From assembly GCA_902529715.1 (NCBI GenBank), contig CABZXL010000003.1:1-64000 (forward strand): 64,000 nucleotides of DNA. Direction: 5' to 3'. The notes beneath the pieces are model-generated. The model was not told the DNA's origin and ran no database searches. It saw only the letters and a list, made by a program, of their open reading frames with translations. Positions 1 through 64,000 of this stretch are shown piece by piece. The position numbers were made by a program, and so were the translations under genes. Origin of the DNA: an uncultured Pelagibacteraceae bacterium. GTDB taxonomy: Bacteria; Pseudomonadota; Alphaproteobacteria; Pelagibacterales; Pelagibacteraceae. Positions within the stretch are counted from its first letter, which is position 1. Each line of letters starts with the position of its first letter.

Positions 1-1393
1 ACTTTCTTACATCATCTAAATTTCCAGAAATTGCAGCCGCTGCCGCCATGCCTGGGCTAACCAAATGCGTTCTTCCACCTCTTCCTTGTCTGCCTTCAAA
101 GTTTCTGTTTGAAGTAGAGGCACATCTTTCACCTGGTTTTAATTTATCAGCATTCATAGCTAAACACATGGAACATCCAGGTTCTCTCCATTCAAAACCT
201 GAATTTATAAAAATTTTATCTAAACCTTCTTGTTCAGCTTTTTCCTTAACCAATCCTGAGCCAGGAACAACCATTGCATTAACATGTTTTGCAATTTTTT
301 TATCTTTTAATATTTTTGCTGCTTCTCTTAAATCTTCAATTCTACCATTAGTACAACTACCAATAAAAACTTTATCAATTTTAATATCTTTAACTAAAAT
401 ATCAGAATTTAAACCCATATATTTTAATGATCTTTCTATTGAGTTTTTTTTATCTGGGTCAGTTTCATTTTTTGGATTTGGAACTTTTCCATCAATTGTG
501 ACTACATCTTGAGGTGAAGTTCCCCAAGTAACCATTGGTTTGATATCATTTCCCTCTAAATTAATTTCTTTATCAAAATTAGCTCCATCGTCAGATTTAA
601 GATTGCCCCAATACTCTAATGCTTTTTCCCAATTGTCTTTTTTTGGTGACATTGGTTTATCTTTTAAATAATCAAAAACTTTTTGATCTGGTTGAATTAA
701 ACCTGCTCTTGCTCCACCCTCTATAGTCATATTACAGATTGTCATTCGATTTTCTACACTAAGTGTAGAAATTAAGTTACCCGCATATTCAATTACATAA
801 CCTGTTCCACCAGCTGTTCCAATTTTTCCTATTATTTGTAAAATTACGTCTTTCGCTGTTACACCAATTGGTAATGTTCCATTTACATTAATTCTAAAAT
901 TTTTTGATTTTTTTTGTACTAAAGTTTGTGTTGCTAGTACGTGTTCAACTTCTGATGTTCCAATACCAAATGCTAAAGCCCCAAATGCTCCATGGGTTGC
1001 TGTATGACTATCACCACAAACAATAATAGTTCCGGGTTGAGTAAAACCTTGTTCTGGGCCAATGATATGAACTATTCCTTGTCTTTTATCGTTCATTCCA
1101 AAAATCTGTATTCCAAATTCTTTACAATTTGAATCTAATGTATCGACTTGTATTTTTGATTCTTGGTCAGAAATTCCTTTTGTTCTATCTGTAGTTGGAA
1201 CATTATGATCTGCTACAGCTAAAGTAAGTTTAGGTTGTCTAACTTTTCTATTTGAATTTCTTAAACTTTCAAATGCTTGAGGACTGGTTACTTCATGAAT
1301 TAAATGTCTATCAACAAAAAGTAATGATGTTCCGTCTTCTTGTTCATGAACAAGATGATCATTCCAAATTTTATCGTAAATTGTGTATGACAT
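1..1393 (-). CDS. leuC: 3-isopropylmalate dehydratase large subunit (partial, C-terminus beyond window start)
   Basis: Reverse-strand translation from ATG at 1393 gives [42 protein letters not shown]... with ...[32 protein letters not shown]... and ...FIGSCTNGR...; open to the window edge. Confidence 0.95.
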
Positions 1394-1403
1394 TTAGAAA
1401 AAA

Positions 1404-1955
1404 TTATTTTTTCTCTTCAGGAGTATCTTTTTTAATCTCTTCTTTTTTTGTTTCAGCTTTAATAGCTTCTGATTTATCTTCTGAAGTTTTTGGTTTTTCT
1501 TCTAGTTTTTCTTCAACAACTGGTGCTAAATTTTCTTCATTAACCTCTTCCGGTTTTGACTCAACATCAATACCTATTTTCTTTTTTATTTTTTCTGTAA
1601 TTCTAGCTGATTTACCTGTTCGATCTCTTAAATAATAAAGCTTTGCTCTCCTAACTTTTCCTGATCTGATTACCTTTATTGAATCTACAATTGGACTATA
1701 TAAAGCAAAAGTTCTTTCCACTCCTTCTCCGAAAGATATCTTTCTTACTGTAAAAGATGAGTTTAAATCTCTATTTTTTTTAGCAATACAAACACCTTCG
1801 AAATATTGAATTCTATCTCTTTTTCCTTCGGTAATTTTTACACCCACTTTAATTATATCGCCAGGAAAGAATTCTGGAAGTTTTTTTTCTGCAGAAATCT
1901 TCTTTACATTTGCAATATTAATTTCTTCTATCGTTTTCATGTTTAAATTTATCAA
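1404..1955 (-). CDS. rplS: 50S ribosomal protein L19 with K/E-rich C-terminal extension
   Basis: [33 protein letters not shown]... L19 core; about 60 aa acidic/basic tail. Confidence 0.95.
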
Positions 1956-1956
1956 A

Positions 1957-2643
1957 TTAATTTTTTTTATATTTTTGCCACAAATCTGGTCTTCGGTCGC
2001 GTGTTATAGCCTCAGATTGAGATAAACGCCAGTCTTTAATTTTCGCATGATCACCAGATAATAATACATCTGGAACTGTTTTTTCTTCCCAAATTTGAGG
2101 TTTTGTATATTGAGGATACTCTAAAAGTCCATTCTCAAAGCTTTCTTCTTCCACTGATGTTTCATTTCCAAGCACTCCTGATAATAATCTTATAATCGAA
2201 TCTAACATTACAAATGCTGCACTTTCTCCACCAGATAAAACAAAATCGCCTATACTTATTTCTTCTATATTCCTTGATTCTATAACTCTTTGATCAACAC
2301 CTTCAAAATGTCCACAGATTAAATTAATAGTTGCCTCCTTAGAAAGTTCTTTTGCCAATTGTTGGTTAAATAATTTTCCTTTTGGACTTAAATAAATTAT
2401 TTTTTCTTTCGACTTTAAATTTTTGTCTAAAGAATTTGCAAGAACATCTGGCTTAATTAACATGCCTGAACCTCCTCCGTAGGTAGTATCATCAACTGAC
2501 TTATGTTTGTCAGTTGCATAATCTCTAATATTTACTGTTTCCAATTTCCATATTTTTTCTTCTAATGCTTTACCATACAAACCTTTGCCTAGTGGTCCTG
2601 GAAAAAATTCTGGGTAAAGTGTAAATATTCGAGCAAGTAACAT
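1957..2643 (-). CDS. trmD: tRNA (guanine-N1)-methyltransferase
   Basis: [32 protein letters not shown]...[12 protein letters not shown]...[11 protein letters not shown]; start placed at 2643 rather than 2733 because the upstream part is out-of-frame rpsP repeat. Confidence 0.95.
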
Positions 2644-2644
2644 T

Positions 2645-3064
2645 TTATTTTTTCTCTTCTGCTTTTGGAGCGTCAGCTTTTTTCTCTTCTGCTTTTGGAG
2701 CGTCAGCTTTTTTCTCTTCTGCTTTTGGAGCATCAGCTTTTTTCTCTTCTTCTCCTTCTTTTTTTCTATCTTTTTTTGGTATAGCTTTTTGAGGATTATT
2801 GCCCTTTGCAGGCATTTCCATCATTTTGTTTTCAGCAAGAATTCTCGTAACTCTTGTTGTAGGTTGAGCTCCTTGGCTTAGCCAATATTTAATTCTTTCT
2901 TCTTCTAATCCCACTCTTTCTTTTTTTTCTTTTGGTAGTAAAGGATTAAAAAACCCAAGTTTTTCAATAAACCTTCCATCTCTTGCAAACCTACTGTCTG
3001 CTACTACAATTTTATATACGGGTCTCTTTTTTGTTCCTCCCATAGATAATCTAAGTTTTAACAT
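2645..3064 (-). CDS. rpsP: 30S ribosomal protein S16 with repetitive C-terminal tail
   Basis: [42 protein letters not shown]; tail of [10 protein letters not shown] repeats. Confidence 0.95.
2651..2750. repeat. 30-bp in-frame tandem repeat (about 3.3 copies) in the 3' end of rpsP
   Basis: tttctcttctgcttttggagcgtcagcttt repeated at 2651, 2681 and 2711 (third copy has one substitution), partial copy at 2741; encodes [10 protein letters not shown] x3. Confidence 0.95.
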
Positions 3065-3078
3065 TCATTCTCCTTTTA

Positions 3079-4437
3079 TTATTTTAGTTGATTAAAAAGC
3101 TCTGGAGGTATTCCTTTGTCAGTCATACCTTTCAAGTTTCCTTTTGACATCTTTTTCATCATTTCAGACATCATTTTAAATTGTTTTAACAATTTATTGA
3201 TAGTGGCTACATCTGTACCGGAGCCATTAGCAATTCTTTTTCTTCTAGAACCATCAATAATTTTTGGGTTCTCTCTTTCTTTTTTTGTCATCGATAGAAT
3301 TATTGCTTCATTTTGAGAAATAATCGATTCGTCAACTCCAGCTTGATCCATTTGAGATTTAATTTTTGAAACTCCAGGAAGAAAGGACATAACACCTTCA
3401 ATTCCACCCATCTTTTTCATTTGTCTTAACTGAGTTAAATAATCTTCCATAGAAAAACTACCTTTTTTTAAATTTTCTTCAGTTTTCTTTAAATTTTCTT
3501 CACTTAAGTCCTGGGATGCTTTTTCAACAAGAGATACAATATCTCCCATTCCAAGAATTCTATTTGCAATTCTATCTGGATGAAAAACTTCTATATTTTC
3601 AATTTTTTCTCCAATACCTAGAAATTTAATTGGAACATTGGAAACATACTTCATGCTAACTGCTGCTCCACCTCTAGCATCACCATCTGCTCTTGTAAGA
3701 ACAATGCCTGTAAGATTAACTGTATTTTTAAATTCTTTTGCTACTTCAGCAGCAACTTGTCCTGTTAAAGAATCTGCAACAAGAAATGTTTCTGTTGGAT
3801 TAATTATACTTTCTATTTGCTTAATTTCACTCATCATTTGAAGATCAATTTGAGTTCTTCCAGCAGTATCAAATAAAATTATCTCTGCTCCATTAAGATT
3901 TGCTGCACTAATTGCTCTTCTGCAGATGTCTGGTGGCAATTGTCCTTCAATAATTGGTAATGTCAAAATATTATTTTGTTCTCCAAGAGATTTAAGCTGT
4001 TCTTGGGCAGCTGGTCTGTAGACATCGAGACTGACCATCATAATTTTCTTTTTCTTATTTTTTTCAAAAAATTTTGCTAATTTTGCAGTCGTAGTTGTTT
4101 TTCCTGAACCTTGAAGTCCAACTAACATCATGGGGACGGGTGGAACAGCATTTAAATTTATATCTTCATTTTTTTCGCCAAGTAATTTTACTAATTCATC
4201 ATAAACTATTTTCACCACCATTTGTCCTGGTGAAGTAGATCTAATAATTTCTTGACCTAAAGCTTTTGGTTTAACATTTTCAATAAATTGTTTTGCAACG
4301 TCCAATGTCACATCCGCTTCTAACAAAGCTTGCCTTATGCCTCTAAGAGCTTCATCTACTTGTTTTTCATCAAGTGAGGGTGCTTTTTTTAGAGAAGAAA
4401 AAACTTCTTCAAATTTATTTGTCAAATTTTCAAACAT
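3079..4437 (-). CDS. ffh: Signal recognition particle protein
   Basis: GLQGSGKTTTTAKLAKF, DTAGRTQID, TRADGDARGGAAVS, methionine-rich M domain. Confidence 0.97.
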   Translation of the reverse strand: MFENLTNKFEEVFSSLKKAPSLDEKQVDEALRGIRQALLEADVTLDVAKQFIENVKPKALGQEIIRSTSPGQMVVKIVYDELVKLLGEKNEDINLNAVPPVPMMLVGLQGSGKTTTTAKLAKFFEKNKKKKIMMVSLDVYRPAAQEQLKSLGEQNNILTLPIIEGQLPPDICRRAISAANLNGAEIILFDTAGRTQIDLQMMSEIKQIESIINPTETFLVADSLTGQVAAEVAKEFKNTVNLTGIVLTRADGDARGGAAVSMKYVSNVPIKFLGIGEKIENIEVFHPDRIANRILGMGDIVSLVEKASQDLSEENLKKTEENLKKGSFSMEDYLTQLRQMKKMGGIEGVMSFLPGVSKIKSQMDQAGVDESIISQNEAIILSMTKKERENPKIIDGSRRKRIANGSGTDVATINKLLKQFKMMSEMMKKMSKGNLKGMTDKGIPPELFNQLK

Positions 4438-4453
4438 ATTTTAATCCAGCAGC

Positions 4454-4545
4454 TATCGCACCAGTGGGCGAACCCTCGCAGACTGGTGTCGATCTCTTTG
4501 TTACCAAAGACACCGCAAATTGCTTATTTTGCGGAAACTGCGATA
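4454..4545 (-). promoter_or_regulatory. Structured 5' leader RNA upstream of ffh (candidate ffh motif cis-regulatory RNA)
   Basis: Closing helix TATCGCA/TGCGATA (4539-4545 with 4454-4460), hairpin CCGCAAA/TTTGCGG (4513-4519 with 4528-4534), stem GTGTC/GACAC around TTTG-GTAA-CAAA, stem CCAGT/ACTGG around GCGA-GGGT-TCGC; ends 16 nt before the ffh ATG; locally GC-rich. Confidence 0.85.
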
Positions 4546-4594
4546 AACTATAATAGAGGTTCAAAAAGTCAATAAATAAGTTAAATATTATTAT

Positions 4595-5419
4595 ATGGAA
4601 TTCAAAGCTTTTAAAATGGATGGTCTAGGAAATGATTTTGTAATCATTGATCAAAGATATGATCATATTGAGTTAACAAATGACCAGGTTAAAAAAATAT
4701 GCAATAGAAATTTTATTGGTTGTGATCAACTTATATTTATTAAAAAAAATGAAAAGATTGATGCAGATATGGAATTTTATAATTCAGATGGAAGTGCTTC
4801 AGGAGCTTGTGGAAATGGAACAAGATGTGTGGCTTATTTATTATCAAAAGAAAAGAATAAAAATAAAATTATACTAGGTACTGAATCTGGAAATTTAGAA
4901 TCAAAAATTTTAGAAGAAAAATTGGTAGAAACAAAATTAGGACCAGCAAAAACTAATTGGAATGAGATTCCTTTAGTGGAAGAGTTAAATACTATTAATT
5001 TAAAATATAAAATAATCGATAATAACAATAAAGAACATTTTGGCGGTACGGCAGTAAATGTTGGAAATCCACATATTGTTTTTTTTGTTAATAATATAGA
5101 AGATTTTAATTTAGAAAAAATTGGACCAGAAATTGAAAACGATAAATTATTTCCAGAAAAATGTAATGTTACTTTAGCAAAGATAAATAATGAAAATCAT
5201 ATTAAAGTCAAAGTGTGGGAAAGAGGTGCTGGACTAACAAAAGCTTGTGGTACAGCTGCTTGTGCAACAGCTTATGCTGCAAAAATTAATGGTAAAATTA
5301 AAAACAAAACTGAAATAGAATTTGAACTAGGAAAACTGTCCATCTTCATAGATGAAAGAAAAAATATTTCTATGACTGGACCTGTTTCAAATATTAATCA
5401 AATTAATATAAAAATTTAA
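4595..5419 (+). CDS. dapF: Diaminopimelate epimerase
   Basis: FKMDGLGNDFVIID, ACGNGTRCVA, ERGAGLTKACGTAACA. Confidence 0.96.
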   Translation: MEFKAFKMDGLGNDFVIIDQRYDHIELTNDQVKKICNRNFIGCDQLIFIKKNEKIDADMEFYNSDGSASGACGNGTRCVAYLLSKEKNKNKIILGTESGNLESKILEEKLVETKLGPAKTNWNEIPLVEELNTINLKYKIIDNNNKEHFGGTAVNVGNPHIVFFVNNIEDFNLEKIGPEIENDKLFPEKCNVTLAKINNENHIKVKVWERGAGLTKACGTAACATAYAAKINGKIKNKTEIEFELGKLSIFIDERKNISMTGPVSNINQINIKI

Positions 5420-6336
5420 TGGGTATTTTTGAAAAATTTAAATTAGGTTTTAAAAAAAGTGCCTCTACTTTTACATCTGGTCTTAAAGAAATAATTATAA
5501 AAAAAGAAATAGATGATAAGACACTTAATGAAATTGAGGATTTTTTAATTCAATCTGATGTAGGTGTCGCAGCATCTGAAGAAATTAGAAATATAATTGC
5601 TGAAAAAAAAATTGACCCAAATAAAAATAAAGTTAATGAAATTAACTCAATTCTTAAAAATTATATAATTGATTTAATGTCTCCGTTAGAAAACGAAAAT
5701 TTTTTTAAAAGTACAAATAATTTAAATGCTATTCTCGTCTCAGGAGTTAATGGAGTTGGAAAAACAACTACCATAGGAAAAATTGGAAAAATATTAAAAT
5801 CTAATGATAATAAAGTTATATTTTCAGCATCAGATACATTTAGAGCCGCAGCAATTGAGCAACTTGAAAATTGGGCAAAAAAAATAGATGTGAAAATCAT
5901 AAAATCTTCACAAGGTTCTGACCCTGCGTCTGTCGCATATAAAGCTGTTGATGAAGCATTAAAAAATCAATTTACACATGTTTTAATAGATACTGCAGGA
6001 AGACTACAAAATAAAAAAAATTTAATGGAAGAATATAAAAAAATTGCAAATGTAACAAAAAAAATTGACCCAAATGCTCCTCACGAAGTTTTATTAGTTT
6101 TAGATGCAACTTCTGGACAAAATGTAATTAATCAAGTCGAAGAATTTAATAAGATAATTCCAATAACAGGATTAATTATGACTAAACTAGATGGAACTGC
6201 AAAGGGTGGTATTTTAATTGCAATTGCAAAAAAATATAAATTACCAATTATTGCTTTAGGTTTGGGAGAAAAAGAAGATGATCTACAAATTTTTAAAGCA
6301 GAACAATTTGCTGAAGCTTTTATTACAACTAATTAA
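5419..6336 (+). CDS. ftsY: SRP receptor FtsY
   Basis: GVNGVGKTTTIGKI, DTFRAAAIEQL, DTAGRLQNKKNLMEE, TKLDGTAKGG; overlaps the dapF stop by one base. Confidence 0.96.
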   Translation: MGIFEKFKLGFKKSASTFTSGLKEIIIKKEIDDKTLNEIEDFLIQSDVGVAASEEIRNIIAEKKIDPNKNKVNEINSILKNYIIDLMSPLENENFFKSTNNLNAILVSGVNGVGKTTTIGKIGKILKSNDNKVIFSASDTFRAAAIEQLENWAKKIDVKIIKSSQGSDPASVAYKAVDEALKNQFTHVLIDTAGRLQNKKNLMEEYKKIANVTKKIDPNAPHEVLLVLDATSGQNVINQVEEFNKIIPITGLIMTKLDGTAKGGILIAIAKKYKLPIIALGLGEKEDDLQIFKAEQFAEAFITTN

Positions 6337-6889
6337 TTAAATTATTTGAAATTAAAGGTTTATAATAATTACAATTATATTTTTCCTCTAAACTTAAATA
6401 TCCACATTTCTTTGCAACTGATGAAATTATAAACTCTAATCTATTTTTTTTATCATATCTTTTTAAATTTCTTTTAGAGATATCAAAAACTAAGTTAGCG
6501 TTAATATTTTTAATGGCACTTACCATTATTAAAGTATTATTATCGTTTAATAAATAATATGCAAAATCTTCTGGAAATACTGGAAAATCATAATTTTCTA
6601 TTATTTGTTTTGCTTTTGATGGAAACCAATCATAAGAAATTAATGACTCGTCAGATTTAGTATGATTATTATAAATATATAAGTCTTGAGGATAATCAGT
6701 TATATAATTAAATTCCTCACCTCTAGCTAGTACAGCTTTACTTCTGGTTTTAAAGTAAAGTGTAAAATCATTATTATAAGATTGCATTGTTCCTATATAA
6801 AAAAAATCTTCTTTTTCTAAATTATTAGGTTCTGCAAAAGAATTTTTGCAAATTAAAAAAATCAATACAATTAATACTTTAAATTTCAT
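6329..6889 (-). CDS. Hypothetical secreted protein
   Basis: 186 aa ORF with signal-peptide-like N-terminus MKFKVLIVLIFLICKNSFAEP. Confidence 0.7.
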   Translation of the reverse strand: MKFKVLIVLIFLICKNSFAEPNNLEKEDFFYIGTMQSYNNDFTLYFKTRSKAVLARGEEFNYITDYPQDLYIYNNHTKSDESLISYDWFPSKAKQIIENYDFPVFPEDFAYYLLNDNNTLIMVSAIKNINANLVFDISKRNLKRYDKKNRLEFIISSVAKKCGYLSLEEKYNCNYYKPLISNNLIN

Positions 6890-6963
6890 ATAAAATAATG
6901 GGTAAAGTAAAATTTTGTATATGGTTTGTTTAAATTATGAATAAAATGTGATTATAAAATTTA

Positions 6964-8190
6964 ATGAAAAAAATTCTTAATTTTGCACTGTATGACTTCG
7001 CTAATTCTGCATTTACAACAATTATAATTACTTTTATTTTTTCAACATATTTTGCAAAACAAATTGCACCTAATCCTGTTTTAGGGCAATCCTACTGGGG
7101 TTGGGCCATAGGGACTACAGGAATATTGGTTGCAATAATTGGACCAATATTAGGAAGTTACGCAGATAAAAAAAATTTTACAGAATTCTTTATTAAGTTA
7201 TTTACAATAATATGCATTTCATTAACAACTTTATTGTGGTTTTCAAAACCTTCAGAAAAATATTTATTATTTACTTTAATTATAGTTGCCTTGGCTAATT
7301 TTTTTTATGAATTAAGCCTAATTTTTTATAATTCTATTCTTAAAAGAATTTCAAAAACAAGTGATTTAGGAAAATCTTCAGGTTTTAGTTTTGCTTTGGG
7401 TTATATTGGTGGAATATTAATATTGATAATTTGTATAAAAATTTTTATTGATAATGATGTTTTGCCTTTTGGTCTTTCAAAAGAAAATTCAGAAAATATT
7501 AGAGCTACATCAATTGTAGTTGCAGTCTGGTATTTAATTTTTTCAATACCCTTTTTATTTAGTTTAAAAAAAAAAATAAATAATAAAATTGAACTATCAT
7601 CAGATAATATAAAAAAAATTAAGGATTTAATTTGGAATAATGGTTTAAATAATTTAGGAAAATTTTTAATTGCAAGAATGCTTTATGCTGACGGCTTAAA
7701 TGCCATTATAGTAATGGGCGGAATTTTTGCAGTAGGTGTATTTAATTTAGAAATCAAAGATTTACTAATTTTATCAATACTTATGAATGTTACAGCCTTT
7801 ATTGGTGCAATAGTAGGAGGTTATGCAAATGATAAATTCTCATCAAAATCTGTAATTATTTTCTCTCTATTGGGTTTAATAATTTCTTCATCAATAATTC
7901 TTTTTGTTAAATCACAGTTATTTTTTTTAATTTTCGCAGCGATAAATGGTTTTTTTATTGGTCCAATCCAATCAGCAAGCAGAGTTTTCATTACTAAATC
8001 TATAGATGAAAATAATCAGGCTTCAGGCTTTGGTCTATTTGCCTTATCTGGAAAGTTGACTTCATTTATCGGGCCACTATTGGTAAGCACAATTACTTAT
8101 ATCTCTAGTAGTCAAAGAATAGGTTTTTCTTCAGCAATAATTCTTCTTTTGATTGGTTTGCTTATTTTACTAAAAGTAAAAAAAAACTAA
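6964..8190 (+). CDS. MFS transporter, UMF1/Atg22-like
   Basis: LYDFANSAFTTIIITFIFSTYF... 12-TM pattern typical of UMF1 family. Confidence 0.85.
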   Translation: MKKILNFALYDFANSAFTTIIITFIFSTYFAKQIAPNPVLGQSYWGWAIGTTGILVAIIGPILGSYADKKNFTEFFIKLFTIICISLTTLLWFSKPSEKYLLFTLIIVALANFFYELSLIFYNSILKRISKTSDLGKSSGFSFALGYIGGILILIICIKIFIDNDVLPFGLSKENSENIRATSIVVAVWYLIFSIPFLFSLKKKINNKIELSSDNIKKIKDLIWNNGLNNLGKFLIARMLYADGLNAIIVMGGIFAVGVFNLEIKDLLILSILMNVTAFIGAIVGGYANDKFSSKSVIIFSLLGLIISSSIILFVKSQLFFLIFAAINGFFIGPIQSASRVFITKSIDENNQASGFGLFALSGKLTSFIGPLLVSTITYISSSQRIGFSSAIILLLIGLLILLKVKKN

Positions 8191-8990
8191 TTTAAATTTC
8201 TTATAAATAGATCAATTTCATTGACTAATTTTTCATCAAAATTCATCATATGATCATCTAAATCTGTAAAGTATTTAAATTTAGGACTATTTGCCATTTC
8301 GAAAATTTTTTCTCCCATATAAAATGGTACAATTTTATCTTTTCTTCCATGTAAAACTAGAATGGGTGATTTTATATTTTTAATTTTATTTTTACTTTCA
8401 TATTTATCTTTAAGAAGAAACTTTACAGGAAAAATTGGATATATTTTTTGACCCATATCTACCATAGAAGTAAAAGGTGCTTCTAAAATTATACCTGCAA
8501 AATTTTCATTTTGCGCAACTTCAGTGGTTATAGCTGTTCCCAAAGACTCTCCGTATAATATAATTCGATCATTGGAAATTCCTTTTTTATTTAGCCATTC
8601 TATACCACCTAGAGCATCTTTGTATAAACCTGTTTCGCTAGGATTGCCTGGATTTCCACTATACCCCCTCCATGAAATAATTAAAAAATTAATATCCATA
8701 TTTCCTAAAAAATTAAGTTTATCAATTCTATTATCTAAATTGCCTGCATTGCCATGTAAAAAAAGTATTGTTTTTTTATTAGAATTTTTTAAGTGAAACC
8801 AACCTTTTAATTCAAAATTATCAGAGGTCTTAAAATTTATAGTTTCAAAATTATGTATCAAGCCTTTCCCTGTTATCTGGGGACTAAAAGGATGATAAAG
8901 AAGTTTCCTTTGAAAAAAATACACAACAACTGTAATAACAAAATAGATTAAAATTAATAAAAAAAAAGATTTAATAAAGATATTATTCAT
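8187..8990 (-). CDS. Alpha/beta hydrolase (BEM46-like)
   Basis: LFLHGNAGNLDNR, LYGESLGTAI, LHGRKDKIVP; N-terminal TM. Confidence 0.88.
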   Translation of the reverse strand: MNNIFIKSFFLLILIYFVITVVVYFFQRKLLYHPFSPQITGKGLIHNFETINFKTSDNFELKGWFHLKNSNKKTILFLHGNAGNLDNRIDKLNFLGNMDINFLIISWRGYSGNPGNPSETGLYKDALGGIEWLNKKGISNDRIILYGESLGTAITTEVAQNENFAGIILEAPFTSMVDMGQKIYPIFPVKFLLKDKYESKNKIKNIKSPILVLHGRKDKIVPFYMGEKIFEMANSPKFKYFTDLDDHMMNFDEKLVNEIDLFIRNLN

Positions 8991-10197
8991 TTCTATTATT
9001 TAGTAAAAAATATAAATAACTTAAAATACATATTAACAAATAGGCAGAAAAAGAAATCTGAAAACTTTGAATTTCTCCTTTTCCAAGAAACTGTGATAGA
9101 TCAATAATTAAACCAATACCCCACTGCATTATAAAAGTACCTACAAAAATAAGTAAATTAAATGATGTAAGTGATTTTCCAGCCAAGCTAGTTGGAAAAG
9201 ATAAAGCCACAGCAGGCTGAGTAAGAGTTAATACTATTGAAGTAAGTATATAAACTGTAAAATGTAATGCTCCTGCATTTTCACCTGAAATAATGATAAC
9301 AAATAATGATAAATAGCTAATTGGCAATCCTAACTTCATTAGTTTCATCGACTCAATACCAAGTTTTGTAATTTTGGGCAAAATGTATCCAAAAATAAAA
9401 AAAGCAATCAACATTGTTATATTTATCCAAAAAAGTCCTGTTGCGCTCTCTAATGGTGTATATCCCGTAACTCTAACCATCCAGGGCCCAGCCCATAAAG
9501 TTTGAATTGCAACCATTCCTCCATAATTAAATAAACCAAGAGGAATTGTACTTCTAAAAAACTTATTTTTCCAAACATCTGATAAAGATCCTACATTCTT
9601 TCCATCCTTGCTATCTTCACTTTTCCATGAAGGAATAAACAGTAATGTGAAAATTATTATAAGAAATATTACAATAGCTACAGAGCCAAATATCCATCTC
9701 CAACCAATAACTGGTAATAAAATTTGAACGGGTAATGTTGAAAAAACAAAACCCATTGAAAGCACCATTAACATCCAAGCATTAGCTCTTTGTTGGTATT
9801 CGTCTGCAAACCAAATTCTGTAACCAGTTAAAGGTCCCATTAAACATGCACTAACACCAACTCCAATTAAAATTCTTGATATAAGCAAACCTGAAAAGCT
9901 TTGCGCCAAAGCAAAAGCGGCTGTTCCAATAATTGCAATTAATAAAAATGATGAAACGACTTTTTTAGGCCCATGTTTATCAAGTAAATATCCGAGCGGT
10001 ATTTGCATAGATGCAAATCCTAAAAAATAACCACCAGCTAATAATCCTAGATCACCAGCGGTTAAATTAAACTCTGAAGTTAGTAAAGGAGATAAAGTTG
10101 CAGTAATTGCCCTTAAAAGTGCAGATATAAAATATCCACAAGCAAATACAAAAAATATTAGAACCGCTTTTTTAATCGGCAAAATATTTTTTTCCAT
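8983..10197 (-). CDS. MFS transporter
   Basis: 404 aa, 12-TM; GYLLDKHGPKKV motif between TM2 and TM3. Confidence 0.88.
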   Translation of the reverse strand: MEKNILPIKKAVLIFFVFACGYFISALLRAITATLSPLLTSEFNLTAGDLGLLAGGYFLGFASMQIPLGYLLDKHGPKKVVSSFLLIAIIGTAAFALAQSFSGLLISRILIGVGVSACLMGPLTGYRIWFADEYQQRANAWMLMVLSMGFVFSTLPVQILLPVIGWRWIFGSVAIVIFLIIIFTLLFIPSWKSEDSKDGKNVGSLSDVWKNKFFRSTIPLGLFNYGGMVAIQTLWAGPWMVRVTGYTPLESATGLFWINITMLIAFFIFGYILPKITKLGIESMKLMKLGLPISYLSLFVIIISGENAGALHFTVYILTSIVLTLTQPAVALSFPTSLAGKSLTSFNLLIFVGTFIMQWGIGLIIDLSQFLGKGEIQSFQISFSAYLLICILSYLYFLLNNRNE

Positions 10198-10206
10198 TTA
10201 TTTAAA

Positions 10207-12858
10207 TTAAAAGTTTAAAGATATATCACGGTGAATAGAGTTACAACTTGCAACAAATTTAGCCTGTTCTTTTGTTAAACGAGATTGTAATCTTAAACCT
10301 ATATTATTTTTAATAACCTCATTATATTTTTCAAGTTCTGGCATTAAATTTTGTGCTGCATCTTTTCTCCAATTCACTTCCTTATCATACAAAATAAATG
10401 CTTCTGAGCTTGCATCTGATATTTTATTTTCATCTATTTCTTCACTATCAACTAAAGAATATAGATCATCTAATCTATTGGCAAATTCCTCTATACCTGA
10501 AATTTCACTTAGTTTTTCAAATAGACTGTCTATAATTGAAATTGAATTTTGATAGTTTTTATTATTAATTTCATACTTTAAATCTTGAATTTCAGATGAA
10601 AGTTTTTGTAAATTTTCATGATCTTTAATGAACATAGCAATTTGATCTAGATTATCATATGCCTCGTCTACATTTTTTTTATATCTTTTTGTTTGTGTAT
10701 TTTTAGCTTTTTGAATAATTTCAAATTCTTTATTTTTAGATGTCCAATTTTCTGGAATTTGTTTTTCTATTTCATCAATTTCTAACTTATAATCTTCAAT
10801 TCTAAGTTCGATTTTATTTTTTTGAGATAAGTCATCTTTTTCCAAATTTCTAATTTCTGCTTTTGATTTTTCTATTTTTAGTTCTATTTTTCTTATTTTT
10901 TTTTGTTTTTTTCTCACAGTGAAATGAAGGTCTCTATAATCTTCAGCAAATAAGTTATAATCTTCCTCGGTTTTTTGAAGTTTTTTAACCAGCGCAAAAG
11001 TTCCAAGTGCGTTTTCAAAATGTTCCTCAAAAATATCTAATTTATCATTAGGAAGATCTGAAGGAACCAGCTGCTCAAAACTTTTTATAGCAGCTGTGAT
11101 TTTTTGCTCATCATTGTTGTAAATATCAAATTTATATTCTTGTAAACAATGTTGAAGCTTAGGATTCATTGGAGGTGGAGCCACATGAGATGTTAAGTAT
11201 GTTCTAGCGGGTAAATAGTTTACTAAACTTGGATAAAAACCTACGATTCCAAGTCCTATTAACTGTAATACTATGAAAGGAACAACACCTTTCCAAATAT
11301 TTAGGGTTGTAATAAATTTAGGTGCAACACCTTTTAAATAAAATAAAGCAAAACCAAATGGAGGAGTTAAAAAAGAAGTTTGTAAATTTACCCCAATCAT
11401 TACCCCCAACCAAATTGCACTAACATTGGCTCCTGTTTCAGCCAATAATATTGGCGCAATAATAGGTACAACAACTACAGCAATTTCTATAAAATCAAGG
11501 AAAAAACCTAAAAGAAAAATTACTGCCATTACAACAATAAATTGGATCCAAAATCCACCTGGTAGATCTTGTAAAAAATCCCTTACTAATTCTTCACCTC
11601 CAAAAGCCCTAAAACCTGAAGTTAACATCGCTGCTCCCAAAAGAATTATAAATACCATCGAAGTAGTCACACACGTTTCAGTAACAACTTCTTTTAAAAC
11701 GTTATCAACTTTATAAGACCTCCAAAAGCTCCAAATTATACCTATTAAAAAAATTAAAGTAAAAAAACCTGTTATAAAAATTGCAGTTAAGTTTCTAGTT
11801 TCTATGGCTTTAATATTTAAATTATAATTATTTGAAATAAAAAAAATTGGAATTAGAGCTACAACAGATATTAGTAATGGATAATATGCATCCTTTTTAC
11901 CTTGATGTAGTCGATACCCAGCCATTATAGTTGCTCCTATTGCACCAATAGAACCAGCTTGATTGACAGTAGCTATTCCCATTAATATAGATCCAAGAAC
12001 TGCAAATATTAATGCAAGTGGTGGAATTATTACCATTATAACTTTCATCCAAAATTTAAAATCAAATTGACCTTTAAATGGAACAGGAGGAGCTGCTCTA
12101 GGATTTAATCTTGCATATACAAATACATACAACATATACAAACCAACTAATACTAATCCAGGCAATAATGCTCCAAGAAACATATCACCAGCACTAGTGG
12201 AGCCTACTCTGAACTCGCCAGGCATATTAAATTCACCTGTTATTAATTTATAGTCTGCCTGTCTCATTGTATTTGCTACATCAGCAGCACTAGCTAATTG
12301 GTCTGCAATAATAATTAAAACAATTGATGGAGGAATTATTTGTCCAAGTGTTCCAGATGAACAAACTATTCCACTCGCGAGACTTCTGTCATATTTATTA
12401 TTCAACATAGTGGGCAATGAAATTAAACCCATTGCAATAACGGTTGCTCCAACTATTCCTGTGGTTGCTGCAAGTAATGCTCCAACAAAAATTACTGAAA
12501 TTCCAAGTCCTCCAGGGATAGGACCGAACAATTGACCCATAGTTACCAAAAGATCTTCTGCAATTTTAGATTTTTGCAACATAATCCCCATAAAAATAAA
12601 TAAAGGTATTGCAATTAAAGTATCGGTTTCTACATCCCAATAATTACTCCTGAAATTTGTAATCCCTGCTGTTAACCATTCTATTGGTCCATCAGTTGCG
12701 TAATATGCACCTACATCTCCTTCAAAAAGATATCCAAAGAAAGCTGCAGCACCTATTGAAATGATAGCTGAACCTGGTAATGCAAAAGCAACAGGGAAAC
12801 CTGATGCCAATGCAACTATCATAATTAAAACAAGTAGAGATAAAAATAAATGTTCCAT
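10207..12858 (-). CDS. dctM: TRAP transporter large permease (DctM) with about 330 aa coiled-coil C-terminal extension
   Basis: GFPVAFALPGSA..., IPLFIFMGIMLQKS, GASV-like loops for the first ~540 aa; charged K/E-rich helical tail thereafter. Confidence 0.9.
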   Translation of the reverse strand: MEHLFLSLLVLIMIVALASGFPVAFALPGSAIISIGAAAFFGYLFEGDVGAYYATDGPIEWLTAGITNFRSNYWDVETDTLIAIPLFIFMGIMLQKSKIAEDLLVTMGQLFGPIPGGLGISVIFVGALLAATTGIVGATVIAMGLISLPTMLNNKYDRSLASGIVCSSGTLGQIIPPSIVLIIIADQLASAADVANTMRQADYKLITGEFNMPGEFRVGSTSAGDMFLGALLPGLVLVGLYMLYVFVYARLNPRAAPPVPFKGQFDFKFWMKVIMVIIPPLALIFAVLGSILMGIATVNQAGSIGAIGATIMAGYRLHQGKKDAYYPLLISVVALIPIFFISNNYNLNIKAIETRNLTAIFITGFFTLIFLIGIIWSFWRSYKVDNVLKEVVTETCVTTSMVFIILLGAAMLTSGFRAFGGEELVRDFLQDLPGGFWIQFIVVMAVIFLLGFFLDFIEIAVVVVPIIAPILLAETGANVSAIWLGVMIGVNLQTSFLTPPFGFALFYLKGVAPKFITTLNIWKGVVPFIVLQLIGLGIVGFYPSLVNYLPARTYLTSHVAPPPMNPKLQHCLQEYKFDIYNNDEQKITAAIKSFEQLVPSDLPNDKLDIFEEHFENALGTFALVKKLQKTEEDYNLFAEDYRDLHFTVRKKQKKIRKIELKIEKSKAEIRNLEKDDLSQKNKIELRIEDYKLEIDEIEKQIPENWTSKNKEFEIIQKAKNTQTKRYKKNVDEAYDNLDQIAMFIKDHENLQKLSSEIQDLKYEINNKNYQNSISIIDSLFEKLSEISGIEEFANRLDDLYSLVDSEEIDENKISDASSEAFILYDKEVNWRKDAAQNLMPELEKYNEVIKNNIGLRLQSRLTKEQAKFVASCNSIHRDISLNF

Positions 12859-12861
12859 AGT

Positions 12862-13845
12862 TTAACTTTTTAAAAGTTTATAACTGCTACTCATAAAATA
12901 GCTTGTAAATTGAATTAACATACTGACAGCAAATACAGCTAGATATACTGCCATTAGATAAAGTAAGTATAATCCGTTTGATCCTTGTTGTGTAATTTCA
13001 AAGGAAATAACAGGACCATTAATAATACTTGCTTTTCCACCCATTCCTAAAAATAAAACAATAAGGCATAATGGGATTCCTAATAACAAAGATCCCATTG
13101 AATTTGTCCAGGCTTTTTTTCTCTCACTAAAACCAGTGTATAAAACATCAACTCTAACGTGACCTTCGTGCATTAATGCATATGCACTAGCAAAAAGATA
13201 AAGGGCTGAATACCAGAAACGAACTAAATCACCCTGAAAAGCTTGTTCATATTCAAATATGAATCTTGATACTACAATAAAAAATTCACTAGCAACAACT
13301 AGAACAGCTAACCAAATAAAACCTACTGATCTTGTAAAATAACCAATTACAAAAGAAATTAATATTAAAGGAAAATGAACAAAGGTAATTCTAAATGCTG
13401 GAATAACTAGTTTAATTTTTAATGTTTCACCAAAAATTGGTTCAACTAATTTTTCTACAACCATAAATGAAATTATTAAATCTGTGATTCCAACAATCAA
13501 AACTGCCCAAAAAGATGAACGAATAATATAAGAAGTAAATTCAGTAAGAATTTTTGAGTCAGTTTCTAGAGTTTGTTTAATAGATCTAAATACGTAAAAA
13601 ATTGCAAATAATATTGAAGCAAAATACAAAAATAATTGTATATAGGCTGTTGTTAATAACGAACCTTCTAAAGAGTTACTTAATTTTTTAAATCCAAATA
13701 AACCATGATGAGCAAATAATTTTTTAACACCAGGCCATTCAAACCAAACTGTTAAAACATTGTTAATTAGGAAAATAAAAGTAATAGCTAATATCGAATA
13801 ACTAAATATTCTAATAATTATCGGCAAATTACTTTTTGAAACCAT
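12862..13845 (-). CDS. dctQ: TRAP transporter small permease (DctQ)
   Basis: DVLYTGFSERKKAW, LMHEGHVRVD, multi-TM, adjacent to dctM/dctP. Confidence 0.85.
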   Translation of the reverse strand: MVSKSNLPIIIRIFSYSILAITFIFLINNVLTVWFEWPGVKKLFAHHGLFGFKKLSNSLEGSLLTTAYIQLFLYFASILFAIFYVFRSIKQTLETDSKILTEFTSYIIRSSFWAVLIVGITDLIISFMVVEKLVEPIFGETLKIKLVIPAFRITFVHFPLILISFVIGYFTRSVGFIWLAVLVVASEFFIVVSRFIFEYEQAFQGDLVRFWYSALYLFASAYALMHEGHVRVDVLYTGFSERKKAWTNSMGSLLLGIPLCLIVLFLGMGGKASIINGPVISFEITQQGSNGLYLLYLMAVYLAVFAVSMLIQFTSYFMSSSYKLLKS

Positions 13846-13865
13846 AAAATAAAATATTTTTGTCT

Positions 13866-13897
13866 TATTAAAAAAGGGCCCTAAAAAGGGCCCTTAA
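13866..13897 (-). terminator. Hairpin plus U-tract between dctP and dctQM
   Basis: AAGGGCCC-TTTTTA-GGGCCCTT perfect 8-bp stem (13874-13895), followed by TTTT on the minus strand. Confidence 0.8.
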
Positions 13898-13923
13898 TTT
13901 TTAATTTTATCAAACTTTAAGTA

Positions 13924-15057
13924 TTATAGTCCTAAAGCTCTGTTTCTTTGAGCAATGTATGGTGAGTCTGACAAGTTTGTCCAAGCACCGATCTCTTTAC
14001 GAGCTTTAACAAAAGCTTTATGCGTTCTAGCAGCAAGATCACTGTGTTGTTGAACTTCATCATAAACTTCAGCAGCACCTTTAGCAAAAGCATCATAAAC
14101 TTTGTCATTAAACTTCTCAAGTTTAACACCATGATCGTTTATTAAACGACCTAATGCTGCACCATTTTTAGCATTGTACTCAGCCATAGTGATTTCGTCA
14201 GCCCAAGCACAAGCAGTTTTAATTATCATTTGGTCTGATTTTGTTAAACTTGTAAACCAAGATTTATTAACACCACATGCTAACATCGAACCAGGTTCGT
14301 GCATACCTGGATAGTAATAGTACTTAGCAGCTTCATGGAACTTCATAGCTTCGTCATTCCAAGGACCTACCCATTCAGTTGCATCGATTGCACCTGAAAC
14401 AAGGTTTTCATAAATTTGTCCACCAGGAAGTGAAATTGGAGAACCACCAAGTTTTCCAAGTACTTGTCCTCCTAATCCAGGCATACGCATTTTTAAACCT
14501 TTTAGGTCGTTAGCTGATCTAATTTTTTTGTTAAACCAACCACCCATTTGAACTCCAGTGTTACCAGCTATGAAACTTTGAGTACCAAAGTCATCAGTTA
14601 GCTCATCCCAAAGTGCTTGTCCTCCACCATGGTGAATCCAAGCATTGATTTCAGAATATGTGAAACCAAATGGGCATGCTGTAAAATATCCAAACGCTGG
14701 GTGTTTTTTAACCCAGTAGTAGTCTGCACCGTGATACATTTGTGAGTTACCAGAAGCAACTTCATCAAATGAGTCAAATGCTTTAACTCTTTCATTTGCA
14801 GCGTAATAAGTAACTTGTATTCTTCCATCACTCATATCGCTTAGTCTTTTTGCAAGTCTTTGCGCACCAGTTCCTAGACCAGGAAAATCTCTTGGCCAAG
14901 TAGCTACCATCGCAGCTTCTACTCTTTCAGCAGCAACTGCTGGAGCAGCTAAAGATGATGCAGCAACAGCGGCAACACCAGTTGCAGCAGCAGCTTTAAA
15001 GAACTTACGTCTTGAAGGTGATTTATTAACCTTCAATGATTTTTTTTCTTTAATCAT
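13924..15057 (-). CDS. dctP: TRAP transporter substrate-binding protein (DctP)
   Basis: Tat-like signal SRRKFFKAAAATGVAAVAAS; LKGLKMRMPGLGGQVLGKLGGSPISLPGGQIYENLVSGAIDATEWVGPWND. Confidence 0.92.
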   Translation of the reverse strand: MIKEKKSLKVNKSPSRRKFFKAAAATGVAAVAASSLAAPAVAAERVEAAMVATWPRDFPGLGTGAQRLAKRLSDMSDGRIQVTYYAANERVKAFDSFDEVASGNSQMYHGADYYWVKKHPAFGYFTACPFGFTYSEINAWIHHGGGQALWDELTDDFGTQSFIAGNTGVQMGGWFNKKIRSANDLKGLKMRMPGLGGQVLGKLGGSPISLPGGQIYENLVSGAIDATEWVGPWNDEAMKFHEAAKYYYYPGMHEPGSMLACGVNKSWFTSLTKSDQMIIKTACAWADEITMAEYNAKNGAALGRLINDHGVKLEKFNDKVYDAFAKGAAEVYDEVQQHSDLAARTHKAFVKARKEIGAWTNLSDSPYIAQRNRALGL

Positions 15058-15071
15058 ATTTTTTCCCTCTT

Positions 15072-15089
15072 ATTAGTTAATTAACTAAT
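15072..15089. promoter_or_regulatory. 18-bp perfect palindrome upstream of dctP
   Basis: ATTAGTTAATTAACTAAT immediately upstream of the dctP SD-like AAGAGGG. Confidence 0.4.
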
Positions 15090-15168
15090 TTTATTTAAGC
15101 ATATAACCAAGCAAGAGTCATAAAAAAAATACCCAAAATGAACTTAATTACAATTATAGATTGTATAT

Positions 15169-16542
15169 TTAGTTTAGATCAAAAATTTTTCCTGGATTCA
15201 TTATATTGTTAGGATCCATACTTCTCTTAATAGATTTCATTGCAGGCAAGTTATCAGGATGCTGCTTCAATAAATAATGTTTTTTTTGTAAACCAATACC
15301 ATGTTCTCCCGTAATTGTTCCCTCTAACTCTAAAGCTTTTTGAATAAGTTTATCACTATAATCTCTTATTAGTTGTTGTTTTTTTTCATCTTTAGGATCA
15401 TACAAAATAATAGAGTGAAAATTACCATCACCAACATGACCAACCATTGGTGCTATTAGGCCATTTTCTTTAACATGTTTTTCCGCCCAAGAAACACATT
15501 CTACAAGCTTTGAAATAGGAACGCATATGTCTGTTGAATATACTTTCATATTATTACCTAGAGCTTTAACTGAATAATAAACATCATGTCTTGCTTTCCA
15601 CAATTTATTTCTTTCTTCAATAGACTCGGCCCATTTAAAATCACTTCCTCCATTATTTTTAGATAACTCTTCAACAAGTTTTATTGTTTCTTTATTTGAT
15701 GTTTCACTACCATGAAATTCAAAAAAAAGAGTTGGGGAAGCTTTTACATTTTCTAGTTTTGAATATTTAATACTTATTTCCATTTGATCTTTGTTTAACA
15801 TTTCAATTCTTGCAACATTTAATCCGTATTGGATTACTTCTTGAGAAGTTAAAACTGCTGAATCTAAATCAGGAAAATAACAAACCGCACTCATAATATT
15901 TTCTGGAATTGGAGATAATCTTAATTGTACTTCAGTTATAATTCCTAGTGTTCCTTCTGAACCAATAAATAGATTAGTTAAATTATATCCCGCAGAAGAT
16001 TTTTTTGCCCTGCCTCCTGTTTTAACTATATCTCCATTTGCTAAAACTACAGTTAAGCCTGATACCACTGTTCTCATTGTTCCATACTTAACTGCCATCG
16101 TACCAGATGCTGAGGTAGAAGCCATTCCACCCAATGCAGCATCTGCACCTGGGTCAATTGGAAAAAAAACTCCATCCTCTCTTAAATACTCATTTAGTTG
16201 TTTTCTTGTAACATTTGCTTGGACCCTACAATCAAAATCAGCTGCATTAACACTTAAAACTTTATTCATTTTTTCTAAAGAAATTGTAATTCCATTTTCA
16301 TTTCCTACTACATTTCCTTCAAGAGAGGTACCTGTTCCAAAAGGTACAACGGGAATTTTATGTTCATTACATAATTTCAATATTTTTGAAACTTCATCAT
16401 TTGTTTCTGGAAAAACTACTGCTTGAGATAAAATTGGATCATATGTATCTTCACCACGAGCATAATTTGCTCTTGTAGACTCAGACATTGAAAATCTACC
16501 ATTAAATATACTTTTTAATTCTTTTTGTATCTGTTCATTCAT
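15169..16542 (-). CDS. FAD-binding oxidase (GlcD / D-lactate dehydrogenase family)
   Basis: VPFGTGTSLEGNV, FIGSEGTLGIITE, GHVGDGNFH, GEHGIGLQKK. Confidence 0.92.
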   Translation of the reverse strand: MNEQIQKELKSIFNGRFSMSESTRANYARGEDTYDPILSQAVVFPETNDEVSKILKLCNEHKIPVVPFGTGTSLEGNVVGNENGITISLEKMNKVLSVNAADFDCRVQANVTRKQLNEYLREDGVFFPIDPGADAALGGMASTSASGTMAVKYGTMRTVVSGLTVVLANGDIVKTGGRAKKSSAGYNLTNLFIGSEGTLGIITEVQLRLSPIPENIMSAVCYFPDLDSAVLTSQEVIQYGLNVARIEMLNKDQMEISIKYSKLENVKASPTLFFEFHGSETSNKETIKLVEELSKNNGGSDFKWAESIEERNKLWKARHDVYYSVKALGNNMKVYSTDICVPISKLVECVSWAEKHVKENGLIAPMVGHVGDGNFHSIILYDPKDEKKQQLIRDYSDKLIQKALELEGTITGEHGIGLQKKHYLLKQHPDNLPAMKSIKRSMDPNNIMNPGKIFDLN

Positions 16543-16583
16543 TTTTTTAAATAATTTTAAATTATATAATAAATTATACTATA

Positions 16584-17747
16584 TTAACTTACCATTTTTT
16601 TGATATTTTCTAGTGCCTTAGAAATATTATCTTGGGAAGCCGCAAAGCTAAATCGCACATAATCTATAGCTTTTTTTCCAAAAGATGTACCTGGCACAAT
16701 TGCTACCCCAGCTTCATGTAAACATTTTTTTGCAAACTCTTTTCCACTCATTCCAGTTTCTGTAACATTTGGAAAAGCATAAAATGCTCCACCTGGTAAG
16801 CTACAATCAATTCCCTTAATACTGTTAAGTCCATCAAAAATTAATTTTCTTCTTTTAGTAAATTTTTCCATCATAAAATTTATGGAGTCATCTGGGCCAT
16901 CTAGAGCAGCTATTGCTCCATATTGAATTGCTGCATTCACGCACGAGTGATTATTAACGCAAAATTTAATAACATGTTCTACAAGATTTTCTGGCCATAC
17001 TGACCACCCTAGCCGCCAGCCTGTCATTGAATAAGCTTTGCTCCAGCCATCCAGTACAATTAATCTATCGTATAAAAAAGGGTAATCAAAAAAAGTTGGC
17101 ATTTTTTTTCCGTCGAATATTTGTCTGCTATAAATTTCATCACTCAATATAGCAACATGAGGAAATTTTTTTAATCCTTCAGCGAGCTGATCTATTTTAT
17201 TTTTTTCTGTAAAAGCACCTGTCGGATTATTTGGATTATTTAATATTATCAATCGAGTATTTTCGTTTATTAATGATAAAATTTTTTCTGGGTTAATTGA
17301 AAAATCTTTATTCTCTAACATATTTATTGGAACTGCTTTTGCTCCAGTATAATTAATCATAGATTCATAAATTGGAAATCCTGGATCTGGATATATTATT
17401 TCTGCACCTGGCTCTCCAAACAATGTTATAGCATAATACATTGTTGGTTTTCCTCCAGGCATAATAATAACTCTTTCTGGGTCAATATCTATATTGTAAA
17501 GTTTTTTAATTTTTCTAGTCACTGCTTGTCTGCACTCAATTATTCCATTTGGCAAGACGTATCCATGATGACCTTCGTCTAGTGCTTTTTTTGTTGCATC
17601 TACTACGTGCTTTGGTGATTTAAAATCAGGTTGGCCAAGACTTAAATGAATTATTTTTTTTCCTTCTGCTTCTAATTTTTTTGCTTCTGCTAAAATTTTA
17701 AAAGCTGACTCTGTACCTAGTCTTTCAAGGTTTTTTGCAAGTTTCAT
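16584..17747 (-). CDS. Pyridoxal phosphate-dependent aminotransferase (class I/II)
   Basis: LSLGQPDF, NNPNNPTGA, SDEIYSRQIF, GWSKAYSMTGWRLGW. Confidence 0.92.
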   Translation of the reverse strand: MKLAKNLERLGTESAFKILAEAKKLEAEGKKIIHLSLGQPDFKSPKHVVDATKKALDEGHHGYVLPNGIIECRQAVTRKIKKLYNIDIDPERVIIMPGGKPTMYYAITLFGEPGAEIIYPDPGFPIYESMINYTGAKAVPINMLENKDFSINPEKILSLINENTRLIILNNPNNPTGAFTEKNKIDQLAEGLKKFPHVAILSDEIYSRQIFDGKKMPTFFDYPFLYDRLIVLDGWSKAYSMTGWRLGWSVWPENLVEHVIKFCVNNHSCVNAAIQYGAIAALDGPDDSINFMMEKFTKRRKLIFDGLNSIKGIDCSLPGGAFYAFPNVTETGMSGKEFAKKCLHEAGVAIVPGTSFGKKAIDYVRFSFAASQDNISKALENIKKMVS

Positions 17748-17751
17748 AATT

Positions 17752-18903
17752 TTATTTTTTAAAAATAATTTTTGAACTATTTAATTCTCTTAAATTTTTA
17801 CAGCCCATTAGTAACATATTTCTCTCAATTTCTTTTTGCATATTTTGCAATGCACGTTCCACACCTACTTGACCTCCTGATGCAAGAGAAAATAAAAACA
17901 TTTTTCCAAAACTACAAGCTTTTGCGCCTGCTGCAACTGCTTTTAAAACATGAGTCCCTCTTCTAACTCCACCATCTAATATAATTTCTAATTTATCACC
18001 AACTGCATCTGAAATTTCTTTAAGTTGATCGAATGGAGATCTTGATCCATCTAATTGTCTCCCGCCGTGATTTGAAAGAAATATTGCAGTACAGCCTATA
18101 TCGATTGCTTTTTTTGCATCCTCAACTGACATAACTCCTTTTAAAGCAAATGGACCATTCCATTTTTTTATACAATATTCTGCATCTTGCCAGTTCATTC
18201 CTGGATCGTACTGTTCGTTAACATATTCTATAACTGATTTAGTTATATTAGTTCCTTTGTCAGTTTTATGCTTAACATTTGAAAGTTCAAATTTTTTATT
18301 TGTTAAATAGTTAAAGACCCAGCCTGGTTTTGCTGCAAATTCGAATAAACTTTTGATCGTAAGTTTTGGGGGAGTAGTAAAACCTGTTCTATGATCTCTT
18401 TCTCTATTACCGGCCACTATTGTATCGACTGTTAAACACAAACCATCAAAGTTTGCTATTTTACATCTATTAATCAAATCGTCTGTAATAGATTTATCTT
18501 TATGAATATAAAGTTGAAATAATTTTGGGCCACTTGAAATATTTGCAATTTCTTCAATTGATGATGTGGCCATAGTAGACATGCCATACATTGTTCCTAA
18601 TTTTTCAGCTGCTCTTGCTGAAGCCCTATCTCCTTCCGGGTCGTACAATCTTTGCATGGCTGTAGGAGATAAAAAAATTGGCATGCTTATTTTTCTGCCA
18701 AAAATTTCTGTTGAAATATCTGGCTTTCCACCACCAGCTAAAACATTCGGAATTAAATCACACTGATTAAATGAATCTGTGTTTCTTTTTAGAGTTATTT
18801 CGTCATCTGAACCTCCATCAATATAATGAAAAATTGGAGATGGTAATTTTTTTTTTGCTAATTTTCTAAAATCATCAAAATTGTGACAATCATTTAGATT
18901 CAT
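17752..18903 (-). CDS. FMN-dependent alpha-hydroxy-acid dehydrogenase (L-lactate dehydrogenase-like)
   Basis: HYIDGGSDDEITLKRN, LKGVMSVEDAKKAIDIGC, LSNHGGRQLDGSRSPFDQL, LDGGVRRGTHVLKA. Confidence 0.92.
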   Translation of the reverse strand: MNLNDCHNFDDFRKLAKKKLPSPIFHYIDGGSDDEITLKRNTDSFNQCDLIPNVLAGGGKPDISTEIFGRKISMPIFLSPTAMQRLYDPEGDRASARAAEKLGTMYGMSTMATSSIEEIANISSGPKLFQLYIHKDKSITDDLINRCKIANFDGLCLTVDTIVAGNRERDHRTGFTTPPKLTIKSLFEFAAKPGWVFNYLTNKKFELSNVKHKTDKGTNITKSVIEYVNEQYDPGMNWQDAEYCIKKWNGPFALKGVMSVEDAKKAIDIGCTAIFLSNHGGRQLDGSRSPFDQLKEISDAVGDKLEIILDGGVRRGTHVLKAVAAGAKACSFGKMFLFSLASGGQVGVERALQNMQKEIERNMLLMGCKNLRELNSSKIIFKK

Positions 18904-18906
18904 ACT

Positions 18907-20055
18907 TTATCTAAACCTTAAGTTGTTTCTATTTAAATCACTTATCTTTTTACAGCCCATGAGTTTCATATCTCTTTCAAGTTCAGCCTTATACTGTCCT
19001 AAAGCTCTTTCAACACCAGCTTGACCAGCTGCAGCTAGTGCATAAAGATAGAGTCTTCCTCCAGAACACGCTTTGGCACCAATAGATAATGCTTTTAGCA
19101 TATGAGTTCCTCTTTGGAATCCTCCTTCGCAAATGACATCGATCTTATCGCCAACTGCATCTACAATTTCTGCTAATTGATCAAATGGTGATCTTGATCC
19201 ATCAAGTTGTCTTCCTCCATGATTTGAAACTATTATTCCTGTGCATCCGATATCAACTGCTTTTTTAGCATCTTCAACACTCATCACTCCTTTAAGTGCA
19301 AAATGACCTCCCCATTGAGAACATAATTTTTCAGCATCATTCCAATTCATAGATTGATCCAACATAGTAGAAAAATAATTACCAATTGAAGTGTTCGTGC
19401 TGGTACCTTCTTTTACATAATCTTGAAGATGTGGTAATTCAAATTTACCTTTTGTTAAATAGTTTATTCCCCACATTGGTTTTGTAGCAAAACTATACAA
19501 ACTTGATAATGTAAGTTTAGGAGGAGATGTAAAACCAGTCCTAAGATCTCTTTCACGATTTCCTCCCGTTATTGTATCTACTGTTAAAGCTAAAACATCA
19601 AATTTTGCTGCCTTTGCTCTTTCCAAGCAAGAATCATTTAAACCTCTATCTTTATGAAAATAAAACTGAAACATTTTTGGTGTACTAATTAATGAAGCTA
19701 TTTCTTCAACACTTACAGTGGCTAAAGCCGAAACTCCAAACATAGTATTAAATTTCTGAGCTGCTTTACCTACTGCTCTTTCTCCATCATAATGAAAAAG
19801 TCTTTGTAAAGCTGTTGGTGCACAATAGAATGGAAGATCTAATTTTTTTCCAAATATAGTAGTTGATAAATCAATATTTTCTACACCTCTTAATACATTT
19901 GGAACTAAATCAATGTCATTAAATGAGGAAGTGTTACGTCTATATGTAATCTCATCATCTGCTGCTCCATCAATATAATGAAAAATTGGAGATGGTAATT
20001 TTTTTTTAGCTAATTTTCTAAAGTCACTAAAATTGTGACAGTCTTTAAGATTCAT
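18907..20055 (-). CDS. FMN-dependent alpha-hydroxy-acid dehydrogenase, paralog of upstream/downstream neighbour
   Basis: HYIDGAADDEITYRRN, VSNHGGRQLDGSRSPFDQL, CEGGFQRGTHMLKA; very similar to 17752-18903. Confidence 0.92.
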   Translation of the reverse strand: MNLKDCHNFSDFRKLAKKKLPSPIFHYIDGAADDEITYRRNTSSFNDIDLVPNVLRGVENIDLSTTIFGKKLDLPFYCAPTALQRLFHYDGERAVGKAAQKFNTMFGVSALATVSVEEIASLISTPKMFQFYFHKDRGLNDSCLERAKAAKFDVLALTVDTITGGNRERDLRTGFTSPPKLTLSSLYSFATKPMWGINYLTKGKFELPHLQDYVKEGTSTNTSIGNYFSTMLDQSMNWNDAEKLCSQWGGHFALKGVMSVEDAKKAVDIGCTGIIVSNHGGRQLDGSRSPFDQLAEIVDAVGDKIDVICEGGFQRGTHMLKALSIGAKACSGGRLYLYALAAAGQAGVERALGQYKAELERDMKLMGCKKISDLNRNNLRFR

Positions 20056-20064
20056 TTTTATATT

Positions 20065-20583
20065 TTAGAACTGTTTAATAAAATTAAACATATAACTATT
20101 TGCCCCAGGATTCTTATCCCCAAGACTAGCATTAGATATATGATTATAAGAAAAACCTAATTCACTATTAGAAAAGACATCTAAAGAAAATTGAAGTTCA
20201 CTTTTGAATTCAATTGCATGTCCCAAATCCTTACCATCGCCTTGTCCATATAGTCCTGGAGTGAATGATGGTATTATATTTAATTTTCCTAAGTTATAAT
20301 TTGCTTGAATCCCTGTATAAGCATAAGCAGCATTATTTTCTGTTAGCATAAAACCAGTTACAGGAGATATGGTTCCTAAAAAACTTTCTCTTACTAAATT
20401 TTCATTTTGATGTTGAAATCCAAATAACGCAGCTCTTTGTCCATCATCACTGAAATCAAACATTCCAGTATAAAAATTTAATTCATGCTCATTAAAATTT
20501 TCTTTTTTTTCTTCACTATATGATGGAACTATCAATAGAAATAAAAAAAATAGATTTAATATTATTTTTAATGCTTTCTTCAT
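20065..20583 (-). CDS. Acyloxyacyl hydrolase / PagL-like outer-membrane lipid A deacylase
   Basis: Signal peptide; C-terminal FSYNHISNASLGDKNPGANSYMFNFIKQF resembles the PagL H-x-S-N-A-x-x-x-x-x-N-P-G signature and ends in F. Confidence 0.75.
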   Translation of the reverse strand: MKKALKIILNLFFLFLLIVPSYSEEKKENFNEHELNFYTGMFDFSDDGQRAALFGFQHQNENLVRESFLGTISPVTGFMLTENNAAYAYTGIQANYNLGKLNIIPSFTPGLYGQGDGKDLGHAIEFKSELQFSLDVFSNSELGFSYNHISNASLGDKNPGANSYMFNFIKQF

Positions 20584-20616
20584 TTTATATTCAAAATTGC
20601 TATATTTTATAATGCT

Positions 20617-20988
20617 CTAATTAATAAACACTTTTCTAAATATTAATAGACCACCAAAGGTAAATAAAATCAATGGAAATATCCATAGCACTAAGTTTTT
20701 TTTATTAAACTCTGGGTCATATACGATCCATTCACCATACTGATTTTTTAAATAATCATAAATTTGTTTTTCAGATTTTCCTTCTTCAATTTTATTTTTA
20801 ATTAATATTTTTATACTTAATGCAAAATCAGATTGTGAATCATAAACTGACTGTCCTTGACATATTAAGCATCTAAGGTTTTTTGAAATTTTATTAATTA
20901 ACAAAGAATTATTATTTGCCTGTAATGATTTTTGAAAAGATAAAACTAAAATTAATATTAACAAAAAAAGTTTAGTTAGTTTTATCAT
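20617..20988 (-). CDS. ccmH: Cytochrome c-type biogenesis protein CcmH
   Basis: ISKNLRCLICQGQSVYDSQSDFA... LRCxxCQ motif. Confidence 0.93.
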   Translation of the reverse strand: MIKLTKLFLLILILVLSFQKSLQANNNSLLINKISKNLRCLICQGQSVYDSQSDFALSIKILIKNKIEEGKSEKQIYDYLKNQYGEWIVYDPEFNKKNLVLWIFPLILFTFGGLLIFRKVFIN

Positions 20989-21506
20989 TTAGCTATTTTT
21001 ATAATTTCTAAAATATCATCAGTTTTTAAAGGACCGATATATTTTCTAACAATTTTTGATTTACTATTTACAAGAAAAGTTTCAGGCACTCCATAGGCTC
21101 CTAATGCAATGGATATTGTACCGTCTGGGTCAGTCAAAATTTTTACAAAAGGATTTCCAAATTCATTTAAAAATTTAATTGCATTATTTTTTTTATCTTT
21201 GTAGTTCAAGCCAACAATATTTATATTTGTTTTTTCTTTTAAATCCATTAACAATGAATGTTCTAATCTACAAGGTGCGCACCACGATGCCCATACATTT
21301 AGTAAGGTAAAATTATTATTTTCTATAATATCATTAGAGTTAAATTCATCATTTAAAAATAACTCTTTGCTAGTAAATGTTGTAAAATTTTTATTTTTAG
21401 ATTCACTTGGTGTATAAAAATTTGGTTTATCTAAACCTAAGTAAAATACTATAAAAATAAAAATAAAAAATAAAAATAAAATTGAATAAAAAATATTTTT
21501 TTTCAT
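20985..21506 (-). CDS. ccmG: Thiol:disulfide interchange protein CcmG/DsbE
   Basis: LLNVWASWCAPCRLEH, GVPETFLVNSKSKI. Confidence 0.93.
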   Translation of the reverse strand: MKKNIFYSILFLFFIFIFIVFYLGLDKPNFYTPSESKNKNFTTFTSKELFLNDEFNSNDIIENNNFTLLNVWASWCAPCRLEHSLLMDLKEKTNINIVGLNYKDKKNNAIKFLNEFGNPFVKILTDPDGTISIALGAYGVPETFLVNSKSKIVRKYIGPLKTDDILEIIKIAK

Positions 21507-21509
21507 ATA

Positions 21510-23384
21510 TTAATTTCTTCTAAATAAACTAAGTATTCCTCCAAATGATATTAAAAAAGCAGACAACCAAATCCAAATCATAAATGGTTTTGTTTGATAT
21601 CGAACATTAAAAATTTCTTCTCCTTTTAATAAATTCATAACCATAAATTTGTCAGAAAATACACTTGAAATTATGTCTGCTTCACTAGTTAGTATATTCG
21701 GTTGGTTATAAATTCTTATCTCTGGATATAATGAAATGACATTTTCTTTTTCATCTATAATTTCAAAATTCGCAACAACAGATTTGTAATTTTCTTTTTC
21801 AAATATTTTAATCTTCGAAAATTTTATCTGTTCTTTTTTAAAAGATATTTCTTGCCCTACTTTCATATTTGCAGAAAATTCATTCGAAAACAAACTATTT
21901 ATTAAAATACTCAATATAAATAAACTAAATCCAAAGTGAGAAATAACTTGTGAAATATTATATTTTTTTTTAAATAAATCTTCTATCGAAATAAGTAGCA
22001 AATATATTGCAGCTCCTCCTAAAAGTGATGTAAATAAAATTTCAGATGATGTTTTTTTAATTAAATAAAAGGATAAAATTAAACATATTAAAAATAAAAT
22101 AATTCTTAAATATTTTATTCCTCTATAATTATCTTTAATCCAGTTTAATTTCGGTCCTATTGTCATAAAAATTAAAAATATAGCCACAAAAGGAATTAAT
22201 AATTTATTAAAAAATGGAGGACCTATTGAAATTTTTTCATTAATTAAAACCTCTAAAAATATTGGATAGATAGTTCCAATTAAAACAACAGATAAAAAAT
22301 ACATCATAAACCAATTATTAATTAAAATTGAAGTTTCTTTACTTATTAAAAAAAATTCTTTTTGTGAATTATTGTCTTTATCTTGATAGATAAAAAATAA
22401 AATTAAAGACAAGAGAATTAAGACAAATAAAAAAAATAATATAAATACTCCTCTTTTAGGGTCATTTGCAAAAGTGTGTACTGAATTTAAAATACCCGAT
22501 CTAACTAAAAAAGTGCCGCTCATACTTAATGTAAATGTTGCAATAGATAGTACTACTGTCCAAGACTTAAGAAGATTTCTCTTTTCTAACACTATAATTG
22601 TGTGAATAAGTGCAGTTAAGCATAACCATGGCATCAAAGAAACATTTTCTACTGGATCCCAAAACCAGAAGCCACCCCATCCTAATTCATAATAAGCCCA
22701 AACAGATCCTAATAAAATTCCAATTGTTAAAAAAACCCATGAAATAAGAATCCATTTTTTTATATGTGCTGCCCATTCACTATTAATATTATTTTCAACT
22801 AATGATGCTAATGATGCAGAAAAAATTATAGATGATCCAACATAACCCAAATATAAAATTGGAGGATGAATTGCTAAAGCAGGATCTTGTAAAATTGGAT
22901 TTAAACCAAGGCCTTCATTTGGAATTGGAAATAAAAAATTAAATGGATTCGAAGTTAAAAGTAAAAATAAAAAAAAACCACATATAATAATTTGTTGAAA
23001 AAAAATAGAGAGTAATCTGTATTTAGTTGGTTGTTTTTTTGAAAAAACAATAAATAAAAAGATGAATAATGTTAAAACAAGCAACCAAAGCAATAAACTT
23101 CCCTCATGATTTCCCCATGTACCAGTAATTTTATAAAATATAGGCTTTGTTGTATGTGAATTATTATAAACAGTTTCATTACTAAAATCTGAAATAACAA
23201 AAGAATAAACTAATGAAATAAAACTTATCACAACAGTAAAAAGCTGTAGAAATAAAATTGAAAAAACATTTTGATTTATTTGTTTATTATTTTTTCTAAA
23301 ACAAAAAAGTGAGTAAATAAGTAAACTAATTGATAATATAAAACCTAATACAAGTGAATAATATCCTATGTGACTTGAAATCAC
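21510..23384 (-). CDS. ccmF: Heme lyase CcmF
   Basis: [67 protein letters not shown]. Confidence 0.96.
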
Positions 23385-23806
23385 TTATTTTTCTCCAAAG
23401 CTTCTTTTACTTCAGGAGGCATATAATTTTCATCATGTTTAGCCAAAATTTTTTTTGCTTTTAAAAAACTACGATCACTTAAATAACCTTCTGCAACTAC
23501 TCCCTTTCCTTCTGAAAATAAATTTGGTATAGCGCCCGAATAATTGACATTTATCTCATTTTTAAAATCAGTTATTACAAAACTAACTTCGTTTTGGCTT
23601 AATTTTATTGTTTCTTCTTTTACCATTCCTCCAACTCTAACTCTTTTTGTATTATCAATTTTAGATAAATTTTTAATTTCTGTTGGAGAAATGAAATAAA
23701 CAACATTTTCTTCTAATGATTTTAGGATTAAGAAAACAGATAAAACTACAATTAAAAAAATAAATGATAAAAAAAATAACCTTAATTTAACTTTTTTACC
23801 ATACAT
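23381..23806 (-). CDS. ccmE: Heme chaperone CcmE
   Basis: [38 protein letters not shown]. Confidence 0.95.
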
Positions 23807-23818
23807 GACTAGTTAAAG

Positions 23819-24052
23819 TTAAATTTTTGAAGTTAAATTACTTGCTAAAATTCCTTTGTATGCTTCTTGTGCTCTAACAGCTTGTTTCTTTTCAGAAGTT
23901 AAAGTTAAATATTTAGCATCAAATTTAATTTTCTCTTTAACAAGCTGAACTTTAATTACAGTGTATAGAACTGAGAAACTTATCAATGTAAATGTAAATG
24001 CAGACCAAACATAAATCCCATAACCATTCATTGAAATAATATCATTAATCAT
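23819..24052 (-). CDS. ccmD: CcmD-like small membrane protein
   Basis: 77 aa, GYGIYVWSAFTFTLISF, located between ccmC and ccmE. Confidence 0.8.
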   Translation of the reverse strand: MINDIISMNGYGIYVWSAFTFTLISFSVLYTVIKVQLVKEKIKFDAKYLTLTSEKKQAVRAQEAYKGILASNLTSKI

Positions 24053-24756
24053 AATCTATCTAGTCCTTTATTTTTAATTTTTATCAGTTCTGTATTATAT
24101 TTCATCAAAAAAATCAGGATAGAAAATAGTGCAAATGCCGCAGTCATTATGCCCAAAGGAATCATCATAGAAGTATGTATTGAAGTTTTTGAGAAAACAC
24201 TTATCGAAGCAGGCTGATGTAGTGTTGACCACCAATCAACTGAATACTTAATAATTGGAACATTTATAGCTCCTAATAGTGCAATCAAAGAAGTTATTCT
24301 ATCAACTTTTTCTGTGTTGTCATAAATTCTCCAAGCCAAGATATATATAATATAAAACAAAGCCAAAATTAGCATTGATGTAATTCTTGCATCCCAAACC
24401 CACCAAGTTCCCCAAGTTGGTTTGCCCCAAATAGAACCTGTCACCAAAGCAATTATATTAAAGACTAAGCCTGCTGGGGCTAAACTTTTTGCAATTAATA
24501 CAAAAGATTTAATTTTAAAAATTATTATTGAAAAAGATAAAATTGCAATAACTGAAAAAGTACCTAGAGATATCCACGCAGAAGGTACATGGACATACAT
24601 AATTCTTACTGAATGACCTTGTATGTAATCTTCTGGAGAAATTATAAGCGCTTCTAATAATCCAATTGAAATTACAATAATAAAAATTAATAAAACATAT
24701 TTTGGAGCTTTAGAGGTTATTGAAAAAATCTTATTCGGCTCAAAATTTTTTAACAT
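24049..24756 (-). CDS. ccmC: Heme exporter protein CcmC
   Basis: QGHSVRIMYVHVPSAWIS, GKPTWGTWWVWDARITSMLIL, VDWWSTLHQ. Confidence 0.96.
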   Translation of the reverse strand: MLKNFEPNKIFSITSKAPKYVLLIFIIVISIGLLEALIISPEDYIQGHSVRIMYVHVPSAWISLGTFSVIAILSFSIIIFKIKSFVLIAKSLAPAGLVFNIIALVTGSIWGKPTWGTWWVWDARITSMLILALFYIIYILAWRIYDNTEKVDRITSLIALLGAINVPIIKYSVDWWSTLHQPASISVFSKTSIHTSMMIPLGIMTAAFALFSILIFLMKYNTELIKIKNKGLDRL

Positions 24757-24807
24757 ATAAGACTTATATCTATAAAAATTTATTTTGTTGAATAATTTTT
24801 AGGATAA

Positions 24808-24869
24808 TTCCGATCAAGAATACTATAGAGGGAGATAAATAAGGGATAAAAAAGTATCCTTGATCAGAA
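24808..24869 (-). promoter_or_regulatory. Long hairpin in the hspQ-ccmC intergenic region (candidate ccm leader element)
   Basis: Minus-strand 5'-TTCTGATCAAGGATACT / AGTATTCTTGATCGGAA-3': 17 bp with two G-U pairs, 28-nt pyrimidine-rich loop, no U-tract after the stem. Confidence 0.5.
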
Positions 24870-24937
24870 TATAGTTGTTTATAAACTTTATATATGTCTA
24901 AGTTTTGAACTAATTGTGTTTGAATATTGACTATCTA

Positions 24938-25258
24938 TTAGTTTGAGGGCTTAAAATATGTAGAGCCTTTTCTGCCAGAAAATATTTCATTTATTAGAGG
25001 GTGTTTTATGGGCTCTTCTGAATCATCTACTAACAAGTTTTGCTCTGATACATAAGCTTCATAGGTAACCTCATCGTTTTCAGCTAGAAGATGGTAAAAA
25101 GGCTGATCTTTCTTTGGTCTAACATTTTTTGGTATTGATTGATACCACTCTTCAGAATTATTAAATTCGAAATCTACATCATAAATTACACCTCTAAAGT
25201 CGAAGTGTTTATGTTTTACTATATCTCCAATTGAGAATTTTGCTTTTTGTGTACTCAC
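24938..25258 (-). CDS. hspQ: Heat shock protein HspQ
   Basis: KFSIGDIVKHKHFDFRGVIYDVDFEF, QPFYHLLAEND, YVSEQNL. Confidence 0.92.
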   Translation of the reverse strand: MSTQKAKFSIGDIVKHKHFDFRGVIYDVDFEFNNSEEWYQSIPKNVRPKKDQPFYHLLAENDEVTYEAYVSEQNLLVDDSEEPIKHPLINEIFSGRKGSTYFKPSN

Positions 25259-25888
25259 TACCTTAAATATGGATATTTAAATAAAAAAATCAATAAAAAA
25301 ATTTCAAAGTTTTTTTATTCTGTTAATATATTTCTTGTGAACAAATCATTTCTCAAATTTATCACTGATTTTGGACCTTTATTAGTTTTTTTTAGTTTTT
25401 ATTACAAAAATGAAAAAGATTTAACTGTGGCAATTCCTCCATTTATAGTTGCAACTTTAATTGCCTTAGTTGTTGTTTGGATTTTGGAAAAAAAAATCCC
25501 TATGGTACCTTTGCTTGGTGGAATATTTATTACTTTATTTGGTGGCCTAACTATATATTTTGACAACCCTATTTTTATTTATGTTAAACCAACAATTATA
25601 AATATATTATTTGGTATAGCACTTTTATTTGGAAAATTTTTTTCGAATGAGCCAATTTTAAAAAAAATGCTTGGTAAATCATTACAATTAACTGATGAGG
25701 GATGGAAAATCCTAAACTTAAGGTGGGTATATTTCTTTTTTGGGTTAGCGTTGCTAAATGAAATTATTTGGCGAACACAATCAGAAGAGTTTTGGGTAAA
25801 TTTTAAAGTCTGGGGAATATTGCCTTTAACAATTATTTTTACTGCATTTCAAATATCAATAATTAATAAATATAAATTAGATGAATAG
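25247..25888 (+). CDS. Inner membrane septation protein A (YciB family); true start may be near 25339
   Basis: FLKFITDFGPLLVFFSFYY, VPLLGGIFITLFGGLTIYFDNPIFIYVKPTI, LNLRWVYFFFGLALLNEIIWR. Confidence 0.9.
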   Translation: MCTHYLKYGYLNKKINKKISKFFYSVNIFLVNKSFLKFITDFGPLLVFFSFYYKNEKDLTVAIPPFIVATLIALVVVWILEKKIPMVPLLGGIFITLFGGLTIYFDNPIFIYVKPTIINILFGIALLFGKFFSNEPILKKMLGKSLQLTDEGWKILNLRWVYFFFGLALLNEIIWRTQSEEFWVNFKVWGILPLTIIFTAFQISIINKYKLDE

Positions 25889-26219
25889 AAACCTAAAACT
25901 AGTAATTAATAATATTTATTCAGAAAAAAATTCTCAATATTTTTTTGAAAAATATGAATTAAAAATTATTTTAGACCTCTATGCAAAAATGGTCTCGGAA
26001 GGCTCTTGGAAGGATTATGGATTAAATATTTCAAGTAAACAAGTGGGCTTTTGTGTGTTTAAAAATGCTACTGAAAACGCAATGTATAAAATTTGTAAAA
26101 ATTTTAAACCTATTAATAAAAATTTAAAATATTTGATTACAGATTCGAAAGATAAAATATTAAAAAATTCTAGCGAGTTAAAAATTTTACTAAAAAATAT
26201 TAATTGGAAAAAATTGTAA
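25881..26219 (+). CDS. DUF2794-like protein
   Basis: LYAKMVSEGSWKDYGLNISSKQVGFCVFKNATENAMYKICK. Confidence 0.7.
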   Translation: MNRNLKLVINNIYSEKNSQYFFEKYELKIILDLYAKMVSEGSWKDYGLNISSKQVGFCVFKNATENAMYKICKNFKPINKNLKYLITDSKDKILKNSSELKILLKNINWKKL

Positions 26220-26221
26220 AA

Positions 26222-26983
26222 TTATCTTCTTTGACCAAAAAGTCTTAGCAACATTATAAATAGATTTATAAAGTCCAGGTAAAGAGTTAAAGCTCCCATA
26301 ACAGCTTTCTTACCCATTAACTCCCCTGTATCTGAAGCCGCATACATATTTTTAATTTTTTGAGTATCATATGCAGTTAGGCCTACAAAAATTAATACTC
26401 CTAAAATTGAAATTACGAAGTGCATCATTGAAGATTTTAGAAATATATTAACCAAAGATGCAATGATTATTCCAATTAAACCCATCATCAAAAAAGAACC
26501 TAGCTTTGTTAAGTCTCTCTTAGTTGTGTATCCATAAATACTCATAGTACCAAAGGTAGCAGAAGTTATAAAAAATACTCTTGCAACACTAACTCCTGTG
26601 TATACTAATAATATCCATGAAAGGGATAAGCCCATAAGAGCAGCAAATATCCAGAAAACTGATTGAGCTTTAGCTGCACTCATTTTATTTATACCAAAGC
26701 TCATGTACAAAACGATTCCTAGAGGTGCAAGCATAACAATCCATTTTAAACCCGAAAAGAATAAGGTATTTCCAAAGCTAGTAAATTCAGTTATAGCTCC
26801 AGAAGCATCTGTTACTACCGACATCTTAAATGAAATAAGAGCTATAATTCCAGTTAGTAATACTCCAGTTGCCATGTAATTATATACTTTTAGCATGTAG
26901 GCTCTTAAGCCCTCATCCATAACTACAGTAGATTGAGTGGTTGCTTTTACTTTGTTAAATATATTTTGCTTATTAAATTCCAT
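26222..26983 (-). CDS. Bax inhibitor-1/YccA family protein
   Basis: LRAYMLKVYNYMATGVLLTGIIAL, LTAYDTQKIKNMY, ALTLYLDFINLFIMLLRLFGQRR. Confidence 0.93.
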   Translation of the reverse strand: MEFNKQNIFNKVKATTQSTVVMDEGLRAYMLKVYNYMATGVLLTGIIALISFKMSVVTDASGAITEFTSFGNTLFFSGLKWIVMLAPLGIVLYMSFGINKMSAAKAQSVFWIFAALMGLSLSWILLVYTGVSVARVFFITSATFGTMSIYGYTTKRDLTKLGSFLMMGLIGIIIASLVNIFLKSSMMHFVISILGVLIFVGLTAYDTQKIKNMYAASDTGELMGKKAVMGALTLYLDFINLFIMLLRLFGQRR

Positions 26984-27051
26984 ACCATTTATATAATAGC
27001 CTTTTACTATTTATTCAAGATATCATAAAAACCTTAAAAAATATTTAATAT

Positions 27052-28095
27052 TTGATGAATTATAGAAAATTAGGCAATACAGATCTTGACGTTAGTACAA
27101 TTTGTTTAGGAACAATGACTTGGGGAGAACAAAATACTCAAGAAGAGGGTTTTGAACAAATGGATTATGCATTAGATCATGGAGTAAATTTTTGGGATAC
27201 AGCCGAATTATATGCGGTTCCTCCTAAAGAAAAAACTTTTGGTCATACAGAAAAAATTATGGGTAATTGGTTTCAAAAAACAAAAAAGAGAGACAAGGTA
27301 ATTTTAGCTACAAAAGTTGCTGGACCGTCGAGGGAATATTTAAGAGGTGGTGAAAATAACTATGGAATTGAAAAAATGACGGAAGCTTTAAATGGTAGTT
27401 TGAAAAGACTACAAACAGATTACATTGACTTATACCAACTCCACTGGCCTGAAAGAAATACTAACATGTTTGGTAGATTGGGTTATGAACACAAAGAAGA
27501 AGGCGATTGGAATAAATTCGAGAATGTTTTGGGAAATTTACAAAAATTTATTAAAGAAGGAAAAATTAGAGAAATAGGTTTATCAAATGAAACTCCTTGG
27601 GGTGTTTCAAAATATCTTGAACTTAATAAAGAAAAAAATCTACCTAGAATGATGTCTATTCAAAATCCCTATAGCTTATTGAATAGAACATATGAAATCG
27701 GTCTTGCAGAAGTTTCTATAAGAGAACAGATTGGTTTATTAGCATATTCTCCTTTAGCAAGTGGATACTTAAGTGGAAAATATAGAAACGAAACATATCC
27801 AAAAGGATCTAGAATGGAGAGAGATTGGGAATTTTGGAAATATAGATATAATACTCCTAATTTGAAAGATGCAGTTGAAGAATATTACAAAATAAGTGAA
27901 AAATATAATCTTAATATGAGTCAAATGTCATTAAAGTTTTGTGAATTACAACCTTTTATGACAAGTGTCATTATTGGAGCCACGACAATGGAGCAGTTGA
28001 AAACTGATATAGAAAGTGTAAATGTAAATTTAAGCGATGAAGTTATTAAAGAAATTAATGAAGTACAAAAAGTTTATCCAAACCCATGTCCATAA
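27052..28095 (+). CDS. Aldo/keto reductase (Tas-like)
   Basis: LDVSTICLGTMTWG, FWDTAELYAVPP, DYIDLYQLHWPERN. Confidence 0.93.
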   Translation: MMNYRKLGNTDLDVSTICLGTMTWGEQNTQEEGFEQMDYALDHGVNFWDTAELYAVPPKEKTFGHTEKIMGNWFQKTKKRDKVILATKVAGPSREYLRGGENNYGIEKMTEALNGSLKRLQTDYIDLYQLHWPERNTNMFGRLGYEHKEEGDWNKFENVLGNLQKFIKEGKIREIGLSNETPWGVSKYLELNKEKNLPRMMSIQNPYSLLNRTYEIGLAEVSIREQIGLLAYSPLASGYLSGKYRNETYPKGSRMERDWEFWKYRYNTPNLKDAVEEYYKISEKYNLNMSQMSLKFCELQPFMTSVIIGATTMEQLKTDIESVNVNLSDEVIKEINEVQKVYPNPCP

Positions 28096-28598
28096 TTAAC
28101 AAAAAAATTATATTTTTTTTAAGTATTTTTATTTTTTCAATAAACTATGTTTCCGCTGAAGAGTTAAAAAAAATTAGTAAGTCTAAAGACTGGGAAACAT
28201 TAGTTTTAATTAAAGATGATGGATTAACTTGTTTTGCTCAAACTAAACCTGTTTTACAATCTCCTAAGGCAAATAAAAGAGAAGCAAGACTTTTTGTATC
28301 ATTCAGGCCAAATGATAAAGTTACTGATGAAATTAGTATAACATCTGGTTATGAATTTAATTCCCAGAATTCAATATTAGCAACATCCGGAAAAAAAAAA
28401 TATAAATTTGATATTGCTCAAGACGGGTTTGCATGGATTTCGAGTAATAAAGTTGAAAAAAAAATGATCAATACTATGAAAAAAGGCTCTAGAATAATGA
28501 TAACTGCTTACAATAAATCTGGATCTCAAACAATTGACCACTATTCATTATTAGGTTTTACAAAAGCCTATAATACTGCAAAAAAAAGTTGCACATAA
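28086..28598 (+). CDS. IalB (invasion-associated locus B)-like secreted protein
   Basis: Signal peptide; WETLVLIKDDGLTCFAQTKP, ITAYNKSGSQTIDHYSLLGFTKAYNTAKKSC. Confidence 0.65.
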   Translation: MSIINKKIIFFLSIFIFSINYVSAEELKKISKSKDWETLVLIKDDGLTCFAQTKPVLQSPKANKREARLFVSFRPNDKVTDEISITSGYEFNSQNSILATSGKKKYKFDIAQDGFAWISSNKVEKKMINTMKKGSRIMITAYNKSGSQTIDHYSLLGFTKAYNTAKKSCT

Positions 28599-28604
28599 TT
28601 TTTA

Positions 28605-29789
28605 ATGAAATTAAGTAAAAGAATTGTGCTCGCTTATTCAGGTGGGTTGGATACCTCAATTATTTTAAAATGGCTTCAAGAAAATTATAAAGCTGAAGTT
28701 ATTGCTTATACAGCTGATATCGGCCAAAAAATCGATAGAAAAAAAATAATTAAAAATGCAAAAAAGCTAGGAGTAAAAAAAATAATAATAAAAGATTTAA
28801 AAGATATTTTTGTCAAAGATTACGTCTTTCCAATGATAAGAGGTCATGCAATTTATGAAGGTGTTTATTTATTGGGAACATCAATTGCAAGACCATTGAT
28901 TGCAAAAGATCAAATAAGAATTGCAAAAAAATTTAAAGCATATGCAGTTTCGCATGGATCAACAGGTAAAGGAAATGATCAAGTAAGATTCGAACTTGGT
29001 TACCATTACTTTGGACCAAAAATAAAAATTATAGCTCCTTGGAGAATTTGGAAACTTAAATCCAGAACCGACTTAATTAATTATGCAAAAAAATATGGAA
29101 TACCAATTCCAAAGGATAAAAAGGGTGCACCACCATTTTCAGTAGATGATAATTTGTTTCACACATCAACTGAAGGAAAAGCTTTAGAGAATCCAAAAAA
29201 TTCAGCTCCTGAATTTATTTTTCAAAGAACAACTTCTCCAGAAAAAGCACCAAATAAAGCCTCCTATGTAACAATAGGATTTAAAAATGGAGACCCTGTA
29301 ACTATTAATGGTAAAAAATTATCTCCTTCAAAACTTTTGGAAAGTCTCAACCATCTAGCTGGTCAAAATGGAATTGGAAGAGTTGATCTTGTTGAAAATA
29401 GATTTATTGGAATAAAATCAAGAGGTGTTTATGAAACTCCCGGTGGAACTTTATTGATCAATGCTCATAGAGCAATTGAATCTGTTACGTTAGATAAAGA
29501 AACTATGCATAAAAAAGATGAAATAATGCCTAAATATGCAGAACTCATTTACAATGGTTATTGGTATTCTAAAACGAGATTTAAACTTCAAAAAATTGTC
29601 GATCAAAAAAGAAACAAAGTCAATGGGTCTGTTAAACTTAAACTATACAAAGGTAATATTACAATTGTATCTAGACAAACTAAAAGTAATGCTTATTCAA
29701 TGAAAAAAGTTTCGTTTGAAGAAAATAAAACATTTAATAAATCAAATGTTGAGAGATTTATTAATTTCCATAAAAAAAATTTAAAATAA
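28605..29789 (+). CDS. argG: Argininosuccinate synthase
   Basis: VLAYSGGLDTSIILKWL, SHGSTGKGNDQVRFELG. Confidence 0.97.
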   Translation: MKLSKRIVLAYSGGLDTSIILKWLQENYKAEVIAYTADIGQKIDRKKIIKNAKKLGVKKIIIKDLKDIFVKDYVFPMIRGHAIYEGVYLLGTSIARPLIAKDQIRIAKKFKAYAVSHGSTGKGNDQVRFELGYHYFGPKIKIIAPWRIWKLKSRTDLINYAKKYGIPIPKDKKGAPPFSVDDNLFHTSTEGKALENPKNSAPEFIFQRTTSPEKAPNKASYVTIGFKNGDPVTINGKKLSPSKLLESLNHLAGQNGIGRVDLVENRFIGIKSRGVYETPGGTLLINAHRAIESVTLDKETMHKKDEIMPKYAELIYNGYWYSKTRFKLQKIVDQKRNKVNGSVKLKLYKGNITIVSRQTKSNAYSMKKVSFEENKTFNKSNVERFINFHKKNLK

Positions 29790-29793
29790 AATA

Positions 29794-30012
29794 TTATTCT
29801 TTATTTTTGGCAACTTCACGAGGATCTGGTATTTCTCCAAAAGAATATCTTATTACATGAATTATTACCCAGCCCAAAGCCATTGATGTTAAAATATAGT
29901 AAATAAAAGCTAAAGACTCGTTTTGAGCAAAATCTTTTAGATCTGCTCCCCAATAAATTATATTCCAAAAGAAAAAAAAGAATAATTCATAAATAATTAT
30001 AATTTTAAACAT
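29794..30012 (-). CDS. Hypothetical small membrane protein
   Basis: 72 aa ORF with two hydrophobic segments. Confidence 0.55.
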   Translation of the reverse strand: MFKIIIIYELFFFFFWNIIYWGADLKDFAQNESLAFIYYILTSMALGWVIIHVIRYSFGEIPDPREVAKNKE

Positions 30013-30020
30013 AGTTTTAA

Positions 30021-30145
30021 ATCTTAGTTACTAAGATGATGTAGTGACCTGTAACCTAATTGAAAGTTATTAATCTTTGTTTTTTGTCGCAGTCTAAAGA
30101 TTATATGACAAAGTAAATTTCCTGCGACAAAACAATCAAAGATCA
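30021..30145. ncRNA. Candidate structured intergenic RNA element
   Basis: ATCTTAG-TTA-CTAAGAT hairpin (30021-30037) and a long stem 30073-30092 with 30122-30143 (20 bp with two single-base bulges); left arm can alternatively pair with 30096-30112. Confidence 0.45.
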
Positions 30146-30176
30146 AAATTATCAATTAAAATACTTAATCTAGTTA

Positions 30177-30293
30177 ATGAAAGAAAAAAAAAAGAAAAAA
30201 AATTCTATTTCATCAATATTTGTCAGGAAATATATTTACTATTATTATGCTTTTTTTTGGTTAATCCTAATTTCTTATCTGCTTATAAAGTAA
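30177..30293 (+). CDS. Putative 38-aa single-TM small protein (not in supplied track)
   Basis: atg aaa gaa ... aag taa translates to MKEKKKKKNSISSIFVRKYIYYYYAFFWLILISYLLIK; ends 6 nt before the 30300 ATG. Confidence 0.45.
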   Translation: MKEKKKKKNSISSIFVRKYIYYYYAFFWLILISYLLIK

Positions 30294-30299
30294 TATAAT

Positions 30300-31445
30300 A
30301 TGTATTTTGAACCGTCTAGAAAAGCGGCAATTAAACAATTAAATAATTTTATTGAAGAAAATCTTATAGAATATTCTAAACAAAGAAACTTTGATTATGG
30401 ACCAAATCAAAGAACAAATACTTCGTGTCTATCACCATATGTATCGCATGGCATAATCAGTGAAAAAGAAATTATTGATAAATCCTTAAAAAAAAACTCA
30501 TTCATAAAAAATGAAAAATTTATTCAAGAAGTTTTATGGAGAATTTATTGGAAGGGGTGGCTAGAATTAAGGCCGAATGTTTGGTCAGATTATTTAGAAG
30601 ATTTAAAAAAAATAAAAGAAAATTTCGAAGATAATGAAAACTATTTAAATGCGATTAGTGGTAAAACAAATATTGAATGCTTTAATTATTGGGTAAATGA
30701 GCTCAAAAATCATAACTATCTTCATAATCATGCAAGAATGTGGTTTGCAAGTATTTGGATATTTACTCTTGGTTTGCCTTGGCAATTAGGTGCTGAATTT
30801 TTTATGAAATATCTTTTTGATGGAGACTGTGCATCTAATACTTTGGGCTGGAGATGGGTTGCAGGAGTTCAAACAAAAGGTAAAAATTATGTTGCTTCGG
30901 AGTGGAATATAAAAAAGTTCACCAATAATAGATTTGACAATATTAAACTTAATGAAAACCCAGTTCCAATAGAAGATGATAGAAATTATACGATTTTGAA
31001 TAATGATTTTCTAAATGCAAATTTATCTGAGAATCAGCATCTGTTAATATTTGAAAATAATATGTCCTTCGAGCAATCTAACTTTAACTATCAATCATTT
31101 AAAAATATTTATTTTGTTTTTAATGGAAATGAATCTAGGCAAATAAAATTAGACGAAAAAGTTCTCAACTTTAAAAGGTCTCTTATAAATAATCAAATTG
31201 AAGATTTAAAAAATAAATCATTATATTGTAAAATGATTAATGTTGAAGATTTAAAAAATATGAAAGAAAATTTATTGGCTTTATATCCATCCGTTGGAGA
31301 AAATCTTGATTACATCAATTCAAATAATCTTAAAAATATTTCTTTTTTATACAGAAAAATTGACCAGTACTCTTGGAAATATTGCAATAAAGGTTTTTTC
31401 AATTTTAAAAATTATATACCAAAAATAATTCAGGAATTTATTTAG
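30300..31445 (+). CDS. Photolyase/cryptochrome FAD-binding-domain protein with unusual domain order
   Basis: RTNTSCLSPYVSHGIIS, EVLWRIYWKGWLELRP, HNYLHNHARMWFASIWIFTLGLPWQLGAEFFMKYLFDGDCASNTLGWRWVAG at the N-terminus; no N-terminal alpha/beta domain. Confidence 0.85.
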   Translation: MYFEPSRKAAIKQLNNFIEENLIEYSKQRNFDYGPNQRTNTSCLSPYVSHGIISEKEIIDKSLKKNSFIKNEKFIQEVLWRIYWKGWLELRPNVWSDYLEDLKKIKENFEDNENYLNAISGKTNIECFNYWVNELKNHNYLHNHARMWFASIWIFTLGLPWQLGAEFFMKYLFDGDCASNTLGWRWVAGVQTKGKNYVASEWNIKKFTNNRFDNIKLNENPVPIEDDRNYTILNNDFLNANLSENQHLLIFENNMSFEQSNFNYQSFKNIYFVFNGNESRQIKLDEKVLNFKRSLINNQIEDLKNKSLYCKMINVEDLKNMKENLLALYPSVGENLDYINSNNLKNISFLYRKIDQYSWKYCNKGFFNFKNYIPKIIQEFI

Positions 31446-31563
31446 AAGAGCATCTTTTAGAACAGTATTTTACTCGATCCCAGTTTAATTTCCATTTTTT
31501 TCTCCAAACAAATGATTTTTTGCAAACTAGACAGATTTTAGAGGGCAAATTTTGCTTTTTCAT
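31438..31563 (-). CDS. DUF2256-like Cys-rich microprotein, 41 aa (not in supplied track)
   Basis: Translation MKKQNLPSKICLVCKKSFVWRKKWKLNWDRVKYCSKRCSSK; CxxC...CSxxC and FxWRKKWxxxWxxVKYCSxRC pattern. Confidence 0.85.
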   Translation of the reverse strand: MKKQNLPSKICLVCKKSFVWRKKWKLNWDRVKYCSKRCSSK

Positions 31564-31910
31564 TTAAGTTGATTTTTATTTTTTAAAAATAAAAAGTATG
31601 CAACGAATTCATAAACATAGTGAAAAAGAAAAAAAAGAGGTTTTATCGAAAATACTTTTGCTAAAAAATTATATTTTGGAATCTTTGACCAAATGATTAA
31701 AAAAGCTTTAGCTCCCCCTATCACCTTTCCATCTTCGATAACATGAAGCCTTCTTAAAAGTTCTTCTTGTGATTTAGATGTCAATTTTAAAGCTTCTTCA
31801 TTATTTGTAATATCAACCCATTCTAAATTACTATCAGCAATTTTTTTGTAGTGATTTATCTCTAGTCTACAAACGCTACAAGAATTATTAAAAAAAACTT
31901 TAATTACCAT
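31560..31910 (-). CDS. DCC-type thiol-disulfide oxidoreductase (DUF393-like)
   Basis: VFFNNSCSVCRLEINHYKK... GAKAFLIIWSKIPKY. Confidence 0.8.
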   Translation of the reverse strand: MVIKVFFNNSCSVCRLEINHYKKIADSNLEWVDITNNEEALKLTSKSQEELLRRLHVIEDGKVIGGAKAFLIIWSKIPKYNFLAKVFSIKPLFFLFHYVYEFVAYFLFLKNKNQLK

Positions 31911-33396
31911 ATGTATTTTTATTTATGAATTTTTCAGCTTCTAATAATATTAATTTTTTTCTATCAAGTTTCATTTTATCAAAAATTCTTACCATCATTG
32001 AAAGTCTAGGATTTTTTAAAAAGAAGGATCTATTTCTATTTATAAATCTCCAGTACAATCCATCCATAGTGTTGCACCAATCACCTTTTTTAAAATCCAT
32101 CATTTTCATAAAATAACTTGATCCGCATATATATGGTTTTGTTGCAAAAATTCCTCCATCACTAAATAAACCCATTCCATAAACATTTGGTACCATCACC
32201 CAATCAGATGAGTCTACAAACATTTCCATAAACCATTTGTAAACAGCTTTGGGTTTTAACTCGCATAAGTTCATTATATTTGAGAGTATCATTAATCTTT
32301 CAATATGATGTGACCAGCCATGGTGTAATGAATTCTTAATTGCATAATCTAAAGGAGGTAAACCTGTTGTACCTTCATACCATGAGTTTTTCATCCTTCT
32401 ATTTTGTTTAAAAAAATTTCTTGTCTCCATTTCATCACTATATTTTTGATAAACTCCTCTCATAAACTCTCTCCAACCAATGACCTGCCTTACATATCCC
32501 TCTAGAGAATTTAGTCTAATTTTATTTTTTTTATGAAATTCTAAAATTTTAGAAATTATAAATTCAGGAGTTATAAGACCTAAATTAATATATGGACTTA
32601 GTGCACTATGAAATAGAATATTATTTTCTTGATGAACTGCATCCTCATAATCGCCAAATAAATTTGATTTTTCTTTTATGAAAAAATTTAAGAGTTTAAC
32701 AACATCATTGTACTCGGTTGCAAACCAAAAATTTTTGGTATTACCTGGATGATCCTTGAACATTTTTTCAATAATAGGTTTCAAATGCTTTGTATGTTTT
32801 GTTTCTGTTATATTTGGAAATTTTGGAACCTTTATATTTTTTGGAAGTTTTTTTCTATTATCTTCATCAAAGCTCCATTTGCCTCCTTCAGGATTTCCAT
32901 CTTTCTTCATTAAAATATTTAATTTTTGTCTTGTTCCTTTATAAAAAGTTGCCATGAAAGGTCTTTTATTTTTTGATAAGTAATCATTAAATTCTTCTCT
33001 AGAATTTAAAAACATCGGTGATTTAATTTTATTCCATATTAGATCATTTTTTTTAAAAAAATTTTGTAGCTTTTTTTCAAAAAACTTATCTTCAATTTCA
33101 AAACTTGTAATTTCTTTAATTTTTTTTGACTTAATGATTTTTTTAACTTTTTCCAAATAATCTTTTTTGAAATCACTTGAATCAATTTTAGTATATTCAA
33201 CTTTAAATTTATTTTTTTTCAAGTAATCTGCGTGTGATCTCATTGATGATAAAAATAGTAAAATTTTTAATTTGTGATGTTTTTCATAAGTGCATAATTG
33301 ATAATCTTCAGCCATAAAAAAAATATGGTCATCTTTAAAACTATTTAAATGTTGAATTGGAAATAGTTGGTTTCCCAATATAAAAAATAACTTCAT
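31900..33396 (-). CDS. Cryptochrome / (6-4) photolyase-related protein (FeS-BCP type)
   Basis: FFILGNQLFP, FLSSMRSHADYLK, GYVRQVIGWREFMRGVY, HHIERLMILSNIMNL, VPNVYGMGLFSDGG, conserved C in CELKP, YICGSSYF, DWCNTMDGLYW. Confidence 0.92.
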   Translation of the reverse strand: MKLFFILGNQLFPIQHLNSFKDDHIFFMAEDYQLCTYEKHHKLKILLFLSSMRSHADYLKKNKFKVEYTKIDSSDFKKDYLEKVKKIIKSKKIKEITSFEIEDKFFEKKLQNFFKKNDLIWNKIKSPMFLNSREEFNDYLSKNKRPFMATFYKGTRQKLNILMKKDGNPEGGKWSFDEDNRKKLPKNIKVPKFPNITETKHTKHLKPIIEKMFKDHPGNTKNFWFATEYNDVVKLLNFFIKEKSNLFGDYEDAVHQENNILFHSALSPYINLGLITPEFIISKILEFHKKNKIRLNSLEGYVRQVIGWREFMRGVYQKYSDEMETRNFFKQNRRMKNSWYEGTTGLPPLDYAIKNSLHHGWSHHIERLMILSNIMNLCELKPKAVYKWFMEMFVDSSDWVMVPNVYGMGLFSDGGIFATKPYICGSSYFMKMMDFKKGDWCNTMDGLYWRFINRNRSFFLKNPRLSMMVRIFDKMKLDRKKLILLEAEKFINKNTYGN

Positions 33397-33426
33397 TAGA
33401 AAGTTATAGGTTAAATAATTAAAAAA

Positions 33427-34269
33427 TTAATTAGATCTTTTGAAGCACTCAATAGTATTTTTAAGAAGACAAGCGATTGTCATTGGGCCAACACCGCCAG
33501 GGACAGGTGTTAAAGCTTTTGCAACTTTTGAAACTTCATCAAATGCGACATCACCCACTATTCCATTTTCTGTTTTATTTATTCCAACATCAATAACTAT
33601 TGCGTCTTTTTTAACCCAATCTCCTCTTACAAGCTCAGGTATTCCAACTGCAGCAACTATAATATCGCCTTTTAAGCACTCACCTTTTAAATCTTTTGTT
33701 TTTGAATGAGTAATTGTTACGGTACAATTTTCTTTTAATAAAAGTTGCGTCATTGGTTTTCCATTTAAATTTGATCTTCCAACAACAACTGCTTTTTTTC
33801 CACTTAAATTTGGTTCAATTTTTTTTATCATCAAATAACACCCAAGTGGTGTACACGGAATTGAACTTTCATAACCTGAGGATAGGTTTCCAACATTCAT
33901 TGGATGAAATCCATCAACATCTTTGCTTGGTAAAATTGTCTCAATAACCTTTTGCTTATCTATATGTTTTGGCAAAGGAAGTTGTACTAAAATGCCAGAT
34001 ACAGTTTCATCTTTATTAAGTTCTTCAATTTTATTTAAAACCGTTTTTTCCTCAACTGAATCTGGATATTTAATTACTTCTGATTTTAAACCTACCTCAT
34101 TCGCTGATTTTTCTTTATTCCTGACATAGATTTGACTTGGGGCATCTTCTCCAATCAAAATTACAGTTAATCCAGGAACTTTATTATATTTGGATTTTAA
34201 TTCAAAAACTTCTTTCTTTAGCTCTTCTCTTAATTCTGCTGATATTTTTTTTCCGTCTATTAAAATCAT
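33427..34269 (-). CDS. folD: Bifunctional methylenetetrahydrofolate dehydrogenase/cyclohydrolase
   Basis: LIGEDAPSQIYVRNKEK, GILVQLPLPKHID, VVGRSNLNGKPM, TPVPGGVGPMTIACLL. Confidence 0.97.
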   Translation of the reverse strand: MILIDGKKISAELREELKKEVFELKSKYNKVPGLTVILIGEDAPSQIYVRNKEKSANEVGLKSEVIKYPDSVEEKTVLNKIEELNKDETVSGILVQLPLPKHIDKQKVIETILPSKDVDGFHPMNVGNLSSGYESSIPCTPLGCYLMIKKIEPNLSGKKAVVVGRSNLNGKPMTQLLLKENCTVTITHSKTKDLKGECLKGDIIVAAVGIPELVRGDWVKKDAIVIDVGINKTENGIVGDVAFDEVSKVAKALTPVPGGVGPMTIACLLKNTIECFKRSN

Positions 34270-34272
34270 GGA

Positions 34273-34566
34273 TTAGTTAAATATTATTGGTGCTACGTAA
34301 AGCTTCATACACATTTCTATAAACCAGATCAACAAAAGAAGTATTATTGGTGAAATATCAAAAGCACCTAGATTAGGTAAAAATCTTCTAATTCTGTTCA
34401 AAATAGGGTCGGTTAAACGATATGTAAATTCTAATATTGAATAAACAAATCTATTTGATGTATTTAAAACGTTAAAAGCTATCAACCAACTTATAACTAC
34501 ATTTGCAATAACAACATAAGTATAAATTTTTAAAACTTGAAGCACTAAATAAAAAATAGCAATCAT
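34273..34566 (-). CDS. YggT family membrane protein
   Basis: VISWLIAFNVLN, LTDPILNRIRRFLPNLGAFDISPIILLLLIWF. Confidence 0.92.
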   Translation of the reverse strand: MIAIFYLVLQVLKIYTYVVIANVVISWLIAFNVLNTSNRFVYSILEFTYRLTDPILNRIRRFLPNLGAFDISPIILLLLIWFIEMCMKLYVAPIIFN

Positions 34567-35648
34567 TTCTTCTCAACATAAATAGACTGACTAGGAAATG
34601 CAAATGATGCACCATTTTTTTCAACAATTTGTTTAATTTGAATTGCCAATCTTTCCTTAACAGCCAACCACTCATCCCAATCATCTGTTTTTGTAAAACA
34701 ACGAATATACATATCAATTGAACTGTCTGCAAACTTATCAACCCTAACCGCATATCCAAGTTCAGGTTTATAATCTTCATTTTTTTTTATATAATCTTCA
34801 ATTTCATTTCTAATTGTTTTGAGTTGATCAACTGTTGAATCGTATTGTAAATTAATTATCCAACTAATAATCCAATTGGTTGTTTGGCTTACATTTATTA
34901 CAGCATTTTCAGCAAATTGAAAATTTGGAATTATTGCAATTGATTTATCAAATTTTCTTATAACGGTTGATCTAAATCCAATTTTTTCTACAATTCCTTC
35001 AATTATTCCTTCAACTAAAATCCAATCTCCAATTTTAAATCTTTTTTCAACTAATACTAATATTCCTGAAATTAAATTTTTAAATAAATCCTGTGCACCC
35101 AATGCAACAGCAACACCAAATAAACCTAAACCTGCAATAATTGGTCCAATTTTTATACCCCATAATTCAAGAACCGCGGCTATACCTAAAATAAAAATTA
35201 ATACTTTTAATGACTTAATAATCCAACCAATAAGTTCTCTTGTTAAAATTTTATTTAAACCACTTAATACATAAGAAACTGGCTCTATAATTTGATGCAT
35301 AACCCAAAAAATAAAAATGGTTATTAGAGTTCTATTAATTGTATCCACAATTTCTCTGCTCTCTGCAGAAAAAGACATGTAATAACTCGCAATAAAAAAA
35401 CCGATAACTATAGGCAAAAATCTAGCTGGCCCTTCCATTGCAGAAACAAAAGAGTCATCAAATTTATTTGTTGTTTTCTTTGCTATATTTTCTAATCTTT
35501 TAATAATAACTTTACTGATGATGCCTCTAAATATTAAAAAAAGAAAAAATATTCCAACACCAATTAATATCTGAAGAATATCAACACCCAAAATTCCTCT
35601 TTCCCAGACAGAAAGAAAAAGTGATTTAAAATTATTAAATAGTTCCAT
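34563..35648 (-). CDS. Mechanosensitive ion channel (MscS family)
   Basis: GLGLFGVAVALGAQDLFKNLISGILVLVEKRFKIGDWI. Confidence 0.93.
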   Translation of the reverse strand: MELFNNFKSLFLSVWERGILGVDILQILIGVGIFFLFLIFRGIISKVIIKRLENIAKKTTNKFDDSFVSAMEGPARFLPIVIGFFIASYYMSFSAESREIVDTINRTLITIFIFWVMHQIIEPVSYVLSGLNKILTRELIGWIIKSLKVLIFILGIAAVLELWGIKIGPIIAGLGLFGVAVALGAQDLFKNLISGILVLVEKRFKIGDWILVEGIIEGIVEKIGFRSTVIRKFDKSIAIIPNFQFAENAVINVSQTTNWIISWIINLQYDSTVDQLKTIRNEIEDYIKKNEDYKPELGYAVRVDKFADSSIDMYIRCFTKTDDWDEWLAVKERLAIQIKQIVEKNGASFAFPSQSIYVEKK

Positions 35649-35650
35649 TT

Positions 35651-36349
35651 TTAAATTTTATATAGCAAAAATTCTTCTTCTCCAGGACTAAAAATAAAAA
35701 TTTTTTTCCACTTAATTTTATTTAGTACTGACGAGGATTTTTCGCTTATACACATTAAATTGGTGTTCATCCAAAAATCATTTAATTTGTAACTATTTAT
35801 TAATTTTAGGAAACTCAAAGCACTATTTTGGGAATAAACATAGACTACATCTGGCATGTTTGATCTTAATTTTTCTATAAATTTTTCGTCTAATTGATAA
35901 TTAGGTTTTGAGGTGTAGTTAATAATTCTTTGCACATTGTATCCGAGTGATAATAAATTTTTATCAAGGTCATTTGAAATAATTTCTCCACTCACATAAA
36001 GCATTTTTCCTAAAGAAGAATTAAAATTTTGTAATATTAACTCTTTTAAATTTCTTACATTTCCTCCGGCTGTTATTACATTTTGAAATCCAAGACTAAG
36101 TGCTTTTTTCTCCGTTGCACTTCCAACACAAAAACAAATAATTTTTTTGTCAATCAGTTTTGTATCTAAAAATTTTAATGCATTAGCACTTGTAAAAATT
36201 ATTGCTTTATAATCTAAAAAATTTATTTTTTCATATTCAACTTTTTCAATTTGAATAACTGGCATATGTGAAACGTTATGTCCAAGATCTCTAAATTTTA
36301 ATATTAACTCCTCACTATCTTCCAAAGGTCTTGTAAACAAAATATGCAT
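35651..36349 (-). CDS. hemD: Uroporphyrinogen-III synthase
   Basis: LFTRPLEDSEELILKFRDLGH, IIFTSANALKFL, FCVGSATEKKA; adjacent to hemC. Confidence 0.87.
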   Translation of the reverse strand: MHILFTRPLEDSEELILKFRDLGHNVSHMPVIQIEKVEYEKINFLDYKAIIFTSANALKFLDTKLIDKKIICFCVGSATEKKALSLGFQNVITAGGNVRNLKELILQNFNSSLGKMLYVSGEIISNDLDKNLLSLGYNVQRIINYTSKPNYQLDEKFIEKLRSNMPDVVYVYSQNSALSFLKLINSYKLNDFWMNTNLMCISEKSSSVLNKIKWKKIFIFSPGEEEFLLYKI

Positions 36350-36350
36350 A

Positions 36351-37274
36351 CTATTTTTTATAACTCCCCTTAGATTGACTTTTTAAATTTTCTCCAATTT
36401 CTATTCCTAGTTCTGCTGCATGTTTTATATCTTTGGAAGACTTACAATAAAATCTTTCTTTTCCGTCTAAAGAAAAAAGTTCTCCTTCTAGTGTTATATT
36501 TTCATTATTTATAATTGATATTGCACCAACTGCAGTTTCGCAGTCTCCTTCTAAAACTTTAAGAACATTTCTTTCGGCTTGAGAGCTTTTAAAAGTTTTT
36601 AAATCATTTATTTTTTTTAAAAGATTTTTTATAAAATCATCATCACTTTTACATTGCAATGCTATAACTCCTTGCCCAGCACTTGGAATAATTTCATCAA
36701 TAGAAAAAATTTCAGAAATGTGCTCGTCTAAATTTAAAGAATTAATACCAGCATAAGACAATATTACTGCGTCATATAAATTTTCATTTAATTTATTTAT
36801 CCTAGTGTCAACATTGCCTCTAATTAATTTATAATTCAAATCATTTCTTTTATTTTTTAGCTGAAATTCTCTTCTAAAAGATGAAGTTCCTATTATTGAA
36901 TTTTTTTTCAAATCTTTAAATTTTATTTTATTTTTAGAAATTAATACTTCTCTAGGATCATTTCTTTCTAAAAAACAATTAGTTATTAATCCCTCAGTTT
37001 CATCTGATGGCATATCCTTTAAAGCATGCACCGCAATGTCAATTTTATTTTCTAATAATTCTTTTTCTATTTTTTTTGAAAAAAGTCCCTTACCTCCTAT
37101 TTCAGAAAGTCTATCTTTTTGATTTAAATCTCCTGCAGTAGTAATTTTTTTTATTTCAACACTCTCAATATTTAATTCTTTAGATGTTTTTAAAATTTTT
37201 TCTTTTGCTTTTTCAGCATATATTAAAGCTAATTTACTACCTCTTGATCCAATAATAATTTTTTTGCTTTTCAT
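36351..37274 (-). CDS. hemC: Hydroxymethylbilane synthase
   Basis: IIGSRGSKLALIYAEK, IAVHALKDMPSD, GTSSFRRE, RGNVDTRINKL, EGDCETAVGA. Confidence 0.96.
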   Translation of the reverse strand: MKSKKIIIGSRGSKLALIYAEKAKEKILKTSKELNIESVEIKKITTAGDLNQKDRLSEIGGKGLFSKKIEKELLENKIDIAVHALKDMPSDETEGLITNCFLERNDPREVLISKNKIKFKDLKKNSIIGTSSFRREFQLKNKRNDLNYKLIRGNVDTRINKLNENLYDAVILSYAGINSLNLDEHISEIFSIDEIIPSAGQGVIALQCKSDDDFIKNLLKKINDLKTFKSSQAERNVLKVLEGDCETAVGAISIINNENITLEGELFSLDGKERFYCKSSKDIKHAAELGIEIGENLKSQSKGSYKK

Positions 37275-37332
37275 TAAATTAATTTATACTCCATCTTTAT
37301 ATTTAGAATTTTAAATTAATAAAAACTAATTT

Positions 37333-38406
37333 ATGTCAAAAAAACCAGTAATTCTTGGAATAGAGTCTAGTTGTGACGAAACTGCAGTGGCTTTAATTAG
37401 AGAAAATAAGGAAGGTGAACCAGAAATTTTATCTAATGTAATTTCAAGCCAAGTAGATATTCATAAAGAATTTGGAGGAGTGGTTCCTGAACTTGCTGCC
37501 AGAGCACATATAGAAAAAATTGATTTAATTGCTAAAAAAGCATTAGATGAAAGCGGAATTAATTTAAATGAAGTAGATGCAGTTGCTGCAACCGCTGGCC
37601 CAGGTTTAGTTGTTTGTTTATCTGTTGGACTAAACTTTGGTAAAGCTCTTTCGATATGTTTAAAAAAACCATTTATTGCAATTAACCATTTGGAAGGGCA
37701 CGCATTAAGTCCTAAACTAAATTCAAAAATAAATTATCCTTACCTTCTGCTTCTTATCTCTGGAGGACATACTCAATATTTGTGCGTTGAAGAACTTGGA
37801 AAATATAAAAGACTTGGAACAACTATTGATGACGCAGTCGGAGAAGCATTTGATAAAACTGCAAAGTTACTTGGTATTGAATTCCCTGGAGGACCTAAAA
37901 TTGAAGAATTTTCTAAAAAAGGAGATCCAACAAAATTTGATTTACCAAAACCAATAATTAATAAAGGGGGTTGTAACTTATCTTTTGCAGGACTTAAAAC
38001 AGCTATTCTTAGAATTACAAAAAAAATAAAAACAGAACAAGATAAATATGATCTTGCTGCTTCATTTCAAAAAACAATTGAAGAAATATTATATAAAAAA
38101 ACTAAAATTGCTTTCGCAGAATTTAAAAAAATTTATGGAAACAAAAATAATTTATTTGTTATTGCTGGAGGAGTTGCTTCAAATAAAAAAATTAGAGATC
38201 GTTTAAATTTATTAAGTAAAGAAGAAAATTTTGAAACAATTTTTCCACCTATAGATTTATGTAGTGATAATGCTGCAATGATTGCATTGGTTGGTTTAGA
38301 AAAATTTAAAAAAAACCAATTTAATAATTTAGATTTTCCAGCAAAACCTAGGTGGCAATTAGATGAAAACGCCATTTTTTTAAAAGGAGCTGGTGTAAAA
38401 ATTTAA
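37333..38406 (+). CDS. tsaD: tRNA threonylcarbamoyladenosine biosynthesis protein TsaD
   Basis: ILGIESSCDETAVAL, NHLEGHALSP, LLISGGHTQYL, DDAVGEAFDKTAKLL. Confidence 0.97.
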   Translation: MSKKPVILGIESSCDETAVALIRENKEGEPEILSNVISSQVDIHKEFGGVVPELAARAHIEKIDLIAKKALDESGINLNEVDAVAATAGPGLVVCLSVGLNFGKALSICLKKPFIAINHLEGHALSPKLNSKINYPYLLLLISGGHTQYLCVEELGKYKRLGTTIDDAVGEAFDKTAKLLGIEFPGGPKIEEFSKKGDPTKFDLPKPIINKGGCNLSFAGLKTAILRITKKIKTEQDKYDLAASFQKTIEEILYKKTKIAFAEFKKIYGNKNNLFVIAGGVASNKKIRDRLNLLSKEENFETIFPPIDLCSDNAAMIALVGLEKFKKNQFNNLDFPAKPRWQLDENAIFLKGAGVKI

Positions 38407-38425
38407 TTAAAAATCAAGATAGATA

Positions 38426-39529
38426 TTAATAGAATGAAATTAATGATGACAATAATTTATGCTGATATCTCCAATTACCAAGTATATTAAAAGACATTGC
38501 GCATTCATAAGTACATTTACATTTTGATTTAATTATAAAATTTTTGATTTCTTTATTTTTTTCTGTATTCCAGAGTTTTAAAAAATCCATATCAAAATCT
38601 CTTAGGTCTCCAATTAGTTTATCTTCAAGTATTTCACAAGGATAAACTTTTCCATCTGGGGTTATAACGCCAAATAATGAAGATGCATGGCATGGGCTTA
38701 TATAGTTATTATTTTTATAAATTTTCTTTATTAAATCCCAAGAAATTTCATCCTTTTTATTATGAATTTTACCTTGAATTGTATTTGCATAGTTTACTAT
38801 TTTTTTCTGTTTCTGATATTCTTTTATTTTATTAGTAAGCCAGTCGTAGGCATTCAAAATTTGTTCAACTTTTTCTTTAGGTCTAGTATAAACACCCTCG
38901 TCTCTAACAAGACAACATTTAATAGAGTCAATTTTACAATCTTCAGTAAAATAATAAAAAATTTCTTTTATATTTGAACAATTTTCATGTGTAACTGTAA
39001 TACTTACTGAAGCATTTATATTTGGATTATTTAACTTTTTAATTATTTCATAGCTTTTAATACAATCGTTAAATAGATTTTTTATTTTTCTTACCGCATT
39101 GTGTTTTTCAGGAAGATCATCAATTGAGATTTGAAAATTAACTTCTATATCTTTATTAAACTTTGCTATTTCTTCTGCAAAAAATTTTATTCTATCTGGC
39201 AAACTTCCATTTGTTGTTACATAAATTGACTGTATGCTTGTATTTTTTATATATAACTTAGCTATCTCAACTATATCTTTTCTTGCAAATGGCTCTCCTC
39301 CTGTAAAGTTAACATTTAATAAAGTATCACCCATATTTTTTGTCATTTTTTCTATTTCTTCTAGTGTAAGTTCACCTTTAAATGTTTTTGGATTATCAAA
39401 ATCAATAAAACAAAAAGAACATCTTGCGTTACATCTATTTGTAAGAAAATGAATTAGGCTTACAGGTGTTTTTTTTTTAAAGTAAATATTATTTACAACT
39501 TTTGAAAATTTTGCTTTTTTTGTTATCAA
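38426..39529 (-). CDS. Radical SAM/SPASM-type protein
   Basis: HFLTNRCNARCSFCFIDFD (CxxxCxxC), NFTGGEPFARKDI, C-terminal CHASSLFG..GKVYPCE...CKCTYECA. Confidence 0.9.
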   Translation of the reverse strand: MITKKAKFSKVVNNIYFKKKTPVSLIHFLTNRCNARCSFCFIDFDNPKTFKGELTLEEIEKMTKNMGDTLLNVNFTGGEPFARKDIVEIAKLYIKNTSIQSIYVTTNGSLPDRIKFFAEEIAKFNKDIEVNFQISIDDLPEKHNAVRKIKNLFNDCIKSYEIIKKLNNPNINASVSITVTHENCSNIKEIFYYFTEDCKIDSIKCCLVRDEGVYTRPKEKVEQILNAYDWLTNKIKEYQKQKKIVNYANTIQGKIHNKKDEISWDLIKKIYKNNNYISPCHASSLFGVITPDGKVYPCEILEDKLIGDLRDFDMDFLKLWNTEKNKEIKNFIIKSKCKCTYECAMSFNILGNWRYQHKLLSSLISFY

Positions 39530-39530
39530 T

Positions 39531-40514
39531 TTATTTTTGTGTATATAGTTTTTTAATTATGTAGTCTTTTAATAATATGCTGGAAACAAATCCAATACCA
39601 GGCATAAAAATACTAATAAATGTTAATTTTAAACTTTTAAAAAAATTACTAGAATAGTTAATTTTAAATGCATTTATTAAACAAACAATAAAAATAAATA
39701 ATAAGCCTAAAATATAAATATTTAAGTAAAATTCACTTAAAAAAATTAAAGGGAACATTAAGATAAATATAAATGGTAAGGATGAAATTAGCAAAAGAAA
39801 ACTCTCTAAACAAGGAAATTTTAAAAATGTTCTTAAACCAGTTGATCCATATACAAATCTTTGTCGAGCAAAATGTTTAAAATTTCTATCTTTATGAAAA
39901 ACATAAATACTTGGGCAAAACATAATTTTATAACCTAATTTTCGTATATTTTTATTCAAAGAAATTTCCTCACCAGAATATAAATTTTCATACATTCCTT
40001 TAACTTTTTTATATAAATCAGTTCTAACAATCAAATTACAACTTGGTAAAAAATTAACATAACATTCTTTATTCTCTCGATTGCTTTTTGTAATTGTATT
40101 TAAGGTAACAAAAGATAACTTCCTTGATCTTGATACTAATTTTTTTTCTATATCTTTAGTTTTAGGAGATAAATTTGGCCCTCCTACAGCGCCTAATTTT
40201 TTATATTTTTTAAATAATTTATGAACATCATTAAGCCAAAAGGATTTGGGATATGCATCACTATCAATAAAACAAACAAATCTTGTTTTGCAATTTTTTA
40301 CAGCTAAATTTCTTTTAAAACCAATTGTTTCATTTCCTGAAACAAAAATTTTTATTTTATTATCTTTTTTAAAATTTTGATATTTATCTAGAATTAAAAA
40401 TATTTTTATTTTTTTATAATATTTTCTTATATTTTTTATACAAAAACTTAAATTTTGATCATAAGATCTAGAGGGTATAATTACGGTTATGTCTTTTTCT
40501 ACAGACTTGGTCAC
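39531..40514 (-). CDS. Glycosyltransferase family 2 with C-terminal TM segments
   Basis: VIIPSRSYDQNL, CFIDSDAYPKSFWL, GGPNLSP. Confidence 0.87.
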   Translation of the reverse strand: MTKSVEKDITVIIPSRSYDQNLSFCIKNIRKYYKKIKIFLILDKYQNFKKDNKIKIFVSGNETIGFKRNLAVKNCKTRFVCFIDSDAYPKSFWLNDVHKLFKKYKKLGAVGGPNLSPKTKDIEKKLVSRSRKLSFVTLNTITKSNRENKECYVNFLPSCNLIVRTDLYKKVKGMYENLYSGEEISLNKNIRKLGYKIMFCPSIYVFHKDRNFKHFARQRFVYGSTGLRTFLKFPCLESFLLLISSLPFIFILMFPLIFLSEFYLNIYILGLLFIFIVCLINAFKINYSSNFFKSLKLTFISIFMPGIGFVSSILLKDYIIKKLYTQK

Positions 40515-40599
40515 TATTAAAATATTATATTTGGTTATTATTCAAAATTATTTTCTTTAAATTGTATTTGTTTGGTATAATGAGTTTAGAAATAATATA

Positions 40600-41301
40600 A
40601 TGTCAAATTTAAAATTATCAATAATTATACCTATTTACAATGAAGAGAAAACAATAATACAAACATTAAAGAGAATTAAAGAAACAAATAATAATAAAAT
40701 AAATTATGAAACAATAGTAATTAATGATGGTTCAAAAGATGGTACTTTAGATTTATTAAAATCACATAGTGATCTTTATGATCATTTAATTGATTATAAT
40801 AATAATTCAGGAAAAGGATATGCGGTTAAAAAAGGATTAGAGGCATCTACGGGTGATTATATAATTTTTCAAGATGCCGATTTGGAATATGATCCAAAAG
40901 ATTTTTCTAAATTTATTGATTTAATTAATAATCAAAATGTAGATGGTATTATAGGATCGAGATTTGTTTATAGCGGATTTACTAGATCACACAGTTTTCT
41001 AAATAAAATAGGAAATCATATATTAACATTTATTTTTAACGCTTTGTACAATACAACTTTCACAGATATATATTCTTGTTATTATTGTTATAGAAAAAAT
41101 TTATTAAATCATGAAAATTTAAAAACCTTTGGCTTTGAACAACACGCAGAAATCTTGTGCAAAACTATTAAGAATGGTAAATTTTTTTATGAAGTTCCAA
41201 TAAGCTACAATGGCCGCACTCATGATGAGGGGAAAAAAATTAAATTCTACCATTTTTTTTCAGTATTATTCAGAATTATTATGGAAAGAATATCTTTTTA
41301 A
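40600..41301 (+). CDS. Glycosyltransferase family 2 (polyprenyl-phosphate glycosyltransferase-like)
   Basis: SIIIPIYNEEKTIIQTLKRI, INDGSKDGT, GYAVKKGLEASTGDYIIFQDADLEYDP, IIGSRF. Confidence 0.93.
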   Translation: MSNLKLSIIIPIYNEEKTIIQTLKRIKETNNNKINYETIVINDGSKDGTLDLLKSHSDLYDHLIDYNNNSGKGYAVKKGLEASTGDYIIFQDADLEYDPKDFSKFIDLINNQNVDGIIGSRFVYSGFTRSHSFLNKIGNHILTFIFNALYNTTFTDIYSCYYCYRKNLLNHENLKTFGFEQHAEILCKTIKNGKFFYEVPISYNGRTHDEGKKIKFYHFFSVLFRIIMERISF

Positions 41302-41307
41302 TTAATT

Positions 41308-43869
41308 ATGACAAAAAAAATTGTCATTGTTGGCGCTCTTGGATATTTAGGAACAGAACTGTGTAAAATCTACTCGGGTGAAAGTTGGCGTAATAAAATC
41401 ATAGCTCTAGATGATCGCTTTATTTCTGAAAGAGTAAGCCAATTAAAAGATTGGAATATAGAATTTTTTCAAGGTCACATTTTAGATAATAAGTTTTTAA
41501 ATAAACATTTAAATAATGCTGATGTTGTTCACCATTTAGCAGGTGTAACAGATGTAGCTTATACAAAAACAGAGGCAAATTCTGAATTAGATGAAAGAAT
41601 AAGATCAATAGCAATAGATGGAACTAATAATATTTTAAAAAATATTCCTAATAATTGTAAAATAATTTTTCCATCTACACATGTTGTTTTTGAAGGATTT
41701 GAACATGCAAAAGAAAATATTTTAGAAAATGAGCCTCCTCGACCTATTTTGATGTATTCAAAAAGTAAGGTTCAAAATGAAATTGATATAAAAAACTCAA
41801 ATAATGATTACGTAATTTTACGACTTGGCTCAGTCTATGGATATTCTTTAGATACTATGCGTATAAATATAATGCCAAACCTATTTTCTAAAATTACATC
41901 TCAAAATGGAACGATTAAACTATTCTCGGGCGGCAAGCAGTTAAAAAGTCTTGTTAATTTAATTGATGTTGTAAGATGCATGAAGTTTGTTGAAGAAAAC
42001 CAAAAAATAAAGAAAGAAATTTTTCATTTAGTTAACGAACAAACAACAGTAAAAAAAGTAGCAGAAATTTGTAAAAAAATTAATCCAAAAATTAAAATAG
42101 AAGTCACAAATGATGAAGCTCCAAATAAAGGTTATACTTTATCAAATAAAAAATTATTGAATACAGGATTTAAATTTCTTTATAACGTTCAAGATTCAAT
42201 TAAACAAATGATTCATCAATGGTCATTTAGAAAAGATAATAATAACTTAGAGCATATTTTTAAAGGAGAAAATGAGTTCATAGACTCAAGGGGTAAAATA
42301 AGTAATTATGAGCTGCCAGAACCTATAAATTTAATTGGATACATAGAATCTAAAAAAGGAACAGTTAGAGCTAATCACTTTCATCCAATTCAAGAACAAA
42401 AATGTTTGCTTGTTAAGGGTCAATTTATAAGTGTTTACAAAGATTTAATTAATAATAAATCACATCGAGTAACACATATTGTAAATGAAGGAGAACTAAT
42501 AGTCACTAAACCAAATGTTGCTCACTCTATGGTTTTTACAAAAGATTCTATATTCCTAAATTTGGTTAGAGGCGAAAGAGAACATAAAAATTATGGAATA
42601 ACTCATACACTTCCTTACGAGTTAGTAAATAATATAGATCGGATTAACTTATTAAATATTTATAAATTTAATTGTAGATGTTGTAATAATGAAAAACTTA
42701 AAAGAGTAGTTTCATTAGGATTTCAGCCATTAGCAAATAACTTAATGAAATCAAAAAATGATAGAGTTGATCTTTATCCTTTAGAAATGAATTATTGCTC
42801 AAAATGTCATAACTGTCAGCTTTCAGTAAATATTGAGCCAAAAAAAATGTTTTCAAATTATCTTTATTTATCTTCAACTTCAGAAACATTTAAACAACAT
42901 TTTAAAAAAGCAGCTAAACAGTATGTTAAAGATTTTAAACTTTCACCTAAAAAATCGTATGTTATTGATATTGGTAGTAATGATGGTGTAGGTTTAAAAC
43001 CATTTAAAGATTTAAACTTCAAACATCTTCTAGGAATTGAACCTGCAAAAAACTTAGCAAAGCTTGCTAATAAAAATAAGATAAAAACATTTAATGGTTT
43101 TTTAAATAAAAAAAATCTAAAGAAAATTAAAAGAAATGCTGACATTATTCTAGCATCTAATGTGTTTGCACATTCTGATGATTTAAAAACTATGGCTGAA
43201 TGTATGCTTAAGCTATTAAAAAAAAATGGAACTATTATTATAGAAATCCAGTATCTAATAAATACTTTGAAAGATTTAACTTTTGATAATATTTATCATG
43301 AACATTACAACTACTGGTCATTAACCTCCCTAAAATATTTTTTTAATCAATTTAGTGCAAAAATTTTTAAAGCTGAAAAAATTAATACACACGGAGGATC
43401 TTTAAGAATTTATGTTACTAAAAATATAAATAAGAAGGATGATAAAAGTATAAAAAAAATTATAAAAGAGGAAGAAAGATTTGGAATTAGAAAATTTGAA
43501 ACTTACAAAAAATTTGGTGAAAAAATTTATAAAATAAGAAAAAATTTTTTAAAAAATATAGATAAAATTAAAAATAATAATCAAAAAATTATAGGTTATG
43601 GATCGCCAGCAAAGGCTACTACAGCTTTAAATTTCTTTGGTATTTCTAAGGAAATTGAATATATCATTGAAGATAATAAGCTAAAACAAGGAAAATATCT
43701 CCCAGGAGTTAAAATACCAATTCTAAATAATAAAAAAAAATTTAATAAGAATTCTTCATTATTAATTCTTGCATGGAATTTTTTTGATGAAATAAAAAAA
43801 AAGAATGAAAAATTTTTTAAACACATCATTAATATCAAAAATTTAGAAAAGGATAATTTTTTTAAATGA
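41308..43869 (+). CDS. Three-domain sugar-modifying fusion: NAD-dependent epimerase/reductase + cupin + NovU/TylC3-like C-methyltransferase
   Basis: GALGYLGTELCKIY Rossmann; VRANHFHPIQEQKCLLVKGQF cupin; CRCCNNEKLKRVVSLGFQPLANNL...CSKCHNCQL and VIDIGSNDGVGLKPF methyltransferase. Confidence 0.88.
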   Translation: MTKKIVIVGALGYLGTELCKIYSGESWRNKIIALDDRFISERVSQLKDWNIEFFQGHILDNKFLNKHLNNADVVHHLAGVTDVAYTKTEANSELDERIRSIAIDGTNNILKNIPNNCKIIFPSTHVVFEGFEHAKENILENEPPRPILMYSKSKVQNEIDIKNSNNDYVILRLGSVYGYSLDTMRINIMPNLFSKITSQNGTIKLFSGGKQLKSLVNLIDVVRCMKFVEENQKIKKEIFHLVNEQTTVKKVAEICKKINPKIKIEVTNDEAPNKGYTLSNKKLLNTGFKFLYNVQDSIKQMIHQWSFRKDNNNLEHIFKGENEFIDSRGKISNYELPEPINLIGYIESKKGTVRANHFHPIQEQKCLLVKGQFISVYKDLINNKSHRVTHIVNEGELIVTKPNVAHSMVFTKDSIFLNLVRGEREHKNYGITHTLPYELVNNIDRINLLNIYKFNCRCCNNEKLKRVVSLGFQPLANNLMKSKNDRVDLYPLEMNYCSKCHNCQLSVNIEPKKMFSNYLYLSSTSETFKQHFKKAAKQYVKDFKLSPKKSYVIDIGSNDGVGLKPFKDLNFKHLLGIEPAKNLAKLANKNKIKTFNGFLNKKNLKKIKRNADIILASNVFAHSDDLKTMAECMLKLLKKNGTIIIEIQYLINTLKDLTFDNIYHEHYNYWSLTSLKYFFNQFSAKIFKAEKINTHGGSLRIYVTKNINKKDDKSIKKIIKEEERFGIRKFETYKKFGEKIYKIRKNFLKNIDKIKNNNQKIIGYGSPAKATTALNFFGISKEIEYIIEDNKLKQGKYLPGVKIPILNNKKKFNKNSSLLILAWNFFDEIKKKNEKFFKHIINIKNLEKDNFFK

Positions 43870-44646
43870 GTCTAAAAAAAATAATTGATAAGGAACTTTT
43901 TTTTATTATTTTAATAATTTTTATTATTCTTATATTTATTAAAAATATAAACTTTTTTCAAAAACTTATATTTTCTTCCAAATTTAGATTTTGAAGAAAG
44001 AATAACTACCAAAGTTTATAATTATTGTAACAATGAATCTGTTGGATATGTTCACGATATAAAAAAAAAATTTAATATAACAAATAATCCAAAGGTTATA
44101 AATTTTGATATACACCCTGATCCAAGCTGGGTATTTCTTAATACTTCAAAACCAAAGAGTGATAAGTATTTAATAGTTCTAAATTATATAGAAAATCCCA
44201 ATATTTTTTTTCATAAGACAAATAAAATTTTTAGAGGTGAAAAAATATTAAATGCAGCTGGGATAAAAGAAATCCAATTTTTATCCAAATATAAAAAACC
44301 AATTAAAATTAATGGTAATTTACACTTATACCAAGTTAAAGTTGGAACCTTTAATTTTAAAAATTTCGATGAATTAGAAAAAAATAATTTTAAATTAAAA
44401 GAAATTTTTAAATTAAAATTAAATAAAGATAACTATGTTAATTCAAAATATTTAGTTAATAAAGAAATATCAGATTTTGGTGGAAGGGAAGTTTTAAACC
44501 TAATAAAAATTTTAGACAATCAAAATAACGAAATTGAAGAAATAGACAAAATTCAAGTAAGTTTAATAAATCAAATTTCACTTAATAACTATCAAATATT
44601 AGATAATTTTAAAAATAAATGTTTATATTTAAAAAAAAATGGATGA
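43866..44646 (+). pseudogene. Frameshifted membrane-anchored protein of unknown function
   Basis: Frame 43866 (MSLKKIIDKELFFIILIIFIILIFIKNINFFQK...) stops after about 43 codons; the continuing ORF ...FLPNLDFEERITTKVYNYCNNESVGYVHDIKKKF...LYLKKNG* lies in another frame; shift between 43951 and 43996. Confidence 0.65.
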
Positions 44647-45953
44647 AATAATTAAAATTTTGTTTCAAATTGGATTGATATTATTTATTTTTTTAATTCC
44701 AATTTTTAAACTTAACTCAAATAATACTTTGAGTTTAAAAAATGCAACAACACTAGATCAAACTTTTTTTAATTTTATTATTTTAATAAATTTAATACTA
44801 TTTTTATCTTTTTTTTTAGTTTTAAAATATCTTCAATAATTTTTTATAATTTCCTTTTTTATATTGGCATCATTAATTTATAATTTAGTTTTAAAGTATA
44901 ATTTTTTAGGAAGCTTAGAATATAAGTTAAAGCTATTTTTTTTTACAATATTTTTTATTTTAATTTCTTTTGACTTATTATTTAATCTTGAGCTTGGCTG
45001 GGATGCACAAAAATTATGGTTTCCAAAAGTTTTAAATTTTTATCAAGGAAATACTATTGCCAATCTTGAAACACTTCTTTGGCCAGAATATCCATTTTTA
45101 GGTTCACTACTATGGGCTTTTTTTTGGAAAATTAGTTTTTTCTGAATATGAATATCTTGGAAGATTAATCTATGTATTTATTTTTTGTTTATCTATTTTT
45201 TCTATTAGTGAAATTTTGAAATTATCTTTTATAAAACAAATGTTATTTGCTTCTTTAAGCATTTTGCTTATTTACAATTACAATTTGTTTAATGGATATC
45301 AAGAAATAATAATTTTTTCTTTGGTAATTTTGGCTGCAAAATATTCTTATTTAATTATTTTAGAAAAAAAGCTAGATATTTTTTATTTAATATTTCTTTT
45401 ATTAATATTTAATTCTATTATTTGGATAAAAAATGAAGGTATATTTATTTCATTATTTTTATTTTTTAATATTTTTTTATTCTCAAAATATAAATTAAAA
45501 CATAAATTAATTTCTTTATTTATTTTAATTTTATTAATTGCTTTAAGATTGTTGATTTTTAAATTTTATAATTTTGAAATAAGTTTACAACCAGGCTCAT
45601 ATAATAATTTTTCTCTAAGTGAAATATTTAATAAAATTAGTATTGATAGGTTAAGTATAATTTATAAATATTTGATACAAAGTATTTTTAAAAATTATTT
45701 AGTATTGTTAAGTCTACTATTTATTTTATTTTATTTTATTAAAAAGAAAAATTTTAAAAATATCAATTTCGTATTATTTTACTTCTTTCTAAATATTGTA
45801 TTTATTAATTTTGCATATTTATTAACTGATTTACCAATAGAGTTTGCGGCTAAAAGCGGCACACATAGATTAATGTTTGAGTTTTCTGGATATTATTTGC
45901 TGTTCATAATAATTTTTCTAAATGAATTTTGTAAACAAAGTAAAAAAAATTAG
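44639..45953 (+). pseudogene. Interrupted polytopic membrane protein (possible glycosyltransferase/polymerase-like)
   Basis: Fragments 44639-44839 and 44864-45145 are in the same frame, separated by TAA; reading then shifts frame near the T8 run (45118-45125) into 45216-45953, with open sequence upstream of the called start. Confidence 0.65.
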
Positions 45954-46370
45954 ATGCAGTATTGGTTAATGAAGTCTGAACCAAATGTTTGGTCTATTGA
46001 TAATCAAAAAAAATCTGGTTTAAAGGGCGCTACTTGGGATGGAGTTAGAAATTATCAGGCTGCAAATAATTTAAAAAAAATGTCAAAAGGTGATCTTTGT
46101 TTTTTTTATCATTCAAATATTGGAAAAGAAATTGTTGGTATAGTCGAGGTAATAAAAGATGCCTTTATAGATCCAACAGATAAAGATGGGAAATTTGTAG
46201 CTGTGCAGGTTAGATTTAAAAAAGCTTTGAATAAGCCTGTTTCTTTAGAAGAAATTAAAAAAAATCCTAATTTACGTAGGTTGCCTCTTGTTAGACAAAG
46301 CAGATTATCAGTTATGCCTATAGATACTAAAAGCTGGAAAATTATTTTGAAGATGAGTAGTATTGGCTAA
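45954..46370 (+). CDS. EVE domain-containing protein
   Basis: YWLMKSEPNVWSID, WDGVRNYQAANNLKKMSKGDLCFFYHSN, RLPLVRQSRLSVMPI. Confidence 0.93.
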   Translation: MQYWLMKSEPNVWSIDNQKKSGLKGATWDGVRNYQAANNLKKMSKGDLCFFYHSNIGKEIVGIVEVIKDAFIDPTDKDGKFVAVQVRFKKALNKPVSLEEIKKNPNLRRLPLVRQSRLSVMPIDTKSWKIILKMSSIG

Positions 46371-46383
46371 AAAATAAATCTTT

Positions 46384-48429
46384 ATGCCTAAAAAAAAGAA
46401 AAAAAGAAAAAAAATAAAAAAGAAAAAATCTTCAAGAAAAAAAACAAAAATAAGAAGAAAATTAAAAAAAAACAAATCAAAAAAAACTGAAAATACAGAA
46501 TTAATTTATAAAGCAAAAAGTGATTGGATAAAAAAAGCTATAGTAAATAAATCCGGATATCAAAAAAAATATTCAGATTCATTAAAAAACAACGATAATT
46601 TTTGGAAAAAAGAAGGCAAAAGAATTTCCTGGATCAAGCCATATACTAAAATTAAAGATTATAAATACAGTAAGACTGATGTTCATATTAAATGGTTTTA
46701 TGATGGAACTTTAAACGCATCAGCTAATTGTATTGATCGACACTTAAAGAAAAATAAAGATAAAACAGCAATAATATGGGTTGGTGATGATCCAAAAGTT
46801 CAAAAAAAAATTAGTTACAAACAATTACATCAAGAAGTTTCAAAAGCAGCAAATGGATTAAAAGAAATAGGAGTAAAAAAAGGAGATAGAGTTACAATAT
46901 ATTTAACAATGATTCCTGAATTGGCATACACAATGCTAGCATGTGCAAGAATAGGAGCTGTTCATTCAATTATTTTTGGTGGTTTTTCAGCAGACAGTAT
47001 TTCTGGGAGGATTAACGATTGCAAATCTGATTACGTTATTACTGCTGATGAAGGTGTTAGAGGAGGAAAGATTATAGACTTAAAAGGAAAAGTTGATGAA
47101 GCTCTTTTGAATTGTCCAAATGTTAAAAAATGTGTTGTGGTAAAACGAACTGGAAACAGAATTAATTGGGATGAAAGTAGAGATATTTGGTATCACGATA
47201 TAACTAAAAAAGCTTCTAAGTATTGTGAACCTGAAGAAATGAATGCGGAAGATCCATTATTTATTTTATATACATCTGGATCCACAGGAAAACCAAAAGG
47301 AGTTTTGCACACGACTGGGGGCTATATGGTTTATGCCTCAATGACCCATCAGTATATTTTTAATTATAAACCAAAAGATATATATTGGTGCACTGCTGAT
47401 ATTGGCTGGGTTACAGGTCATAGCTATATAATTTATGGACCTCTTTCAAATGGAGCAACAACGATCATGTCTGAAGGCATTCCTAATTATCCAGATTGGT
47501 CTAGATGGTGGCAAATAGTAGATAAATATAAAGTTAATATTTTTTATACAGCACCAACTGCAATAAGAGCCATGATGAGAGAAGGGGACGGTCCTGTAAA
47601 AAAAACGTCAAGAAAAACTCTAAAACTACTAGGAACAGTTGGTGAACCAATAAACCCAGAAGCTTGGCAATGGTATTTTAAGACTGTAGGTGACTCTAGA
47701 TGTCCAATCGTTGATACATGGTGGCAGACAGAAACTGGAGGAATTTTAATTAGTCCTCAAACTGGTGCTATAGACTTAAAGCCTGGATCTGCAACAAAAC
47801 CATTTTATGGAATTAAACCAGAAATAGTTGATAAAGATGGTAAGGTTCTAAAAGGAGAGGCACAAGGAAGATTATGTATAGCTCAATCTTGGCCAGGTCA
47901 AATGAGATCGGTATATGGAGACCATAATAGATTTATAGAAACATACTTTTCTCAGTTTGATGGAAAATATTTTACTGGAGATGGATGTAGAAGAGATAAA
48001 GATGGATACTATTGGATAACAGGAAGAGTGGATGATGTTATTATTGTATCAGGACATAATTTAGGAACTGCAGAAATAGAGAGTGCCTTTGTAGCACATC
48101 CAAAAATTGCAGAAGCTGCAGTAGTTGGATGTCCACACGATATAAAAGGAAATGGATTATATTGTTATGTAACTCTGAATGTAGGAGAAGAACCAAATGG
48201 AGATCTAGAAAGAGAACTAAAACTTTGGGTAAGAAAACAAATTGGAGTAATTGCTACTCCAGATTTTATTCAGTTTTCACCTGGACTTCCAAAAACAAGA
48301 TCAGGAAAAATAATGAGGAGAATTTTAAGGAAGATAGCCGCAAATGAACATGAACAACTTGGAGATACAACAACTTTAGCTGATCCGAGCGTAGTTAAAA
48401 GTTTAGTTGATAATAGAAAAAATATTTAA
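46384..48429 (+). CDS. acs: Acetyl-CoA synthetase with Lys/Arg-rich N-terminal extension
   Basis: [82 protein letters not shown]. Confidence 0.97.
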
Positions 48430-49049
48430 AATTTTATTCTCTCGTTAAATTCTTTTTTAACAATATCCCACTTTAAAATTACAGAATTTAAAACAATCTT
48501 ACGATCAAGGTTTTTTAATTCATCAGCTATAGGTGCCCACTTATATAATGATAATGCGCTAGGGTTAAATGGAAGATCATTATAATATGTGTTCCAATTA
48601 ATGTTTTGTAATCTTTCATTAAAATTTTTTTTTGCTTCTTCAATAATATCTAGTGGCATTTTATTTATAGTTTCATCATCTAAAATTTTAAAAAAAATTT
48701 CTTTAGCTTTTTCAACTTCTTGATAATTCGAATTATTTTTTAAATAAGAAAACGTAAAAAATGTTAGATCTTGAAGAGCAACTGCATACATATTCCACTT
48801 AGCTAAATTTACAGATGCCATGAACTCATCATTTTCAAAATGAAGAACATATCTTGTTCCCATTCTAGTTTTTAAGTAACCGTAAAGCGTTACTTGTGTA
48901 ACCCAGGCTGATTTGGATTGTATAAAATCCTCTAATTCATCCAAATTGCTTATTTTTGTCTTTGGTACGAAAGCTTTAAAAAGAGAAAAAAAATAAATCT
49001 TAAAATCTTTCCAAGTAAGGTCTTTCCAAGTTAATTTGTATTTTGCCAT
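48426..49049 (-). CDS. Conserved hypothetical protein
   Basis: 207 aa ORF of normal composition for this window; no family recognised. Confidence 0.65.
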
Positions 49050-49174
49050 AAAAATAGCTATTTATTTATTTTATACCCTAAAAACTCCACTATTATTAAC
49101 AATTTTAACACTTTAAATCTCTTTCATAATGGTTATGGTTTCCGCCAGTTATAACTAAAAGAGGAGAGATAAAA

Positions 49175-49435
49175 ATGTCAAAACAAGCACAACACTGGGA
49201 AAAAACCAGAGGATTGCTAATTGTAACATTAGCAATTTGGTTTGTATTCTCAATTGGCATCTTTCTTTTTGGCGCTGAAATGGAGTCCGTTGGTGGACCC
49301 TTCGGTTATCCACTGACATATTGGTTTACTTGTCAGGGGTCTCTTGGAATTTTTGTAATCCTAATTTTCTGGTTTGCGAACAGACAAGAAAAAATCGATG
49401 AAGAGTTCGGCTTCAGTGAAAAAGGAGATGATTAA
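49175..49435 (+). CDS. DUF4212 small subunit of a sodium:solute symporter
   Basis: WEKTRGLLIVTLAIWFVFSIGIFLFG, GFPFGYPLTYW-like region, adjacent to SSS symporter. Confidence 0.9.
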   Translation: MSKQAQHWEKTRGLLIVTLAIWFVFSIGIFLFGAEMESVGGPFGYPLTYWFTCQGSLGIFVILIFWFANRQEKIDEEFGFSEKGDD

Positions 49436-51255
49436 TGATTAAAGGTAATTTTATAGATAATTTGCCTAAAGTTTATGGAATCTACACAGGTGGATTTTTA
49501 GCTTTCATAATCATTATGGCAATTGGCGAACAGATGGGTATGTCAGCAAAAGCAATAGGAATTGCATTCGTTGCTTTTACTGTGGCCATCTACGCTATAA
49601 TTGGTTATCTATCACGTACAGCACAAGCTGATGCTTATTACGTAGCTGGAAGACAAGTACCAACCGTGTTCAATGGAATGGCGACTGCAGCAGACTGGAT
49701 GTCTGGTGCATCATTCGTTGCAATGGCAGGTGGTATTTACTTCAAAGGTTACGGTTATATGGCACTACTTGTAGGTTGGACTGGTGGATACGTATTAGTT
49801 GCATCTTTATTAGCACCATACCTAAGAAAATTTGGCTGTTACACAGTTCCAGATTTTATAGGTACAAGATACGGTGGTAATTTAAGTAGATTTTTAGCAG
49901 TAGTAGTCTTAACTGTTGCTTCATTTACATATGTAACTGCACAAATTAACGCTACAGGTACTATTGCATCTGTTGCCTTAGATATCCCATTCCAATACGC
50001 GGTTTATGTTGGATTAGTAAGTATATTACTATGTTCAATGTTAGGTGGTATGAGAGGGGTAACTTGGACACAGGTCGCACAATATATCGTACTAATAATA
50101 GCTTACTTGCTTCCAGTATTTTGGATCAGTAACAAAATGGGTGCGGGTTTCTTCCCACACTTTATGTTAGCTGATGAAGTTGCGAGAATTGCTGATCTTG
50201 AAGCCCAATTTGGTTTAGGAACAGTAAAAAACTCTGCAGCTGATTTAGCAACTGTACCAAAAGGTTTAGCAGGTATAACTAAAGCTCACTCAGCGGTTAA
50301 CGCTACACCTTGGGCATTTATTTCATTAGCACTAGCGATGATGATGGGAACAGCTTCATTACCTCACGTGATGATGAGATATTTTACTACTCCAAGTGTA
50401 AAAGCAGCTAGAAAATCAGTAGGTTGGTCTTTATTCTTTATCTTCTTACTTTATTCTTCTGCTCCAATGTTAGCGACACTATCTAAATTGTCATTGATAG
50501 ATCCTAACTTAGCGACTGGAATTATTGGTAAATCGATAAGTGAAGTTCAAGCGATAGATTGGTATCAAAACTGGAACCAAGCAAACTTAATGTTTGTAAG
50601 CGACTTTAACGGAAATGGAACTCTTGAATTAAACGAGTTTTTCATGGGTGGTAAAGCCGTTGTGTTAGCAACTCCAGAAATAGCTGGATTACCATACGTA
50701 ATCTCAGGTCTAGTTGCTGCTGGAGGTATGGCTGCTGCCATGTCGACAGCCGATGGTTTAATTCTAGCAATTGCAAATGCTTTGTCTCATGACTTGTACT
50801 ACAAGATCATTGATCCAAAAGCAGAAACTGCAAAAAGACTAGTTGTTGCAAGGGTATTACTTGTAGTAATTGGTTTTGCTGGAGCAACTATTGCGGCAAT
50901 GGAGATCCAAGGTATCTTAGGTTCAGTAATCTGGGCTTTTGACTTTGCGATGTCTGGATTGTTCTTCCCACTTGTACTTGGTGTATGGTGGAAGAGAGCT
51001 AATAGAGAAGGTGCTATAGCTGGTATGGCTTTAGGTCTTGCTTCTGGTATGGGTTACCTGATTTGGGTACGAAATGGTGGAAGTGGATTCTTAGGTATTA
51101 CACAGTTAACGTTTGGTATCTTTGGTTCAGCGGTCAGCTTAGTATCTATGGTTGTGGTAAGTTTAATTACTTCAGAACCTGATGCTGCTACGCAAAAAAT
51201 GGTTGACGAGGTTCGTGTACCGTCTGGTAAATCGATCCTTGGTAAACAACACTAA
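49435..51255 (+). CDS. Sodium:solute symporter family protein (acetate permease-like, VC_2705 type)
   Basis: YYVAGRQVPTVFNGMATAADWMSGASFVAMAGGIY, TASLPHVMMRYFTTPSVKAARKSVGW, GGMAAAMSTADGLIL. Confidence 0.92.
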   Translation: MIKGNFIDNLPKVYGIYTGGFLAFIIIMAIGEQMGMSAKAIGIAFVAFTVAIYAIIGYLSRTAQADAYYVAGRQVPTVFNGMATAADWMSGASFVAMAGGIYFKGYGYMALLVGWTGGYVLVASLLAPYLRKFGCYTVPDFIGTRYGGNLSRFLAVVVLTVASFTYVTAQINATGTIASVALDIPFQYAVYVGLVSILLCSMLGGMRGVTWTQVAQYIVLIIAYLLPVFWISNKMGAGFFPHFMLADEVARIADLEAQFGLGTVKNSAADLATVPKGLAGITKAHSAVNATPWAFISLALAMMMGTASLPHVMMRYFTTPSVKAARKSVGWSLFFIFLLYSSAPMLATLSKLSLIDPNLATGIIGKSISEVQAIDWYQNWNQANLMFVSDFNGNGTLELNEFFMGGKAVVLATPEIAGLPYVISGLVAAGGMAAAMSTADGLILAIANALSHDLYYKIIDPKAETAKRLVVARVLLVVIGFAGATIAAMEIQGILGSVIWAFDFAMSGLFFPLVLGVWWKRANREGAIAGMALGLASGMGYLIWVRNGGSGFLGITQLTFGIFGSAVSLVSMVVVSLITSEPDAATQKMVDEVRVPSGKSILGKQH

Positions 51256-51265
51256 ATAATCTTTT

Positions 51266-51295
51266 AAAGGGGCGATTAATTTCGCCCCTTTTAAT
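51266..51295 (+). terminator. Rho-independent terminator downstream of the symporter
   Basis: AAAGGGGCGA-TTAATT-TCGCCCCTTT hairpin followed by T-rich sequence. Confidence 0.85.
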
Positions 51296-51325
51296 TTCTC
51301 ATTTTTTCAAATATAAATTTCTAAA

Positions 51326-51682
51326 ATGTCTGCTAACTTTCATCCTTTAGTCTATATAATCGATTATATTCTTGGAATAATCATGTGGACTTTGATTGGA
51401 AGAGTTGCAATGAATATTTTCCAAAAAGAAGACTCTGAATTCTTTTTTATGAAAGTATTTGTTAAATTTACTAATCCATTAATTTATATGTTTAAGCCCA
51501 TAACCCCTTCATTCATAATCCATCCGTTAGTACCTTTATATGTGGCTTGGTTTTTCTTTATGATAAGATTTTATTTAATGCCATGGATTCTAGGTTATTC
51601 CGTAATGGGCATGCTATCTTTTCCTCTAGAAAGTGAAATTTCGAGACAAATTTACCAATTTTTTAATTCAATTAAATTTTAA
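51326..51682 (+). CDS. YggT-like membrane protein
   Basis: 118 aa, FTNPLIYMFKPITPSFIIHPLVPLYVAWFFFMIRFYL. Confidence 0.65.
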   Translation: MSANFHPLVYIIDYILGIIMWTLIGRVAMNIFQKEDSEFFFMKVFVKFTNPLIYMFKPITPSFIIHPLVPLYVAWFFFMIRFYLMPWILGYSVMGMLSFPLESEISRQIYQFFNSIKF

Positions 51683-51710
51683 AAATTGATACTAGTAAAT
51701 CTAGCTATCA

Positions 51711-52370
51711 ATGAAAAAAATACAAATTTCACCATCAATTCTTTCAGCTGATTTCAGCCAGCTGGGAAATGAAATAAAGAGATTAGAAGAAGGTGGGGCT
51801 GATATGATTCATGTTGACGTTATGGATGGTCATTTTGTTCCTAATCTTACAATTGGCCCACCTGTAATTAAAAGGTTACGTAATTTTACTAGGCTACCAT
51901 TTGATGTTCATTTGATGATATCTCCGGTACACAAATATATTGAAGATTATTCAAATGCTGGAGCAGATATAATTACAATACATCCAGAGGCAACAGATAA
52001 TTTAATAGATTCGATTGATCATATTAGAAAGTTAAATAAAAAAGTTGGAGTTTCTTTAAATCCAGACACTAAATTAAATATTATTGATAATGTTTTAGAT
52101 AAAATAGATTTAGTTTTAATCATGAGTGTTTTTCCTGGATTTGGTGGTCAAAAATTTATGCCCGAAGTTATAGAAAAAATTAAAAATTTAAAAAAAACTA
52201 AAGAAGAAAAAAAGTTTAATTTCGATATTGAAGTTGACGGTGGTATTAATTTTGAAAATAGTAAAATAGTAATTGAAGCAGGAGCTAATATTTTAGTTTC
52301 AGGAACAACTATTTTTAAAGAAAATAATGGTAATATAAAAAAGAATATTGATTCTCTGAAATTAGAATAA
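51711..52370 (+). CDS. rpe: Ribulose-phosphate 3-epimerase
   Basis: SPSILSADFSQLGNEI, HVDVMDGHFVPNLTIGPPV, FDVHLMI, VDGGIN. Confidence 0.97.
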   Translation: MKKIQISPSILSADFSQLGNEIKRLEEGGADMIHVDVMDGHFVPNLTIGPPVIKRLRNFTRLPFDVHLMISPVHKYIEDYSNAGADIITIHPEATDNLIDSIDHIRKLNKKVGVSLNPDTKLNIIDNVLDKIDLVLIMSVFPGFGGQKFMPEVIEKIKNLKKTKEEKKFNFDIEVDGGINFENSKIVIEAGANILVSGTTIFKENNGNIKKNIDSLKLE

Positions 52371-52374
52371 GTAA

Positions 52375-54003
52375 ATGATTTTAAAAAATTCTATGAATTT
52401 TATTAGTGAATTTTTTAATTATTCATCAAATCAAATAAGGAAAATTTATCTAAGTTCTAGAATTTATAATAAAAAAATATCTAAAATTGATGATAAGCTT
52501 ATCGAATATAAACCAAGTCCTAATCTTCTAGATTGTTTAATAAAATATGAAAAAAAGAAAAATAATATTGAAAATTTTTATTTAAATTCTGTTTGGTCAA
52601 ACCAAAATATTAAAGAGACTGATTATAAAAAACTTCATAGCTTTTTTTGGTTATTTACAATTGATTTAAAATCTTCAAAAAAAATCACTCAATCAATTAT
52701 TTTAAATTGGATTGAAAAGAATCAAAAATATAATTCTAAAAGTTGGGAAATAGATACTTTATCAAAAAGGATTATAGCTTGGTTATCAAATTCAAAATTA
52801 AGTTATGATGATAGTGACGAGAATTATAAAGAAAATTTTAATAGTAATATAAAAAAGCAGGTTAACCATTTAATTAATGAAATAAATAGATCTAAATTGG
52901 TAAATGATAAGATGATTGGATGTGCTTCAATCATATTGTCAGGTCTTTCTTACAATGATGAAAAATATTTAGATTATGGATTAAATCTTTTGAAAGAAAT
53001 TATTAAATTTTCTTTTGATGCACAATATTTTCCAAAATCTAGAAACTTCAGACAACTTATATTCTATTTAAAATATTTTATTTTAATAAGAGAATGGCTT
53101 AAAGAGTCTCTAAATGAAATTCCAGAATATTTGAATGAAATAATTTTTTTCTTAGGTCAAAATTATAATTTTATATGGCAAAATACTAATCAAAGTTTAT
53201 TATTTAATGGAAACCATATTAACTCAAATATTGATTTTGATAGATATTTAAGTTTTCACAACTATAAATTCAAAAGTGAAAGTAACGAAAGTGGAGGATA
53301 TGGTATTTTAAAAAATAAAAATGTTTTTATTTCAATTGATTTGGGGTCTTCTCCCGAAAAAAAATTTAGTAACGATTATCAATCTGGAGCTTTATCTTTT
53401 GAAATTTTTTATAAAAATTGCAAGTTAATTACTAATTGTGGTTACTTTCAAAATTATAAACATCAGCTTAACTCAATTTCTAAATCAACTGCAACTCATT
53501 CAACAGTCGTTTTGGATAATAGATCTTCCTGTAAAATGAAAAAAGCCTCTGATGGTATTTTTAAAGTAGATGAAGAGCTAAAAATATTAAAAAAATCTAT
53601 AATATCTGAAAAAAATTATTGGAATATATCTGGATCACATGATGGTTATTTAAAAAAATATGGAGTAATTCATGAAAGAAAAATAGAATTTTTTGTTGAA
53701 AAAAATAAATTTATTGGAACAGATAGGTTAATTAAAAAGAAAAGTTTTAAAAGTTCAAATTTTGAAATTAGATTTCATTTTATACCTGGAGTTAAAATAA
53801 CCAAAACCCAAGATGAAAATTCTATTCTCATTGAATTAGAAAATTCTGGATGGAAATTTTTATGTAAAGATCATAAAATTGATGTTGAAACTGGGCTATA
53901 TTTCGGTAAAAAAAACTCTTTTGCTGAAAATCAAAATATATTTATTTCAGGTTTAACTCAAAATGAAGATCAAGAAATAATATGGGAATTAATTAAAATT
54001 TAA
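52375..54003 (+). CDS. Heparinase II/III family protein
   Basis: FWLFTIDLKS... SESNESGGYGILKNKNVFISIDLGSS...HQLNSISKSTATHSTVVLDNRSS typical of heparinase II/III-like C-terminal domain. Confidence 0.85.
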   Translation: MILKNSMNFISEFFNYSSNQIRKIYLSSRIYNKKISKIDDKLIEYKPSPNLLDCLIKYEKKKNNIENFYLNSVWSNQNIKETDYKKLHSFFWLFTIDLKSSKKITQSIILNWIEKNQKYNSKSWEIDTLSKRIIAWLSNSKLSYDDSDENYKENFNSNIKKQVNHLINEINRSKLVNDKMIGCASIILSGLSYNDEKYLDYGLNLLKEIIKFSFDAQYFPKSRNFRQLIFYLKYFILIREWLKESLNEIPEYLNEIIFFLGQNYNFIWQNTNQSLLFNGNHINSNIDFDRYLSFHNYKFKSESNESGGYGILKNKNVFISIDLGSSPEKKFSNDYQSGALSFEIFYKNCKLITNCGYFQNYKHQLNSISKSTATHSTVVLDNRSSCKMKKASDGIFKVDEELKILKKSIISEKNYWNISGSHDGYLKKYGVIHERKIEFFVEKNKFIGTDRLIKKKSFKSSNFEIRFHFIPGVKITKTQDENSILIELENSGWKFLCKDHKIDVETGLYFGKKNSFAENQNIFISGLTQNEDQEIIWELIKI

Positions 54004-55544
54004 TGAAAAAAATAAAAACAGCATTAATTTCTGTTTCTGATAAAAAGAATTTAAAAATACTTTTAAAAAATTTATCTAAACACAAAATTCAAATTGTTAG
54101 TTCTGGAGGAACTTTTAATAAAGTAAAAAAATTAGGTTATAAATGTTTAGAAATATCAAAATATACTGGATTCAAAGAAATACTGGGTGGAAGAGTAAAA
54201 ACTCTTCATCCTAAAATCCATGCGGGAATTTTAAGTATAAGAGGAAATAAAAGTCACACTAAAGATTTAAAGAAAAATAATTTTGAAGAAATAGATCTTG
54301 TAATCGTAAATTTTTATCCTTTTGAAAAAACTTTGAAAAGTACAAAAGTGCACAAAAAAATAATTGAAAATATAGATATTGGTGGACCAACAATGGTTCG
54401 TGCAGCTGCTAAAAATTATAATGATATTACTGTAATCACCAACCCTGAACAATATAAAGATCTAATAGAAGAATTAAATACAAATAAAAGTAAAACTTCT
54501 TTAAAATTTAGACAAAAGATGTCTGAAGTAGCATTTACTGAAACTGCTTATTACGATGGATTAATATCTAATTATTTTAATTCTCAATCTAAAGATTTAT
54601 TTACTAAAAAAAAATTATTTTTTGGTAATTTAATTGAAAAATTAAGATATGGAGAAAATCCCCATCAATCAGCAGCGATTTATTCTTTTAAAGATAAATT
54701 AAATCTTAAGCAGCTTAATGGTAAGAAACTAAGTTATAATAATTATAACGATATTTTTGCTGCACTTCTAATCTCAAGATCTTTGCCAAAAAAGATTGGT
54801 ACGGTTATAATCAAACATGCAAATCCTTGTGGTGTATCAATAAATAAAAATAAATTAGAAAGCTATAAATTAGCACTTGCATGTGACCCAGTAAGTGCTT
54901 TTGGAGGAATAGTTTCATGTAATTTTAAAATTAGAAAAAATTTAGCTTTAGAGCTAAAAAAAATATATTTAGAAGTAGTTATTTGTAATGGAATTGAAAA
55001 TAAAGCACTAAAAATATTACAAAAAAAGAAGAATTTAAGAGTTATTGATTCAAGTAATTTAAATAATACTAATTTAAATAATATATCTTCACAATTCAAT
55101 TCTTTTTTAATACAAACTCCTGATAAAGTTTCTTTATCTAAATCAAACTTTAAAGTAGTTTCCAAAATCAAACCTAGCTCTGAAACTTTTAAAAATTCAA
55201 TATTTGCATTTAATGTTTGTAGATTTGTGAAATCTAATGCAATTGTTATTGCAAATAAAGACTCAACAATTGGAATTGGATCAGGCCAACCTAGCAGATT
55301 GGATAGTTGTGAGTTAGCAATAAAAAAAGTTAAAAAATTTTATAAAGAAAAAGAAAATGAAGAAATTATTGCAGCCTCTGATGCCTTTTTTCCTTTTGTC
55401 GACGGAATTGAAAAGTTAGTCCAATCAGGTGTATCCACTATCATACAACCTTCGGGTTCAATAAAAGATAAAGAAATAATTAAATTTGCAAATAAAACTA
55501 ATACTGTTCTAATTTTCTCAAAAACTAGACACTTTAAACACTAG
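54003..55544 (+). CDS. purH: Bifunctional AICAR formyltransferase/IMP cyclohydrolase
   Basis: ALISVSDKKNL, SSGGTFNKVKKLGY, EILGGRVKTLHPKIHAGIL, KHANPCGVSI, FPFVDGIEKLVQSGVSTIIQPSGSIKD. Confidence 0.97.
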   Translation: MKKIKTALISVSDKKNLKILLKNLSKHKIQIVSSGGTFNKVKKLGYKCLEISKYTGFKEILGGRVKTLHPKIHAGILSIRGNKSHTKDLKKNNFEEIDLVIVNFYPFEKTLKSTKVHKKIIENIDIGGPTMVRAAAKNYNDITVITNPEQYKDLIEELNTNKSKTSLKFRQKMSEVAFTETAYYDGLISNYFNSQSKDLFTKKKLFFGNLIEKLRYGENPHQSAAIYSFKDKLNLKQLNGKKLSYNNYNDIFAALLISRSLPKKIGTVIIKHANPCGVSINKNKLESYKLALACDPVSAFGGIVSCNFKIRKNLALELKKIYLEVVICNGIENKALKILQKKKNLRVIDSSNLNNTNLNNISSQFNSFLIQTPDKVSLSKSNFKVVSKIKPSSETFKNSIFAFNVCRFVKSNAIVIANKDSTIGIGSGQPSRLDSCELAIKKVKKFYKEKENEEIIAASDAFFPFVDGIEKLVQSGVSTIIQPSGSIKDKEIIKFANKTNTVLIFSKTRHFKH

Positions 55545-55878
55545 AAATTTTATCAATTTTTGCTGCTAGAACAAAATCACTTTCATGTAAACCATTTATG
55601 GCATGAGTAAAGATTTTAATTTTGGCATATCCCCATCCAAACAAAATATCTGGATGATGTCCTTCTTTTTCAGCAATTTCTCCAACTTTATTTATAAAAT
55701 TTTGACTTTCTAAAAAATTATTAAATTTAAATTGTTTAATTAAATAATAAGTTTTTTCATCATCTGATTTTACATCCCAGCCATCAACTTTTTTTAAGTA
55801 CTTATGAATTTCACTTAAATCAAAACTTGGAATACCTCCTTCACAGGGAATACATTTCTTATCTGCTAAATCACTCAT
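55534..55878 (-). CDS. Pterin-4a-carbinolamine dehydratase
   Basis: CIPCEGGIPSFDLSEIHKYLKKVDGWDV, EKEGHHPDILFGWGYAKIKIFTHAINGLHESDF. Confidence 0.92.
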   Translation of the reverse strand: MSDLADKKCIPCEGGIPSFDLSEIHKYLKKVDGWDVKSDDEKTYYLIKQFKFNNFLESQNFINKVGEIAEKEGHHPDILFGWGYAKIKIFTHAINGLHESDFVLAAKIDKISSV

Positions 55879-55895
55879 ATTGTTCCTTATTTAAT

Positions 55896-55970
55896 TGGAG
55901 CGGGCAATGGGACTTGAACCCACGACCTTCTCGTTGGCAACGAGACGCTCTACCACTGAGCTATGCCCGC
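55896..55970 (-). tRNA. tRNA-Gly (anticodon GCC), CCA encoded
   Basis: GCGGGCATAGCTCAGTGGTAGAGCGTCTCGTTGCCAACGAGAAGGTCGTGGGTTCAAGTCCCATTGCCCGCTCCA; anticodon loop TTGCCAA. Confidence 0.97.
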
Positions 55971-56049
55971 TTATTAGATGATGATTATAGGTAGCAAGTT
56001 TTAAATTGCAAGTAATTAGAAAGTTTAAAAAATTTCAATTATTTAAAAA

Positions 56050-57642
56050 TCAATAATTAAATTTTTTTGTCCATTTATCCAATATATGTTTTACTTCTGA
56101 AAATTCATCCTTATAATTTTTCCATCTTCCAATTGATTTTTTATATAATGGTTGACTAACCTGTCTATAGCTTGGAGTATCTATAATCCCTCTTTTTTTT
56201 GTTGTTTTATAGTATTCTTTTACGTTGTCTGACCATTCTAATTCAAGAAAACGAAGTAATTCAGTTATAGAATGATCAAAGTTTTGAACAGTTTCCTCAT
56301 ATTTTATTGTATGAATTTTTATTGGGAATTTTTCAAAATATATTAACCACAAATTCATAACTAAATCATAAAGATTTACAGTATCTTTCAGGTTTGTAAA
56401 ATTTAGCATTGCGCTATTTGGACCAAAATGTTGCATAAAACAACTTAAAACAACATCATAAGGATTTCTTAATGCCAATATGAATTTTGAATTTGGAAAA
56501 AAAGAAAAAATTTCAGCAACATGAACAATATTTAAAGGTAATTTATCTATATAAATCTTATCTCTATCAGTTTTAATATATTTATTTCTTTCCTCGAAAT
56601 AAATCTCTCTCATTTTATAAAAAAAACTTTCATTTATATTTTCTAATTTAGAAAAATCATTATTAATATTTCGTTCCAATTCTTTTATAAAATTTTCAAC
56701 CAAAGGTTTTTCTTCCAGTACCTCTACAGAATTATGGCTTCGTAAAATTGAATCTAACAATGTTGTGCCAGATCTTGGAAAACCTATTAAAAAAACTGGG
56801 TCGTTCGATTTTTTTTGGACATTTAAAATATTCCAATTTTTAAATTTTTTATTAGAAAAAAAATCAATTCTTTTTTCAACATATTTAATATAGTAATTTT
56901 TATCAATTTTATTATATACGTTTTTGAAAGAATTATTTGACTCTACAAAATATTTATACGCTTTATCATATTTTCCAATACTATCGTAACTTTGTGCTAA
57001 AATTTCAGATGCAATAGTATTAAGATTAAAATCTTTATTATTTAACTTAATACTTTCTAAAATATTTATTGCTTTTAAATAATTTTTTTTTCTATACTCA
57101 TAAATTCCAGAAAAATATTTTACTAATGTAATTTCTCCTAAGTTTATTTTTGCACTTTTTAGAAAGTCATCCAGCTTATTAAGCTGATTTGATCTATCAT
57201 AAAGTTCAAAAAGATTGATATAAGCTTCTGACATATTTGGAGTTATATCTATTGTTTTTAATAAAAACTTTTCGGCATTATTTAAGTCATTTTTTTCTTT
57301 ATATAAATTTCCTAAATTAAAATAAGCTTTAAAATTTTTTGGATCTTTATCTATTGCTTGAAAATAGTTTTCTAAGGCAGATTTCTCATTTTTTAACCTT
57401 TTAAAAGCTAATCCTAAATTACATAATGCTCCTGAAAAATTTGGATTTAACTCAATCGCTTTTTGGAAAAGTTTAATAGAGCCCTGCGCATTTCCTGAAT
57501 TTAATTCTATATTTCCTAGAATATTATAAACTGCTGGTAAATTAGGGTCTATAGATATTGCATCCTCAAATAATTTTTTAGCTTTAATTAAATTATTACT
57601 TTTGAGTGCTTCAAATGCTAAATCTATTTTTTTTTGAATCAT
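56050..57642 (-). CDS. TPR-repeat protein with C-terminal sulfotransferase domain
   Basis: Repeated TPR motifs (AVYNILGNIELNSGNAQGSIKLFQKAIELNPN...), then PVFLIGFPRSGTTLLDSILRSH and ALRNPYDVVLSCFMQHF. Confidence 0.9.
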   Translation of the reverse strand: MIQKKIDLAFEALKSNNLIKAKKLFEDAISIDPNLPAVYNILGNIELNSGNAQGSIKLFQKAIELNPNFSGALCNLGLAFKRLKNEKSALENYFQAIDKDPKNFKAYFNLGNLYKEKNDLNNAEKFLLKTIDITPNMSEAYINLFELYDRSNQLNKLDDFLKSAKINLGEITLVKYFSGIYEYRKKNYLKAINILESIKLNNKDFNLNTIASEILAQSYDSIGKYDKAYKYFVESNNSFKNVYNKIDKNYYIKYVEKRIDFFSNKKFKNWNILNVQKKSNDPVFLIGFPRSGTTLLDSILRSHNSVEVLEEKPLVENFIKELERNINNDFSKLENINESFFYKMREIYFEERNKYIKTDRDKIYIDKLPLNIVHVAEIFSFFPNSKFILALRNPYDVVLSCFMQHFGPNSAMLNFTNLKDTVNLYDLVMNLWLIYFEKFPIKIHTIKYEETVQNFDHSITELLRFLELEWSDNVKEYYKTTKKRGIIDTPSYRQVSQPLYKKSIGRWKNYKDEFSEVKHILDKWTKKFNY

Positions 57643-57686
57643 GGATATTATATTAAATTATACCAATTTATGTTATATGCATAAGT

Positions 57687-58328
57687 ATGTTAAAAAAAGA
57701 AAACTTGCCAAAAATAATACCAGTTTTTCCTTTAAGCAACTTTATAATTTTTCCAAAAACTAATGTGCCTTTAAATATTTTTGAACCAAGATATATAGAA
57801 ATGGTGGATGATGCCATGAAAGAAGATAAGATAATTGGATTGATTCAACCTAAAAATTCTACTCAATCAATACCTGAACTTTATAATGTCGGTTGTGCCG
57901 GTAAAATAACAAGTTTTAATGAAACAGAAGATGGAAGATATTTAATTGTTTTATCAGGAATTAGTAGATTTAAAATTGTAGAAGAATTAAAAAATCAAAA
58001 ACTTTACCGAAAGTATAAAGTAAATTTTGATGATTTTTCTTCTGATTTAGATGAAAGAAAAGAGGAGATTAAATTTTCAGATTTAAAACTTTTATTTAAT
58101 AATTTAAAATCACTATTTGTTAAAGAAGGTTATAACATTAATTGGAAAGAATTAGAAAAACAAAGCCTAAATCAAACAATAAATACTTTAGCTATGGCAT
58201 CACCATTTTCTCTGGAAGAAAAACAAATTTTACTAGAAACAGTTAATATAAATGAAAGAAAAAAAAAATTAGAACTAATATTATCTACTTATAGTTTTAA
58301 TGATTTTAATAACACTACCATTCAATAA
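57687..58328 (+). CDS. Lon N-terminal (LON substrate-binding) domain protein
   Basis: IIPVFPLSNFIIFPKTNVPLNIFEPRYIEMVDDAM, GCAGKITSFNETEDGRYLIVLSGISRFKI. Confidence 0.9.
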   Translation: MLKKENLPKIIPVFPLSNFIIFPKTNVPLNIFEPRYIEMVDDAMKEDKIIGLIQPKNSTQSIPELYNVGCAGKITSFNETEDGRYLIVLSGISRFKIVEELKNQKLYRKYKVNFDDFSSDLDERKEEIKFSDLKLLFNNLKSLFVKEGYNINWKELEKQSLNQTINTLAMASPFSLEEKQILLETVNINERKKKLELILSTYSFNDFNNTTIQ

Positions 58329-59423
58329 TTAAATTAATCCTTTATCTGCAAAATTCATAGAATATTTTTTAAACAATGTATTATTTTCTAATAAATTAAA
58401 TATTTTATTTGAATAATTATTTTTTATTTTACTGTCAAATTTAAAAAATTCATAAATAAAATTAATACTACTAAAAAATAAATAGTTATAATGCTTTGTT
58501 TTATTTTCGAATTCTTTTAAAACTGATTTATCTAATCTGAGTCCCAGATCTATTTTTTTATCTATTAGTTCAGATAATATTTTTATATCTCTTATAGTCA
58601 TATTAAGTCCTTGTCCTGCCAAGGGATGAACTTTGTGTATATTGTCACCAAAACAAAGTATGTTTTTATTATAATAATTTTTTAAAACTGAACCTTTAAG
58701 ATAAAATTTTTCAATTTTCGAAAATGATTTAAATGAATATATTTTATTATATTTTTTAATTAAATTTAAAATTTCATATTCCTTAAACTTTTTATTTTCC
58801 TCAAAAACTGAAAAAACAATAGAAGTTTGGGTATTGGAAATAGGTAAAAATGCAATTGGACCAAATTTTGTAAATATCTGATGTGCAATTCTATTATCAC
58901 ATTTCTGATGATTGGCTACCACAGTATAAGCTGAACTATTATAATTTTTATATTGTTTTCTAAAAAATAATTCTTTAGAAATTTTATTATTTTCATTAAA
59001 ATTAACTATTAAATCAAATTTATTTTTATTATTAACAATTGAATTATAAAAAGTTGTTTTATTTTTTTTTATAAAATGAATTAATTTTTTTTTTTTAATT
59101 TTTTTTTCAAGAAGGCTAATAAATTTATTATACTTGATTATAGAAAAAATTTTACTATCTACTGGACCGAAATTCAAAATTTCTTTATTATTTTGTGATT
59201 CATTAAATATTTTAATGTTATTTATAAACCAAGCATTATTTTCTATACTTATGCTTTCCTTTTTTAAAAAATCAATATTCTTTTTTGCTATACCTAAGGT
59301 TCTTGTTTCAAATTTTTTTTTATAATTACCTTCATCAAATATTGATATTTTTATATTTTTGTTAGTTAAAATATTTGCTAGTATCAAGCAAGGTAATCCA
59401 TAGCCAATTAAACATATATTCAT
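58329..59423 (-). CDS. UbiH/UbiF-like FAD-dependent monooxygenase, divergent
   Basis: NICLIGYGLPCLILANIL, CFGDNIHKVHPLAGQGLNMTIRDIKIL. Confidence 0.8.
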   Translation of the reverse strand: MNICLIGYGLPCLILANILTNKNIKISIFDEGNYKKKFETRTLGIAKKNIDFLKKESISIENNAWFINNIKIFNESQNNKEILNFGPVDSKIFSIIKYNKFISLLEKKIKKKKLIHFIKKNKTTFYNSIVNNKNKFDLIVNFNENNKISKELFFRKQYKNYNSSAYTVVANHQKCDNRIAHQIFTKFGPIAFLPISNTQTSIVFSVFEENKKFKEYEILNLIKKYNKIYSFKSFSKIEKFYLKGSVLKNYYNKNILCFGDNIHKVHPLAGQGLNMTIRDIKILSELIDKKIDLGLRLDKSVLKEFENKTKHYNYLFFSSINFIYEFFKFDSKIKNNYSNKIFNLLENNTLFKKYSMNFADKGLI

Positions 59424-59489
59424 ATTTAAATTTTAATTTTAACAATAAATATTAAATGATACAAAGTTACAAACTAGATTCTATATAAA

Positions 59490-61583
59490 ATGAATATAAA
59501 AGATTTAAGCAAAAAAAGCCTTGATTTTACTGTTAAAAGAGTTGCAGAAATAATCGGAATATTGTTTATTTGTACTTCTACCTTATTATTTTTATCACTT
59601 ATAAGTTATTCACCGGAAGACCCAAACTTTATATTTACAGATAATACTGAGATAAAAAATATTCTGGGAATTAGAGGAAGTTATACTTCTGACCTTTTTT
59701 TTCAGTCGATTGGTTTGATATCATATTTAGTATCAATCACTATTTTTTTTACAGGAATTAATTTAATCAAAAACAAGAATTTTTTAACTATCGTTGAAAA
59801 CACTTTTTATTTAATTTTATATAGTATTATTGGATCATTATTTCTTTCAATTTTCTATCCAAATTCTTTATGGCTATCTATTAATGGAAATGGAGGTTTT
59901 GTTGGAATTTTTTTTCAAAATACTTTTCTATCAAGCTTAATAAATTTAAATAAAGATATTTCATTTTATTTTGTTCTAATCCTAATTATAATTATTTTTT
60001 TAATAAGTATTAATTTTAATATTAAATATTTAATAAATATTTTTAAAAATATTTTTTTATTTTTAAAAAAATATAAAAATAAAGACGCTGCATTAACAGA
60101 TTTTGTTTATGAAGAAAATCAAAAAGTAGTTGACAATCTTCAAAAACCTAAACAAGAAGACTTGCCATTTAATGAAAAAAGTGCTGAAAATACAAATAAA
60201 TATAGATTTAAATTACCATCTATTAATTATTTAAAAAGACCAACAAAATCTGAACAAGAAAAAAACTTAAATGAAAATAAAATTGACGAAGATACTTTAG
60301 AAAAAATACTTTTAGATTTTGGTGTAGAAGGAAAAATAAAAAAAGTTAGTAGAGGTCCTGTAGTTACTTTAAATGAATTTGAACCTGCGCCAGGTATAAA
60401 AGTATCAAAAATTATTAACTTGTCTGAGGACATTGCACGAAATACAAGTTCGGAGTCAGCTAGAATATCGACAATTCCAGGAAGTAGTACTATTGGTATA
60501 GAACTTCCAAATTCTTCAAGAGAACACGTGTTCTTGAGTGAAATTATTTCTAGCTCTAATTTTGCTAAAAAAGATATTAAACTTCCCATAGCTCTTGGAA
60601 AAAGTATTTCAGGGGTTCCTATTGTGGAAGATCTTACAGCAATGCCACACTTATTAATTGCTGGAACCACTGGTTCAGGAAAGTCTGTTTGTATAAATAC
60701 TATAATTTTATCATTACTTTACAAGCATGGTCCTGATAAATGTAAATTCATACTTGTAGATCCAAAAATGTTAGAATTGTCTACATACGAAGGTATACCG
60801 CATTTATTATGTCCCGTAATTACAGAAGCAAAAAGAGCAGCTTCTGTTTTAGGATGGGTTGTTAAAGAAATGGAAAGTAGATACAGATTAATGACAAGAG
60901 TTGGCGTTCGAAATATAGATGGTTATAACACAAAGCACAAACTTCCAATGCCTTACATTGTTGTAATCGTTGATGAAATGTCTGATCTTATGCTTGTAGC
61001 TAGCAAAGAAATAGAAGGTTACATTCAAAAATTATCCCAAATGGCAAGAGCTGCAGGCATACATATAATAATGGCTACCCAAAGACCAAGTGTTGATGTA
61101 ATTACTGGAACAATTAAAGCTAATTTTCCTACAAGAATATCTTTTCAAGTTACTTCAAAAATAGATAGTAGGACAATATTGGGTGAACAAGGAGCTGAGC
61201 AATTGCTAGGAAAAGGAGATATGCTTTACATGTCCTCTGCCAATAGAATAGTAAGAATACACGCACCTTTTGTATCTGAAAATGAAATTGAAAAAATAAA
61301 TAACTATTTAAGATCACAAGCAGAACCTGACTATGTTGATGAAATTTTAAATTTTGCAGATGAAAAAGAAATTGGAAAAAATTCATTAGAAAATGAAAAT
61401 CAAGATGAATTGTATATTACTGCATTAGAAATAATTAAATCAGAAGGAAAAGCTTCTACCTCTTTTTTACAAAGAAAATTACAAATAGGTTATAATCGTG
61501 CTGCTAGAATAATTGATATGATGGAAGAAAATGGAGAAGTAAGTAAAGCAAATCATGTAGGTAAAAGAGAAGTTTTAAAATGA
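59490..61583 (+). CDS. ftsK: DNA translocase FtsK
   Basis: LLIAGTTGSGKSVCINTIILSLLYKHGPDKCKFILVDPKMLELSTYEGIPHL, MATQRPSVDVITGTIKANFPTRISF, gamma domain. Confidence 0.97.
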   Translation: MNIKDLSKKSLDFTVKRVAEIIGILFICTSTLLFLSLISYSPEDPNFIFTDNTEIKNILGIRGSYTSDLFFQSIGLISYLVSITIFFTGINLIKNKNFLTIVENTFYLILYSIIGSLFLSIFYPNSLWLSINGNGGFVGIFFQNTFLSSLINLNKDISFYFVLILIIIIFLISINFNIKYLINIFKNIFLFLKKYKNKDAALTDFVYEENQKVVDNLQKPKQEDLPFNEKSAENTNKYRFKLPSINYLKRPTKSEQEKNLNENKIDEDTLEKILLDFGVEGKIKKVSRGPVVTLNEFEPAPGIKVSKIINLSEDIARNTSSESARISTIPGSSTIGIELPNSSREHVFLSEIISSSNFAKKDIKLPIALGKSISGVPIVEDLTAMPHLLIAGTTGSGKSVCINTIILSLLYKHGPDKCKFILVDPKMLELSTYEGIPHLLCPVITEAKRAASVLGWVVKEMESRYRLMTRVGVRNIDGYNTKHKLPMPYIVVIVDEMSDLMLVASKEIEGYIQKLSQMARAAGIHIIMATQRPSVDVITGTIKANFPTRISFQVTSKIDSRTILGEQGAEQLLGKGDMLYMSSANRIVRIHAPFVSENEIEKINNYLRSQAEPDYVDEILNFADEKEIGKNSLENENQDELYITALEIIKSEGKASTSFLQRKLQIGYNRAARIIDMMEENGEVSKANHVGKREVLK

Positions 61584-62137
61584 TAAAAAAAATAATTTTA
61601 ATTTTTTTTTTTTTAAATATATTTAATAACTCTTACGGATCTGCCAAAGTTGAAATAATTAATAATTTTAAAAAAATAAATAGTATAAGTTTTGATTTCA
61701 AACAAAATATCGAAGATAAAACTGAAGAAGGAAATTGCATAATTAAGTATCCTAAAAAAATTTTCTGTGATTACAAAGATATAAAAAAAAAAATTATTGT
61801 TTCAAATGGAAATTCATTAGTAATTAAAAATAGAGCATCAAAGGGATATTTTTTATACCCGCTAGATAAAACGCCATTGGAATTAATTTTAAATAAAAAT
61901 TTACTATTAGATAAAATTGGAAGATTAGAAACAAAACTTGTTAATGATAAATATTATATTTTTTCATTAGAAAATAATGGGAATAAAATAAATATTTTTT
62001 TTGATAAAAACTCTTATGATTTAATTGGTTGGCAAACAGAAGATATTTATCAAAATCTTGTCATAACATTTATATATAATGTTAAAAAAAATTTAAATTT
62101 TAGTGAAAAATTGTTCAAACTCCCTAAACAAGATTAA
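61580..62137 (+). CDS. lolA: Outer-membrane lipoprotein carrier protein LolA
   Basis: Signal peptide; INSISFDFKQNIEDKTEEGNCIIKYPKKIFCDYKD, IGWQTEDIYQNLVITFIYNVKKN; follows ftsK. Confidence 0.85.
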   Translation: MIKKIILIFFFLNIFNNSYGSAKVEIINNFKKINSISFDFKQNIEDKTEEGNCIIKYPKKIFCDYKDIKKKIIVSNGNSLVIKNRASKGYFLYPLDKTPLELILNKNLLLDKIGRLETKLVNDKYYIFSLENNGNKINIFFDKNSYDLIGWQTEDIYQNLVITFIYNVKKNLNFSEKLFKLPKQD

Positions 62138-62641
62138 TTATAAATTGATAATTTCAGATTTATAAATTTTCATTCCTCTAGATAAGTAATTTTTTAACGC
62201 GTGTTTGTGATCCAAAGAACATGTGTGTACCCACACTCTTTTGGATCCATCATAAAAAGATTTTTTAATTGCTTCTGATAATAAATAAGCACCAAATTTT
62301 TTCCCAAAATACTCTTCTAAAATCCCAAAATAAGCTATCTCACATTCTAATTTATCCTTATAAAAAATTTGCTCAAAAAATCCCACAAGATCTTCGCTTT
62401 GCTTTAGAACATACGTTCTAACATTAGAAGAATTTAAGTAATCAGACCACTTTCTGTCACTCCACACCAGTCTATCGACCCATTTATGTTTTTTTCCTAT
62501 TTCTTTATAAAAAAATTTGTTTAATTGAAAATCTGGTGGATTAACTTTATTTAAAATTAGATTGATAGCTGGTTTTTTTGAATCTACTAGCTCATTTATA
62601 GATTTAATTTCCAGGTAATTTCTTTTTATTTGATTGGTCAC
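62138..62641 (-). CDS. GNAT family N-acetyltransferase
   Basis: GFFEQIFYKDKLECEIAYFGILEEYFGKKFGAYLLSEAIKKSF, VWVHTCSLDHKHALKNYLSRGMKIYKSE. Confidence 0.88.
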   Translation of the reverse strand: MTNQIKRNYLEIKSINELVDSKKPAINLILNKVNPPDFQLNKFFYKEIGKKHKWVDRLVWSDRKWSDYLNSSNVRTYVLKQSEDLVGFFEQIFYKDKLECEIAYFGILEEYFGKKFGAYLLSEAIKKSFYDGSKRVWVHTCSLDHKHALKNYLSRGMKIYKSEIINL

Positions 62642-63003
62642 TCAACCATTTTTCCAATTTTTTCACCACCAAATAAATGAAAATGAAGATGAGGAACTTC
62701 TTGCCCTCCATCTTCACTTATATTTGCTAAAGCTCTATAACCTTTTCCAGTATCTACAGAAATACCTAATTTTTTAGCTACAATATTTATCCCTTTAAAC
62801 AATCCTACCATCTCCCCTGGAGAAGCATTTTGGCTAAAATCATCAAGATCAATATATTTTCCTTTTGGAATAACTAGTGCATGAATTTTTTTTTGAGGAT
62901 TTATGTCATGAAAAGATAAAACAAAATCATCTTCATAAATTTTTTCACATGGAATTTCACCCCTTAGTATCTTAGCAAAAATATTATTATCGTCGTAACT
63001 CAT
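62638..63003 (-). CDS. HIT family protein
   Basis: IFAKILRGEIPCEKIYEDDFVLSFHDINPQ, GGQEVPHLHFHLFGG. Confidence 0.95.
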   Translation of the reverse strand: MSYDDNNIFAKILRGEIPCEKIYEDDFVLSFHDINPQKKIHALVIPKGKYIDLDDFSQNASPGEMVGLFKGINIVAKKLGISVDTGKGYRALANISEDGGQEVPHLHFHLFGGEKIGKMVE

Positions 63004-63272
63004 TTCTTTCTTTTATTTAATTCTTCCATTACTTCTTCAATCTTAACATCATTTGCTTCAAGATAAATTATTAAATGATAGAAGACATCTGCAGCTTCAT
63101 GTATTTTATTAGAATTTTTTTCTACAGCTTCTATTAATTCATTTATTTCCTCTAAAACTTTTTCTTTGCTTAAAGATTTGTCACTTAAAAGTTTGTTTGT
63201 ATAAGAACCTTCTATAGGATTAGTTTTTCTTTCTCTTGCAAGTTTAAAAAGGCTTTCTAATGTGTTTAACAT
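63000..63272 (-). CDS. hisE: Phosphoribosyl-ATP pyrophosphatase
   Basis: GSYTNKLL... KVLEEINELIEAVEKNSNKIHEAADVFYHLIIYLEAN. Confidence 0.92.
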   Translation of the reverse strand: MLNTLESLFKLARERKTNPIEGSYTNKLLSDKSLSKEKVLEEINELIEAVEKNSNKIHEAADVFYHLIIYLEANDVKIEEVMEELNKRKK

Positions 63273-63273
63273 A

Positions 63274-64000
63274 CTAAATCCTAACTGGTATTCCTTTAGA
63301 GTTCAAATATTCTTTAGCTTCTTTGACAGAATATTTTCCATAATGAAATATAGATGCAGCCAAAACAGCACTAGCATTTCCTAATTTAATTCCTTCCACT
63401 AAGTGATCTAGGTTGCCAACCCCACCAGAAGCAATAACTGGAATATTTACTTTAGAAGATATTCTAGATGTCAAATCTATATCAAATCCAACTTGAGTTC
63501 CGTCTCTATCCATAGAAGTGACTAACAACTCTCCCGCTCCACTTTCTTCCATCTTTTTAGCAAATTCTATTGCATCAATTCCTGAATTATTTCTTCCTCC
63601 GTGAGTAAAAACTTCCCATTTATCTCCATTTTTTTTAGCATCAATTGCAACAACAATACATTGAGATCCAAATTTTTTAGAACTATCAATAACTACTTCT
63701 GGATTTTGAACAGCAGCAGTATTTATTGAAACTTTATCAGCTCCACAATTTAATAATTTGCTTATATCATTAACACTTCTAACACCTCCTCCAACTGTTA
63801 ATGGTACAAAACATTTCATTGAAGTATCTTTAACAACATCATAAATGATATCTCGATTTTCATTTGAAGCAGTAATATCTAAAAAACAAATTTCATCTGC
63901 GCCACCATCGCTATAAATTTTAGCTTGTTCAACTGGATCTCCAGCATCTTTTAAATCAACAAAGTTAATACCTTTAACAACACGACCATTCTTAACATCT
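63274..64000 (-). CDS. hisF: Imidazole glycerol phosphate synthase subunit HisF (partial, N-terminus beyond window end)
   Basis: Frame stays open past the called ORF start: [45 protein letters not shown]...[15 protein letters not shown]...[16 protein letters not shown]. Confidence 0.96.

Follow-up and report, generated by a model that had tools for sequence, protein, structure and literature searches.

Can a single polypeptide convert an ordinary nucleotide sugar into a C-methylated one? The question is raised by a gene in the window, the 64,000-nucleotide stretch of DNA from an uncultured Pelagibacteraceae bacterium that we analysed, which joins an SDR, a cupin and a C-methyltransferase (MT) in one chain. 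SAR11 bacteria outnumber every other bacterial group in the sea, yet their surface glycans are almost unknown. We propose, with a probability of about 0.55, that the fused protein is a self-contained assembly line for a C-methylated (branched) nucleotide sugar, in which the SDR supplies its own 4-ketone. A conserved three-in-one enzyme that occupies one locus (lon–nuo) in many lineages and is common to T4-like phages predicts a specific branched sugar to look for, and points to surface chemistry over which SAR11 and its phages compete. If the proposal is true, the self-contained fusion would also be of use as a C-methylating catalyst, as branched sugars normally require several separate enzymes.

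Three modules in one reading frame

The ORF lies on the + strand at 41308..43869, from an ATG at 41308 to a stop that ends at 43869, and encodes 853 residues with no internal stop. Specifically, it comprises an NAD-type extended SDR (residues 1–310; 41308..42237, +), a CapF/FdtA-like sugar cupin (residues 312–448; 42241..42651, +) and a TylC3/TcaB9/MtmC-type C-methyltransferase (residues 455–838; 42670..43821, +). The original prediction had named these three parts of one 853-residue polypeptide and placed their limits correctly to within about 10 residues, and its assignment is borne out by the ORF reading, Pfam, a cupin profile and an AlphaFold model. The model (pLDDT 87.4, pTM 0.64) contains three folded units and matches MtmC, TcaB9 and KijD1 in its C-terminal part, Cj1427 in the SDR, and CapF in the SDR and cupin together. 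Among 56 aligned fused proteins, Y150 and K154 of the SDR, H357, H359 and H406 of the cupin, and Y518, H622, Y663, E665 and H666 of the MT are invariant, with S123 and T124 of the SDR nearly so; a loss of catalytic residues, which had been raised as an objection, can be set aside, as they are conserved in all three domains.

In the MT, the Methyltransf_13 zinc domain (PF08421; residues 456–515, 1.1e-13) and the C-terminal Methyltransf_14 domain (PF08484; residues 694–838, 1.2e-41) flank the SAM fold (Methyltransf_23; residues 540–681, 8e-13), all three above the Pfam cut-off. The SAM domain bears the DIGSNDG motif, and the zinc cysteines are conserved. The closest PDB entries are MtmC (4rv9, 3.1e-60) and TcaB9 (6e-44). 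Mapped by alignment with the Y76F mutant entry and by PDB titles naming H181, Y222, E224 and H225, the catalytic residues Y76, H181, Y222, E224 and H225 of TcaB9 correspond to Y518, H622, Y663, E665 and H666 here, all conserved, and YHEH is present in 72/72 fused sequences. The predicted NovU/TylC3 assignment is thus upheld, the enzyme being of the TylC3 type. TcaB9/MtmC-type enzymes use SAM to methylate the carbon adjacent to a ketone, C3 or C5 of an NDP-4-keto sugar. TcaB9, KijD1, MtmC and TylC3, whose zinc, SAM and C-terminal domains and catalytic residues the MT shares, act on dTDP sugars in antibiotic pathways as free-standing enzymes; in SAR11 and phages, the MT is instead fused to an SDR and a cupin that precede it.

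Within the whole protein the cupin falls short of the Pfam cut-offs, and on its own it matches PF14667 (2.7e-4) and Cupin_2 (0.003), both under cut-off. A profile of 14 sequences, separate homologues included, matches CapF (2zkl/4yrd, 2e-7), FdtA (2pa7, 1.4e-6) and QdtA in the PDB, with oxalate decarboxylases outranking CapF by whole-protein score via two weaker stretches each. In the separate cupins of alphaproteobacteria and viruses, too, H357, H359 and H406 are invariant. The analogy drawn earlier to CapF (Cap5F of Staphylococcus aureus) holds both for the order of SDR and cupin in one chain and for a CapF-type cupin with its His cluster, as seen in the profile and in a fold match that covers both domains. 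CapF, which acts on a 4-keto nucleotide sugar, differs in having no MT, in an SDR that is not the nearest relative of the fused one, and in the relative placement of SDR and cupin (rmsd 15.5 over the pair against the AlphaFold model). The cupin is too divergent for its reaction to be named.

A scan of 84,980 species genomes yields 80 loci (L004–L083), every one of them from SAR11 (Pelagibacteraceae/Pelagibacterales), and the gene is a single ORF in 80/80, mostly full length. In 397 genomes sampled from the family, the matches listed include more than 140 that cover nearly the whole query. In pairs of close relatives, dN/dS is 0.01–0.15 in each of the three domains, in SAR11 and in phages, and all three domains are under purifying selection. 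That the ORF is a sequencing or assembly fusion of separate genes, or a decayed protein, is hardly conceivable: nothing speaks for it directly, although the adjacent stretch 43866–45953 does look broken, and it is ruled out by the same single ORF in 80/80 independent SAR11 loci, 42 IMG/VR contigs and a 642-kb phage genome, together with the dN/dS values.

Outside SAR11, searches with parts of the protein in thin samples of 385 genomes of the class and 399 of the phylum reveal no full fusion, and no plasmid match covers more than 80% of the query. Other alphaproteobacteria encode the cupin and MT in two adjacent genes, sometimes followed by another SDR and by an oxidoreductase that we take, from our reading of its sequence, to be of the Gfo/Idh type. 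Large open frames at MT matches in these bacteria (L150–L157) contain no SDR or cupin in frame and are probably long frames of GC-rich DNA. Each module is a known kind of enzyme; judged against the PHROGs families and open-access papers searched, the novelty lies in the order of the three, in the presence of this order across SAR11 and T4-like phages and, possibly, in a self-contained redox step. Open-access papers contain, as far as our search of them goes, no account of such an SDR-cupin-MT fusion, which is weak evidence. The predicted structure of a 743-residue "Methyltransferase" of Klosneuvirus KNV1 (A0A1V0SJ68) matches nearly the whole model over 866 alignment columns, so the architecture may not be unique; it differs in its 21% identity, its poor overall superposition (rmsd 23) and its origin in a virus of a eukaryote.

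Source of the 4-ketone

The SDR matches Pfam Epimerase (PF01370; residues 5–233, 2.9e-19) and bears the motifs GALGYLG, S123-T124-H125-V126 and Y150xxxK154. D35, an NAD-type aspartate at the end of beta-2, is invariant and, judged from sequence, fits an NAD(H) cofactor. Where dehydratases have TxE/TDE, SxHV (STHV or SSHV) stands in 71/72 fused sequences; the corresponding residues of GMD are T126 and E128 (PMC3539893). Because the catalytic Glu of this motif is absent, a role of the SDR as a 4,6-dehydratase (RmlB, GMD) is rejected, and its score is far under the TIGR01181 cut-off.

By sequence (3.3e-18), profile (3.9e-30) and fold (3.7e-24), the closest solved relative of the SDR in the PDB is Cj1427 (6vo6), a C4-dehydrogenase of C. 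jejuni that shares the NAD-type aspartate and the S/T-Y-K residues. The match is full-length in sequence and fold, but with about 25% identity the two enzymes may differ in direction and substrate. The 60 best sequence-profile matches listed for the SDR in the PDB do not include CapF, and the SDR part is not closest to it. Cj1427 oxidizes C4 of GDP-heptose in an NAD-dependent manner, with tightly bound NADH that is recycled by alpha-ketoglutarate, and together with the C3/C5 epimerase Cj1430 and a C4-reductase it exemplifies a pathway in which a cupin epimerase acts after C4 oxidation and no dehydration takes place (PMC10680097). That system differs from the present one in its separate proteins, its lack of C-methylation and a cupin of the RmlC rather than the CapF/FdtA type, besides the low identity. 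The earlier view that the SDR would reduce or epimerise is not settled: its nearest solved relative is neither CapF nor a 4-ketoreductase but an NAD-dependent C4-dehydrogenase, which makes oxidation at C4 no less likely.

The gene content of one SAR11 genome bears on the same point. In G228 (92% complete), no GMD, RmlB or CapE/WbpM-type dehydratase is found, and the only two Epimerase-family SDRs are the fused gene and one without a nucleotide-sugar equivalog match above cut-off, although missing islands of an incomplete genome could hide a dehydratase. The closeness to Cj1427, the missing dehydratase glutamate, the NAD-type aspartate and the SDR content of G228 suggest that the SDR may make its own 4-ketosugar.

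In the pathway we propose, the SDR with its bound NAD would oxidize an ordinary nucleotide sugar at its C4 hydroxyl, giving a 4-ketone, and the His cluster of the cupin would act on this 4-keto sugar by C3 or C5 epimerisation or by a shift of the ketone. The MT would then take a proton adjacent to the ketone and add a methyl group from SAM, after which the ketone would be reduced by the SDR or another enzyme. Finally, a glycosyltransferase encoded next to the fused gene, GT17 in most SAR11 lineages and a DPM-like GT2 in the window, would use the branched sugar for a surface glycan. Of this pathway, we infer the chemistry and the sequence of its steps, as well as the nucleotide, the carbon that is methylated and the glycan that receives the sugar. 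The synthesis of a branched nucleotide sugar, as first predicted, remains the most likely overall function, on the strength of the domains and their conserved catalytic residues.

A different source of the ketone is conceivable, and we regard it as a tentative alternative. Here, as in noviose or mycarose pathways and close to the original prediction, a separate 4,6-dehydratase (RmlB/GMD) would supply an NDP-4-keto-6-deoxy sugar, the cupin would epimerise it, the MT methylate it, and the SDR only reduce C4 at the end. Noviose synthesis (novS-novW-novU) relies on the same three types of enzyme, a ketoreductase, a cupin epimerase and a C-methyltransferase, and in Bacillus the CDP-cillose/cereose pathway leads to C-methylated sugar products. 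Both systems, likened here by enzyme types and products, differ in their separate genes and their need for a 4,6-dehydratase. PMC7725333 names the Bacillus pathway. CapF works with an external supply through its SDR-cupin pair, the SDR matches RmlD models too, and at one locus (L140) a distant SDR homologue adjoins RmlA-like, RmlB-like and MT genes, which fits a 4-ketoreductase acting last. Against this, most known 4-ketoreductases use NADPH whereas the invariant D35 is of the NAD type, the closest solved relative is a C4-dehydrogenase, and G228 has no recognised dehydratase or other recognised nucleotide-sugar SDR.

The distribution of dehydratase genes speaks on both sides. Of 40 carrier genomes, 30 have an RmlB above cut-off, and 15/46 viral loci have GMD no more than 10 kb from the fused gene; conversely, RmlB is missing from 10 of the 40 carriers and GMD from 19. 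GMD (GDP-mannose 4,6-dehydratase) occurs in 21/40 carriers versus 34/40 non-carriers, a comparison that kinship confounds, and its role as an obligatory substrate supplier is not supported. The deoxysugar named in the original prediction presumes a 4,6-dehydratase; with an SDR that lacks the dehydratase glutamate and a GMD that is not positively associated with the gene, the 6-deoxy status of the product is unsupported.

A stronger form of the self-supplied pathway, in which one polypeptide carries out redox-neutral C-methylation of an undehydrated nucleotide sugar as a common SAR11 surface-glycan enzyme exchanged with T4-like phages, strikes us as rather doubtful. The SDR would then lend the C4 ketone with its bound NAD, the cupin and MT would use it, and the same SDR would return the hydride.

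Glycosyltransferases beside the fused gene

In 46/80 SAR11 loci, the fused gene is flanked by lon (after tig, clpP and clpX) on one side and the nuo operon on the other. A gene for a GT17 glycosyltransferase, divergent in most cases, is found less than 600 bp from it in 46 SAR11 loci, and a GT2 gene less than 600 bp upstream in 10 others (10/80); of the 76 loci whose upstream sequence is long enough, 56 have a GT17 or GT2 within 600 bp. Among genomes, GT17 is present in 36/40 carriers and 20/40 non-carriers, a difference that becomes small within the genus of the window (8/12 versus 20/40); we therefore use gene adjacency alone as evidence, and not genome co-occurrence.

In the window, the fused gene sits between tsaD and an EVE/acs block. 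Upstream of it, on the same strand, a GT2 glycosyltransferase resembling polyprenyl-phosphate-sugar (DPM-like) synthases (40600..41301, +; PF00535 1.5e-33), with homologues upstream in 10/80 loci, stops 6 nt short of the fused gene; its best NCBIfam match, AglJ, is under cut-off. This GT2 is likely to belong to the same operon and to use the product of the fused protein.

Farther upstream lie a second, divergent GT2 (39531..40514, −) and a radical SAM/SPASM protein (38426..39529, −), and homologues of this pair adjoin the fused gene in at least two further SAR11 genomes (L039, L064). This recurrence suggests that 38426–40514 is a mobile cassette for glycan synthesis that includes an unexplained radical SAM step. 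Directly 3′ of the fused gene, 43866–45953 holds overlapping stop-to-stop frames of membrane-protein character (43951–44646, 44633–44839, 44840–45145 and 45102–45953), without homologues in the retrieved loci. They resemble one or two membrane proteins that have been broken up, perhaps a glycosyltransferase of the GT-C type, and may reflect a pseudogene or assembly errors. Elsewhere in the same genome (G000 contig 1, 43000–62000, L141), a separate glycan region contains two more TylC3-family methyltransferases and a GT17.

Phage copies and the history of the fusion

Two scans of IMG/VR identify 42 viral contigs with an SDR-cupin-MT ORF, two of them cut by the contig end, and the viral copies are 52–59% identical to the window protein where measured. 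The 642-kb phage genome LR756502.1 also carries the fused gene (56% identity, tblastn), and no PHROGs family matches the fused protein. T4-like replication genes (DNA polymerase, clamp, clamp loader, SbcC-like, UvsX, DnaB-like helicase, ribonucleotide reductase) are present in 15/46 viral loci, while many others are putative glycan islands whose SDRs, NeuB-like genes and glycosyltransferases are named from sequence; GT17 lies within 3 kb of the fused gene in 13/46. In one T4-like phage lineage (L267, L273, L286, L290, L293, L295), the fused gene stands amid DNA-replication and nucleotide genes, with ribonucleotide reductase upstream, DNA polymerase downstream and no glycan island nearby. In phages, the same gene probably alters a glycan of the host or virion. 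LPS-related genes of SAR11 myophages have already been proposed to alter the host O-chain (PMC7029224), an idea to which the fused gene gives a testable chemical product.

In quick tree searches, with SH-aLRT as the only support measure, a single branch of the full-length tree parts the SAR11 from the viral proteins (support 100). In an MT-domain tree with outside sequences, all fused proteins form one clade (97), SAR11 beside the viruses, and lone or split MTs fall inside the viral clade. The SAR11 and viral fused proteins are thus sister clades in these trees, which do not polarise transfer. The MT-domain tree supports a single origin of the fusion, and the simplest reading is that this event was followed by fissions in phages.

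Some phages carry the modules apart: the SDR accompanies a cupin-MT protein in L298 and L314, an SDR-cupin protein accompanies the MT in L299, and the MT is alone after a different SDR in phages L303–L315, which shows that the cupin is dispensable in some settings. These arrangements indicate that the modules can work apart, and they are what might favour a scaffold that joins three enzymes from nucleotide-sugar pathways that are different or run in parallel, instead of enzymes for consecutive steps on a single substrate. We consider such a scaffold very improbable, as the same modules recur as adjacent genes and all three stay fused and constrained in nearly all SAR11 and in most of the viral copies found. 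The separate cupin-MT pairs of alphaproteobacteria, the split phage versions and the recurring SDR-MT pair tie the modules to one pathway.

In five phages (L303, L305, L306, L308, L315), the different SDR lies directly upstream of the lone MT, overlapping or nearly so, as a recurring two-gene unit. At L316 (9995–12651), an SDR-cupin protein 64–70% identical to that of the window precedes an MT from another subfamily, an arrangement that looks like an exchange of the MT.
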